NCBI GenBank assembly: GCA_001593935.1
Contig: LUCE01000012.1
Span: 1-42,219, forward strand
Direction of reading: 5' to 3'
From: Candidatus Bathyarchaeota archaeon B26-2
Lineage (GTDB): Archaea; Thermoproteota; Bathyarchaeia; Bathyarchaeales; B26-1
Length of the DNA stretch: 42,219 nucleotides
This document shows positions 1 to 42,219 of the stretch, piece after piece. The translations under genes were made by a program, and so were the position numbers. Every line of letters starts with the position of its first letter. Positions within the stretch are counted from its first letter, which is position 1. The notes under the pieces were generated by a model, which saw nothing but the letters and a program-made list of their open reading frames with translations, did not search any database and was not told the origin of the DNA.

Positions 1-84
1 GAGAAGGGCGAGGTTCACTCCAGACTTAAGAGCCTAAGATTCGCAGCTCCAGCGGAGGCTGAGGGAGCTCGTACGTTTAGGTGA
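1..84 (+). CDS. 3' end of an unidentified gene (partial)
   Basis: An open frame runs from the first base to a TGA at 82-84, giving 28 residues that end ...AEGARTFR. It is convergent with the sialidase-like gene whose stop lies at 93, and the 8-base gap fits the compact layout seen elsewhere in the window. There is too little sequence to assign a family. It may also be a chance open frame; only the upstream sequence can decide. Confidence 0.3.
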   Translation, partial: EKGEVHSRLKSLRFAAPAEAEGARTFR

Positions 85-92
85 CTCCTTTT

Positions 93-1289
93 CTACTCGA
101 GGCCAACCCTGTAGAGGTATAGAGGGCTCCGCCTCCAGTCGTCCTCCCGCTCGCCGTACCTAGCCATCAGAATGACGAGTTCTCCGGTCTCCCGATCTTG
201 GTAACATCTGAAGTTGGAGAGCTGGACAAGTTCGGGTTCGTTCGGTCTCTTATCGTCTATCACGAGGATGGTCTCCCTCTTCACCGCGAGTCTCTCCTCA
301 TCGATCTCTGCTATGACGAGTGGGTAACGCGGTCTATTCCCTACCGGGTTCTCCTTGACAACGTTGGCTATCCAGTAGAGTCTACCGGTCTTCCAACTGC
401 GGAAGAGGTGGGAGCAGGAAGAGGGTGAGTACAGGCTTCCGCCGTCGCTGAAGGTTAGTGGCCGAGGGTAGGTCCACGTGTACCCTCCGTCCTCGGAGAC
501 TGATAGCCACTTGCGTCCAGGCTTCTCAGGGAAGGCTCCGTTGTCTCCTCTGCAGATCATGAGGAGCCTCCCGTCTTCGAGCTCCGCAACCGCGGGCTCG
601 CAGAGCCTACAGCAAACATTATGGTCGATCGTGACTTTCCGGCTTGCTTCCCAGACAATTCTGCCGCCGCGCCATTCACCTAGGAGAACTATCGGCTCGT
701 AGAAGGGGCTGAAGTAGTTAGGAAATGGAAACCAGATTCTCCCATGCTCGTCGAATGCCTTAACCTGCGCCGGTAAGAGTATCTTCCCTCCGCTCGTCTT
801 TATGGGGAAGGAGCATGAGATCGCTAGGCTGCCGGCCTTGACGTCCGGGAAGACCTCGCCTTCTCTGGCCTCTTCGCTTCTAACCTCGAGGGGGATGCTC
901 CATTCCCGATTATCTCTATCGAATGTCTGGTAGTGGACCCTCCATGTCGCCAGTTTGGGTGTGTCTTTCGGGTAGAAGCCCTTATTGAAGAACCTAAGGA
1001 GGATGTCGGTCTCTTCGTCAAGGAAGAGAGCGATCTCGCCGCACCTTGTTAGGCCTCCTTCGACCTCCAAGGACTTGAAGAGGCCGATTGGACGGGGTTC
1101 GCTCCAAGATGCTCCGTTGTCAGGACTGAACCTCTCTCTGAAGAGGTCATATCTGTCGCTGCCCACAACCACTCCGTAGATGTGAATGAGCTCAAGCCCT
1201 TCTTTAGATGTATAAGAGATTGCTCCGTTGACGATTCCTCCTTCGGGCGTGTCCGGAACGAAGATCTCCCTAGAAGCTTTGAGTTCCAA
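93..1289 (-). CDS. Sialidase-family (BNR/Asp-box) beta-propeller protein
   Basis: A 398-residue protein with two clear Asp-box motifs of the S-x-D-x-G-x-x-W type: SPDNGASW near residue 55 and SEDGGYTW near residue 267. These mark blades of a six-bladed sialidase-like propeller (exo-alpha-sialidase/BNR family). A likely role is hydrolysis or binding of an acidic or other glycan, but the exact substrate cannot be told. A Cys-rich stretch (VCCRLCEP, about residues 223-230) is unusual for the fold. No signal peptide is visible, so the protein is probably cytoplasmic. The start is a TTG at 1289 preceded by GGAGG at a 9-nt spacing. It is divergent from the propeller gene at 1368, and the two share a short intergenic region with TATA-like elements in both directions. 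Confidence 0.75.
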   Translation of the reverse strand: MELKASREIFVPDTPEGGIVNGAISYTSKEGLELIHIYGVVVGSDRYDLFRERFSPDNGASWSEPRPIGLFKSLEVEGGLTRCGEIALFLDEETDILLRFFNKGFYPKDTPKLATWRVHYQTFDRDNREWSIPLEVRSEEAREGEVFPDVKAGSLAISCSFPIKTSGGKILLPAQVKAFDEHGRIWFPFPNYFSPFYEPIVLLGEWRGGRIVWEASRKVTIDHNVCCRLCEPAVAELEDGRLLMICRGDNGAFPEKPGRKWLSVSEDGGYTWTYPRPLTFSDGGSLYSPSSCSHLFRSWKTGRLYWIANVVKENPVGNRPRYPLVIAEIDEERLAVKRETILVIDDKRPNEPELVQLSNFRCYQDRETGELVILMARYGEREDDWRRSPLYLYRVGLE

Positions 1290-1308
1290 ACTCTTTGACC
1301 TCCGAAAG

Positions 1309-1333
1309 TTATTTATCGTTCAACCATTAATAA
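1309..1333. promoter_or_regulatory. Divergent promoter region between two propeller genes
   Basis: TTATTTATC (1309-1317) reads as a TATA-like GATAAATAA on the minus strand for the sialidase-like gene. CATTAATAAG (1324-1333) is a TATA-like element for the plus-strand gene starting at 1368. Both lie at usable distances from the starts. Only sequence resemblance supports this. Confidence 0.4.
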
Positions 1334-1367
1334 GAGCATTCACTCTTGGTTTGGAGGCGATAACGTT

Positions 1368-3200
1368 TTGGCCGAAGCCTCAAGCGGGTTCTTCGAGGAT
1401 TTAGGTGTACCAGTGAAGAGGCCTCAATATAACGGCTACATCGTTGGGCTGGACCATGCTGGAAGGGAGGCTCTCTATTTCTGTTTCAGCCAGTGGGGTG
1501 CTCCCCTCTTCCTACTCCAAGTGAACCCCGAGACGGGTGAGACGAGACAGATCAATGTTCATGATTATTCAGGCCATGGATGTTGCTTTGCAAAGTCTCT
1601 CGTCCTGGGACCGGACGAGAAGATATACATTGGAACTGCTCCAGGAGGCTTGATCCTACGCTATGATCCGAAGCGGCCGGAGGACGGCTTGAGGGTTCTC
1701 GGTAGGCCCTCACCGACCGAGACCTATATCTACTCGATGGTGGTTGGGAAAGACGGGAAGCTCTACGCCGGCACCTACGGAGGAGCCAAACTCGTCTCAT
1801 GCGACCCCGAGACGGGGAGGATGGAAGACTTGGGGTCTATGGACGAGACCCAGATGTACACTCAAACCGTTGCGGCTGGTGAGGACGGACTCATCTACGT
1901 AGGTGTGGGGACGGCTAGGGCCAATATAGTTGTATACGACCCCGAGAAGCGCTGGCACAAGTCTATACTCCCAAGTAAGTGGCGTTTGGAGGGACGGAGC
2001 GCTAGGGTATCGAAGGGTCGAGACGGCAAAGTCTACGCGATGGTCCCGTTGAGGTCGCGTGCACGCGGTCGGAGTGTTGAGGCTCAGTTCTTCCTCTTGG
2101 AGGAGGGTAGGGCTAAGCCCATAGACCCGGAGGTTTATCCCGGGCCTCCGGTTCAAGTCTTAAAGGATGGGGGATACGTCTCAGAGGCTGACGCCGTCTC
2201 GTACACGATAAGATATCCAGATGGGAGGGAGATTAGACGCAAGTTCCATTACAAGGCCGCTGGCTCCATGGTCTTCGTTGTGGGTTTAGGTCCCGGCGGG
2301 AGAATATACGGTAGTAGCGCGCTCCCCTTGGAGCTCTTTGTCTACGATCCGAAGACCGGTGAACTTAGGGACTTGGGTAACCCAACATCGGTTAATGGTG
2401 AGATATACTCCTTACTTGAGCTTCATGGAAAACTCTACGTCTGCGCTTATCCGGGAGCTTGGCTCTCGGTATACGACCCGAAGAGGCCTTTCAAGTACGG
2501 CATGACAGAGGACTCGAACCCTAGGGGAATAGGGTATGTGGGAGACGGTCACTTACGCCCTAGGTCTATGATAGTTGGTCCTGAAGAGAAGATATTCATC
2601 GGTAGTATGCCGCCTTATGGACAGTACGGCGGGGCGATGGCCGTCTACGACCCCAAAGAAGGGAAGGTTGTGGAGAATTATCGTCACTTAATTCGGAACC
2701 AGAGCATAGTCTCCTTGGCATACGAGCCTCAGAGCGGCCTCATCTTCGGCGGAAGCAGCATAGGGGGAGGAGGTGGAACCCGCCCCATAGAGAAGGAAGC
2801 CCGCTTCTTCGCTTGGGACCCCCGCGAGAAACGGAAGGTCCTAGAGATAGTTCCGGTGCCGGGTGACGTAGCGATAGTCTCCATGGAGGCGGCTAAAGGG
2901 AAGGTCTTCGCCACCTCAATCCTTTCCAACACACTCTTCGTGTTCGACCCCTCATCTTGGAGAATAGTCCATAATGAGAGGATACCTTACGGCAGGCCTC
3001 ACGAAATCTCCCTAGCCAAGCACAAGGACGGATACCTCTACGGCCTAGCTGGGAACACCATCTTCAAGGTTAACCCGGAGACGTACGAGATTAGTAAGGT
3101 GGCAGATTACCCGGGGAGGATCACGTGCGGCTTCGCGGTCTCTGATACCGGGATATACTTTGGGTCGGAGGTCCGTCTGATCCGTTACAGATGGGGCTGA
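1368..3200 (+). CDS. Large multi-blade beta-propeller protein (streptogramin-lyase/SMP-30-like)
   Basis: A 610-residue protein made of about nine or ten divergent repeats with the pattern G-[KR]-[IVL]-Y-h-G...L-h-h-Y-D-P-[EK]-T-G, for example around residues 83-101, 127-150, 172-193, 309-335 and in the C-terminal third. This is the blade signature of cytoplasmic or sensor-type propellers such as Vgb/streptogramin lyase and SMP-30-like proteins. No catalytic residues can be assigned. No signal peptide or membrane segment is present. The start is TTG at 1368 behind GGAGG at 1353-1357. The last 16 bases overlap the 3' end of the convergent toroid gene. Together with the adjacent sialidase-like and toroid genes it suggests a glycan-processing cluster, which is inference. 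An oligogalacturonate-lyase-like function is an alternative. Confidence 0.6.
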   Translation: MAEASSGFFEDLGVPVKRPQYNGYIVGLDHAGREALYFCFSQWGAPLFLLQVNPETGETRQINVHDYSGHGCCFAKSLVLGPDEKIYIGTAPGGLILRYDPKRPEDGLRVLGRPSPTETYIYSMVVGKDGKLYAGTYGGAKLVSCDPETGRMEDLGSMDETQMYTQTVAAGEDGLIYVGVGTARANIVVYDPEKRWHKSILPSKWRLEGRSARVSKGRDGKVYAMVPLRSRARGRSVEAQFFLLEEGRAKPIDPEVYPGPPVQVLKDGGYVSEADAVSYTIRYPDGREIRRKFHYKAAGSMVFVVGLGPGGRIYGSSALPLELFVYDPKTGELRDLGNPTSVNGEIYSLLELHGKLYVCAYPGAWLSVYDPKRPFKYGMTEDSNPRGIGYVGDGHLRPRSMIVGPEEKIFIGSMPPYGQYGGAMAVYDPKEGKVVENYRHLIRNQSIVSLAYEPQSGLIFGGSSIGGGGGTRPIEKEARFFAWDPREKRKVLEIVPVPGDVAIVSMEAAKGKVFATSILSNTLFVFDPSSWRIVHNERIPYGRPHEISLAKHKDGYLYGLAGNTIFKVNPETYEISKVADYPGRITCGFAVSDTGIYFGSEVRLIRYRWG

Positions 3201-4717
3201 GACGCGGTTAGTCCTTCTTTCATTCTGTTCCAGCCCTGCAGTATGTACGGAGCGTAGGCGGCGGGTTCGCCCATCAGCTCGAAGATTCTGTAGCATATCT
3301 TAAAGATTCTTGGGTCCCACTGGGCTAGGTTTATCCAGTCCCTTATAGGCTTGGCTTCTCCCTCTTTGCTGTTTACTCTGAAGCCTATCTTGGGTTTTTC
3401 TAGAGAACCGTTCCACATCTGCTCCGTGAAGGTCTTGCAGAACCTTCTAAGTTCGGAGTTGTTGAAGAGGACTCCTCTGCGGCAGCACTCTATGGCGAAG
3501 CCTACGTCTATCGATCCGTGTCCCGCATCTTCTATGTGCCCGTGGTGAAACCGTCCATCCTCGTAGTAGTCCCAGTAATGCCACATGTAGGCGTCTCCGT
3601 TCTGGTGTAGGTTCTCTTTGAAGTAACGGCCCATCCTCAAAGCCCTATCCAAGTAGAACGGCTTGGACGTCGCCTCACCCAAAACGAGGAACGTTCTAGC
3701 CATAGCTAAGTACTGGTTGTGGGGCAGAATCCTGTTCGGGAAACGTTCGGAACCCTTCTCCGTGAACCTGTAGGCTCCACTGCGGTCCGTCACATCGACC
3801 CAGTACCGCTCGATCTTGGGAACGATCACGCCGTCTATAAGGTCGAGGTACTCCTTAACTTTGCCGCTGTACGCGGCTCTAAGAGTCTTGTCCTTGACTA
3901 CAGCCTCTATGAAGAGGCTTACGGGATAGAGGAACATCCCCTGATGCACAATGTACCAAATGGGCCTAACGGCCCTACACTCCACCTTGAACTTATCTCC
4001 AGCCTCGGGGCTACCCATTATGGTTACCGAGAATCCCGGTGCAAACTCCACCCTCTCTCCCGGAACGTACTCCGCCTCGTGAATCACCTTATAGTTTGAT
4101 AGGTCTACCACTACAAACCGGTTCTTCTCCACAAACTCGATTATGTACTCTGCGTCTTTGATCCTCCGGGCGTCCTTCTCTCTTCTAAATCTCTCAATCA
4201 TCGGGATGTCAAGCCCGCTCCAGCCCTCCATCTTCAAGTGCGGGTACATGTTCTTGTCTAGAGCGATCTCCTCCAGCGTCGCGTGGTAAGGGAGTATCTC
4301 TCCTGTCCCTCTGTTATGGAGTTTACGTGTGAGAACCTCAGCTGTTGAGTACGTGCAAGTGTACCATGATGGGTAGCCGTCACCATCTAGGTCGACCATG
4401 TTATCTACCATACGGTCGAAATGGCTGGTTATCTTTTCGAGCCAATGAGAGTCTCTCGTAACTTCGTACATGATGAAGTAGGAACGGAGAATCGCGCTCT
4501 CGAACCATCCGAGCACACCTGAATCAGGACTGTCGGAGAACCCTCTCCCAGAGTTCAAGTTCTCATCGTATTCGGTGAACCTCTCTATCAACCTTTTCAT
4601 GTCGAGGGGTCCATCCATCACAGTCCGCCAACCGTACCTCTTTAGACTCCGCAAATAAGCTTTTCGGGCGTTCAAGGCAGCGCCGAACTTCAGAGATCTC
4701 AAATCAGCTCTTAACAT
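3185..4717 (-). CDS. Alpha/alpha-toroid carbohydrate-active protein, family unknown
   Basis: A 510-residue protein of mainly helical character with many Trp, Tyr and His residues, typical of (alpha/alpha)6 or six-hairpin glycosidases, lyases and epimerases. A notable motif is HGHIEDAGHGSIDVGFA near residue 395, rich in acidic and His residues that could be catalytic. An insertion of beta character (about residues 190-250) contains FVVVDLSNYKVIHEAEYVPGE. No signal peptide is seen. The start ATG at 4717 has GAGGT just upstream. It overlaps the 3' end of the convergent propeller gene by 16 bases. I do not recognise the exact family. A role in breaking down an acidic polysaccharide or oligosaccharide is inferred from fold character and neighbours. 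Confidence 0.5.
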   Translation of the reverse strand: MLRADLRSLKFGAALNARKAYLRSLKRYGWRTVMDGPLDMKRLIERFTEYDENLNSGRGFSDSPDSGVLGWFESAILRSYFIMYEVTRDSHWLEKITSHFDRMVDNMVDLDGDGYPSWYTCTYSTAEVLTRKLHNRGTGEILPYHATLEEIALDKNMYPHLKMEGWSGLDIPMIERFRREKDARRIKDAEYIIEFVEKNRFVVVDLSNYKVIHEAEYVPGERVEFAPGFSVTIMGSPEAGDKFKVECRAVRPIWYIVHQGMFLYPVSLFIEAVVKDKTLRAAYSGKVKEYLDLIDGVIVPKIERYWVDVTDRSGAYRFTEKGSERFPNRILPHNQYLAMARTFLVLGEATSKPFYLDRALRMGRYFKENLHQNGDAYMWHYWDYYEDGRFHHGHIEDAGHGSIDVGFAIECCRRGVLFNNSELRRFCKTFTEQMWNGSLEKPKIGFRVNSKEGEAKPIRDWINLAQWDPRIFKICYRIFELMGEPAAYAPYILQGWNRMKEGLTASQPHL

Positions 4718-4747
4718 TTTTACCTCAGGCCTTACAACTATTACTCG

Positions 4748-5551
4748 GTGCTCAACCCTTTGAAGATCGACGTCCTCTCCTTTTTGAGGAGGAGGTCCCT
4801 GAAACTCTCTTTGATCTTGATAATCTCGTCTTCTCTAGTGGCTTACCTAATCCCTTTGAACTTCAGTCCGCCGATAACCGTTGGCACGGGATGGACATAC
4901 AAGTATGGGGAGGTTCTAATATTGAGGGGTGAGACCGTCTACTACTACGAGGCTTACTGGAGATACGCGGTGACCGATTCTGAAGAAGGCGTCCTCTACC
5001 TCGAGATCAACGAAACCTCGAGGGTTAAGCTCCGCCTCAAAAACGGTTCATGGGTCGAGGGGGAGAGCGAGAGCCAGTGGCTCTCCCTCGTAAACCCCGA
5101 GACGCGGGCCTCCGGATACATGTTCTTCTGTAGCTGGTGGGTTCCCTCCACCCTCCGTTACGGCGACATAGTTCCAATCTGGAGATTCAAATTCAGAGTT
5201 ACAGGGCTCACGTGGATGATTGTGGGAGGGAGGATTCTGGAGTGCTGGAGGCTGGAGAGCATAGACCAGCCGCCCAACGAAGAATACGTCTTCTATTACG
5301 AGAGGACCACTGGACTCTTCGTCTACTTCAAGATAAGGTCTTCGTACGGCGACTACGAGATGATAACTGAGAGAATCCTTGTTGAGTCCACCATCGAGTG
5401 GCCGGTCCTCACACTATTGAGGCCCTTCTTCCTCTTAACGGTCTTTGGAGCGTCCGGCCTCTTAACGGCTCCGTACCTACACGAACTCGTGAAGAGGCTC
5501 CGAGAGGCGAAGAGAAGGTTCTGGAGAAAACCCGAAAACCTCCTCTTCTAA
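4748..5551 (+). CDS. Membrane-anchored protein of unknown function
   Basis: A 267-residue protein beginning with GTG at 4748. It has a basic N-terminus (LRRRSLKLS) followed by a hydrophobic segment at about residues 18-37, an exterior beta-rich domain at about residues 40-220 with repeated charged strands (YYEAYWRYAVTDSEEG, LYLEINETSR), and a second hydrophobic segment at about 224-245 followed by a basic tail (VKRLREAKRRFWRK). The predicted topology places the middle domain outside the cell with both ends inside. It is divergent from the toroid gene with only 30 bases between the starts. No family is recognised. Confidence 0.6.
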   Translation: MLNPLKIDVLSFLRRRSLKLSLILIISSSLVAYLIPLNFSPPITVGTGWTYKYGEVLILRGETVYYYEAYWRYAVTDSEEGVLYLEINETSRVKLRLKNGSWVEGESESQWLSLVNPETRASGYMFFCSWWVPSTLRYGDIVPIWRFKFRVTGLTWMIVGGRILECWRLESIDQPPNEEYVFYYERTTGLFVYFKIRSSYGDYEMITERILVESTIEWPVLTLLRPFFLLTVFGASGLLTAPYLHELVKRLREAKRRFWRKPENLLF

Positions 5552-5560
5552 GGCTTGTAG

Positions 5561-6455
5561 CTATAAGACCCGATATAACGGATGATTCTTAGTCAAAGGC
5601 TTTATTCCCATACTTTTCGCGTTATACGCGATCACGGCGTCGACCATGGCGCAGACGGGGAAGACATCTCGGGCCTTGGCGACTGAGCCGTATATCAGGA
5701 AGTCGGCCCCCATCGCTTGGGCCAGAGCTAGAGCTCCAGCCCGACAGACCTTCTTGGCATCCCCGCCGAACTCCTCAATCTTCCTCCACCTCCCCACGAC
5801 GCCCACCGGGACAGTTCCCGTTGGAACTCCGAACTCCTCCTTCACTAGGTAGACCCCTCGGACTCCAAACCCTATGCTCGGAACATCCAAGACGGGTGTG
5901 AGAGCTAAAAGGTTCTCTACACCGAGCCGTTCAGCCTCCTCGAGAAGCCTCCTAAGCATAGTCACCATACCTCTCGGGCGCGGGTCTCTGGGATTAAATG
6001 CCTGGACAAGAGCCGTCCTCAGTCCTGTCTCCCTTAAGGCCTCGGACTCCCATTCTCCAAACGTGTAGTTTATGGAGTTGTAGATTGCCCTATCTTCCTG
6101 TCTCTACGGCGTGTCTGGCGGCGGAAACCCTAACCGCCGCGCTTGTGCCGTTCACCAAGAATGGGCACTCGGTTACCTCGGAGACGAAATCGATGTACCT
6201 CGTTAGGGCTTCAGCCGTCTCCCCAACCACATCGAGCATGTGAGGGTTCCCTGTCTTAAGAGACATCTCTTCTTGAACCCTAATTAAACGTTCAGCCCTC
6301 TTCCGATCGAAGATACCCCGCTTAGCATCATGTACGATTCTATGGCCTCTGTGGAAGATGCTTCCGATAAGGACCGTCGGCAGCTCACCAGGCTGCCCTC
6401 CTACCCTAACCCCTCCAATCTCTAGAACCCTCTGCGCCGTCTCGAACTCTATCAT
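5561..6455 (-). pseudogene. mtrH: MtrH-like methyltransferase, interrupted by a frameshift
   Basis: The N-terminal part (6455 to 6090) contains EIGGVRVGGQPGELPTVLIG, KRGIFDRKRAERLI and TGNPHMLDVVGETAEALTRY, the hallmark opening of the H subunit of tetrahydromethanopterin S-methyltransferase. MtrH moves a methyl group between a tetrahydropterin and a corrinoid protein. The frame stops at a TAG (6090-6092). The remainder of the family continues in another frame: DRAIYNSINY, VQAFNPRDPRPRG, then the 135-residue segment ending GADFLIYGSVAKARDVFPVCAMVDAV. The jump lies at about 6092-6096 (GGA-A-GAT) and equals one extra base or two missing bases. Rejoined, the protein would be about 297 residues, near the normal 300-320. 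SD GGAGG lies just before the ATG at 6455. No other mtr genes are nearby. It could be a true pseudogene or a sequencing or assembly error. Confidence 0.85.
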
Positions 6456-6586
6456 GACTTAAAGCCTCCAAATGAATACTCCACATTTCTTATCTCTAGA
6501 GCCCTCTAATAACATTGTCGAGTATATGTCCGATACGGTTAATAGGCTCCTGACAACTTAACTGTTGAGAAAGGAAGAGCCCGGAG

Positions 6587-7510
6587 ATGATCACGGATCC
6601 CTACGGGAGACCTGTGAAGAGCATCCGCATCTCGGTCACCCAGAGGTGTAACCTCAGCTGCTTCTACTGCCACATGGAAGGCGAGAGGCTTCAAACTAAC
6701 CCGACTGAGATGGCCCCCCAAGAGATAGAGAGGATAGTCGAGGTTGCAGCGTCCTTCGGTGTCGATAATGTCAAGCTGACTGGGGGAGAACCCTTACTAC
6801 GGAAGGACATAAAGGAGATCGTCAAGAGGATAAGCGGGGTACCCGGAATAATCGAAGTCTCGATGACGACGAACGGGACACTTCTAGAGGGGGCCGCGGG
6901 CCAGCTCAAGGAAGCCGGTCTGACCAGGGTCAACGTGAGCCTCGACACCGTGAAACCCGAGACCTACAGGATGATAACGGGGTTCGACCTCTTGGACGCC
7001 GTGATCTCTGGTATAAGGGAGGCGGTCGAGGTCGGCTTATCCCCAGTCAAAGTGAACATGGTTTTGATGAAGGGTGTAAACGACGACCAAGTCTGGGAGA
7101 TGGTCGACTTCGCTAGGGAGAACAACCTAATCTTGCAGTTGATAGAGCTCGAGGCCTCCAAGGAGAACCTTAACGAGGTTTACATGAGAAGGCACTTAGA
7201 CCTCGCCGAGATTGAGAACGAGCTGAACAGGAGGGCTGAGAAAGTGATCGTCAGGGAGATGCATCATAGGAGGAAGTACCTCCTACGAGAAGGAGTCGAA
7301 GTAGAGGTCGTTAGACCTATGCACAACACGGAGTTCTGCCAATACTGCAACAGACTTAGGGTCACATCTGACGGAAAGCTCAAACCATGCCTCTTCAGAG
7401 ATGACAACCTCGTGGACATCCTAGGTCCGATAAGGCGGGGAGCCAAAGAGGCCGATCTGAGAAAACTCTTCCTCGAAGCCGTCAGAAGGAGGAGACCATA
7501 CTTCACGTGA
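6587..7510 (+). CDS. moaA: GTP 3',8-cyclase, molybdenum/tungsten cofactor biosynthesis (radical SAM)
   Basis: A 307-residue protein that starts the pterin cofactor pathway by converting GTP to 3',8-cyclo-GTP. The N-terminal radical-SAM cluster motif is C-x3-C-x2-C (C21, C25, C28 in TQRCNLSCFYC). LTGGEPLLR is the conserved GGE motif. The C-terminal second cluster motif is EFCQYCNRLRVTSDGKLKPCLF near residue 250, which is diagnostic for MoaA. The C-terminus ends RRRPYFT, without the bacterial GG tail, as in archaeal forms. The ATG at 6587 has a purine-rich site (GGAAGAGCCCGGAG) upstream. It may supply the pterin for the tungsten or molybdenum enzyme AOR encoded at 14.4 kb. Confidence 0.9.
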   Translation: MITDPYGRPVKSIRISVTQRCNLSCFYCHMEGERLQTNPTEMAPQEIERIVEVAASFGVDNVKLTGGEPLLRKDIKEIVKRISGVPGIIEVSMTTNGTLLEGAAGQLKEAGLTRVNVSLDTVKPETYRMITGFDLLDAVISGIREAVEVGLSPVKVNMVLMKGVNDDQVWEMVDFARENNLILQLIELEASKENLNEVYMRRHLDLAEIENELNRRAEKVIVREMHHRRKYLLREGVEVEVVRPMHNTEFCQYCNRLRVTSDGKLKPCLFRDDNLVDILGPIRRGAKEADLRKLFLEAVRRRRPYFT

Positions 7511-7593
7511 GTTACTGTCACAACCTCTTCTAGTCCACAGCCCCAAACTTAAAAGTTAATAGACCCAATTTATCTGAAAAGGGAGGCCGAGCC

Positions 7594-8595
7594 TTGACAG
7601 AAGGGCCTAACCCATTCGGAATAGCCGTCATCGGATGCGGCAACATAGCGAGGTCCCACTTGAACGCCATCCAGCAGCTAGAAGAGCTGAGACTCGTCGC
7701 AACGGTTGACATCGACAAAGAACGAGCGAAAAGGTACGCCGAGACCTACGGCGCAGATAGATACTACTTTTCCCACACGGAAGCCCTCGAGGACCCAGAG
7801 GTGGACGCCGTCAGCATATGCCTACCTCATAGCCTCCATGCCCAAGTCGCCGTGGATGCAGCCCAGAAAGGTAAACACATCTTAACCGAGAAGCCGATGG
7901 CCACATCCCTAGAGGACGCCGAGAGGATGGTCCAAGCAGCCGAGATGAGAGGCGTCACACTCATGGTGGAGCAGACCCTCAGATTCAGAGAATGCAACGT
8001 GAAAGTCAAGGAGATGATCCGTGAAGGGGTAATCGGGGAGCCACGCCGCGCCATAAGGAGGAGGCTGGGATACTCCAGGTCGGCGCCTGTAACGTGGGCA
8101 AACAATCCTGAGATAGCTGGAGGCTGGGTTCTCTACGGGTTTGGAAGCCATGAGGTAGATATAGCCCTCTGGCACCTCGACAGTCCAGCCCGCCGGGTAT
8201 ACGCCCAAGGAACCGTGAACAACCCTTACTGGAACGACTACGACGAGGTTTCGGTTCACATGGAACTCGCGGACGGCACGATCGTGACTGTTCTGCTCTC
8301 GGTGAACTGCCAACAACGCTCATGGGACAGCATAATAATAGGAACGAAGGGCTCGATGACCGTTAGGGAAGCCAAGGACATAACGATAGGAGATCGTGTG
8401 ATCTCTACTCCGCTGAAGCCCGGGGAGGGACTTGCGGCAGCCTTAAAGGAGTTCACCTCGGCACTGAAGGAAGGAAGAGAACCCGAAGCCTCTGGAAGAG
8501 ACGTGTTGAAGACTATGTGGGCACTTGAAGCCGCGAAATTCTCCCTAAAAGAAAAGAAAGTGATCACCACTCGAGAGCTGGGTTACCCCACCTAA
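7594..8595 (+). CDS. Gfo/Idh/MocA-family NAD(P)-dependent oxidoreductase
   Basis: A 333-residue protein. The N-terminal Rossmann fold has the dinucleotide motif AVIGCGNIARSH (residues 11-22). The family motif EKPMATS carries the catalytic Lys99. The C-terminal alpha/beta domain (about 125-330) contains GGWVLYGFGSHEVDIALWHL, where the D and H are the usual substrate-site residues. Members oxidise or reduce sugars, inositols or related cyclic compounds. The start TTG at 7594 has GGGAGG at 7581-7586. It stands alone between moaA and the SMC operon. Substrate unknown. Confidence 0.85.
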   Translation: MTEGPNPFGIAVIGCGNIARSHLNAIQQLEELRLVATVDIDKERAKRYAETYGADRYYFSHTEALEDPEVDAVSICLPHSLHAQVAVDAAQKGKHILTEKPMATSLEDAERMVQAAEMRGVTLMVEQTLRFRECNVKVKEMIREGVIGEPRRAIRRRLGYSRSAPVTWANNPEIAGGWVLYGFGSHEVDIALWHLDSPARRVYAQGTVNNPYWNDYDEVSVHMELADGTIVTVLLSVNCQQRSWDSIIIGTKGSMTVREAKDITIGDRVISTPLKPGEGLAAALKEFTSALKEGREPEASGRDVLKTMWALEAAKFSLKEKKVITTRELGYPT

Positions 8596-8732
8596 CATTT
8601 CGTCAATATCCAAAAGTTTATGGGCATAGGAGTTCTCCCAAGTCCCATACTAGAGCGGTTCTTCCCAATTTTCGATGGCTGAGATGATGTCTGGAGAGTC
8701 GTTATCTTTCACACCTTCAAATCAGAAATCCC

Positions 8733-8741
8733 TTAATATTA
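8733..8741 (+). promoter_or_regulatory. TATA box of the SMC/kleisin operon
   Basis: TTAATATTA lies about 50 bases before the ATG at 8785, leaving room for a start of transcription near 8763-8768 and a short leader. The 8596-8784 gap is the only substantial non-coding stretch upstream of the operon, so this is the probable operon promoter. Confidence 0.45.
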
Positions 8742-8784
8742 GAAGGTACCTATTCTACTATCACCCGAGAGAGGACTCCGCCCC

Positions 8785-10824
8785 ATGCTGATCCGAGAGA
8801 TAATTCTGGAGAGCTTCATGAGCTACGATTACGCTAGGATACCACTCAAGCCAGGTGTTAACATCGTCTGTGGGCCGAACGGCTCTGGTAAGTCATCGAT
8901 ACTCCTCGGCATCTCCGTCGCTCTGGGCCAGTCCTATACCGAACGTTCGAAGAGGCTGAGCGACCTCATCCGTTGGGGCAGGGACATGGGCAGAGTCACC
9001 CTCGTTCTAGACAACTCAAGGAGGAGAGGTCGCCGTCCGGTTCCGAAGATCAAAAAAGACGAGATACTGCTCACTAGAGTTCTGAAGAGGGACGGCCGAT
9101 ACTGGTTCGAGCTGGACAATAGGCCCGTCAACAGGAGCGACGTTGTGAGACTGCTCTCCCGCTTCGGAGTCGACCCAGACAACATGCTCATAATCATGCA
9201 CCAGAACATGGCCGAGCAGTTCGTGATTCTTCCACCCCAAGAGAAACTAAAGATGGTCGAGGCGGCCGTCGGCCTAGAACCATACAGGAGACACGTCTTA
9301 GAAGCCAGGAGAAAACTGAGCAGAATCATGAGCCAAGAAGAGTCCATAAATAAACTTTTAGAGTCTGCCGAGCAGACTCTCAACTACTGGCGTGAACAGT
9401 ACGACCGTTACCAACAGAAGAAGCAGCTCCAGATGAAGAGGAGGTTTCTAGAACGTGAGCTCGCTTGGGCCAAGGTCTCGAGGAAGGAGGAGGCAACCAA
9501 CGAACTCGACGCCAAGATTCGAAGAGTAAAGTATAGCATCGGAGAGATAGAGAAGAGGATAACTTCATCGGAAGACCGGGTGAAGAGCCTCCAGGAGACT
9601 CTTAAATCCAGAAAGGCAGCCCTACGTGAGATGCTTGAGGAGAGGCTGAGGCTTGAAGGCGAGAAGGCTCGCCAAGAGGCCACAGCCTCGCTGGCCAAGA
9701 GGATACTCAACGACCTAGAAGAGTTGATAGCTAAACAACAAGAGGAGATCAAGGCTTTCGTAAGCGAGTTCGGTTTGTCAGCCGTTCAGGCGGGCGGAAA
9801 CCCCGGGTTAAGAGAGCACGGTTTTGGGAGATCTGGAGAGGCTGCGAGGCGCCTCCATGAACGTATAACCCGGCTTCTCACCCCCAGAATCGAGGGCCTC
9901 AAGACTTCTATAGGCCTCTCAACTTCGAGGGCTGCGGAGATCACATCCCATATCGAGGGCCTCCGGGATAAGGTGGAGAGCCTAAACCTCGAGATGGACA
10001 GCCTCCTCGAGGAGGTACTCGACGAGAGGGTCAACCTAGCTCTGCTCCGTTACCAGAAGGAGAACATGACGAAGACTCTGAACGAGCTGGAAGGAGACCT
10101 CAAGAGGGCGCTTAGAGAGTTAGAGTCTGAGGTGTTAAGAGCCGAAGAGATCGGTCCGAGAATAGCGGCGGTAAGGAGCGTAGAAGAGATACTTGACGAG
10201 ATGAGGGTAACCGACGGCAGGATCGCCGCGTTAGCAGACGTCTCCGAGGATATCGAACGCATGTACGAGTCTTATTCTAGGCTTTACCTAGAACTCAAAG
10301 AAAAGAGTAGAAGGGTCGCGGAGAACCGCGAGAAAGCCCTAAACGAGGTTCAAGCCCGCATGGACGCTTGGAGAACCGTTATAAGGAGGCTTATAGAGCG
10401 GGTGGACGCCGAGTACAGAAGGATAATCTCTTACGCAAACGCCGTTGGCTCCGTTCGCTTCCTGAACGAACATGACATAGAGGCTGCTGGGATCGAGATA
10501 CTCGTCGGCTTTAAGGGCGCAAACCCCGTTCCTCTGAACGTTTACACGCAGAGCGGAGGAGAAAGGAGCACAGCAACAATGGCGTTCTTACTCGCCCTAC
10601 AACAGCACGTCAAGTCGCCGTTCAGAGCCGTCGACGAGTACGACATACATATGGACCCGCGGAACAGAGAGGTGATGGCAAATCTTCTGATCTCCTCACT
10701 TGAAGGGGAGAACGTCCAGTACCTCGCCATAACGCCGAACCAAATCTATTTTGAAGGGCGGAACGTCCACATAATCACGGTTCAGAACATTGGAGGATCA
10801 TCCATAATAAAGGAGTCTCTCTGA
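8785..10824 (+). CDS. Short SMC5/6-like (coalescin/ASRP-type) chromosome-organising ATPase
   Basis: A 679-residue ABC-type ATPase of the SMC superfamily. Walker A is GPNGSGKSS (30-38). The ABC signature is SGGERS (590-595). Walker B with the catalytic Glu is FRAVDEYD (613-620), followed by MDPRNRE, which resembles Smc5/Smc6 heads more than Smc1-4 or Rad50. NMLIIMHQNMAEQFVILPPQEK near 155-176 matches the Smc5/6 region just before the coiled coil. Two coiled-coil arms (about 190-330 and 355-540) are joined only by a Gly-rich loop (about 330-355), so neither a normal SMC hinge nor a Rad50 CxxC zinc hook is visible. The length is far below the usual 1,100-1,200. The stop overlaps the next start (TGATG). 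It probably acts on DNA with the kleisin and KITE proteins encoded immediately downstream. Relation to Sulfolobus coalescin is inferred. Confidence 0.85.
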   Translation: MLIREIILESFMSYDYARIPLKPGVNIVCGPNGSGKSSILLGISVALGQSYTERSKRLSDLIRWGRDMGRVTLVLDNSRRRGRRPVPKIKKDEILLTRVLKRDGRYWFELDNRPVNRSDVVRLLSRFGVDPDNMLIIMHQNMAEQFVILPPQEKLKMVEAAVGLEPYRRHVLEARRKLSRIMSQEESINKLLESAEQTLNYWREQYDRYQQKKQLQMKRRFLERELAWAKVSRKEEATNELDAKIRRVKYSIGEIEKRITSSEDRVKSLQETLKSRKAALREMLEERLRLEGEKARQEATASLAKRILNDLEELIAKQQEEIKAFVSEFGLSAVQAGGNPGLREHGFGRSGEAARRLHERITRLLTPRIEGLKTSIGLSTSRAAEITSHIEGLRDKVESLNLEMDSLLEEVLDERVNLALLRYQKENMTKTLNELEGDLKRALRELESEVLRAEEIGPRIAAVRSVEEILDEMRVTDGRIAALADVSEDIERMYESYSRLYLELKEKSRRVAENREKALNEVQARMDAWRTVIRRLIERVDAEYRRIISYANAVGSVRFLNEHDIEAAGIEILVGFKGANPVPLNVYTQSGGERSTATMAFLLALQQHVKSPFRAVDEYDIHMDPRNREVMANLLISSLEGENVQYLAITPNQIYFEGRNVHIITVQNIGGSSIIKESL

Positions 10825-11663
10825 TGCCGAGCGAGGGGAAGAAGAGGAACATAGGCAGAGAAGACATCCGGGGGATCATAGAGCTCTGCAGGTCGGTCCA
10901 GAGTAGAGGTTTAAACCCCTTCTTGGTCGATGTAGACGACCTAGTTGCGATACTGAGAAAATATTTCTCTGAATGGAAGGACTCCGAAGACCTCTGCCTA
11001 GACGCAGAGGCTCTAAATGAGATAGCCTCCGTCATAAAGTTACAGAGCGAATGGGTTAAGCGTAGGTCCACTTCACTCTATACGGACCCCTTCCTCTTAG
11101 AGGAGAAGGTTCGCATCTTAAGTAAAGAGAAGATTGCGGAGGTCTTCCTCCAAGCTTGGCACCCAATCGCGGAGCTGGAGCAGATCTCAATCCGAAGTCT
11201 AGAGGACGCACTCAGATACTGGGAAAACTTGCTCCCTCTGGATGAGAGGCTGCTGAGTGAGGGTTCCCTCCGGGTGGAGCCCGGGACTATAACGCGTGAG
11301 GAGCTGGTCAAGATAGGCATCCTCGCCGAGGAGGCCTTCCTAGAAGAGATGAGGTCCCTCTGGAACGAGCTGAAAGAGAAGGCCGGTGAGGAAGGGAGAA
11401 TACGGTACTGGGACTTTATAGGCTCGAACACTTACCAGGAGACCGTTAGGAGGGCCTACCTAACGAGTTTCCTCGTCACGTATGGATATGCAACTATGGA
11501 GATATACCCGTTAGAGGAGGAGATGTTCCTGAAACCCTTGAAGGAGCCTCCTCTCGGAGCCGAACGAAAGACTCGAGGACGGAAGGAGAGGAGAGAACGG
11601 CTCTTCTCTATACCTATACCGATAAGCTATGAGGAGTGGATGGAGTGGAGAAGGAGACAGTGA
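10824..11663 (+). CDS. ScpA-type kleisin subunit of an SMC complex
   Basis: A 279-residue protein. Residues 29-85 (LNPFLVDVDDLVAILRKYF..., then LCLDAEALNEIASVIKLQSEWV) match the pattern of the ScpA N-terminal domain, where a short acidic helix is followed by the helix ending in K-S that binds the SMC neck. Residues 158-238 (GRIRYWDFIGS..., TVRRAYLTSFLVTYG, then MEIYPLEEEMFLKP) match the ScpA C-terminal winged helix that binds the SMC cap. The linker between is charged. Kleisins bridge the two ATPase heads. The ATG overlaps the stop of the SMC gene by one base, so the two are translationally coupled. The assignment is by pattern recognition; sequence identity is low. A basic tail (RKTRGRKERRERL) could contact DNA. 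Confidence 0.75.
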   Translation: MPSEGKKRNIGREDIRGIIELCRSVQSRGLNPFLVDVDDLVAILRKYFSEWKDSEDLCLDAEALNEIASVIKLQSEWVKRRSTSLYTDPFLLEEKVRILSKEKIAEVFLQAWHPIAELEQISIRSLEDALRYWENLLPLDERLLSEGSLRVEPGTITREELVKIGILAEEAFLEEMRSLWNELKEKAGEEGRIRYWDFIGSNTYQETVRRAYLTSFLVTYGYATMEIYPLEEEMFLKPLKEPPLGAERKTRGRKERRERLFSIPIPISYEEWMEWRRRQ

Positions 11664-12313
11664 GGAGGCCGAGGGGGAGGAGAAAGGCCTACTACACCAT
11701 GAAGATGAGAAGGGCGATCCACCTCCTCCTCTTCAAGCGCCATTCGAAGCCCGGAGCCAAAGGCTGGGAGCTGAGGCGGAGCTTAGGCCCAGACTACATG
11801 AAGGTCATAAGGGTCCTCGACGACTACTTGGAGAATCTCGACCTGAAGGTTAACATGGTCTTCGAGGAGGGAGTGGACAAGGAGAACCTCGAGAACCCCA
11901 CTCCGGAACAGCTCAATAAAGCCCGCTTCTACATAACGCTGAGGGGGACGCTGACGCCTAGGGAGACCAAACTCTTGGGGTGGAGAATCGATGACATAGC
12001 GGCGCTCGCCATAACGATCTCCCACATAATCTCGAAGGACGGTAAAGCCCCTCGCAAAGAGGTTGAAGATCTACTGAGAACTAAGCTCCCCAGCTGGAGA
12101 ACCGAGATGAACCTCAACCGGTTCATCCGCTACGGTTACATAGGTGAAGACGAGAACGGCCAACTATACCTCGACTGGAGGACCCGAGTCGAGGTCGATT
12201 CTAGAAAACTCATCGACCTCCTCCTAAGGACCGAAGTGGAAGAGACGGCGGGACTGTACAACCAGTCCACAAGCCTCAGCATGGAAACGGAGGATCAGGA
12301 AGGGGAGAACTGA
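11660..12313 (+). CDS. Tandem winged-helix (KITE, Nse1/Nse3/ScpB-like) SMC partner
   Basis: About 217 residues from a GTG at 11660 that overlaps the kleisin stop (GTGA). An in-frame GTG at 11636 and an ATG at 11699 are alternatives. Two winged-helix units are visible. The first spans about 14-96 and ends in the strand ARFYITLRG. The second spans about 102-178, with IAALAITISHIISKDGKAPRKEVEDLL, FIRYGYIGEDENGQLYL and WRTRVEVD. This order, an N-terminal WH with a terminal strand followed by a WH ending in a long wing and an R-x-x-x-E/V strand, resembles Nse1/Nse3 and ScpB (kleisin-interacting tandem winged-helix elements). An acidic C-tail follows. Position directly after the kleisin strongly supports a KITE role. 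The specific resemblance to Nse1 is tentative. Confidence 0.65.
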   Translation: MRRPRGRRKAYYTMKMRRAIHLLLFKRHSKPGAKGWELRRSLGPDYMKVIRVLDDYLENLDLKVNMVFEEGVDKENLENPTPEQLNKARFYITLRGTLTPRETKLLGWRIDDIAALAITISHIISKDGKAPRKEVEDLLRTKLPSWRTEMNLNRFIRYGYIGEDENGQLYLDWRTRVEVDSRKLIDLLLRTEVEETAGLYNQSTSLSMETEDQEGEN

Positions 12314-12781
12314 ATGAACCCATCGGACCTAGAAGGCTACCTCAAGAAGAATCGGGTCTGGTACAGGTTCATCTACAAATCTGAGACTGTTCACACTGCC
12401 GACGCGGCGAAGGCCGCCGGCGTAGAGATAGGGAGGTTAACCAAGAACCTCGTCTCCGAGACAGACGAGGGCGAATATGTTCTCCTAATCGTGCCCGGAA
12501 ACCGCAGAGTTAACCTCAAGGCGGCGGCCAAAGCCTTAGGTGTTCGAAGGGTTAAGCTCGTCTCCTTCGAGAGAGCTGAGGAGATAAGCGGCTACCCTCC
12601 GGGTGGGACACCGTCCGTCGGACATAAGGTATTTATGAGGACGGTTATCGATAGGTCTCTCCTAGACTACGAGACCGTCTATTGTGGAGGAGGAAGCAGG
12701 GATAGGCTCCTCGAATTGAGGACCAGAGATGTTTTAAGGCTGAGCAAAGCCGTAATCGCCGACATCTCTAAGATTATGTAG
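12314..12781 (+). CDS. YbaK/ProX-type aminoacyl-tRNA deacylase
   Basis: A 155-residue protein with YbaK-fold motifs: VHTADAAKAAGVEIGRLTKNLV near the N-terminus, YVLLIVPGNRRVNLKAAAKAL with the conserved KxA helix, and GYPPGGTPSVGH near residues 93-104 in place of the typical G-G-x-x-P-x-G loop. The family hydrolyses mischarged aminoacyl-tRNAs in trans. The ATG follows the stop of the KITE gene with no gap, so it is probably co-transcribed with the SMC operon, although no functional tie is obvious. Substrate specificity (Cys-, Ala- or other tRNA) cannot be read. Confidence 0.85.
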   Translation: MNPSDLEGYLKKNRVWYRFIYKSETVHTADAAKAAGVEIGRLTKNLVSETDEGEYVLLIVPGNRRVNLKAAAKALGVRRVKLVSFERAEEISGYPPGGTPSVGHKVFMRTVIDRSLLDYETVYCGGGSRDRLLELRTRDVLRLSKAVIADISKIM

Positions 12782-12840
12782 GCTGATGGCCGAAGCGCTT
12801 CTTGTTGGGTTCTGGACGTTATGGAAAGACTGATTAGGAA

Positions 12841-12848
12841 CTTTTATC
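12841..12848 (+). promoter_or_regulatory. Probable TATA box for the PRC-barrel-like gene
   Basis: CTTTTATC lies about 45 bases before the ATG at 12891 in a short intergenic gap. Its presence suggests that the gene is transcribed separately from the SMC operon. Confidence 0.3.
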
Positions 12849-12890
12849 CTCAGCTAGAGACCGTTAAGCTTCCGGTCTAGTGATTGAAGT

Positions 12891-13565
12891 ATGCTCTACT
12901 CTGAGAAGGAGCTCGTCGGGGCTATAGTTGTCGACTCGGAGGGTTACGTATCCGGTATACTCGACCGCGTGGAGATAACGGAGGGAAACCTATTCCTCGC
13001 CGTTAGAGATAAGGAGGGGAAGGAGACCTCCCTACCATGGGACATTGTCAAGAGTGCTAACTTCACGGCGTTGGGTAAGTGCGTACTCTTGAAGGAACCT
13101 ATCGAAGCTAGGTCTAGGGGCATAGAACCGAGGGAGAGACCCTTCTACTACGGAACCGAGGACGTGAGAAACATGCTTGTGATAGACTCAGAAGCCAAGA
13201 TCGTAGGCGTAGCGGTTGACGTAACATTCAGACTAACCGAGCCTCCTACACTAAGGGTTGTAGCGGCCAAGTCCATCCCATACATAGAGGTCGAAGACGT
13301 CGACAAGCTAGTCGAGGATCTAGTTCCATCCAGATACCCCACCGTCAAGGACCTTCTCACACGGGTCCTCGTAGACCTAAAGAAGAGAGGCCGGTTCAAG
13401 GCTGAGGATGTGAAGAGGAATTATCTACCCCAGTGGGCGAAGTCTAAAGGTATAAAGATACCGAAGAAGAGGGTGCTCGACGTAGACGAGAATCAAGTAA
13501 GAATAGTTAGGTGGTCGGAGGTCAGCAAGGTCGGAGACATGATCCTCCTATCAAAAGCGCTATGA
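12891..13565 (+). CDS. Tandem PRC-barrel-like domain protein
   Basis: A 224-residue protein. Two small beta-barrel units are visible: residues 5-70 (ELVGAIVVDSEGYVSGILDRVEI, then SLPWDIVKSA) and residues 88-145 (VRNMLVIDSEAKIVGVAVDVTFRL, then IPYIEVEDV). Each has the PRC-barrel pattern G-x-x-V-x-D-x-x-G-x-x-x-G followed by a strand leading to a W/Y-x-x-I/V element. A helical region with basic stretches follows (about 150-190: LTRVLVDLKKRGRFKAEDVKRN), and then a third short strand set. PRC barrels are found in RimM, photosynthetic reaction-centre H subunits and archaeal CdvA. The role here is unknown. It lies between the SMC operon and a convergent zinc-ribbon membrane gene. Confidence 0.55.
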   Translation: MLYSEKELVGAIVVDSEGYVSGILDRVEITEGNLFLAVRDKEGKETSLPWDIVKSANFTALGKCVLLKEPIEARSRGIEPRERPFYYGTEDVRNMLVIDSEAKIVGVAVDVTFRLTEPPTLRVVAAKSIPYIEVEDVDKLVEDLVPSRYPTVKDLLTRVLVDLKKRGRFKAEDVKRNYLPQWAKSKGIKIPKKRVLDVDENQVRIVRWSEVSKVGDMILLSKAL

Positions 13566-13594
13566 AGAGACGGTCTAAAGACTCCTAAGAACCT

Positions 13595-14200
13595 TCAAGC
13601 TGCAGCCGCCACCCTACTCTTTATCTTCTCGGCCAACGTTAAGATCGACTCCTCCGGTGATACTCCCAGCCTGATGAGGTCCTCGTTGAGTTTCCTCTCG
13701 GCGTATCTTCCCCACATCTCGTTGTAGTAGCTCACTAGCTGACCGAAGACCTCGTTGAGCGGAATCTTGGCGGGAGTAACCCCCTTAACTCTAACGTTCT
13801 CTCCGCATCTCATACATACTCTGGCCCAACTGGCGTTCCAAGCCTCACAGTGAGGACAGACCACAGCATACTTTTCGTAGAGGCCCTCCATGAACTCCCT
13901 GAGGGTTGGGAGGCTCGGCGCCTGCCTCTCAGCCATAACCTGGCCGAGGACCTCAACCAAGTCCTGTCTCTTGAGGGCCTCTTCCTTCCTCAGGAGGCCC
14001 AGGATTTTCAGGATGTAGTAGAGCGCCGAGATCACGCCTCCGGACAGGATGCTTGCAACGGTGTCGTTGATCACCTCGCTCGTTCCACCCGGCAGAAGTG
14101 TGTTGAGCAGCTCTCCTAGATACTCGTTCAGTCCCTTACCCATCCCCACGGCTTTCGCCGCCCCTTCGGATGTGAAGGGGAAGATTAAGACGAAGAGCAA
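13595..14200 (-). CDS. Membrane-anchored zinc-ribbon protein of unknown function
   Basis: At least 201 residues. The region before the TTG at 14200 stays open and encodes IALLIFGVFICLLLFVLIF, a hydrophobic signal-anchor that the TTG start would cut in half. A GGAGGAGG site (about 14259-14266) lies further up, but no ATG, GTG or TTG follows it in frame. The true start may be an unusual codon such as ATT at about 14233, or the TTG itself. A second hydrophobic or amphipathic segment (VASILSGGVISALYYILKILGLL, about 47-69) follows. A zinc-ribbon motif C-x2-C...C-x2-C (CPHCEAWNASWARVCMRCG) sits near residues 115-133. The C-terminal part is helical. No family is recognised. Confidence 0.55.
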   Translation of the reverse strand: MLFVLIFPFTSEGAAKAVGMGKGLNEYLGELLNTLLPGGTSEVINDTVASILSGGVISALYYILKILGLLRKEEALKRQDLVEVLGQVMAERQAPSLPTLREFMEGLYEKYAVVCPHCEAWNASWARVCMRCGENVRVKGVTPAKIPLNEVFGQLVSYYNEMWGRYAERKLNEDLIRLGVSPEESILTLAEKIKSRVAAAA

Positions 14201-14293
14201 TAGACAGATGAAAACTCCGAAGATGAGAAGAGCAATCTTGGCGGACGTTTCTGAGGAACCTCCTCCCTAAAGTATTGTTGAACGCAATTTTCC

Positions 14294-14305
14294 ATATATA
14301 TTTAA
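14294..14305 (+). promoter_or_regulatory. Strong TATA box of the AOR gene
   Basis: ATATATATTTAA is the clearest TATA box in this part of the window. A transcription start would be expected at about 14323-14330. That lies downstream of an in-frame ATG at 14315 and so favours the GTG at 14432 as the start of the AOR protein. Confidence 0.6.
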
Positions 14306-14431
14306 TCGGTTTGGATGGTCTATTCCGGGAGGGGTGGACACGGAGATAACAGGGTTCATCCAGCCTCCGAAACGTTTAACTCGTTCGCAGCTCAATCTTC
14401 CCGCCGTCAGCCGCTAAAAGAGGGATTAAAG

Positions 14432-16306
14432 GTGCCGTTCGGTTACGTTGGGAGAATTCTCCGCGTAAACCTGTCCGACGAACACATCGTTACAGAGACC
14501 CCGGAGGACACATTCTATCGGAGGTACATCGGCGGAGAAGGCTTCGTTGCATATTACCTACTCAAGGAACTGAAACCTAGAGTAGATCCTCTAGGCCCAG
14601 AGAACAAACTGATCTTCGCGGCTGGACCCGTGACGGGGGCTCCCATACCGGGCGGAGGCAGAAATAGTGTAGGCGCAAAGTCTCCGTTGACTGGGGGCTT
14701 CGGAGAGGCTGAGGTTGGGGGCCACTGGGGAGCCGAACTGAAAAAGGCCGGCTTCGACGCCGTAATAGTTGAGGGGAGAGCTGAGAGCCCCGTCTATTTG
14801 GCGCTCCGGGACGGAGAGGCTGAGATAAGGGATGCCGAACATCTCTGGGGCTTGGACACTGGAGAATCCCAAAAGATGATCCGGGAAGAGCTGGGAGACG
14901 ACCTCATAAGGGTTGCCCAGATAGGGCTTGGAGGGGAGAACCTCGTCCGCTACGCATGTGTCATAGTCGACCTCAAGGACGCTGCGGGACGAACCGGCAT
15001 GGGAGCGGTCATGGGTTCGAAGAACCTGAAGGCGATCGCTGTGAGAGGCCACGGACGGGTTGAAGTAGCCGACCCGGATAAGTTGAGGTCCCTCTCAAAG
15101 TGGTTCGTTCAGAACTTCAAGAACTTGGCTAGGAGCCTCCACGAGTATGGAACCGGAGCGGGGATGGAGGGCGGCGCAGCTTCGGGGAACCTCCCGACGA
15201 GAAACTTCAGGGACGGCCTCTTCGAGGGGGCGAGGCTGATCCAAGCTGAGGCGATTAAAGAGACCGTTCGGGTGGGCATGGAGGGCTGCTACGCATGCCC
15301 GATCCGATGTAAGAAGGTGGTCAAGATCAACGAGGGGAGATGGAACGTAGACCCCATCTACGGTGGACCGGAGTATGAGGCCCTCGCAGCTCTAGGATCA
15401 GACTGTGGAGTGGACGATCTGAAAGCGATCTGCAAAGCGAACGAGCTCTGTAACCGTTACTCCATAGATGTGATCTCGGCTGGAGCCTCCATAGCCTTCG
15501 CGATGGAGTGCTACGAGAATGGAATCTTAACCAGAAGGGAGACCGGTGGCCTCGACTTGAGGTTCGGAAACGCTGAAGCCGTCGTCCAGATGGTCGAGAT
15601 GATAGCGAAGCGCCGAGGCCTCGGCGACATCTTGGCCGAAGGAGTCAAGAGAGCGGCTGAAAAGATAGGGAAGGGAGCCGAAAAATACGCGGTTCACGTG
15701 AAGGGTCAGGAGGTTCCTATGCACGACCCACGCCTTAAACGCGCACTGGGGCTCGGATACGCCGTTTCTCCAACAGGTGCAGATCACATGCATAACCTGC
15801 ACGACATGGGTATAGCTGGCAGGGGATCTCAGCTTCGTGATTTGGCGTCTCTAGGAATCTTGGAGCCGATACCGCTCGAGGACTTGGGGCCGAGGAAGGT
15901 TAGAGCCTTGATCTACTTCGTCAACTGGCGCGTCTTGGATAACTGTCTCTTGATATGTGACTTCGTGCCTTGGGACTACGTGAAGAAGACGGAGATTGTG
16001 AGGGCTGTAACTGGGTGGAATACGACCGCGTACGAATTGACTAAGGTTGGAGAACGGGTGACAACTATGGCTAGGGCATTCAACATTCGAGAGGGCTTCC
16101 GAAAAGATGACGACTGGCTGCCGGAGAGGTTCTTCCATCCTCAAACTTCTGGGCCGCTCTCTGAGACGTCGGTCGACCCGGAGAGGCTGAGGGAGGCCCG
16201 CAGATTCTACTACCAGATGATGGGTTGGGACGAGAACGGTGTTCCCACCAGGGCTAAGCTGGAGGAACTTGACATAGGATGGGTTGCGGACCTTCTTGAG
16301 AAGTAA
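14432..16306 (+). CDS. aor: Aldehyde:ferredoxin oxidoreductase (tungsten/molybdenum pterin enzyme)
   Basis: A 624-residue protein from GTG 14432, with GAGGGA upstream and the family's typical N-terminus GYVGRILRVNLSD. The enzyme oxidises aldehydes to acids and passes electrons to ferredoxin, using a bis-pterin metal centre and a [4Fe-4S] cluster. Cluster ligands are C286, C289 and C293 (CYACPIRC) plus C505 or C509 (NCLLICDF). Pterin-binding stretches include GRNSVGAKSPLTGGFGEAEVGGHWG and AGRTGMGAVMGSKNLKAIAV. HMHNLHDMG lies in the C-terminal domain. An in-frame ATG at 14315 would add 39 residues, but the TATA box position argues against it. The metal and the physiological aldehyde are unknown. 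MoaA at 6.6 kb could provide the pterin. Confidence 0.92.
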   Translation: MPFGYVGRILRVNLSDEHIVTETPEDTFYRRYIGGEGFVAYYLLKELKPRVDPLGPENKLIFAAGPVTGAPIPGGGRNSVGAKSPLTGGFGEAEVGGHWGAELKKAGFDAVIVEGRAESPVYLALRDGEAEIRDAEHLWGLDTGESQKMIREELGDDLIRVAQIGLGGENLVRYACVIVDLKDAAGRTGMGAVMGSKNLKAIAVRGHGRVEVADPDKLRSLSKWFVQNFKNLARSLHEYGTGAGMEGGAASGNLPTRNFRDGLFEGARLIQAEAIKETVRVGMEGCYACPIRCKKVVKINEGRWNVDPIYGGPEYEALAALGSDCGVDDLKAICKANELCNRYSIDVISAGASIAFAMECYENGILTRRETGGLDLRFGNAEAVVQMVEMIAKRRGLGDILAEGVKRAAEKIGKGAEKYAVHVKGQEVPMHDPRLKRALGLGYAVSPTGADHMHNLHDMGIAGRGSQLRDLASLGILEPIPLEDLGPRKVRALIYFVNWRVLDNCLLICDFVPWDYVKKTEIVRAVTGWNTTAYELTKVGERVTTMARAFNIREGFRKDDDWLPERFFHPQTSGPLSETSVDPERLREARRFYYQMMGWDENGVPTRAKLEELDIGWVADLLEK

Positions 16307-16309
16307 AAC

Positions 16310-17614
16310 TTAAACTGCATAGTTCTCTAGGATGTCGGCAGCCTCGTCTATGGTGACTGTCTTCTGTTCTTTACTCTCCATGTCTCTCAGGGCAACCTTC
16401 CCCTCCTTGAGTTCTTTAGGACCGACTATTATGACGTGGGATATTCCCCTCTTGGAGGCGTCGGAGAGGGCCCTAGAGACCGTTCGCCCCATAACCTCAG
16501 CCTCGACGGTTATCCCCCTCTCTCTAAGCCTCGAAGAGACCTCTAGGGCCTTCCCCCTCACCTCCTCGTTCACTGGCAAGACCAGAACCCTTATTCCCCT
16601 CCTTGGAGGCTTCCAGTTAGGATGCTGCCTCCTAACGGCGAGCATGATCCTGTCTATTCCTAAGGCTACACCCGCGGCTGGCGTGGGTTCTCCTCCGAAG
16701 AGCTCTATAAGCCTATCGTAACGGCCGCCTCCGCCCAGAGCTATATCCATCCCGGGCACGTAAACCTCGAAGATCATCCCGGTGTAATACTCTAGGCCGC
16801 GGGCGAACCCGGCTTCAACGATTACGTTGAGGTTCATCTTTGCCTCCGAGGTTAGGTTTAGTATAGTCTCCAAGTTCTCAACGGCTGAGGATGCCTTTTC
16901 GTATCCTTCAACCGAGGTTCTCATCTCCTTTATGATGTTGCTCCATTCTCCTCCACTTATCTTGAAGAGGCGTCTCAGCGTTTCTAGACATCTTTCGGAT
17001 GCGAGTTTCTTAAGGATGCGTAAGGCTTCTTCCCACATCTTCTTGTCGAGCATCTGCATCACTCTGTTCTGTTCAGTCTCGCTTACACCCTCTTCGGAGA
17101 GGATTCCCCTTAGAACTCCGACGTGTCCAACCTTGAAGTAATATTCTTCGAGGAGGGTCTTCTTCAGAAGGTCGTTCGATAAGGAGAGGATTTCGGCGTC
17201 GACCTCAGGCCTGCTCGACCCTATGAGCTCGTAGTTCGCTTGCCAGAACTCCCTGTATCTGCCGAACTGAGGTTCGTCATATCGGTATAGGCTTCCGGTT
17301 GAGAAGAGTCTGATCGGCTTCGGTTCAGTCATCATCCTGGTCGAGACGAGCCTAGCTACGGAAGCCGTAAACTCCGGTCTTAAGGCAACCCTGCGCCCCC
17401 CAAGGTCCTCAAAGACGTACATACGTTTACGGTTCTCTTCACCGATCTTTGCGGCGAGGAGCTCGTAATGCTCTATCAGAGGCGTTATAACCTCTTGATA
17501 GCCGTAGAGGCGGGCTATCTCCCTAGCCTCCGACTCGATGAACCTCATATGTTCTGCTTCTCTCGGCAGGAGGTCTCTCATACCCCGAACGGTCCTTCGT
17601 AAAGGCGAAGACAA
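16310..17614 (-). CDS. hisS: Histidyl-tRNA synthetase
   Basis: A 434-residue class II aminoacyl-tRNA synthetase. Motif 1 region: RGMRDLLPREAEHMRFIE. Motif 2: RYREFWQANYELIGS. Histidine-binding elements: LEYYTGMIFEVY and GGGGRYDRLIELFGG. Motif 3: GVALGIDRIMLA. The C-terminal anticodon-binding domain is about residues 335-434 (VLVLPVNEEVRGKALEVSSRLR, then HVIIVGPKELKEGKVALRDM). The length is normal. The stop lies 4 bases after the convergent AOR stop. It heads a minus-strand group whose upstream neighbours are tRNA endonuclease and mtnA. Confidence 0.95.
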   Translation of the reverse strand: MSSPLRRTVRGMRDLLPREAEHMRFIESEAREIARLYGYQEVITPLIEHYELLAAKIGEENRKRMYVFEDLGGRRVALRPEFTASVARLVSTRMMTEPKPIRLFSTGSLYRYDEPQFGRYREFWQANYELIGSSRPEVDAEILSLSNDLLKKTLLEEYYFKVGHVGVLRGILSEEGVSETEQNRVMQMLDKKMWEEALRILKKLASERCLETLRRLFKISGGEWSNIIKEMRTSVEGYEKASSAVENLETILNLTSEAKMNLNVIVEAGFARGLEYYTGMIFEVYVPGMDIALGGGGRYDRLIELFGGEPTPAAGVALGIDRIMLAVRRQHPNWKPPRRGIRVLVLPVNEEVRGKALEVSSRLRERGITVEAEVMGRTVSRALSDASKRGISHVIIVGPKELKEGKVALRDMESKEQKTVTIDEAADILENYAV

Positions 17615-17677
17615 CGCTTCTTCCCTTCCTTCCTTATTATTATCCGGCCATTTAGATATCTTCTCCGTTTTTACGGT

Positions 17678-18271
17678 TCACTCTGAACCAAGGTTTGGTT
17701 GAGCCTCCGAAGGTTTAAAAGCCAGCTTGGAGAGCGAGTAATAGACGATCTCCCCCCTCCTGTTGAGAACGGCTAGGACCAACTTCTTCTTGAGGTTCTG
17801 AACGTAACTCAACGATCTGGCGAGGTCCTCAACGGAGACTGGTTTTCCTTCCCTGATCCCGTATATGAGGCGGTCTGCTGTTCCCTTGCCGTACTTGCCT
17901 CTTTCGTAGACTCGGAAGTCTATCCCGAGTCCGAAGCCCTCACGGACTACGTATCCTCGGCTTCTAAGGTCCCTATAGATTAGGTACTTCACCCAAGCGT
18001 CTTCGTCCGAGTCTCTGTATCGTCTAAGTAGCTCTTGGAACGTGATCTCCTCACCGGTCTCCCCGTCTTGGACCTCGATTACGCCTCTAGAGAGGAGATA
18101 GAGGCCCTCATAGAGGGCTAAGTTTAGGCCTCTCTCAGAAGGTTTTCCGTAGCCCTTCGAGGAGAGAACCTCTGACTCTTCGGAGGACGGAATGAGTAAG
18201 CCGTCTTCTGTGAAGATCGCCATTATCGGGGCCTTCGGGACGGCCTTTCCTCCCTTCTCTTCGGCACCCAT
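17678..18271 (-). CDS. endA: tRNA-splicing endonuclease subunit lacking the catalytic His
   Basis: About 197 residues from the ATG at 18271, one base past the mtnA stop. An in-frame ATG at 18304 overlapping mtnA is an alternative. The protein aligns over its whole length with single-domain archaeal EndA: the N-terminal domain contains NLALYEGLYLLSRGVIEV, and the nuclease domain contains KYLIYRDLRSRGYVVREG and DFRVYERG. The catalytic Tyr is kept (Y122). The Lys is kept in LKKKLVLAVL (K162/K163). Where the family has His (K-E-H-S-x-Y in Methanocaldococcus) this protein has KGTADRL, so the position is Thr131. EndA cuts the bulge-helix-bulge at tRNA introns. Loss of His suggests a structural subunit of a heteromeric enzyme with the catalytic subunit elsewhere, which is inference. 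Confidence 0.85.
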   Translation of the reverse strand: MGAEEKGGKAVPKAPIMAIFTEDGLLIPSSEESEVLSSKGYGKPSERGLNLALYEGLYLLSRGVIEVQDGETGEEITFQELLRRYRDSDEDAWVKYLIYRDLRSRGYVVREGFGLGIDFRVYERGKYGKGTADRLIYGIREGKPVSVEDLARSLSYVQNLKKKLVLAVLNRRGEIVYYSLSKLAFKPSEAQPNLGSE

Positions 18272-18272
18272 C

Positions 18273-19298
18273 CTATGCGGTTCTCTCCTCCAAGAGGTTC
18301 TCAAACTCCTCCCTATAGATTACGCCGTCTTCACAGATTATGGCAGTGACGTAACTTATCGGTGTTATGTCGAAGGCTGGGTTCAGAACCTTGACTCCCT
18401 CCGGCGCTATCCTTACAGAGCCTACGTGTGTAACCTCTTCTGGACTCCTCATCTCGATCTCGACCTCTTCGGCATTCTTCTCTAGGTCGAACGTCGATCT
18501 CGGGGCAGCCACGTAGAACGGAACCTTATGTTCACGGGCTAGGACGGCGACCGTATACGTGCCTACTTTATTTATCACTGCGTCTCGGACGATGCGGTCG
18601 GCTCCCACAATAACCTTGTCGACGAGCCCTTTTGCCATGACGTAGCCGACCATACCGTCCGTTATGAGGGTGACCGGCACGCCGTCCCGCATGAGTTCAT
18701 ATGCTGTTAAGCGGGCTCCTTGAAGCTTAGGCCTAGTCTCGTCCGCTATCACATTTATGCGTTTACCTTCCTCCCAAGCCGACCTTATCACGGCTAAGGC
18801 TGTCCCGTAGTCGACCGTCGCGAGGCTTCCAGCATTACAGTGCGTCAGAACGGTGTCGCCGTCCCTGAGAAGTTTGGAGCCGTTCCTCCCGATGCGCTTA
18901 TTAACCTCCACATCCTCGTCAGCCATACGGTTCGCCTCCTCTATTACAGCCCGCCTGACAGCCTCATGGTCCCCAACAGTCTCGTAAGCCCTCTTGAGAA
19001 CTCTGTCAACCGCCCAGAAGAGGTTGACAGCCGTGGGCCTCGTCGCCCGAATCAGATCCGCAGAGGTTTCGAGTTCTTTTAGGAGATCCTCACGTGTCTT
19101 GGCTCTGGAGTGGTAGGCTGTTAGGGCTAGACCGTAAGCTGCTGCCACCCCGATCAGGGGGGCGCCCCTCATCTTCATCTCCTTGAGGGCGGACGCAACC
19201 TCCTGGGGGCTCCTCAGCTCCACGAAGACCTCCTCGTTGGGAAGCCGAGTCTGGTCTATTGTGACTACGACTCCGTCCTTCCATTCGATCGTTCTCAG
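18273..19298 (-). CDS. mtnA: S-methyl-5-thioribose-1-phosphate isomerase (eIF2B-like)
   Basis: About 341 residues. Converts methylthioribose-1-phosphate to methylthioribulose-1-phosphate in methionine salvage, or acts in related pentose salvage. Family motifs: MRGAPLIGVAAAYGLAL, RPTAVNLFWAVDR, THCNAGSLATVDYGTAL (catalytic Cys), ETRPKLQGARLTAYEL, VGADRIVRDAVINKVGTY (catalytic Asp), and AAPRSTFD. The usual N-terminus RTIEWKDGVVVTIDQTRLP is encoded upstream of the GTG at 19223. The only start-like codon for that extension is CTG at 19298, placed 8 nt after GGAGG (minus strand, 19307-19311), before an in-frame stop. The coding region therefore seems to use CTG. It lies directly upstream of endA. 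Confidence 0.88.
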   Translation of the reverse strand: MRTIEWKDGVVVTIDQTRLPNEEVFVELRSPQEVASALKEMKMRGAPLIGVAAAYGLALTAYHSRAKTREDLLKELETSADLIRATRPTAVNLFWAVDRVLKRAYETVGDHEAVRRAVIEEANRMADEDVEVNKRIGRNGSKLLRDGDTVLTHCNAGSLATVDYGTALAVIRSAWEEGKRINVIADETRPKLQGARLTAYELMRDGVPVTLITDGMVGYVMAKGLVDKVIVGADRIVRDAVINKVGTYTVAVLAREHKVPFYVAAPRSTFDLEKNAEEVEIEMRSPEEVTHVGSVRIAPEGVKVLNPAFDITPISYVTAIICEDGVIYREEFENLLEERTA

Positions 19299-19352
19299 AG
19301 GACCTTCCTCCTTGGTTTATACCCTAAATTGAGAGGCTGGATAAATAGGTTC

Positions 19353-20327
19353 TCACCGAACATCGTTGGCCTCTCTGTATATCCGGTCTACAAGTTCCAT
19401 GGTCTTCACAGCGTCTCTGAAAGAGGTCTCCGGCTCCTTGTCTTCTAAGACGCAATCTATAAAGTGTCTATTCTCGTGGTAGAACCCGTAGTATACGTGG
19501 CGTTCTCGGCTTTTGGCTGCCTCAAACGTTGAGACCCTCCTCGGTTCAGGCTTGTTGTCGGAGTATATCAAGGCTTCACTGTCAGGATTTATGAAGGCTG
19601 AGATTCCTTTGCTGTGCATCTCGAAGGTGTGGACTCTGGACCCCGCTGTCCAGTTCGTCATGAGGATGCCGACGGCTCCATGTTTAAACTTGATTAGGGC
19701 GTTGAAACTGTTGTGGTATGGGACGTATAGCCTCCTTACGGAGCTGAAGACCTCGTCCACCTCGTCTCCAGCCATCCACCTCAAGGCATCGACCGCATGG
19801 ACGGCGTCACAAGTGAGTATGTCGAGGGCGCCTCTGTAGTATGGAGGCTCCTCAGACTGGACGTTCTTGTAGAACGTTGAGACGCATTGGTTTATAGGTC
19901 CGCGTTCCTCAACGGTAGCCTTCACATTCTGCATGAGAGGTATGAACCTCCGGTTGAAGCCGACCATTGTTCTACATCCATTCTTCTCAGCGAGCCAGGC
20001 TAGGCTCTTCGTCTGATTCGTCGTGACTCCGGGAGGCTTCTCTATGAAGGTGTTCAATCCTTCTCTGAGGCAGTCCGCAACTATATCGTATAGGTGGTGG
20101 GGAGGCATCACTACGTAGACGGCGTCGAGTTCCTCCTTCTCAAGCATCTCTCTGTAGTCGGTATACTGCTTCTCGACTCCATACTTCTCAGCGGTTCTCC
20201 GAAGCCTCTCAACGTTTAGGTCACAGATCGCCTTAACCTCGGCTTCCTCTATAGACGCTAACGAAGGATAGTGGACTAAGTTGGCGTGTGAACCAGCCCC
20301 TATAAACCCAACCTTGACTTTACGCAA
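19353..20327 (-). CDS. Gfo/Idh/MocA-family oxidoreductase
   Basis: About 324 residues from the TTG at 20327, where the Rossmann strand begins at once (RKVKVGFIGAGSHANLVHYPSL). A GGAGG sits 11 bases upstream. The frame remains open for 40 more codons to 20447, but that part shows no family similarity. The cofactor motif is GFIGAGSHAN. EKPPGVTT holds the conserved Lys. The C-terminal domain contains GALDILTCDAVHAVDALRWM, with the D and H of the substrate site. The substrate is probably a sugar or polyol. It differs clearly from the paralogue at 7.6 kb. It is divergent from a nitrilase-family gene. Confidence 0.82.
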   Translation of the reverse strand: MRKVKVGFIGAGSHANLVHYPSLASIEEAEVKAICDLNVERLRRTAEKYGVEKQYTDYREMLEKEELDAVYVVMPPHHLYDIVADCLREGLNTFIEKPPGVTTNQTKSLAWLAEKNGCRTMVGFNRRFIPLMQNVKATVEERGPINQCVSTFYKNVQSEEPPYYRGALDILTCDAVHAVDALRWMAGDEVDEVFSSVRRLYVPYHNSFNALIKFKHGAVGILMTNWTAGSRVHTFEMHSKGISAFINPDSEALIYSDNKPEPRRVSTFEAAKSRERHVYYGFYHENRHFIDCVLEDKEPETSFRDAVKTMELVDRIYREANDVR

Positions 20328-20496
20328 CCCTAAATAGCCCTCCAAACATGCTTCCTTCCAATCAACCAACACCTGCTGCAGGTACGCCATGGAAGATTGT
20401 AGCACCCGCCAAATATGCTTAGCGGAGGCCAACCCAGAGAACCACACCCGCTTCTCTTAAAAGTGTAAGGAGCCAAAGATAAAATGGGGAATCGCC

Positions 20497-21420
20497 TTGG
20501 CTAGGTACGTCCGCGTGGCGTCGGTGTCATTCCGAGGAACCAGGTTATCCACGCCGAAGGAGACTGTGGACCGGAACAGGGAGGAGATTGTGAGGCTCCT
20601 AAAGAGAGCGGCCTTAGAAGAGCCGGATGTGGTGTGCCTCCCAGAGTGTTCGCCGATGCACGGGCTCTCTGGAGCCGAGATGGTTGAGGCAGCCGAAGAG
20701 GTACCCGGGCCGACCTTCGAGATCGTCTCTTCCATAGCTGAGGAACACAATATGTATGTGGTTCTCCCCCTGATCGAGCGGAAGAATGGAAGAGTCTATA
20801 ACTCAGCCGTCTTTATAGACAGAAGTGGCGGATACGTCGGGAGCTACCACAAAATGTACCCGACCATAAGCGAGATGGAGGCCGGGATCACCCCTGGAAC
20901 CGACCCAGTAACCTTCAAGACTGACTTTGGAACGGTGGGCTTCGCTATATGCTTCGACCTGAACTTTAGGGACGTTATAGAGGGGTTGGTTGGAAGAGGC
21001 GTTGAACTGGTCTTCTTTCCGTCGATGTACCCTGGAGGCCTAATGGTGAGGGTTTGGTCTCTCCTGTACGGCGTCTACCTGGTCTCGGCCCGTGCTGGAG
21101 AGGGCAGCATGATCGTGGACCCGCTTGGGAGGGTTCTAACGGTCTCCAGCGAATATTCTTGGATCATCTGTAAGACCTTAAACCTCGACTACGTGGTTGC
21201 TCACCTAGACTATAACCACAAGAAGTTCGAGGAGATAAAGAGGAAGTACGGCTCCAAGGTCGAGATAGACATAACAAGGCCGGAAGCCTTCTTCATGTTG
21301 ACGTCGGATACGGAAGGGGTCACTGCCGAGGACATCGTCCGCGAGTTCAACCTCGAGACGAGGGATGAGTATTATAAACGTTCATCCAAGCTTAGAGAGA
21401 AACACCTAAAAACCTTTTAG
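20497..21420 (+). CDS. Carbon-nitrogen hydrolase (nitrilase superfamily)
   Basis: A 307-residue protein with the nitrilase-fold catalytic triad Glu50 (VVCLPECS), Lys119 (GSYHKMYP) and Cys152 (GFAICFDLNF). The family hydrolyses nitriles, amides or carbamoyl groups; candidates include omega-amidases and N-carbamoyl amino acid amidases, and I cannot choose between them. The start TTG at 20497 has GGGGA upstream, and VASVSF is the usual first strand. Nothing in the protein suggests export. It is divergent from the Gfo/Idh gene and convergent with the Ost3/6-like gene. Confidence 0.82.
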   Translation: MARYVRVASVSFRGTRLSTPKETVDRNREEIVRLLKRAALEEPDVVCLPECSPMHGLSGAEMVEAAEEVPGPTFEIVSSIAEEHNMYVVLPLIERKNGRVYNSAVFIDRSGGYVGSYHKMYPTISEMEAGITPGTDPVTFKTDFGTVGFAICFDLNFRDVIEGLVGRGVELVFFPSMYPGGLMVRVWSLLYGVYLVSARAGEGSMIVDPLGRVLTVSSEYSWIICKTLNLDYVVAHLDYNHKKFEEIKRKYGSKVEIDITRPEAFFMLTSDTEGVTAEDIVREFNLETRDEYYKRSSKLREKHLKTF

Positions 21421-21430
21421 GAGCCAGCGG

Positions 21431-21859
21431 TTAGCCCGGATTCAGCTTCAAGTGGAGGATAACCTCCATAGAGATGAAGACCAACGCTATTAGGGTTATC
21501 CCGATCAGGATTAAGATTGAGGCTTGACGAGGGTTCCGAACGTACTTCGTACTTTCATATAGCAGTATAAGACCGATCATCCCGATGGTGTATAAGATCA
21601 TGACTCCTATGCTTGCTGTGAGGGTCTGCTCATGTATGTAGTATGGGTAGACGGTGATTATCCTCCCGCGCATAGGAATTATAGAGATCGGGTTTGAGAT
21701 TATATCGTATACGCCGCCTCCCAAGAGGAAGATCGAGAACCCGGCTAGGAGTATGGCCATGAGCAGGGTTGGCACCTTCAGCCTCGATAGAGTTCTATAG
21801 ATGCTGCGGCCAACGTAGCCGAGGGACGTTATCCTCCTTCTAGCCCGGGTTCTCTTCAA
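21431..21859 (-). CDS. 3-TM protein resembling the Ost3/Ost6 membrane domain
   Basis: A 142-residue protein. A basic N-terminus (KRTRARRRITSLGYVGR) precedes three membrane segments at about 29-48, 82-101 and 112-135. The arrangement GGGVYDIISNP, then TVYPYYIHEQTLTASIG, then ILLYESTKYVRNPRQASILILIGI follows the pattern of the C-terminal membrane part of eukaryotic Ost3/Ost6 (TUSC3/MAGT1): a GG/SG-x-x-Y/W motif after the first helix, a loop with Y-I-H, a helix with internal Gly, a short NEA/YES-type turn, a basic turn, and a last helix. The thioredoxin domain and one helix of the eukaryotic protein are absent. Such homologues have been reported in Asgard and some TACK archaea. STT3 is encoded 3 kb away. 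Recognition is from memory of patterns, so confidence in function is moderate. Confidence 0.5.
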   Translation of the reverse strand: MKRTRARRRITSLGYVGRSIYRTLSRLKVPTLLMAILLAGFSIFLLGGGVYDIISNPISIIPMRGRIITVYPYYIHEQTLTASIGVMILYTIGMIGLILLYESTKYVRNPRQASILILIGITLIALVFISMEVILHLKLNPG

Positions 21860-21909
21860 GGCTCGAGGTTCTCCTCCCGCTCACACTTAATAGATGAGAA
21901 AGAGGTGAT

Positions 21910-22182
21910 TTAAACCTTCTCTTGCATGCTGGGGGCTTCTTTCTCCTCTGAAGAGGCCAGCAGGATGCGGGCCACCTCCTTGACCCAGAGGCCGGTTAGG
22001 GGGTTCTTCAGAACCTCCCTCAAGTACTCTTCCCACGTTATGTCCATAGCCCTCTTCCACTCTTCGTACTTCTCTCGAAGATTCTCTTGGGCTCTCTTAT
22101 GTAGCTCGCAGAACCGGCTCTCAGCCCTCCTACCGCATATCTCGCACTTCAACTCCGCTTCGACCTCTCCTTGGATGGACAT
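21910..22182 (-). CDS. Small Cys4/His-type zinc-finger protein
   Basis: A 90-residue protein with a C-terminal helical domain. Residues 12-28 hold C-x2-C...C-x2-H (KCEICGRRAESRFCELH), a probable zinc site. The rest is helical with conserved-looking aromatic residues (REKYEEWKRAMDITWEEYLREVL). Its start overlaps the 3' end of topA by 34 bases, so it is translated from the same transcript. Function unknown. Similar small proteins accompany housekeeping genes in TACK archaea, as far as I recall. Confidence 0.65.
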   Translation of the reverse strand: MSIQGEVEAELKCEICGRRAESRFCELHKRAQENLREKYEEWKRAMDITWEEYLREVLKNPLTGLWVKEVARILLASSEEKEAPSMQEKV

Positions 22183-24233
22183 TCCGGATTAAAACATAGG
22201 TTCCACGGTCGTCTACCTCTGCTCCTAACCTGAATCAACGGCCAGCCGCAGAGTTTACAGTCTTTCCTAAGGGGTTTCAGCGACCCTTTCTGGGGGAGCG
22301 GGAACGAAGTCTTACAGATGCCCTCGAAGAAGTTTGTGCATCCGATGAAGCGTTTCTTCGTCCTCCTCGACCGAAGGATCACAAGTTTACCTGTTCCACA
22401 GACTGGACACTGTCCAACCGTCCGTTCCTCCATTCGCGCCTTCCTTATCGACTCGCTTAAGGCCTTCCCTATCTCTCTCTCCCGGTTCTTCAACTCCTCC
22501 AAGACGGGTTTGAGGTACTCGACGGCCTTGCCGACTACCCTCTCCATCTTCTCAGATCCGCTCTGGATCATCTCCATCTTCTCCTCTAGATCTCTCGTGA
22601 ACTCGACGGAGATTATTTGGGGGCAGTAGCCGTCCAGGATCTCGACCACATCGAAGCCTAAATAGGAGACGGCTATGCTCTCTCCAGAGATGTAACCCCT
22701 ACTGTAGAGGGTCTCTATTATGTCGGCTCTGGTCGCCTTGGTTCCGATCCCCTCCTTCTCCATTTTCTTGAGGAGGCTGCTGGGGTTGTAACGTGGAGGA
22801 GGTTTGGTGAACTTGTCCTCCCGGATGACTCGTTTAACCCTAACTTCGTCCCCCTCTTCAAGTTGGGGGAGAAGAACATCCTCAAACCTCACGTAAGGCT
22901 TATAGAAACGCATCCACCCCTCCTTTAGTATCTGTCTTCCCCGCAAATAGAACCGGTGGCCATCTATCTCTATGGCGACCTTGACGCTCTGCCTCACAGC
23001 CGGTTCCCCGAATACCGCCATAAACCTCCTAACTATGAGGTCCCAAAGCCTCCTCTCCGGATCGCTTAGAGTTCTCTCCGGCAGATTCCCCGTGGGGTAG
23101 ATGGCTGGGTGAGCCGGATCGCGTTTCGGACCTTCGTTCGGCACGAGGTCGCCACGTTCCAACAGATCGGAGGTCAAGTCCTTATAGGCGGGTTGCCTGC
23201 TTAGAGCCTCCAGTATGCCTCTGTACCCTATGGCTGGAGGGAGCTTCTGGCTGGAGGTTCTAGGATACGAGATTAAAGCCTCTAGGTAGAGCCTCTCGGC
23301 TATGTTACTGGTCCTTCTCGGCGTATACCTGAAGAGGCCGTATGCTTCGGTCTGCAAGGAGCTCAAGTCGAAGGGGGTTGGAGGGTTCTGTCTAGTCTTC
23401 CTCACATCGATCTTTGTTATCGTGCCGATCTTCCCTGCGCAAGCATGGACTATAGAGTTGGCCTCCTCAAGGATCCCGATCGATTTCTTCTCGTATTCAG
23501 CCTCGTATGTTGAGCCGCCTATCTCGATGAGCGCTTTAACGGTCCAGTAGGGCGTCGGGACGAATGTGTTTATTTCTTTCTCCCTCTCGACTAGGAACTT
23601 CAGTGTTGGACCCTGAACCCGGCCCGTGCTGATCGTTGTGTACTTTCCGCTCCAACGCTTCGCGGCGGTCGTCATGGCTCTCGAGAGGTTTATTCCGTAT
23701 ATGGCGTCGACGAGGTGACGGCACATCCCGGCTTCAGCAGTTGAAAACTCTATGTGGGGAAGCATCTTCTCGTAGGACTTTCTCAGCTCATCGGCAGTTA
23801 GGGTTGAGAACTTCATCCTCTTAGCCTCGGTGTCCTTCCCTCCACACGCATACTTGAGTACTGTATAGCCTATGGTAGCTCCCTCAATATCGTAGTCGGT
23901 CGCGAGCACGTACTCTTGAGCGTCCTTTGAGAGTCTGGAGATGGCCTCTATCCATTTCCTAGTCTGGCCGGAGTTCCTTTCAACCTCGTATCTAGGTGCC
24001 CAATAGAAATCGAAGACGGGGTACACGTCACGATCCTCGATCTTGGGAGCGATCGTGTATAGGTGTCCCAAAGCCGAGATTACTATGAGCTTGTTTCCGT
24101 CTCTCGACGCTTCGTAATATGGGACTCCTTTGAGCTTCCGCTCTCGAACCTTACCGGCCTCGTTAAGCGCCTTGGCTAAACGGGCCGCAGCGTCCGGTTT
24201 CTCACAGAGTATCAGTATCGTCCTTCCGTCCAA
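22149..24233 (-). CDS. topA: DNA topoisomerase IA (archaeal type)
   Basis: A 694-residue protein. Toprim domain: ILCEKPDAAARLAKAL (acidic Glu), then ATDYDIEGATIGY (D-x-D-x-E metal site). The body has the topo IA order MKFSTLTADEL, then GMCRHLVDAIYGINLSRA, then STGRVQGPTLKFLVERE. The active-site Tyr lies in ALISYPRTSSQ at about residue 321. Later motifs: HPAIYPTG and EKEGIGTKATRADIIETL. Two C-terminal zinc ribbons bind DNA: CPVCGTGKLVILRS...FIGCTNFFEGIC and CKLCGWPLIQV...CFNPEC. The enzyme relaxes negatively supercoiled DNA by single-strand passage. No helicase domain is attached, so this is not reverse gyrase. The start is TTG at 24233. It overlaps the downstream zinc-finger gene. Confidence 0.95.
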   Translation of the reverse strand: MDGRTILILCEKPDAAARLAKALNEAGKVRERKLKGVPYYEASRDGNKLIVISALGHLYTIAPKIEDRDVYPVFDFYWAPRYEVERNSGQTRKWIEAISRLSKDAQEYVLATDYDIEGATIGYTVLKYACGGKDTEAKRMKFSTLTADELRKSYEKMLPHIEFSTAEAGMCRHLVDAIYGINLSRAMTTAAKRWSGKYTTISTGRVQGPTLKFLVEREKEINTFVPTPYWTVKALIEIGGSTYEAEYEKKSIGILEEANSIVHACAGKIGTITKIDVRKTRQNPPTPFDLSSLQTEAYGLFRYTPRRTSNIAERLYLEALISYPRTSSQKLPPAIGYRGILEALSRQPAYKDLTSDLLERGDLVPNEGPKRDPAHPAIYPTGNLPERTLSDPERRLWDLIVRRFMAVFGEPAVRQSVKVAIEIDGHRFYLRGRQILKEGWMRFYKPYVRFEDVLLPQLEEGDEVRVKRVIREDKFTKPPPRYNPSSLLKKMEKEGIGTKATRADIIETLYSRGYISGESIAVSYLGFDVVEILDGYCPQIISVEFTRDLEEKMEMIQSGSEKMERVVGKAVEYLKPVLEELKNREREIGKALSESIRKARMEERTVGQCPVCGTGKLVILRSRRTKKRFIGCTNFFEGICKTSFPLPQKGSLKPLRKDCKLCGWPLIQVRSRGRRPWNLCFNPECPSKERSKRS

Positions 24234-24379
24234 CTTTGAACCGTCCTGAAGGCCTACCGAAGTGACTCTTCAACTGAGTCCAGTCCACCCTTATCGATAA
24301 CCAGACGCATCAATATAATAGTTTATCTAAGCCTTCACCTTTATTAGGAGGTCTACCCAATAATTTGGAGGGAACCGGA

Positions 24380-24565
24380 TTGCCTCAACAAGTTCTCTGC
24401 AAGGAGTGCGGAGCCGTCCTCTATGAGGGAGTGGACCTAAAGACTCCCGACGAGGTAATCCAAGCCAACAACGGCAAATGTCCGAACTGCGGTAGAAAGC
24501 TCTCCATCATACCCCACAGGATCGAGGTTCACCCGGTTAGAAACCCAAGGAGAACGTTGAGATAG
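24380..24565 (+). CDS. Small zinc-ribbon protein (conserved archaeal)
   Basis: About 61 residues from TTG at 24380, placed 7 bases after GGAGGG (24367-24372). A TTG at 24365 lies inside that ribosome site and is unlikely to be the start. The zinc ribbon is CKECGAVLYEG...GKCPNCGRKLS, two C-x2-C knuckles. The tail HRIEVHPVRNPRRTLR is basic. Function unknown. A TATA-like stretch (TTTATTAG) lies about 35 bases upstream. Confidence 0.7.
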   Translation: MPQQVLCKECGAVLYEGVDLKTPDEVIQANNGKCPNCGRKLSIIPHRIEVHPVRNPRRTLR

Positions 24566-24620
24566 GCCTTCTAGGCCGCTGAACCCTCACGGTCTCCTAA
24601 CCCCGATCAGCGTCGACCTA

Positions 24621-24627
24621 TTTTTTT
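24621..24627 (+). terminator. T-tract terminator after the zinc-ribbon gene
   Basis: Seven consecutive Ts lie 55 bases after the stop of the small zinc-ribbon gene, which fits an archaeal oligo-T terminator. No strong hairpin precedes it. The rest of 24566-24751 holds only the promoter of aglB. Confidence 0.45.
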
Positions 24628-24707
24628 ATGTAAAGAAACATTCACACAGTCGTCATCCGGTTCGGCTAAGACTCCATTATCAAAAAGCGACCATAACAGA
24701 CCATAAA

Positions 24708-24719
24708 CTAAATAAAACC
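24708..24719 (+). promoter_or_regulatory. TATA box of the STT3/AglB gene
   Basis: CTAAATAAAACC lies 33-44 bases before the ATG at 24752, which places the expected transcription start near 24740 and gives a short leader. Confidence 0.5.
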
Positions 24720-24751
24720 GGTCTCATAACCATTGAGGGAGGAGCCGGAGA

Positions 24752-26980
24752 ATGAAGGCAAAAGGGCTACCCAACCCTCTCAAGAGGCTTAAGATGCCTA
24801 GAAGAGACCGGGTTAAAGCCTGTCTTAAGGCTTTGTCATCTCTCCGGTTCGAGGTCTCCCACGCATCCCTCCTCCGCTGGGCGGCCCTCTCCCTAACGTT
24901 GCTCATAGCGATGACCGTTAGGCTTCTCCCTATAAGGTGGGCCTTCTACCTCTCCGAGTTCGACCCATACTACCAGTACCGCTTGACCAGGTTCCTTGTG
25001 AAGAACGGCTTCGCATCTTGGACTTCGTGGCACGACTATATGGGATGGTACCCGTACGGACGAAACGTAGCCCGCCTATCGTTCCCAGGGCTACCCTTCA
25101 CAGCGGCAACCCTCTACATGATTCTGGACGCTTTAGGAATACGGATAGTCCTACCCGCTACACTCGACCCCCTCCTCTCCGACCCGGTCTTCAACTTCTG
25201 TGTAGTCTTCCCCGTCATCATGGGAACGATCTCATGCCTAGCCATATACTTCCTAGGTAAAGATATAGGTGGGGAGGCGGTCGGCCTCTTCTCAGCCTTG
25301 TTCCTAGCTCTGAATCCTGCGTATATAGGGAGGACCTCCCTAGGGTTCTTCGACGACGAGACCGTCGGAATATTCGGGATAATACTCTTCTTCATCTTCT
25401 TCTTGAGAGCCGTGGAGGAGGAGACAACTCTTAAGAAGAGTCTGTTATACTCCGTGGCCTCCGGCCTATTCTTAGGTTACATAACGGCTTCTTGGGGAGC
25501 CGCTCGCTACCCAATCGCCATGACAGTCCTCTTCACCTTCGTTCTGTTACTGATGCGTCGATACTCAACTAGGCTTCTCATAAGTTACAGCGTAACGTTC
25601 GGCATAACCCTCTTCATCTGTGCCAACGTCCCCAACCTAGGTTTCAGATTCCTCCGGGAAGCCTCAATCCTACCAGCCTACGGGGTCTTCCTAATAATGT
25701 GCGTCCTAGAAGCCTACAACCGGATGAAGACGTGGAAACTCAAGGTGCTCTGCAGCGGAGGCATAATCGCCATAGCCGTGGTTGGATTCGCTCTGCTCTG
25801 GACGATGGGTTACGTCAAACCCCTCGGGGCAAAGTTCATCTCGACACTGAACCCATTTTTGAGGACTTCCTATCCTCTATTCGAGTCGGTTGCGGAGCAT
25901 AAGCCGTCAGCTTGGGCGACATTCTATTACGACTTAGGGATAGGAGTTCTCTTCCTGCCGCTCGGAATATTCTTCGCAGTCCAGATGGGAACTCGAAGAG
26001 GAATCTTTCTGATCATATACGGGTTGACCGCGATCTACTTCGCCAGTACGATGATAAGGCTTACTCTCATCTTGGCTCCAGCCGTCAGCCTCCTCTGGGC
26101 CCTAGCTATAGTCCGGCTGGCGAGGCCATTCATAGTCTTGTTAAAAGAGAAGACTCTGCCGACGAAGCGGAGAGCCAGATTTAGGGCACGTTTGGGGAAG
26201 GAGTTCAGCGGAGCAGCCTTGATCGTGATCTTTATGCTTCTTCTATTCAATTTCGTGATAGGAACAGACTTCATGTTGGGGCCGAGGGCTCAGGGTCCAA
26301 GGGTCTTCTCTCAGGCCTACTCACCCGTCACGATAGCGTCTGCGAGCTTGCCTGTCAAGCCTTCTTCAACCGTCACCGACTGGTTTGAGGCACTCACTTG
26401 GATAAGGGAGGAGCTCCCCCCATCTCCGCCGTATGGGCCAACCGTCATCGCTAGTTGGTGGGACTACGGTTACTGGATAACAGCGATCGGCAACAAGACG
26501 TCTCTAGCCGACAACCAGACCTTCAACTGGACTCAGATAAAGCAGATAGCGAAGATGTTCATGTCACCCGTAGACGAGTCGATCAATATTCTCAAAAAGT
26601 ATAATGCGACGCATGTCCTCGTCTTCACTTCGATCAGTAGGGACGGGTGGGACCTACCTTACGGTGAGGCTGGGAAGTTTAAGTGGATGATAAGGATAGC
26701 GGGCCTCAACGAGTCTGACTTCGGTCAGGACAAATTCTCCGAGGGACGATCTTACTGGGAGTGGAGCAGCTACGGGAAGAACACGACGCTCTACTTGATG
26801 ATGACCTACGGCAAATACAAGAAGGTTCCAAACTCTCAGTACGCCCAGAGGCAGTACTGGGAGGTCTACCAGAACTTGGAGAACTTCAATAAGCACTTCG
26901 AGCTTGTCTATTACTCAAAGGGAAAAGCTGTAAACAACGCCTACTACGCGCTTATACTCATCTACGAAGTGAAGTATTAG
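24752..26980 (+). CDS. aglB: Dolichyl-phosphooligosaccharide-protein glycotransferase (STT3/AglB)
   Basis: A 742-residue membrane enzyme that transfers lipid-linked glycans to Asn in N-x-S/T sequons outside the cell. About a dozen hydrophobic helices fill residues 45-500. The first acidic motif is SEFDPYYQYR near 68-77, where the Asp binds metal. The second is GFFDDETVG near 200. The soluble C-terminal domain carries the diagnostic WWDYGYW at about 569-575, which binds the sequon. The basic N-terminus faces the cytoplasm. The gene has its own promoter and start ATG with a GGGAGGAG site. A possible Ost3/6-like partner is encoded at 21.4 kb on the other strand. Confidence 0.93.
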   Translation: MKAKGLPNPLKRLKMPRRDRVKACLKALSSLRFEVSHASLLRWAALSLTLLIAMTVRLLPIRWAFYLSEFDPYYQYRLTRFLVKNGFASWTSWHDYMGWYPYGRNVARLSFPGLPFTAATLYMILDALGIRIVLPATLDPLLSDPVFNFCVVFPVIMGTISCLAIYFLGKDIGGEAVGLFSALFLALNPAYIGRTSLGFFDDETVGIFGIILFFIFFLRAVEEETTLKKSLLYSVASGLFLGYITASWGAARYPIAMTVLFTFVLLLMRRYSTRLLISYSVTFGITLFICANVPNLGFRFLREASILPAYGVFLIMCVLEAYNRMKTWKLKVLCSGGIIAIAVVGFALLWTMGYVKPLGAKFISTLNPFLRTSYPLFESVAEHKPSAWATFYYDLGIGVLFLPLGIFFAVQMGTRRGIFLIIYGLTAIYFASTMIRLTLILAPAVSLLWALAIVRLARPFIVLLKEKTLPTKRRARFRARLGKEFSGAALIVIFMLLLFNFVIGTDFMLGPRAQGPRVFSQAYSPVTIASASLPVKPSSTVTDWFEALTWIREELPPSPPYGPTVIASWWDYGYWITAIGNKTSLADNQTFNWTQIKQIAKMFMSPVDESINILKKYNATHVLVFTSISRDGWDLPYGEAGKFKWMIRIAGLNESDFGQDKFSEGRSYWEWSSYGKNTTLYLMMTYGKYKKVPNSQYAQRQYWEVYQNLENFNKHFELVYYSKGKAVNNAYYALILIYEVKY

Positions 26981-27021
26981 GTCTCTAAATTCCCTCCGAG
27001 GCTTTAAGGCCTCTTCATAGT

Positions 27022-27711
27022 TTATGTTTGAAGCAGGATCACCATCTCTACGACCGCGGCCAACAAAAGGATAACTGTTGAGACCACGATCATTTTAGCT
27101 GCATCGTTCAGTTCACGTCTGGCAGCCTTCAAGCCGCCTCTCGCTGTAACGTATGTGAGCCAGAAACTCTCCGAGAGGGCTATGCTGTAGGCTACGTACT
27201 CCATAACCGCGTGTGGGAAGACCATCATCACGAGCATGAGATGCAGCGGATCACTTCCGTAAAGCATCCCTAAAGCCGCCAGAACCCTGCCAGTTGAGTA
27301 TAGGACGTAGACTCCTTGAATGAGTCCCAGCACTGGCACGAACATCAGGAGACAGTGCATCAAGTTGTTCCCGAAGATCGCGGCCACGCCTATCCCGGGG
27401 GTGTTGAGGATGGTATCCCTCAAATTCTCGGTTTCACGAACGATCATCTGTGCCTCAGAAGGGTCCACGCTTGAGAGGACCCCTGCAACCGTCGAGAGGA
27501 AACCAACGGCGAAGAAGATGGCTATAAGCTTGAGACGTTTCAGAAGAGAGACCTTGAGGGGTCTAACCTCAACGGACCCAGCTTTTCCAAGCGTCCTCTC
27601 TGCGTAGGCTGAGGGTTGAGCAGCCATCCTTATTGGGGCTCCACAGTTGGGGCAGAACCGAGCTTCTTCGTCCTCCGGTAGCTCAAATCCGCATCGGCTG
27701 CAGCGAGACAT
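27022..27711 (-). CDS. Zinc-ribbon plus SpoIIM/DUF95 membrane protein
   Basis: A 229-residue protein. Residues 4-24 form a zinc ribbon (CSRCGFELPEDEEARFCPNCG). A linker follows, then five or so hydrophobic segments between about 62 and 228. The motif FGNNLMHCLLMFVPVLGLIQGVYVLYSTG and then FPHAVMEYVAYSIALSESFW matches the stage II sporulation protein M family, which is widespread in non-sporulating archaea. The biochemical role is unknown; involvement in membrane remodelling or transport has been suggested for the family. It ends 42 bases from the convergent aglB stop. Confidence 0.75.
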   Translation of the reverse strand: MSRCSRCGFELPEDEEARFCPNCGAPIRMAAQPSAYAERTLGKAGSVEVRPLKVSLLKRLKLIAIFFAVGFLSTVAGVLSSVDPSEAQMIVRETENLRDTILNTPGIGVAAIFGNNLMHCLLMFVPVLGLIQGVYVLYSTGRVLAALGMLYGSDPLHLMLVMMVFPHAVMEYVAYSIALSESFWLTYVTARGGLKAARRELNDAAKMIVVSTVILLLAAVVEMVILLQT

Positions 27712-27860
27712 AGCGTCAGGTCCCTAGGGATATATGAGGTCTGGGGTAGATAAGTGATACGCTCGGAAACCCGAAAAATTAATTGTTGGAGAATGTCCAT
27801 TATACGTTGGTGGACTCGGAGCTTTCCACCATTGAAGAACTAAATGAAAGGAATGGCGGA

Positions 27861-28565
27861 ATGGTCGTCACAGAGTCTGTTGTGGTTCTCAGGAACCTCT
27901 GGAAGGTCTACAGCTTGGGGGAAGCGTCCGTCCAAGCTCTAAGAGGCGTGGACTTGAGAGTTAGGCGGGGTGAGTACGTCGCCATCCTAGGGCCTAGCGG
28001 CTCCGGGAAGTCAACATTGCTGAACATCATCGGAGGTTTAGATCGGCCTACTGAAGGCTTGGTCTACGTCAACGGTGAGAATCTGGGAAGGATGAGCGAG
28101 TCTGGTCTGGCCAAGTTCAGGGCTAGGAATGTAGGTTTCGTCTTCCAGTTCTTCAACTTGATCCCGACCTTCACGGTCTTGGAGAACGTTATGGTTCCCG
28201 CCGAGATACTTGGTCTCGGACGAAGCGAGGCTAGAAGGAGAGCCGAGATCATCCTTAAGATGGTCGGACTGGAGGAGAGGCTTCATCATTTCCCAAGTCA
28301 GCTCTCCGGCGGGGAGCAGCAGAGAGCGGCCATCGCAAGGGCATTCGTTAACGAGCCCGTCCTGCTTCTCTGCGACGAGCCGACTGGAAACCTGGACTCC
28401 AAAACCGGAGCCAGCATAGTTAGGCTTCTGGTAGAAGCGAACAGAAGGTACGGCATAACGCTCATCGTGGTGACCCATGATCAACGTATAGCGAACGCGG
28501 CCGACAGAATCGTCAACTTGGTGGACGGCCGGATTGTAGGTGAGTATCTATGCAGCCATTTCTGA
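27861..28565 (+). CDS. ABC transporter ATPase (MacB/LolD type)
   Basis: About 234 residues from the ATG at 27861 (AAAGGA 10 bases upstream), where the family begins with VVVLRNLWKVY. A TTG at 27783 would add 26 residues with no similarity. Walker A: GPSGSGKST. Q-loop: FVFQFFNLIPTFTVLENV. Signature: LSGGEQQR. Walker B: VLLCDEPTGNLDS. H-loop: VVTHD. The FNLIP-x-x-T-V-x-E-N-V segment is typical of the LolD/MacB group that drives FtsX-like permeases. The stop overlaps the permease start by 16 bases, which shows the pair is coupled. Confidence 0.93.
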   Translation: MVVTESVVVLRNLWKVYSLGEASVQALRGVDLRVRRGEYVAILGPSGSGKSTLLNIIGGLDRPTEGLVYVNGENLGRMSESGLAKFRARNVGFVFQFFNLIPTFTVLENVMVPAEILGLGRSEARRRAEIILKMVGLEERLHHFPSQLSGGEQQRAAIARAFVNEPVLLLCDEPTGNLDSKTGASIVRLLVEANRRYGITLIVVTHDQRIANAADRIVNLVDGRIVGEYLCSHF

Positions 28566-30889
28566 GGTACGCCTTAAGGGGGTTGACGAAGCGTCCCGGG
28601 AGGTCTCTCTTCATAATCTTCATGATGGCCGTCGGGGTTATGTTGATAGCCGGAACCTCAATCGCTCTCAAGAGTATACCTTCGATGTTGGAGGCTCCGG
28701 TAGAGGAGGCCAACATGGCGGACTTCTCTCTGACACTTAAGATGGCTCCACGAGAGGTTGTGGAGAACATCTGTAGAGGAGACGAGGCCGTGAAGGAGTT
28801 CGAGGTGAGGCTTATATTCAGGAGCACGGCGTACGCGGAGAAGGGGTGGCCTAAGACGACGGATATACTTCTCCTCGGGGTTGAGGCTCCACTGAGGCTC
28901 AACAGGATAATCCTCGTCGACGGGAGGCTCTTCGAGGGGGATGAGGAAGCGGTCGTAGTTGAACATGACTATGGAGTCAACCTTCTGGGCAGAGAGATAC
29001 TCGTCGAGACACCTAAAGGGAACGTCACGCTCAAGGTTGTGGGGACGTGTAGAGCCGTCTGGATTCCTAGGTGGGCCGTGAGTTCGACGGCGTACGCTTT
29101 GATCCCACTCAAGGTTCTGCAGAGTGTCCTCGGTGTTGAGGAAGCCGTGAACAATGTTCTGGTCAAGGTTGAGGAGAACCATAAACCAGAGGATGTTATG
29201 ACTGATTTGAGTGACCGTCTCGGCCTCTACGGGGTTGTCTCGAGGTCCTTGGAAGGTAGGGTAACCCCCTTCGTCGAGACCCAATCATACTACAACTATC
29301 TGGTCAGTCTACTCTCCCTCATCGGTTTTTCCCTCTTAGCTGTGAGCCTAGCCCTCATGTACGGTTCGTTGAGCCTCATGGTTACGCAGGAGTTCAGGGA
29401 TTTGGGGACGCTTAAGGCATTAGGGGCGACTCGCGGAGGCTTACTCTTGGCTTACTCGCTTAGGAGCCTACTCTTAGGCTTGGTCGGGAGCTCCTTAGGC
29501 TCCTTTCTAGGAGTCTTGGCCGCCCGCCTCATCTTGACAGGTTTGGCCTCGACCAGCCTAACCTTCGAGGGTATAACGTACACGGCTCATTCAATATTCC
29601 AGATTGCGCAGGAGAATCTTGACGCACTAATCTTATACTCGACTCTTGGAGCAGGCCTATCTATGCTCCTTGTGTTGCCTCCAGCCATCTCAGCATCGAG
29701 AGTGCCTGCAGCCCAGGCTGTGGGCTCCTTTCCGGGACTCTCCATAGCCGAGACTGGAGCTAGGTCTAAGGTCGGTTTGGGTCCCCTCTTTGCTAGGTAT
29801 GCCTTCAGAAGTCTGGGAAGGAGGAAAGGTAGGGAGATAGTTGTCGTCTTGATCATAGTGATAAGTGTTGCTATGAACTCGGCACTTATAGCTGCCTCTG
29901 AGTCTCAGCAGGGTATCCTCAACGAGGTCGACGAGGCTATGAACTTCGATTTCTTCGTCTGTCTCAGTGGACGTGTGAGTTCAACGCTTTTAGAGGAGAG
30001 GCTTGAGGCCTACGAGGAAGACCTTGCCTTCTGGGGGTTCGCCTACTACACTTACGCGAAGGCTGCTGGTTACACCCTCCTAATTATAGGTATGCCTCAA
30101 GAGACACCGTACTTCAGTTATAGGATGATCGACGGGAGGTGGTTCACCGAAGGCGAGAACGAGACGGTCTTGAGTGAAAACTTGGCAAACATGTTAGGCG
30201 TCTGGGTTGGAGATAATCTGAGACTCTCGAACGAGAGGACAAGCATCGACGTGACAGTTGTCGGAATTAGAAAGGACCCCGTCTTCAACATCCCCATGGT
30301 CCCGCTCTCCGTGGCTCGAAGCCTAGACGGCTGTGAAGGGAGAGTTAACGCGGTCGTCCTTAAGGCTGAGGAAGGAGTGAACGTAGACCGTTTGATACGT
30401 GAGGTGAAGAAGGCTCTTCCGGGCTACCTATGGCATATAAAGAAGTCTGGCGCTGTGAAGATAATCTCGGATGTCCTCACCAAGACCTTCCAGTCGACGG
30501 CCGCGACGATGATAACCTTCAATTGGCTCACTTCCGTCATCCTGATATTCAGCATACTGGGACAGAACATAAACGAGGAGAGGATCGTTTTCACTATACT
30601 CAGGGCTTTGGGAATGAAGAAGAGAACGTGCATTCTCATAGTGGTCTTCAAGATCTCCGTCTTAGGTTTGGCTGCGGTGGCCCTAAGCGCCTTGGCGGCA
30701 CCACTCATCCTCAAAGTATTCTCTGAGCTTCTGGCGGGCCCCTCGTCCTTCTCGGTCTCAATCGTCCTCCCACCCCAAATCTACTTGACATCGGCGGCCT
30801 TCATCATGGCGACCACACTTCCAAGCGGCCTCATACTCGGCGCGTACATAACCGGAGTGAAGCTCTCAGAGGCTCTCCGATACGAGTGA
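28550..30889 (+). CDS. ABC permease, double FtsX/MacB-type
   Basis: A 779-residue membrane protein. It opens with a basic stretch and TM1 (about 18-40: RSLFIIFMMAVGVMLIAG). An extracytoplasmic domain follows (about 45-255). The first FtsX module of three helices spans about 255-385 (SLLSLIGFSLLAVSLALMYGSL, with the LKALGATRGGLLLAY coupling turn). A second copy of the plan runs from about 420: TM near 425-445, an exterior domain to about 645, and three helices to 775 with the coupling turn LRALGMKKRTCILIVVFK. Two modules in one chain suggest it works as a single polypeptide or pseudo-dimer. Export of a lipid, peptide or lipoprotein-like substrate, or mechanotransmission, is typical of the family. 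The substrate is unknown. Confidence 0.9.
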   Translation: MQPFLRYALRGLTKRPGRSLFIIFMMAVGVMLIAGTSIALKSIPSMLEAPVEEANMADFSLTLKMAPREVVENICRGDEAVKEFEVRLIFRSTAYAEKGWPKTTDILLLGVEAPLRLNRIILVDGRLFEGDEEAVVVEHDYGVNLLGREILVETPKGNVTLKVVGTCRAVWIPRWAVSSTAYALIPLKVLQSVLGVEEAVNNVLVKVEENHKPEDVMTDLSDRLGLYGVVSRSLEGRVTPFVETQSYYNYLVSLLSLIGFSLLAVSLALMYGSLSLMVTQEFRDLGTLKALGATRGGLLLAYSLRSLLLGLVGSSLGSFLGVLAARLILTGLASTSLTFEGITYTAHSIFQIAQENLDALILYSTLGAGLSMLLVLPPAISASRVPAAQAVGSFPGLSIAETGARSKVGLGPLFARYAFRSLGRRKGREIVVVLIIVISVAMNSALIAASESQQGILNEVDEAMNFDFFVCLSGRVSSTLLEERLEAYEEDLAFWGFAYYTYAKAAGYTLLIIGMPQETPYFSYRMIDGRWFTEGENETVLSENLANMLGVWVGDNLRLSNERTSIDVTVVGIRKDPVFNIPMVPLSVARSLDGCEGRVNAVVLKAEEGVNVDRLIREVKKALPGYLWHIKKSGAVKIISDVLTKTFQSTAATMITFNWLTSVILIFSILGQNINEERIVFTILRALGMKKRTCILIVVFKISVLGLAAVALSALAAPLILKVFSELLAGPSSFSVSIVLPPQIYLTSAAFIMATTLPSGLILGAYITGVKLSEALRYE

Positions 30890-30960
30890 GGGGGCTCTCC
30901 CCAACTTGCACCGACTTGCAAATAGAACCTTCTTTTCTTTAGAAGGTTTAGGCGACAGGT

Positions 30961-31782
30961 CTACGATATCTTTTCCTTCTTAAAGATCATGATGTACTCA
31001 TGAACCTTATTCACCCTGAAGACGTAAGGGTAACCCAGTGGTCGGAGATTGTTATACTCCAGTCTTCTATCCCAGATGATTATGTCGTCGAGCTTGAATC
31101 CGACCTCTTGCAGGGTCCATGCGAGGTCCATATGTAAGGGATAAAACTTATCCTTCTTCCGAAGGTCCATCACTATCACGACGCACCATTTCTCCGGCTT
31201 CAAGACTATGTACACTTTGTTGAAGACCTCTTTGAGGGAGTTGATGAACATTTTGTAGCTGGAAATGTTTCCCAGATCAGCCTCTGATTCTGTGTAAGGC
31301 CGAGTCTCCTTGTAATCCGCTGTTCTCTTCTGACGATGGACGTTCCAGTAAGGAGGAGAGGTGACGACGAAGTCTACCGAGTTCGGCTTCAAGTACTTGA
31401 GAAGTCTCCGCGCGTCATCCTCATATATTACCGTTCTCTCAAAGTTGTGTTTAGAGCCGGAAGGCCTCTGCGCCAATCTCTCCCTAGCCAACTTCACAAA
31501 CTTCTCCGCGATCTCAAACCCGATGCCTCTTCTCCCGAGAGCCTTAGCAGCGAGGAGGGTTGTGCCGCTGCCAAGAAAAGGGTCCAAGACCACGTCTCCT
31601 CTCTTCGTATAAATCTTTAATAGCCTCTCAACCAACTCCACAGGGAAGACGGCCGGATGTCTCAGCCTCCTCTCTTCTGGAGATTTCGTTACATCCCACA
31701 CGCTGATGGAGTACCTTGTCCAAGTCTTACCATCGAGATCGTTCATCCTCTCGGTTCTCTTTCGCCCTCTTCCACTGGACAT
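30961..31782 (-). CDS. Orphan DNA (N4-cytosine/N6-adenine) methyltransferase, permuted motif order
   Basis: A 273-residue S-adenosylmethionine-dependent methyltransferase. The SAM site DPFLGSGTTLLAAKALGRRG (67-86), with the preceding helix RHPAVFPVELVERLLK (motif X), lies in the N-terminal half. The catalytic motif TSPPYW (141-146) comes after it. In the common beta class the order is reversed, so this protein is circularly permuted relative to that class. TSPPY is more usual for N4-cytosine enzymes. No restriction endonuclease gene is adjacent, so the enzyme is an orphan. An RNA methyltransferase of the Trm11 type is less likely because no THUMP domain is present and motif X looks DNA-type. 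TATA-like TTAAAAGATTAAA lies upstream on the minus strand. Confidence 0.8.
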   Translation of the reverse strand: MSSGRGRKRTERMNDLDGKTWTRYSISVWDVTKSPEERRLRHPAVFPVELVERLLKIYTKRGDVVLDPFLGSGTTLLAAKALGRRGIGFEIAEKFVKLARERLAQRPSGSKHNFERTVIYEDDARRLLKYLKPNSVDFVVTSPPYWNVHRQKRTADYKETRPYTESEADLGNISSYKMFINSLKEVFNKVYIVLKPEKWCVVIVMDLRKKDKFYPLHMDLAWTLQEVGFKLDDIIIWDRRLEYNNLRPLGYPYVFRVNKVHEYIMIFKKEKIS

Positions 31783-31862
31783 AACTCTTAACCAGACCTA
31801 AGATTGAACGGTGCTAGGCTTTAATCTTTTAACTCTCTCCTCCCCCTTTCGGCTAAAGGTAC

Positions 31863-31870
31863 TATTAAAA
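31863..31870 (+). promoter_or_regulatory. TATA box of the ThrC-like gene
   Basis: TATTAAAA ends 26 bases before the ATG at 31896, so transcription would begin at or just before that ATG. Either the message is leaderless, or translation starts at the second ATG (31905). Confidence 0.5.
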
Positions 31871-31895
31871 GGTTGGAAAAGGATAGATTTAGCGG

Positions 31896-33308
31896 ATGGT
31901 CCGGATGAGCTTCCTGGCTTGTATCGATTGCGGTAGCGCGGTTGAGCCTTACCCGCCCAAATATAAGTGTCCCGTCTGCGGCGGCCTGCTTGAGTATCGA
32001 GTCGAGCCTGAGAGGTTGAGGACCGCTGAGTTCAGTGGCCCCCTCACCTTCTGGAGGTACCGCAGCCTCCTCCCTGAGGTTAAGAACCTTGTTACGATGA
32101 ATGAGGGTGGAACTCCTCTCCATGTCGCAAGCCGCCTAGCTGACCGGATGGACGTGAAGAGTCTCCGCCTCAAGGACGAGACCCGGAACCCAACGAACTC
32201 CTTCAGGGATAGAAGTGCAGCCCTCCTCCTCTCCAACGCCATAGACATGGGCTACAAAGCTTTGATCTGCGCCACCAACGGGAATATGGGAGCTTCCTTA
32301 GCTGCCTACTGCGCCAAGTACGGGCTCATCTGCCACGTTCTAATCCCTAAAGTCATGGATATGGGTAAGCTCGCCCAGATGCTCATATACGACGCCATCA
32401 TCGAGGAGCACGGCGAGACCGTGGACAAGCCTATAGAGAAGGCTGAGAGGCTGGCGTCCGAGACTGGATGGTATCAAGCAACACCTGAACTTAACCCCCT
32501 CGCGGTTGAGGCCCAGAAGACTATCTCATACGAGGTCTCGGAGCAGATGGGGGTTCCGGACTGGTTCATAGTCTCGATGGGAAGCGGGGGAACCATCTAC
32601 TCGATCTGGAAGGGTTTCATGGACCTCCAAGAGATGGGTAAGACAGACTCTGTGCCGAGGATGGTCGGCGTTCAAGCGGAGGGCTGCTCACCCATAGTAG
32701 ACTCCTACCTAAAGATCGGGGAAGAAAAGAGGAGGAGAGCCAAGCCTCTAACCCACGCCGTAGGCATACTCGTCAAGAAGCCTTTACAGAGGGAGATGGC
32801 TATCAGAGCCATAAAGGAGTCGAACGGAATCGCCCTATCGGTCTCGGATCAAGAGATATTCCAAGCTGAACAGGCCATAGCTAGACTGGAGGGTATGTTC
32901 GCTGAGCCTGCGAGCTCGGCGACGATAGCCGCCCTGAAGAGGATGAGGGACGGCGGGGTGCTGGACCCCCACGACAGGGTGGTCTGCCTGATAACTGGCA
33001 GCGGGTTGAAGGCCACGGATGTTCTCCAAGCCTTAGCTAAGAGGAGGAAGACCGTCATACTCGGCGCCGAGTTCAGCACGAAGGAGAGGATCCTCCGAAT
33101 TCTGAGCCAGAGAGATGCTTACGGATACGAGATATGGAAGGCTTTAGGGAGGATGATGACGAGGGTCGCGGTCTACCAGCATCTAAACGACCTCGAGAAG
33201 AAAGGGCTTACGACGACGTACAGCAGAGAGAAGAGAAAGTACTTCCGGATAACGGAGCGGGGGAGGCGGATTCTCCAAATGATCGATGAGCTGAAGATTC
33301 TACTTTGA
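31896..33308 (+). CDS. Threonine-synthase-like protein fused to a winged helix, PLP lysine replaced
   Basis: A 470-residue protein. An N-terminal zinc ribbon (CIDCGSAVEPYPPKYKCPVCGG, residues 9-30) and a fold-type II PLP domain (about 45-380) match threonine synthase. Kept features are the S/T-x-GN-like loop CATNGNMGAS (125-134) and the phosphate loop SMGSGGT (227-233). The Schiff-base lysine motif, normally P-T-G-S-F-K-D-R, here reads NPTNSFRDR, so Arg104 replaces Lys. Residues 394-466 form a PadR-like winged helix (STKERILRILSQRDAYGYEI..., TRVAVYQHLNDLEKKGL). Without the lysine, normal PLP catalysis is unlikely. A ligand-sensing transcription regulator derived from threonine synthase is my inference. 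A sequence error (AAG to AGG) or an unusual chemistry are alternatives. Confidence 0.8.
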   Translation: MVRMSFLACIDCGSAVEPYPPKYKCPVCGGLLEYRVEPERLRTAEFSGPLTFWRYRSLLPEVKNLVTMNEGGTPLHVASRLADRMDVKSLRLKDETRNPTNSFRDRSAALLLSNAIDMGYKALICATNGNMGASLAAYCAKYGLICHVLIPKVMDMGKLAQMLIYDAIIEEHGETVDKPIEKAERLASETGWYQATPELNPLAVEAQKTISYEVSEQMGVPDWFIVSMGSGGTIYSIWKGFMDLQEMGKTDSVPRMVGVQAEGCSPIVDSYLKIGEEKRRRAKPLTHAVGILVKKPLQREMAIRAIKESNGIALSVSDQEIFQAEQAIARLEGMFAEPASSATIAALKRMRDGGVLDPHDRVVCLITGSGLKATDVLQALAKRRKTVILGAEFSTKERILRILSQRDAYGYEIWKALGRMMTRVAVYQHLNDLEKKGLTTTYSREKRKYFRITERGRRILQMIDELKILL

Positions 33309-33350
33309 GGGTGAACTCTAAGCCTCAACGACGCCGGTGCTTAAACCCTC

Positions 33351-33374
33351 TTTTTGGCTAATCCTTTTTATTTT
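33351..33374 (+). terminator. T-rich tract between the ThrC-like gene and purF
   Basis: TTTTT (33351-33355) and a second pyrimidine-rich run (CCTTTTTATTTT, to 33374) follow the ThrC-like stop by about 45-65 bases. These can serve as oligo-T terminators. The second run and CTTTTAATG (33383-33391) may also act as the purF promoter. Confidence 0.35.
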
Positions 33375-33414
33375 CCACAAACCTTTTAATGTGATGAAGG
33401 GACTTGGTAGAGTC

Positions 33415-34845
33415 ATGATGAGGGAGCACTGCGGAGTCATAGGCGTATTCTCTCTAGAAGGCCACAACGTAGTTCCGATGCTTCTATCCGGTTTAGAGGC
33501 CCTCCAGCACAGAGGTCAAGAGTCATGGGGAATAGCGGTCCCCGGCCGCCAGCCCTTCAAGAGGCTGGGCATAGTCTCCCAAGTCAGCGAAGAGGAGTAT
33601 GAAGCCCTCATCAAGACGGGTGCTAACGTCGGAATAGGCCACGTGAGATACTCAACCACGGCTAGATCGGTCCTGCGGAACGCCCATCCACTGAAGATAG
33701 GTGGGCCAGGAGGCTTCTGCATAGCTCACAACGGAACTCTTGAAAGGGAGTACCTGCTCCGAAACTTGGCGGAGAGCGGGTTCTCCCCGTCCCTAAAGCT
33801 GACCGACACCGAACTGATGGGGCTCGGGCTCTACCAGAAGTTGAAGGAGGGCCTAGACTGGGCTGAAGGATTCAGAGCTCTTAACCCCCAGCTCAACGGG
33901 TCCTTCTCCGTTGTGATCTTAACCTCAAAGGGGGAGCTGATCGCCGCTAGGGATGAGAGAGGGTTCAGGCCTCTCTGCCTCGGATGGCACGAGGAGACTT
34001 CCTCCTACGTGGTGGCCTCCGAGAGCTGTGCGCTCGACCGGCTTGGAGCCGAGCTCCTCCGGGACGTTCAGCCCGGTGAGATTCTGAAGATCAGCAGGAA
34101 CGGGCTTGAGGAGCACCGGTTCGCGGAGGCCGAGAGGCACGCCCACTGTCCCTTCGAGTTCACCTACTTCGCGCATCCAAGCAGCTACATCGAGGGTGTG
34201 AACGTCTACCACGCTAGGAAGAGGATGGGGCACATACTTGCTGAGAGCTATCCCATAGACGCAGATGTAGTTATTCCCGTGCCAGACTCGGCTAGACCGG
34301 CTGCCCTAGGATACTCGGAGCGTTCGGGCATACCCTTCGAGGAAGGCTTGATGAAGGATCGTTACCGGAGAAAGGGGAGCTGGCGGAGCTTCATCGAACC
34401 GGAGAAACGTGAGGAGGTCGTCCTAAACATAGCTCCCATAAAGAAGGTTATAGAAGGGAAGCGCATCATCCTGATAGACGATAGTATAGTTCGCGGAACG
34501 AGCTCCAAGATAATTGTACGGTCGAAGCTGAAGAGGGCGAAGGAAGTCTCCCTGCTCCTAACCTTCCCGCCCATAATCTATCCGTGCTACGCAGGTATAG
34601 ACTTCCCAACCCAAGAGGAGCTCCTCGTTTATAGAGTCTGCAGGGGAAGATGCTCCCTCAAAGAGATAAACGAACGGGTTGGAAGGGAGATCGGCGTCAA
34701 GGTTCTAGGCTACAACGATACAGGAGGCCTAAGCAAAGGCATAGGCATACCGATGGACCAGCTATGTCTCTCATGCACAACAGGCGACTATGGATGTCTC
34801 AAATATAGGCCCAAGTTCAAGACGAGAGAAGAGATGAAGGGATAA
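33415..34845 (+). CDS. purF: Amidophosphoribosyltransferase (first step of purine synthesis)
   Basis: About 476 residues from ATG 33415 (a second ATG follows at 33418). The enzyme makes phosphoribosylamine from PRPP and glutamine. The N-terminal Ntn-type glutaminase has the nucleophile Cys in REHCGVIGVF, exposed after removal of 4-5 residues. The phosphoribosyltransferase motif is ILIDDSIVRGTSS near residue 352. Four Cys residues at the positions that hold the [4Fe-4S] cluster in the Bacillus enzyme are present (HCPFEFTYFAHP, YPCYAGID, and the pair in LCLSCTTGDYGC). An upstream GTG or ATG at 33337-33394 would add a non-homologous tail. GuaA, a later purine enzyme, is encoded 1.5 kb downstream. 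Confidence 0.93.
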   Translation: MMREHCGVIGVFSLEGHNVVPMLLSGLEALQHRGQESWGIAVPGRQPFKRLGIVSQVSEEEYEALIKTGANVGIGHVRYSTTARSVLRNAHPLKIGGPGGFCIAHNGTLEREYLLRNLAESGFSPSLKLTDTELMGLGLYQKLKEGLDWAEGFRALNPQLNGSFSVVILTSKGELIAARDERGFRPLCLGWHEETSSYVVASESCALDRLGAELLRDVQPGEILKISRNGLEEHRFAEAERHAHCPFEFTYFAHPSSYIEGVNVYHARKRMGHILAESYPIDADVVIPVPDSARPAALGYSERSGIPFEEGLMKDRYRRKGSWRSFIEPEKREEVVLNIAPIKKVIEGKRIILIDDSIVRGTSSKIIVRSKLKRAKEVSLLLTFPPIIYPCYAGIDFPTQEELLVYRVCRGRCSLKEINERVGREIGVKVLGYNDTGGLSKGIGIPMDQLCLSCTTGDYGCLKYRPKFKTREEMKG

Positions 34846-34875
34846 AGGACAGCATCGTCCAAGAAGGCCGTCCAC

Positions 34876-35358
34876 TCATTCTCCAGTCAACTCTCTAAGT
34901 AGTATGGAGAGAACTCCAAGCATAGCAAGGATGATGGCGATGCCGTTTACCGATGGATGGATCCCCACGAGCAGAGGCGAATAAAGCAGATAAACAATCA
35001 CGATCGTTGCGGAGTACAACGTTGCCTTGACCTTACGTTCTACACACTTTGTACGGCTCTCTTTCACCCCTCGCATCTTTATCCACTTATAAGCCAGGAC
35101 TCGCGAGGCTATGTCTAGCATCTCCTTTAACCCCCTCGAGCCCCTAAAGAGAAAGGTGGAGAAGGTCAAAAGAATTATCAAGTCGCAGAGCAAGAGCAGC
35201 CCAGAAGGGTCGACCTCCGACGCGAGGGGTAGAAAGATCAGAACTCCGAAGAGCCAGACGAGCATGGCTACAGAAAGGTTGACCGCACTCTCTGGAAGGA
35301 TTTCCTCCGCGACCGAGTCACGTTCTCGACGCGTTCTGTCCTCTCCAGCGTCTCCCAT
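34876..35358 (-). CDS. Membrane protein, paralogue of the protein at 35642-36199
   Basis: A 160-residue protein with about four hydrophobic segments (28-49, 53-72, 112-132, 136-155). LSVAMLVWLFGVLIFLPLA and the later VIVYLLYSPLLVGIHPSVNG line up with [20 protein letters not shown] and [21 protein letters not shown] of the protein encoded upstream. A cytoplasmic basic loop (KWIKMRGVKESRTKCVERK) separates the halves. No family is recognised. It is the last of three same-strand membrane genes and ends 31 bases from the convergent purF stop. Confidence 0.65.
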   Translation of the reverse strand: MGDAGEDRTRRERDSVAEEILPESAVNLSVAMLVWLFGVLIFLPLASEVDPSGLLLLCDLIILLTFSTFLFRGSRGLKEMLDIASRVLAYKWIKMRGVKESRTKCVERKVKATLYSATIVIVYLLYSPLLVGIHPSVNGIAIILAMLGVLSILLRELTGE

Positions 35359-35377
35359 TTCTCACCCTCTTCCTCTC

Positions 35378-35614
35378 TTACTTCAAGCCCCTCAGAACGT
35401 TCTTCACCAAGACGTAGATGATCGCTGTTGAGGTCAACACGGCGATTATTAACCCGGAGATTATAAGAAGCGCCTTCTCTATGTTGCTTTCCCAAGGTAG
35501 CCACTGGAGAACAGTCTCAAGGGTCTCGGGGTAGTATACACTAAAGAAGAGAAAAAATAGTAGGTCGGCGATGAGGATCATCGCTAGAGATGAGAGCTTC
35601 AGTGGCAGGCTCAA
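35378..35614 (-). CDS. Small 2-TM membrane protein
   Basis: A 78-residue protein with two hydrophobic helices (about 8-27 and 46-70) joined by an aromatic loop (YYPETLETVLQWLPWESN) and ending in a basic turn (VKNVLRGLK). It sits between two paralogous membrane genes on the same strand, with gaps of 19 and 27 bases, so the three are probably co-transcribed. Function unknown. Confidence 0.6.
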   Translation of the reverse strand: MSLPLKLSSLAMILIADLLFFLFFSVYYPETLETVLQWLPWESNIEKALLIISGLIIAVLTSTAIIYVLVKNVLRGLK

Positions 35615-35641
35615 CTGGACCGTTTCCCTCTAGATCGCCCT

Positions 35642-36199
35642 TCAAGATCTGCTCAGGGTCTTCTGGGCCCACATGGTTGTGTACCGCCGTATCTCCTCCG
35701 AGACCGCCTGTACCACGCGCCAGATACGGTAGATCGCCCACACCACTATAGCAAACAACACGACTCCGGAGAGAGCAACGTGTATCCTGGATAGAAAGTC
35801 CACGAAGAGCATGTAGACGAGGGAGACCACTATGATGTCGAAGATTCCTCGAAGCGCCGTCCTGTAGTGTTCAACCTCTTCAGGAGAGACCTCGTAGGGA
35901 GCACCTATCTCACAGGCAGCGTAACCAGCCAATCCGTCGATAAGCCTACGGACATCCACCAGAATCCTGAGCACGATTATTGCCAACGCCAGTAATATTA
36001 CAAAGTTCAGTAGCTGCGGCAGCGGATATCCGAAGAAGTAGATACCCTCAGCGATCGGTACGAAGACAAGTTTTCCGAAGAGCCAGATCAGGATCGCAGC
36101 TGAAACGTCTAGGGCGATCGTTGGTAGAGCTGAGGCGATGATCTCCCTTGACTCGCTTCGAGTCTTCTCGTAATATCCTTCAACCTCTTCCTCTGACAT
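35642..36199 (-). CDS. 4-TM membrane protein, paralogue of the protein at 34876-35358
   Basis: A 185-residue protein. The acidic N-terminus ([17 protein letters not shown]) is followed by helices at about 22-48, 62-82, 118-138 and 140-160. Between them lies a loop with [26 protein letters not shown]. The C-terminus is charged and helical. Its shared pattern with the gene two positions downstream points to an old tandem duplication. It opens the three-gene membrane cluster and is divergent from guaA. Confidence 0.65.
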
Positions 36200-36257
36200 T
36201 AAAGTTCACCTTTCTCCCTTCGCTCTCTCTTATTATATAGACTCAGAGGATTACAAG

Positions 36258-36265
36258 TATATAAA
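36258..36265 (+). promoter_or_regulatory. TATA box of guaA
   Basis: TATATAAA lies 44-51 bases before the ATG at 36309 and only 5 bases before the ORF-opening ATG at 36270. An RNA start near 36287 would exclude the upstream ATG, so this element supports the later start. Confidence 0.55.
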
Positions 36266-36308
36266 CTACGTGATGAACAAAAGTGTTAGATATGGAGAGT
36301 TCCCATTG

Positions 36309-37847
36309 ATGGGTAGGCTTGGCACGGTCTTGGTCCTCGATTTTGGAGGTCAATACTGTCACTTGATCGCGAGGAGGGTTAGGGAACAGGGTGTTTACTC
36401 GGAGATAGTTCCATGTGACATAAGCCCCGACGACGTAGAGAAGATGAATGAGAAGTTCAACGTCAAAGGGATGATCCTCTCTGGTGGACCCTCAAGCGTC
36501 TACGAGGAGGACGCCCCTAAGATCGACCCAAAGATACTCGACCTCGGAATCCCCCTGCTCGGCTTGTGCTACGGACACCAGCTCATCGCCTACATCCTCG
36601 GAGGTAAAGTTCTCAAAGGAACCAGACGAGAATACGGAACAACATACATCACGATCGTTAAGCCGGTCGGAGTTCTGAAGGGCTTAGGCCCCAAAGAGAA
36701 GGTCTGGATGAGCCACAGCGACACCGTCTACAGTCTACCCGATGGCTTCGAAGTTTTAGCCTACAGTGAAGCCTGTCCCGTAGCCGCCTACCGGGATGTA
36801 AATAGGTCCATCTACGGCCTACAGTGGCACCCAGAGGTAACCCATACCGAACACGGCGTAGAGATGCTCCGTAACTTCATCTTCGAGGTCTGCGGTTGCC
36901 AACCGGGCTGGAGCCCCTCATCCGTCGTTGAGGATGAGATTAGGAAGACTGTAGGCGAAGGGAAAGCCGTGATCGCCCTCAGCGGAGGTATAGACTCGAG
37001 CACAGCCGCGGTTCTGGCAGCCAGAGCGTTAGGGAAGAACCTTACGGCGGTCTTCGTAGACCACGGCTTCATGCGGAAAGGCGAAGGCGAATACGTTAAG
37101 AGAACCTTCGAAGAGATGGGAGTAAACGTCCTCGTCGTTAACGCCCAAGAAAGGTTCATGAAGAGGCTGAAGGGAGTCACGGACCCAGAGGAGAAGAGGA
37201 GGATCATCGGGAGAGAGTTCATAAAGGTCTTCGAGGAGATAGCTGAGAAGGTGGGCTCCGAGTACCTAATACAAGGAACGATATACCCAGATAGGATCGA
37301 GTCGGGGTTCAGACGGCGCTCAGAAAAGATAAAGAGCCACCACAACGTGGCGGGTCTACCGACACGGATAAAGTTTAAGGCGATAATTGAGCCTCTGAGA
37401 GATCTCTACAAGGACGAGGTCCGAGAGGTCGCGAGAAAACTAGGCTTACCTGAAGAGATTGTGTGTAGGCAACCCTTCCCAGGACCCGGCTTAGCTGTGA
37501 GGGTTGTGGGGGAGGTTACCCCAGAAAAAGTCGAGATCGTCAGGAAGGCCGATAGGATCGTCGCCGAAGAGATAGAGCGGGGCGGGCTGAAGGATGAGCT
37601 GTGGCAGTACTTTGCGGTTCTCACAGGCGTGAAGAGCACAGGGGTTAAAGGAGACTCGCGGGCGTACGGAGACGTTATAGCCGTCCGGATTGTGGAGAGC
37701 CGTGAGGCCATGACTGCGAGTTTCGCTAAGGTACCATACGAGGTTCTCGAGAGAATCTCCACAAGAATAACGAACGAAATACCCGAGGTAACCCGAGTTG
37801 TCTACGATATAACTCATAAACCTCCAGCGACGATAGAGTGGGAATGA
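36309..37847 (+). CDS. guaA: GMP synthase (glutamine-hydrolysing), single-chain form
   Basis: About 512 residues from the ATG at 36309, where [17 protein letters not shown] begins the class I glutaminase domain. Nucleophile Cys87 is in GLCYGHQ, with His and Glu in [10 protein letters not shown]. The ATP-pyrophosphatase P-loop is LSGGIDSS at about 224-231. The C-terminal dimerisation domain ends [13 protein letters not shown], the normal ending. The enzyme amidates XMP to GMP. In many euryarchaea the two halves are separate genes; here they are fused as in bacteria and several TACK archaea. The longer frame from 36270 is disfavoured by the TATA box. Confidence 0.95.
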
Positions 37848-37937
37848 TGAGAACGCGTCTCCTGAGAGGCATACCCGACAACATCGCGCCCATGCTCTAT
37901 TGAGAGCCTAAAACTCGACGACGCTTGATGGGACGTC

Positions 37938-37943
37938 TTTTTT
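37938..37943 (+). terminator. T-tract terminator after guaA
   Basis: Six Ts about 90 bases after the guaA stop fit an archaeal oligo-T terminator. No convincing hairpin precedes them. Confidence 0.35.
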
Positions 37944-38148
37944 GAACCCTTTATCTCATGCTGGACAGAAGGATACCTGTTCATCATGAAGGATAACGAC
38001 TCTCTTATGCCGTTCAGCCCATCAAGTGCAAAAGGCAGTATACTCTTTGGGTTGGCTGACCGTTATATTACTCTTCTCTAACTCTAATTCGGCTGTTCCA
38101 GCGTCCGCGTATTCTCGGCTCCTACAATGCTCCAGCCTCAGAGTTAGG

Positions 38149-38157
38149 TATTTAAAG
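38149..38157 (+). promoter_or_regulatory. TATA box of psmB
   Basis: TATTTAAAG is a strong TATA box, and a second similar element, GTTTAAATG, follows at 38168-38176. Both lie inside the upstream open frame and 78-105 bases before the ATG at 38254. They indicate RNA starts near 38180-38205 and exclude the long frame from 38026. Confidence 0.55.
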
Positions 38158-38253
38158 TTAACGAAGGGTTTAAATGTGACTTCTCCTTCAGTTATAATGT
38201 CTCCTTATTTCAGCAAGCATTCATGTTGGTGTTTTCAGGAGATTAAGAGGAAG

Positions 38254-38886
38254 ATGCTGGAAGCGGTTGATAGGTTCGCCTTTAAGGGAACCACGACGAT
38301 CGGGGTCGTCTGCAGAGACGGGGTCATACTAGCATCGGATACGAGGGTGACGATGGGACCCCTAATAGTCCATAAGAAGGGAAAGAAGATCTACAAGATC
38401 GATGATCACCTAGCTATGACGATAGCTGGCAACGTCGCTGACGCCCAGTGGTCAGTCGAGATTCTCAAGGTCAACGCCAACCTATACCGATTAGAACATA
38501 AACGCCCGATACCGGTAGGCTCAGCAGGCAGGTTGGTGGCCAACATGCTCTTCTCATCCCGCCTAGCCCCGCTGGTAACCCAGATTCTATTAGGAGGCAT
38601 AGACTACTCGGGGCCCCACGTGTTCTCGCTGGACCCCTTCGGCAGCCTAACAGAGGAGAAGTGCGTGGCAACGGGTTCGGGCTCCCCAATTGCCTACGGG
38701 GTTCTAGAGGACAAGTATAAGGAGGACATGACCATCAAAGAGGCCCTGCCGATAGTTGTCAGGTCCATAGAATCCGCCATGAAGAGAGACGTGGCGAGCG
38801 GAGATAGCTTCGACGTCGTGGTCATAGATGGAAAAGGATACCGCGAGCTCACAGAGGAGGAGAAGAAGACTCTGATGAGCTCTTAA
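38254..38886 (+). CDS. psmB: 20S proteasome beta subunit
   Basis: A 210-residue protein from the ATG at 38254 (AGGA just upstream). A 12-residue propeptide ending in FKG is cut off before Thr13 in TTTIGVVCRDGV, which becomes the catalytic N-terminal Thr. The supporting Asp is in ASDTRVTMG and the Lys in VHKKGKKIYKI. GSGSPIAYGVLE and SGDSFDVVVID are typical later motifs. The subunit forms the inner rings that degrade unfolded proteins in the cytoplasm. The next gene is aCPSF1, a pairing seen in other archaea, 51 bases downstream. Frames further upstream lack similarity and contain the promoter. Confidence 0.95.
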   Translation: MLEAVDRFAFKGTTTIGVVCRDGVILASDTRVTMGPLIVHKKGKKIYKIDDHLAMTIAGNVADAQWSVEILKVNANLYRLEHKRPIPVGSAGRLVANMLFSSRLAPLVTQILLGGIDYSGPHVFSLDPFGSLTEEKCVATGSGSPIAYGVLEDKYKEDMTIKEALPIVVRSIESAMKRDVASGDSFDVVVIDGKGYRELTEEEKKTLMSS

Positions 38887-38937
38887 ACTTCACGTCCAGT
38901 AATGAGATCAACGAGTTAAGTTTAGGAGGATGACAAT

Positions 38938-40854
38938 TTGCCTCCTCAAGCGAGCGAAAAACTCAAGATTCAACAGATGATCTTAGAGTATATCCCGAAA
39001 GAGGCTGAGATAACCCGTATAGAGTTCGAAGGGCCCTCTTTAGCCATATACTCAAAGAGACCGGAGATTCTAATCAAGCAGAGCCGGATTATAGGAGACA
39101 TAGTTAACACGATCAGGAAGAGGATAGTCGTCCGGTCCGATCCGTCCGTTAGGCTGCCCGAAAAAGAGGCCGAGGGAGTCCTGAGCAAGATAATCCCGAA
39201 GGACGCTGAGATAACGAACATAAACTTTGACCCTAGCCTCGGAGAGGTTATAATCGAAGCGAAGAAGCCTGGACTGGCTATCGGAAAGAACGGCTCCATC
39301 CTGCAAGAGATAGTCGAGAAGACGAGGTGGAGGCCTCGAATCCTGAGAAGCCCGCCCATAGCTTCCAAGATCATGGCTCACGTGAGGCACTTCATCCACT
39401 CTGAGAGCAAGGAACGGGAGAAGATTCTCAGATCGATCGGTGAGAGGATCTTCAGGCCGCTCGTCTACGGGGTTGGAGACGTCCGCGTTACTATGCTTGG
39501 GGGCGCTCAGCAGGTTGGGAGGTCGGCGATCCTCGTTCAGACGAGGGAGAGTCAAGTTTTGCTGGACTGCGGCATAAACCCTGGCTCCAGCAACACTTTA
39601 GACGCCTTTCCGAGGCTCGATGTGCCGAACTTCGACCTTGAGAACCTAGACGCTGTCATAATAAGCCATGCGCACCTAGACCACTGCGGTTTCCTTCCCT
39701 TCCTCTACAAGTACGGTTACGACGGTCCGACATACTGCTCTATCCCGACCTTAGGCCTCATGACCCTTCTTCAGCTCGATTACTTGGATGTCCTCAGCAA
39801 GCAGGGGGAGACCCTGCCCTACGACCAGAGGGACATACGAGAGGCCGTCCTCCACACGATAACCTTACGTCACAAAGTAGTCACTGACATAGCGCCCGAC
39901 ATCCGCCTGACCCTCCATAACGCCGGTCACATCTTAGGCTCTTCTGTGATCCACCTACACATCGGCGAAGGGTTGCACAACATAGTCTACACCGGCGACT
40001 TCAAGTATGGAAGAACTATGCTCCTCGAAGCCGCTGCCACCGAGTTTCCGAGAGTTGAGACCTTGATAACGGAGAGCACGTACGGGTCTCCAGAGGATGT
40101 TATGCCGTCTAGGATAGAGGCTGAGAGGAGCCTCGTCACGGTTATAAACGAGACCTTGAAGAACGGCGGTAAGGTACTGATCCCTACGCCTGCCGTTGGG
40201 AGAGCCCAAGAGATCATGCTTGTCATCGACGACTACATGAGGCGAGGCCTACTGAAGGAGGCCCCGGTCTTCATCGACGGGATGATCTCGGATGCGACGG
40301 CTATTCACACCGCTTACCCAGAGTACCTCTCTAGGGAGGTTCGAAACAGCATAATACATGAGGGTGTGAACCCGTTCCAGTCGGAGTACTTCACCCTAGT
40401 GGAGCACCCGAGCGCCAGAGAGGACATAATCAGGGGCGGGGAGAGCATAGTGATCGCCACGGCAGGCATGCTTGAGGGAGGCCCGATAATCGAGTACTTT
40501 AAGCGTCTCGCTTCTGATGAACGTAACTCCCTGATCTTCGTCAGCTACCAGATTGAGGGGACTCTTGGACGTAGGCTACAGAAGGGTTTGGCTGAGGTCT
40601 CCATGGTGAACAGCGAAGGGAAGATCGAGATAGTTAAGGTAAACCTAAACGTTGTGACTATCGAGGGTTTCTCCGGCCACTCAGACCGAAGGCAGATAAT
40701 AAGTTACATAAGGAGGGTCTCGCCGAATCTTGAGAGGGTAATCGTTTGCCACGGTGAAAGGGCAAAATCTCTAAGTATCGCGTCCATCCTCGAGAGCCGG
40801 TACAAGATCAACGCCGTTGTTCCGAACCTTCTCGAGACTATCAGGCTGCGGTAG
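38938..40854 (+). CDS. aCPSF1/FttA, KH-domain beta-CASP ribonuclease and transcription terminator
   Basis: A 638-residue protein that cleaves RNA 3' ends and terminates transcription in archaea. Start TTG at 38938 with AGGAGG at 38924-38929. Two KH-like domains fill residues 1-150 (the second has GLAIGKNGSILQEIVEKTRW). The metallo-beta-lactamase core has HAHLDHCG at about 243-250, then AGHILGSSVIHL and YTGDFKYG. The beta-CASP part contains EAERSLVTVINETLKNGGKVLIP, ATAGMLEGGPIIEYF and EGFSGHSDRRQI, and ends with VCHGE. All metal-ligand motifs are intact. The stop overlaps the convergent sepF stop by 14 bases. Confidence 0.95.
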   Translation: MPPQASEKLKIQQMILEYIPKEAEITRIEFEGPSLAIYSKRPEILIKQSRIIGDIVNTIRKRIVVRSDPSVRLPEKEAEGVLSKIIPKDAEITNINFDPSLGEVIIEAKKPGLAIGKNGSILQEIVEKTRWRPRILRSPPIASKIMAHVRHFIHSESKEREKILRSIGERIFRPLVYGVGDVRVTMLGGAQQVGRSAILVQTRESQVLLDCGINPGSSNTLDAFPRLDVPNFDLENLDAVIISHAHLDHCGFLPFLYKYGYDGPTYCSIPTLGLMTLLQLDYLDVLSKQGETLPYDQRDIREAVLHTITLRHKVVTDIAPDIRLTLHNAGHILGSSVIHLHIGEGLHNIVYTGDFKYGRTMLLEAAATEFPRVETLITESTYGSPEDVMPSRIEAERSLVTVINETLKNGGKVLIPTPAVGRAQEIMLVIDDYMRRGLLKEAPVFIDGMISDATAIHTAYPEYLSREVRNSIIHEGVNPFQSEYFTLVEHPSAREDIIRGGESIVIATAGMLEGGPIIEYFKRLASDERNSLIFVSYQIEGTLGRRLQKGLAEVSMVNSEGKIEIVKVNLNVVTIEGFSGHSDRRQIISYIRRVSPNLERVIVCHGERAKSLSIASILESRYKINAVVPNLLETIRLR

Positions 40855-41224
40855 GGGCTCCGCTCTCACCCTCGGACGTCCTCTCACGCCATATCCTCAC
40901 GAACGCGGGGGTTATTACCACCCTTTCTTCTCCGAGGCGGGCTATATCTCCACCTACGAGTTCCGTGAATTCGCAGAGTTCGCTCACCGCCCGTTTAACG
41001 TCCTCTATGCTCTTCTTGGCCAAGGGGCTGACCTTCACGATGAGTATGTTTCCCGACTTAACCTCCCGTTTGATGACGTCTACGTCATCAAGGACTTTGA
41101 GGGGTATAGCCTTCAAGTAGACCTTATCGGGGATCGTGGATAGAACCTCACTCCTAGGCTTCTTGGTCCTCCTAATCTTGCTTATTATCCGTTCGATTGT
41201 ACTCCCCAAACTAACATTTGTCAA
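40841..41224 (-). CDS. sepF: Archaeal SepF-family cell division protein
   Basis: A 127-residue protein. The amphipathic N-terminus (SLGSTIERIISKIRR) suits membrane binding. A charged linker follows, and then the SepF core at about 33-110: KVYLKAIPLKVLDDVDVIKREVKSG, then ILIVKVSPLAKKSIEDVKRAV and GGDIARLGEERVVITP. Archaeal SepF anchors FtsZ to the membrane at the division site. The start is TTG at 41224 with a purine-rich site upstream. No ftsZ lies in the window. TTAAAAGATTAGG upstream on the minus strand is a probable TATA element. Confidence 0.85.
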   Translation of the reverse strand: MTNVSLGSTIERIISKIRRTKKPRSEVLSTIPDKVYLKAIPLKVLDDVDVIKREVKSGNILIVKVSPLAKKSIEDVKRAVSELCEFTELVGGDIARLGEERVVITPAFVRIWRERTSEGESGAPTAA

Positions 41225-41350
41225 TAGTCACCCTCTCCAAACGACTATACACCTAATCTTTTAACTCATTTAGATAATAAGTGTTTTTATCTCCACGTAG
41301 GCTTTAATGAGGAACCCTAACTTCTAGCTCCGTCGGGTTAAGGCGAAATC

Positions 41351-41357
41351 TTTAATT
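41351..41357 (+). promoter_or_regulatory. Probable TATA box of the secreted beta-helix gene
   Basis: TTTAATT lies about 46-52 bases before the ATG at 41403, giving an expected RNA start near 41382. Confidence 0.35.
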
Positions 41358-41402
41358 GATGGCTCTAGAGCTCCTTTTCTTGAATGGTTACAGGGGGAGT
41401 TT

Positions 41403-42219
41403 ATGAGGAAGAGAACTTACGCAATCCTATGCATATCCGTCGTGGCTCTCTTGTTCGCTGCCTTCTTCTACTTCCTCACCGTCTACGCCCCCCAACACCT
41501 TATATCTCCTAGAATAGTCTCGTTCCACCCGGAGAACGGAGCCGTCAACGTGCCGTTAAATACCACCATAACGGTATCCTTCAGTAAACTTATGGACGAA
41601 CCTTCCGTCGAGTCGGCGTTCAACATATACCCGAATGTTGAAGGCGAGTTCTTATGGAACGGTGAGGTTCTAACCTTCCGCCCGAGAGAAAACTTCCAAG
41701 AGAACACGACATACACGGTCACCATATCAACGGATGCAAAAGACCGGTGGGGAAACAACTTGGAGTCATCCCTCCAGTTCAGCTTCGCCACAGGCAGATG
41801 GATGATAATAAGAGTTACTGAGCCTACAAGCGACGCCGTACAGAAGGCCTTAGACACGGTCGCCGCGAGCGAGACGAACCATAGGGTTGTAATTCTCCCG
41901 ACGGCCACCTACACCTTCACCAGCACCGTTACCGTCCCGGAGAACACCGTCGTCCAAGGCGAGGGCAAGCTGAGGAATGTCTGCGTACCCGAACTGGAAG
42001 GAGACGAGGAGCCGCCCTACTGGGACCCACCTACAGCTCACTGTGTAACCACTGACAGCACCCTAATAATGTTCCAAGTCACCGGCGACAACGTTACCTT
42101 CAGAAACTTAAGGATCGAGGGCGCCGTTAAGAGCCACGAGTCAGGGAGCGGAACAGGCATCTACATATACAACTGCCGGAACGTGACGATCGAGGGATGC
42201 GAACTCTTCTATCACAGGA
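41403..42219 (+). CDS. Secreted Ig-like plus parallel beta-helix protein (partial, runs off the window)
   Basis: The first 272 residues of a longer protein, open to the last base. The ATG at 41403 has GGGGGAG upstream. Residues 6-28 (YAILCISVVALLFAAFFYFL) form a signal peptide or anchor. Residues 34-130 are an Ig-like domain of the Big_5/SbsA type (PENGAVNVPLNTTITVSFSKLMD, then YTVTISTDAKDRWGNNLESS). From about 135 a right-handed beta-helix begins (PTATYTFTSTVTVPENTVVQG, then VTFRNLRIEG and GIYIYNCRNVTIEGCEL), the pattern of pectate-lyase-like and surface beta-helix proteins. Several N-x-T/S sequons suit AglB glycosylation. It is probably a cell-surface polysaccharide-binding or lyase protein. 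Catalytic residues are not visible in this part. Confidence 0.75.
   Translation, partial: MRKRTYAILCISVVALLFAAFFYFLTVYAPQHLISPRIVSFHPENGAVNVPLNTTITVSFSKLMDEPSVESAFNIYPNVEGEFLWNGEVLTFRPRENFQENTTYTVTISTDAKDRWGNNLESSLQFSFATGRWMIIRVTEPTSDAVQKALDTVAASETNHRVVILPTATYTFTSTVTVPENTVVQGEGKLRNVCVPELEGDEEPPYWDPPTAHCVTTDSTLIMFQVTGDNVTFRNLRIEGAVKSHESGSGTGIYIYNCRNVTIEGCELFYHR

Follow-up and report, generated by a model that had tools for sequence, protein, structure and literature searches.

A three-gene SMC operon in a bathyarchaeal genome

The window analyzed here is a stretch of 42,219 nucleotides from Candidatus Bathyarchaeota archaeon B26-2 (GCA_001593935.1 LUCE01000012.1:1-42219). Three overlapping open reading frames at positions 8785 to 12313, translated from the window, code for an ATPase of the SMC class together with a kleisin and a KITE protein; the three are referred to below as the triplet. 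The genes and the features of their products are as follows.

8785..10824, plus strand: open reading frame of the hinge-less, Smc5/6-like SMC ATPase, 679 aa (profile against the PDB, Pfam)
8872..8898, plus strand: Walker A motif GPNGSGKSS (translation; nearly invariant in 32 homologs)
9685..9939, plus strand: arm tip, at the hinge position of other SMCs, residues ~301 to 385; unconserved, variable in length, no CxxC
10552..10569, plus strand: ABC signature motif SGGERS (translation and homologs)
10621..10644, plus strand: Walker B motif FRAVDEYD (translation; surrounding context Smc6/Smc5-like)
10824..11663, plus strand: open reading frame of the Nse4-like kleisin, 279 aa (profile against the PDB, Pfam, Foldseek)
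10833..11078, plus strand: kleisin N-terminal helical domain, aa 4 to 85 (AlphaFold2, pLDDT mostly about 96 to 98)
11328..11537, plus strand: kleisin C-terminal winged helix, aa 169 to 238 (AlphaFold2, Foldseek)
11660..12313, plus strand: open reading frame of the KITE protein, GTG start, 217 aa (Foldseek, Pfam)
11672..11941, plus strand: KITE first winged helix, aa 5 to 94 (AlphaFold2)
11957..12172, plus strand: KITE second winged helix, aa 100 to 171 (AlphaFold2)

The SMC and kleisin genes overlap through TGATG at 10822 to 10826, in which one base is common to the stop and start codons, and the kleisin and KITE genes overlap through GTGA at 11660 to 11663; the gene coordinates and both overlaps given by the first-pass annotation of this DNA were confirmed. 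The longest version of the KITE reading frame would begin at 11636, and homologs favor the GTG near 11660. A gene for a YbaK-like aminoacyl-tRNA deacylase (window positions 12314 to 12781) begins right behind the KITE stop codon and is possibly cotranscribed with the triplet. Elsewhere in the window, a single open reading frame at 31896 to 33308 encodes a pyridoxal-phosphate enzyme (PALP) fused to a C-terminal PadR-like regulator domain.

Conservation and coinheritance of the triplet

The triplet is a conserved three-gene operon in many archaea of the phylum Thermoproteota. It was found with the same order and strand in all 32 loci of the order, in 53 of 60 loci across the phylum using the kleisin as bait, and in 74 of 80 loci using the SMC as bait, an order kept beyond chance. 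Loci without the full triplet were contig ends or belonged to lineages with a relocated SMC. At two loci (L126 and L127), two genes lie between those for the kleisin and KITE, and the SMC gene is several kilobases further away on the opposite strand. At another (L029; G032:C1:444000-450000), the kleisin and KITE are intact, but no more of the SMC was found than its C-terminal 136 aa; the genome carries two triplet loci in all.

The three genes are also inherited together. The kleisin was found in 203 of 257 genomes of the class and in 158 of 398 genomes of the phylum, and KITE was found in 157 of the 398; both were present in 155 of the 160 genomes having either, with 3 and 2 genomes, respectively, carrying only one, and neither was present in 238. 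Within the order, 14 of 15 genomes negative for the kleisin also lacked the triplet SMC. The gene-neighborhood survey that the first-pass annotation had put forward as a check thus found a coinherited set of genes that is not private to this genome. Named carriers of the triplet SMC include Bathyarchaeota, Hecatellales, Caldarchaeum, Calditenuaceae, Terraquivivens, Culexmicrobium, and Methanomethylicota; the scan of named genomes for Smc5-like loci used one peptide pattern, and its best 80 loci were all from TACK-type archaea. Mean-field DCA on 140 paired triplets (Neff of ~96) gave inter-protein scores indistinguishable from intra-protein noise and no contact signal.

The ATPase has Smc5/6-type heads

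Pfam assigns the ATPase of the window to SMC_N (4e-34). The best PDB matches of a profile of the triplet SMC were human Smc6 (3.7e-53), yeast Smc5 (~1e-48), and yeast Smc6 (3e-47), with prokaryotic Smc (2e-36) and Rad50 (only ~1e-7) lower down. The Walker B context of the triplet SMC, SPFR..DE.D..MD..N, agrees with that of Smc6/Smc5 and not with the FY.(F)DE(V)DAHLD of canonical SMCs: the triplet context SPFRAVDEYDIHMDPRNRE resembles SPFRCLDEFDVYMDMVNRR in Smc6 and PFRVVDEINQGMD in Smc5, and in canonical SMCs of the phylum the equivalent position instead has a sequence such as FYIFDEVDAHLD. With profiles of equal size, the canonical one built from the same phylum, three eukaryotic Smc5/6 heads scored 88 to 118 bits against triplet-family profiles and 58 to 83 bits against the canonical-SMC profile, a gain of ~27 to 53 bits. 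In a tree of SMC heads (189 columns, Rad50-like outgroup), the triplet family grouped with Smc5/6 at weak support (84/65), with neither of two alternative topologies rejected (p-AU of 0.34 and 0.45). The signature motif, the Walker B context, and the closest solved structures are all of the Smc5/6 type; the first-pass annotation had called the ATPase SMC5/6-like. This affinity fits the grouping of archaeal "SMC5/6-related" SMCs with SMC5 and SMC6 stated in PMC9389158.

The kleisin and KITE proteins resemble Nse4 and Nse1/Nse3

A broad profile of the kleisin matched yeast Nse4 (1.6e-5) and human EID3/NSE4B (8.6e-5) in the PDB, followed by ScpA (0.05), and 53 of 81 kleisin homologs matched the Pfam family Nse4_C (best, 5.6e-9); the Pfam match of the kleisin in the window itself was under the curated cutoff. 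The AlphaFold2 model (mean pLDDT of 83.8) begins with helices at the N terminus, continues through a helical middle region, and ends in a C-terminal winged helix. Nse4 was on top in a Foldseek search with this model (7tve_G, 5e-5; 7qcd_F, 3e-4), followed by C-terminal domains of ScpA and Scc1, on whose C-WHDs the C-terminal winged helix superimposed with an rmsd of 2.4 to 2.8 A. Global TM-scores of these matches were low because the domain positions are undefined (pTM of 0.45). The kleisin thus has the N-terminal helices, linker, C-terminal winged helix, and Nse4_C similarity of an Nse4 protein and is specifically Nse4-like by sequence profile, Pfam, and fold alike. Its description in the first-pass annotation as a kleisin of ScpA pattern stands as to the kleisin and not as to the pattern. 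By analogy, the N-terminal helical domain is expected to bind the SMC neck, and the C-terminal winged helix is expected to bind the SMC head.

The AlphaFold2 model of the third protein (mean pLDDT of 76.6) is a tandem winged helix with the KITE fold. Its top Foldseek matches were MAGE-G1/NSE1 (5hvq, 1e-4) and the Nse1-Nse3-Nse4 complex (7dg2, 2e-4), and further matches included JetABC (8dk1, 4e-4), ScpB (2z99, 2e-3), and MukE. Member-by-member scans of the KITE homologs gave weak Pfam matches to MAGE (Nse3) in 19 of 75 and to Nse1 in 11 of 75. A KITE profile had no relevant match among PDB sequences, and the identity signal comes from the fold search and these Pfam scans. The tandem winged-helix KITE proposed from the window is borne out by these results, and the profile and structure searches suggested at that stage for the second and third proteins returned kleisin and KITE matches.

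The ATPase lacks a hinge domain

No hinge between long coiled-coil arms is present in the triplet SMC, a point overlooked by the first-pass annotation. The protein measures 554 to 686 aa across 84 homologs, and its two halves align to the halves of Smc6 that flank the Smc6 hinge region. Among the 84 homologs, conservation per column was 0.12 to 0.21 at the arm tip compared to 0.5 to 0.8 in the heads, residues ~301 to 385 were gaps in about 30 to 70% of sequences, and a CxxC zinc hook at the tip was found in none. The SMC_hinge Pfam model did not match the ATPase of the window. In 40 of 41 genomes of the order, it matched exactly one gene, a canonical-type SMC, and in none of the 41 did it match the triplet SMC; the hinge-positive open reading frames of the order were nearly all about 1130 to 1230 aa, with a few shorter ones as in broken or incomplete genes. 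A conclusion from negative hinge searches that other classes have no canonical SMC was dropped, as the model misses canonical-length SMCs of 1169 and 1174 aa in genomes G330 and G421.

To our knowledge, every characterized SMC-kleisin complex (Smc-ScpAB, MukBEF, Wadjet, cohesin, condensin, and Smc5/6) has a hinge, and we know of no SMC-kleisin-KITE complex without one; the missing hinge is therefore the most unusual feature of the triplet. A tip-to-tip dimerizing contact between the hinge-less arms is possible. One Bathyarchaeota genome encodes a long relative of the triplet SMC (L206:1630-4857, ~1066 aa) that has the same heads and ~330 extra tip residues, mostly coiled coil, with a zinc-hook-like RCDKCG motif; it has no adjoining kleisin or KITE gene, and a normal triplet is found elsewhere in the same genome (L294).

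Relationship to known SMC systems

The triplet shares with the eukaryotic Smc5/6 core the head motifs SGGERS and SPFR..DE.D..MD..N, an Nse4-like kleisin, and a tandem winged-helix KITE protein. Eukaryotic Smc5/6 has two SMC genes and two KITE genes, whereas the triplet has one of each and a short-armed SMC, and no Nse2, Nse5, or Nse6 was noticed beside it. The earlier description of the operon as a complete Smc5/6-style complex was thus too strong for a set with a single SMC gene, a single KITE gene, and an ATPase lacking the hinge.

An ordinary condensin (Smc-ScpA-ScpB) that has diverged while still folding the chromosome would have the same three-part logic of SMC, kleisin, and KITE, and the C-terminal winged helix of the kleisin is also ScpA-like. 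This reading is nevertheless improbable and is largely refuted by the canonical hinged SMC of ~1180 aa (L253) in the same genome, together with ScpA and ScpB (L254; Pfam, 2.3e-6 and 1.4e-35) on a contig other than that of the canonical SMC. These separate loci, on contigs other than that of the triplet, make the triplet a second, additional SMC system. The triplet is not a hinged SMC of ~1200 aa with ScpA and ScpB, and its kleisin and KITE are closer to Nse4 and Nse1/3 than to those subfamilies. A mobile antiplasmid or antivirus defense of the Wadjet (JetABCD) kind, slightly less probable still, would also combine SMC, kleisin, and KITE; the KITE protein matches the JetABC KITE fold, and the SMC hits several of the ATPases in PADLOC, mad3 being the best at 4e-30, which is expected of any SMC-like ATPase. 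The kleisin and KITE, however, had no PADLOC match, and the triplet has no hinge. No nuclease subunit was detected: the gene after KITE in the window encodes the YbaK-like deacylase and not a JetD nuclease, and most loci have no recurring same-strand fourth gene directly after the triplet. The triplet was present in 100 of 120 good genomes of the class, a distribution that suits a housekeeping role better than patchy defense.

It is very unlikely that the SMC is a break-repair ATPase like Rad50 or coalescin, with two small unrelated genes beside it. As an archaeal SMC-superfamily ATPase, it has a length similar to those of Rad50 and coalescin, and matches to Rad50 and ASRP profiles exist but are far under the cutoffs (for the ASRP family profile, 77.5 bits against a cutoff of 300 bits). 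Rad50 is matched at an E value of ~1e-7 compared to 1e-53 for Smc6, the tip carries no zinc hook, and the two small genes, with their kleisin and KITE matches, are coinherited with the SMC. Coalescin, which the first-pass annotation had listed as an SMC5/6 relative, belongs to the ASRP family, most members of which have a zinc hook (PMC9389158), so that this attribution does not hold.

In the same archaea, canonical Smc, ScpA, and ScpB genes adjoin one another at L256:778-5589 and L257:793-5626, in contrast to the literature, in which archaeal Smc-ScpA is generally held to do without ScpB. Archaeal SMC complexes have been described as mostly lacking KITE subunits (PMC7055376).

The class of archaeal "SMC5/6-related" ATPases is already published (Yoshinaga and Inagaki 2021, as reported in PMC9389158), and the triplet SMC is probably of the same lineage; PMC9389158 makes no mention of a kleisin. 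A literature search found no paper naming an archaeal Nse4, an archaeal Smc5, or kleisin/KITE partners; two key works, the 2021 paper and a 2024 preprint, lay outside that search, so priority for the partners is uncertain.

A proposed DNA clamp and its role

We consider it likely that the three genes specify a minimal relative of eukaryotic Smc5/6 that is homodimeric and uses ATP to act as a clamp or short-step translocase. We infer its stoichiometry, subunit contacts, clamp mechanism, and role as follows. Since there is a single SMC gene, the SMC would form a homodimer of two hinge-less copies whose heads engage each other on ATP. One SMC neck, contacted by the N-terminal helices of the Nse4-like kleisin, would thereby be linked to the head of the other SMC, contacted by the C-terminal winged helix of the kleisin. 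KITE, probably a homodimer, would sit on the middle of the kleisin and push DNA against the heads in their engaged state. This kleisin-plus-KITE architecture suggests that, as in Smc5/6, the bridge is asymmetric and DNA is clamped close to the heads. In canonical rings a hinge joins the arm tips and so closes off a large SMC lumen; closure of this kind would be unavailable here, and the ring would be open on the arm side unless the tips touch; activity is therefore most likely that of a clamp or short-step translocase at the heads and kleisin-KITE.

The complex probably serves DNA repair, replication, or chromosome maintenance. Among 161 loci with sequence past KITE, 51, from many families, had an Lhr-type DEXH helicase gene (PRK13767) convergent with KITE, for example:

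L151:4692-7001, Lhr-type helicase, convergent with KITE
L153:1-1854, Lhr-type helicase, convergent with KITE
L166:4005-6500, Lhr-type helicase, convergent with KITE
L173:2307-5327, Lhr-type helicase, convergent with KITE

This neighbor hints at a role in DNA repair or recombination. The link is indirect, since the helicase gene is absent beside the triplet of the window and in its closest families.

More tentatively, the triplet may represent a class of working hinge-less SMC-kleisin-KITE complexes whose sister lineage gave rise to eukaryotic Smc5/6. In that case, a hinge-closed ring would be dispensable for SMC-kleisin-KITE machines of this kind, and the kleisin and KITE of Smc5/6 would have been inherited from archaea rather than gained in eukaryotes. 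As far as the Thermoproteota are concerned, the triplet qualifies the published generalization (PMC7055376) that KITE subunits are mostly missing from the SMC complexes of archaea. It bears both on the origin of Smc5/6 and on which parts SMC machines need: small homodimeric archaeal systems make testable the origin of Smc5/6 with its Nse4/Nse1/Nse3 partners, as well as the need for a hinge and a closed ring in the capture and movement of DNA.

Follow-up and report, generated by a model that had tools for sequence, protein, structure and literature searches.

An open reading frame at positions 31896–33308 (plus strand) of a 42,219-nucleotide stretch from Candidatus Bathyarchaeota archaeon B26-2 (the whole stretch is referred to here as the window) most likely encodes a transcriptional repressor that senses PLP, has no catalytic activity, and controls the acquisition of vitamin B6. 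This reading is drawn from sequence comparison and structure prediction, and its main supports are the loss of the catalytic lysine in step with the gain of a DNA-binding domain, the state of the ligand pocket, and a palindrome that recurs upstream of vitamin B6 genes.

The frame spans 470 codons, and its second in-frame ATG, at 31905, fits the N-terminus of relatives better than the first. The preliminary description of a threonine-synthase-like protein with a fused PadR-like winged helix is borne out by matches to Pfam PALP (E 7e-72) and PadR (PF03551; E 3e-11), the latter scoring 43.8 bits against a gathering score of 27. In the AlphaFold2 (AF2) model (mean pLDDT 91.4), a threonine-synthase fold is joined to the winged helix by a low-confidence linker at residues 383–391, and a fold search with this model matches 2c2b (Z 47.3, rmsd 2.4, 366 residues aligned) and 1v7c (Z 46.0, rmsd 1.7, 313 aligned). 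All features lie on the plus strand. A zinc-ribbon-like N-terminal segment (31920–31979) contains four cysteines, C9, C12, C25, and C28, that are invariant in a 62-sequence alignment; it is followed by the fold-type-II PLP-enzyme (threonine-synthase-like) domain at residues 66–368 (32091–32999), proposed here as the ligand sensor, and by the PadR-like winged helix at residues 399–461 (33090–33278). Within the latter, a helix predicted from the alignment and the AF2 model at residues 423–435 (..RVAVYQHLNDLE..; 33162–33200) is likely the DNA-recognition helix. The winged-helix domain is shared with PadR regulators, although ordinary PadR proteins are small and possess no enzyme-fold sensor. The nearest relative, with 86% identity, comes from Candidatus Bathyarchaeota archaeon B26-1. 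A DNA-methyltransferase-like gene (30961–31782, minus strand) lies divergently upstream in the window, and a purF-like gene (33337–34845, plus strand) lies downstream, as it also does in G001 (locus L107), a genome of the same genus.

At the position of the lysine that forms the Schiff base with PLP, the protein carries Arg104, within NPTNSFRDR, as the preliminary description held; the AGG codon, however, is located at 32205–32207, with 32202–32204 encoding Phe103. The 86%-identical protein and all other close relatives also read R here, or M in one lineage, so a sequencing error does not account for Arg104. When 398 genomes from the same phylum were scanned with NCBIfam PRK05638 and further relatives were added, 101 distinct PALP proteins were obtained. 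All 24 proteins without a winged helix retain the lysine, versus two of the 76 fusions, with one more Arg protein set apart from this split because a contig end cuts it off. Conservation of Arg among homologues with the same fusion had been suggested as a check, and Arg is present in 55 of the 76; a further 19, in which the position is highly variable (I, L, M, V, A, T, or F), make up a second branch, so that 74 lack lysine. Homologues of the same architecture that carry lysine, which had been named as evidence against the idea, do exist, but they are limited to L077 and L086. In the tree these two branch next to the Bathyarchaeia Arg clade, as its sister, and whether their lysine reflects retention or reversion is a question of where the tree is rooted. 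The fusion family is archaeal and widespread, occurring in Thorarchaeota and in Thermoproteota as defined by GTDB, Bathyarchaeia among them.

The pocket was compared by alignment to threonine synthase in Thermus thermophilus numbering, in which N87 and T317 are taken to be PLP contacts, and T88, N154, S155, and R160 are taken to form the site for the phosphate of O-phosphohomoserine. Asn130 (32283–32285), the expected contact to PLP O3′ (N87), is kept in 55 of 55 Arg-type proteins; Thr367 (32994–32996) is the expected N1 contact, and the contact threonine (T317) is present in 51 of 55. The glycine-rich GSGGT loop at residues 229–233 (32580–32594), the expected holder of the PLP phosphate, is mostly retained in Arg-type proteins, and the S/T-N-G-N loop is largely retained as well. 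The substrate-phosphate residues, in contrast, are all replaced: Met131 (32286–32288) stands in place of Thr (T88), and Pro197-Glu198 and Ala203 (32484–32504) in place of Asn-Ser (N154, S155) and Arg (R160). This Arg occurs in none of the 55 Arg-type proteins versus 22 of the 24 unfused ones, and L077 and L086 have lost the substrate-phosphate residues too. An otherwise intact PLP pocket, as first described, is therefore correct for the expected cofactor contacts but not for the substrate site. Since the PLP contacts are kept and the phosphate site is gone, it is plausible that the protein binds PLP and implausible that it makes threonine.

Threonine synthases (TIGR00260; 2d1f, 1uim, 2c2b) share the fold and are homologous across the whole catalytic domain, with 28–37% identity in structure alignments; unlike them, the window protein lacks the catalytic lysine along with all four residues of the substrate-phosphate site, and possesses a DNA-binding domain. 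That it might have kept a catalytic function, as an unusual threonine synthase or a related lyase working through Arg104 or without any lysine, the DNA-binding domain being accessory, is suggested by the lysine of L077 and L086 and by PRK05638 (NF004170), an equivalog that names the family threonine synthase and whose architecture the window protein shares from end to end. It scores 399.7 bits against a cut-off of 421 (match 2–441 of 442), and close relatives pass, with matches over the cut-off in 12 of the 398 genomes. The top-scoring members, however, carry NPTGSFRDR and a winged helix, and so it is the functional label of PRK05638 that appears to be wrong. The variety of residues that replace the lysine and the loss of the substrate-phosphate site, even in the two lysine-bearing members, leave continued catalysis extremely improbable. 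The presence of a canonical thrC tells against it too: in the genome of the window (G000), a second, normal thrC, which it had been suggested to look for, encodes NPTGSFKDR and is flanked by a homoserine kinase-like gene and a homoserine dehydrogenase gene, after which comes an aspartokinase-like gene. The genome thus has a thrC besides the fusion, which is dispensable as a threonine synthase. A third paralogue on contig C51 of the same genome (L130, 11532–12656) retains the lysine (NPTNSFKDR) and has Tyr where threonine synthase has the substrate-phosphate Arg; its neighbours are a MoaD/ThiS-like protein and another homoserine-dehydrogenase-like gene. This residue pattern and these neighbours suggest some other function, which may lie in sulfur amino-acid synthesis.

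The gene seen most often beside the fusion, at 36 of about 64 loci, encodes the S component of an ECF transporter (PF07155). In the Arg branch it lies downstream on the same strand as the regulator; in the second branch, Thorarchaeota included, it is transcribed divergently. At three loci of family f18, by inference Desulfurococcaceae, genes for an ABC ATPase and probably EcfT come next. A profile built from 22 S-component sequences has a single match among PDB sequences, 4HZU_S (E 4e-17), which is also the best fold match of the S-component AF2 model (Z 20.1, versus 17.8 for RibU). 4HZU_S is HmpT/PdxU2, for which pyridoxamine is the reported substrate (PMC4860826). Glu41 of HmpT aligns with the glutamate of the archaeal GYFNxGE motif. 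The substrate-contact His84 of HmpT is replaced by an invariant Lys in the archaeal S components (K89 in the first sequence of the alignment), a residue that might contact pyridoxal. At many of the 19 loci concerned (e.g., L072, 8338–9345), an AIR-synthase-family (HypE/ThiL-like) gene comes after the S component, which it overlaps in L094 (5502–6515); its product could be a missing B6-salvage kinase.

The distribution of the S component across genomes also bears on its substrate. Among the 398 genomes, 189 have the S component and 186 have PdxS, yet only 22 have both, with 167 having the S component only, 164 PdxS only, and 45 neither. The Fisher p-value for this near-exclusion, 7e-44, overstates the evidence since genomes within one family are not independent; the exclusion is in part phylogenetic, and the phyletic case rests more on the alternation of the two inside several families. 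The window's genome has one S component and no PdxS. The regulator accompanies an S component in 66 of 71 regulator-bearing genomes, with none found in the other five.

A transporter for riboflavin or for HMP, the thiamine precursor, with a regulator that senses that compound instead, would be in keeping with the Pfam name of the S-component family (riboflavin transporter), the frequent ThiL/HypE-like neighbour, and the frequent absence of riboflavin synthase from S-positive genomes. Riboflavin synthase is present in 6 of 40 S-only genomes versus 23 of 40 PdxS-only genomes, a sample chosen by these two states and thus not conditionable on PdxS; part of the S/PdxS signal may therefore reflect general auxotrophy. 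In families f20, f25, and f27, however, the S component and PdxS alternate while riboflavin synthase is constant across the genomes sampled. The link to ThiC disappears once PdxS is accounted for: the S/PdxS exclusion persists among ThiC-positive and among ThiC-negative genomes, and the S component is flat with respect to ThiC among PdxS-less genomes (odds ratio 1.02). These values come from whole-set tables, which are trustworthy, whereas a within-family statistic for the three markers omits genomes lacking all of them and leans negative. Together with operator-like sites at pdxS in four genomes, described below, these results make another vitamin quite improbable.

A palindrome was first spotted by eye upstream of S-component genes in genomes in which the regulator is distant, G000 among them. 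A genome-wide scan was then run with the pattern TAGTAWAGTTAYAACTATACTA, allowing up to three mismatches; this was built from G000, G004, G394, and G026, and these four genomes are thus not independent tests. The 22-bp palindrome occurs once or twice in 30 of the 33 regulator-bearing genomes of the group, and in 29 of the 33 it lies shortly upstream of the S-component start. An AT-rich TATA-like stretch precedes the palindrome, and the start codon follows it. In G004 and G394, it is located at the S component with the regulator on another contig, and the sole site in the whole of G000 (C66:63958–63979) lies upstream of the S-component gene. At the same threshold, G382, G335, and G012 bear the regulator and have no site, and no site occurs in any of nine S-positive, regulator-less genomes (G020, G024, G314, G386, G035, G015, G025, G028, G339). 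A control scan with the reversed pattern gave four matches in three of 48 genomes. The only strong site in G363, a perfect one, lies away from the S component, near a gene (L198, 2519–3022) that resembles the HypE/ThiL-like one. The window itself contains no palindrome site, and thus no autoregulation is seen there; a motif search upstream of Arg-group regulator genes found nothing convincing above shuffled controls.

The palindrome also extends to B6 synthesis. In the whole genome of G001 there are two sites, one at the S component and the other (C15:342–363) about 20 nt before a pdxS-pdxT pair, both genes of which were confirmed as such. The pdxS frame of this assembly is split in two (L175, 382–1348; frames 382–1185 and 1130–1348), through either assembly error or decay. 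Weaker copies at the pdxS start of G016, G034, and G199 have 4, 5, and 5 mismatches of 19, where the simulated chance per 200 bp is 0.15% for up to four mismatches and 1% for up to five; these genomes were chosen because they possess pdxS, and the copies are too weak to pass the scan threshold. A site at pdxS was thereby seen in all four genomes of the window's order examined that have both regulator and PdxS. In G176, of family f18, no site was found at pdxS; the operator of Desulfurococcaceae members is apparently different or weaker.

The Ile/Leu/Met branch has a distinct operator candidate, the 14-bp palindrome GCCTATATATAGGC, which lies before the regulator or between regulator and S component at 7 of 16 second-branch loci. 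Scanning with one mismatch located a site preceding the S-component gene in G203, a genome in which the two genes are apart, in addition to several other matches that look like chance. In G003 (L087 4312–5927, L152, L153), GCCTATATATAGGC or a near copy is also found close to GNAT-acetyltransferase-like genes, and the second-branch regulator has an EamA/DMT-like transporter gene beside it; bacterial PLP-sensing regulons also include such genes (PMC5320631).

The notion of an enzyme turned regulator is thus strongly supported by the loss of lysine with fusion, by the normal thrC elsewhere, and by the co-occurrence of palindrome and regulator, and regulation of B6 genes is judged very probable. 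The proposed mechanism is as follows. The threonine-synthase-like domain would hold PLP, or a PLP adduct, with no Schiff base to the protein, and the protein, probably dimeric, would use its PadR-like winged helix to bind the palindrome TAGTATAGTTAnAACTATACTA, which separates the promoter from the start codon at the B6 ECF S-component gene and, where the palindrome is present there, at pdxS-pdxT. Plentiful PLP would then shut off uptake and synthesis. Repression is favoured over activation because a protein sitting between the TATA-like stretch and the start would hinder initiation.

Given the fold, the retained contacts, and the regulon, PLP itself is the likely ligand. Of the amino-acid or PLP sensing initially proposed, the PLP part agrees with the predicted targets, the S-component gene and pdxS-pdxT, and no threonine or other amino-acid gene with an operator was found. 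A B6 regulator could instead sense an external aldimine of PLP with an amino acid (e.g., threonine) and so read B6 and amino-acid status jointly. Lysine mutants of related fold-II enzymes are known to hold adducts of PLP with amino acids or other ligands; two such structures, the K41A O-acetylserine sulfhydrylase with methionine (1d6s) and the K87T tryptophan synthase (2tys), are both among the fold matches of the model, and the S/T-N-G-N loop is largely retained. In family f9, moreover, the fusion gene is divergent from or near thrC (L015, L020, L022–L024, L067–L069, L116, L117, L119). The predicted sites nevertheless lie at B6 genes, with none at thrC in the scans, and the side chain at the lysine position varies widely in the second branch; an aldimine sensor is hence considered unlikely. 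The f9 arrangement, with threonine synthase as the closest fold, might also suggest a regulator of thrC and threonine biosynthesis that senses threonine or O-phosphohomoserine. This was set aside as very improbable: no operator sites were found at thrC, adjacency to thrC is confined to f9, the substrate-phosphate residues are lost family-wide, and the thrC cluster of G000 has no site.

With PLP as the preferred ligand, the family would work like PdxR without being a member of MocR. PdxR and other bacterial MocR regulators likewise fuse a winged helix to a PLP-enzyme fold, and they sense PLP and control pdxST, pdxK, and the transporter gene pdxU (PMC5320631); the predicted sites at the S component and pdxS match such a regulon of PLP synthesis and B6 transport. 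MocR proteins, however, combine an N-terminal GntR helix with a fold-type-I aminotransferase domain, whereas the window family is archaeal and has a C-terminal PadR-like helix and a non-homologous fold-type-II sensor domain that has lost the PLP lysine. A threonine-synthase-like enzyme minus its lysine and substrate site, plus a winged helix, is thus likely to represent a new, archaeal class of PLP-sensing transcription factor. A literature search of open-access papers found no earlier description of the fusion, and the part drawn on here of a 2023 survey of bacterial and archaeal B6 pathways does not mention an archaeal B6 regulator (PMC9997740). The survey gives PdxST (DXP-independent) as the only archaeal B6 route, names no characterised B6 transporters other than PdxU, PdxU2/HmpT, and P5PA, and calls the area, to which the substrate of the archaeal S components belongs, poorly studied (PMC9997740).

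If the proposal is correct, it would provide Archaea with a B6 regulator, the PLP-sensing regulators in the literature found being bacterial only, and would identify B6 as the substrate of a large family of archaeal ECF S components. It would also correct a family-wide misannotation by which a non-catalytic protein is counted as threonine synthase in metabolic models. Finally, it would constitute a case of convergent evolution, in which two PLP-enzyme folds have separately been made into PLP-sensing regulators, the archaeal one independently of PdxR.
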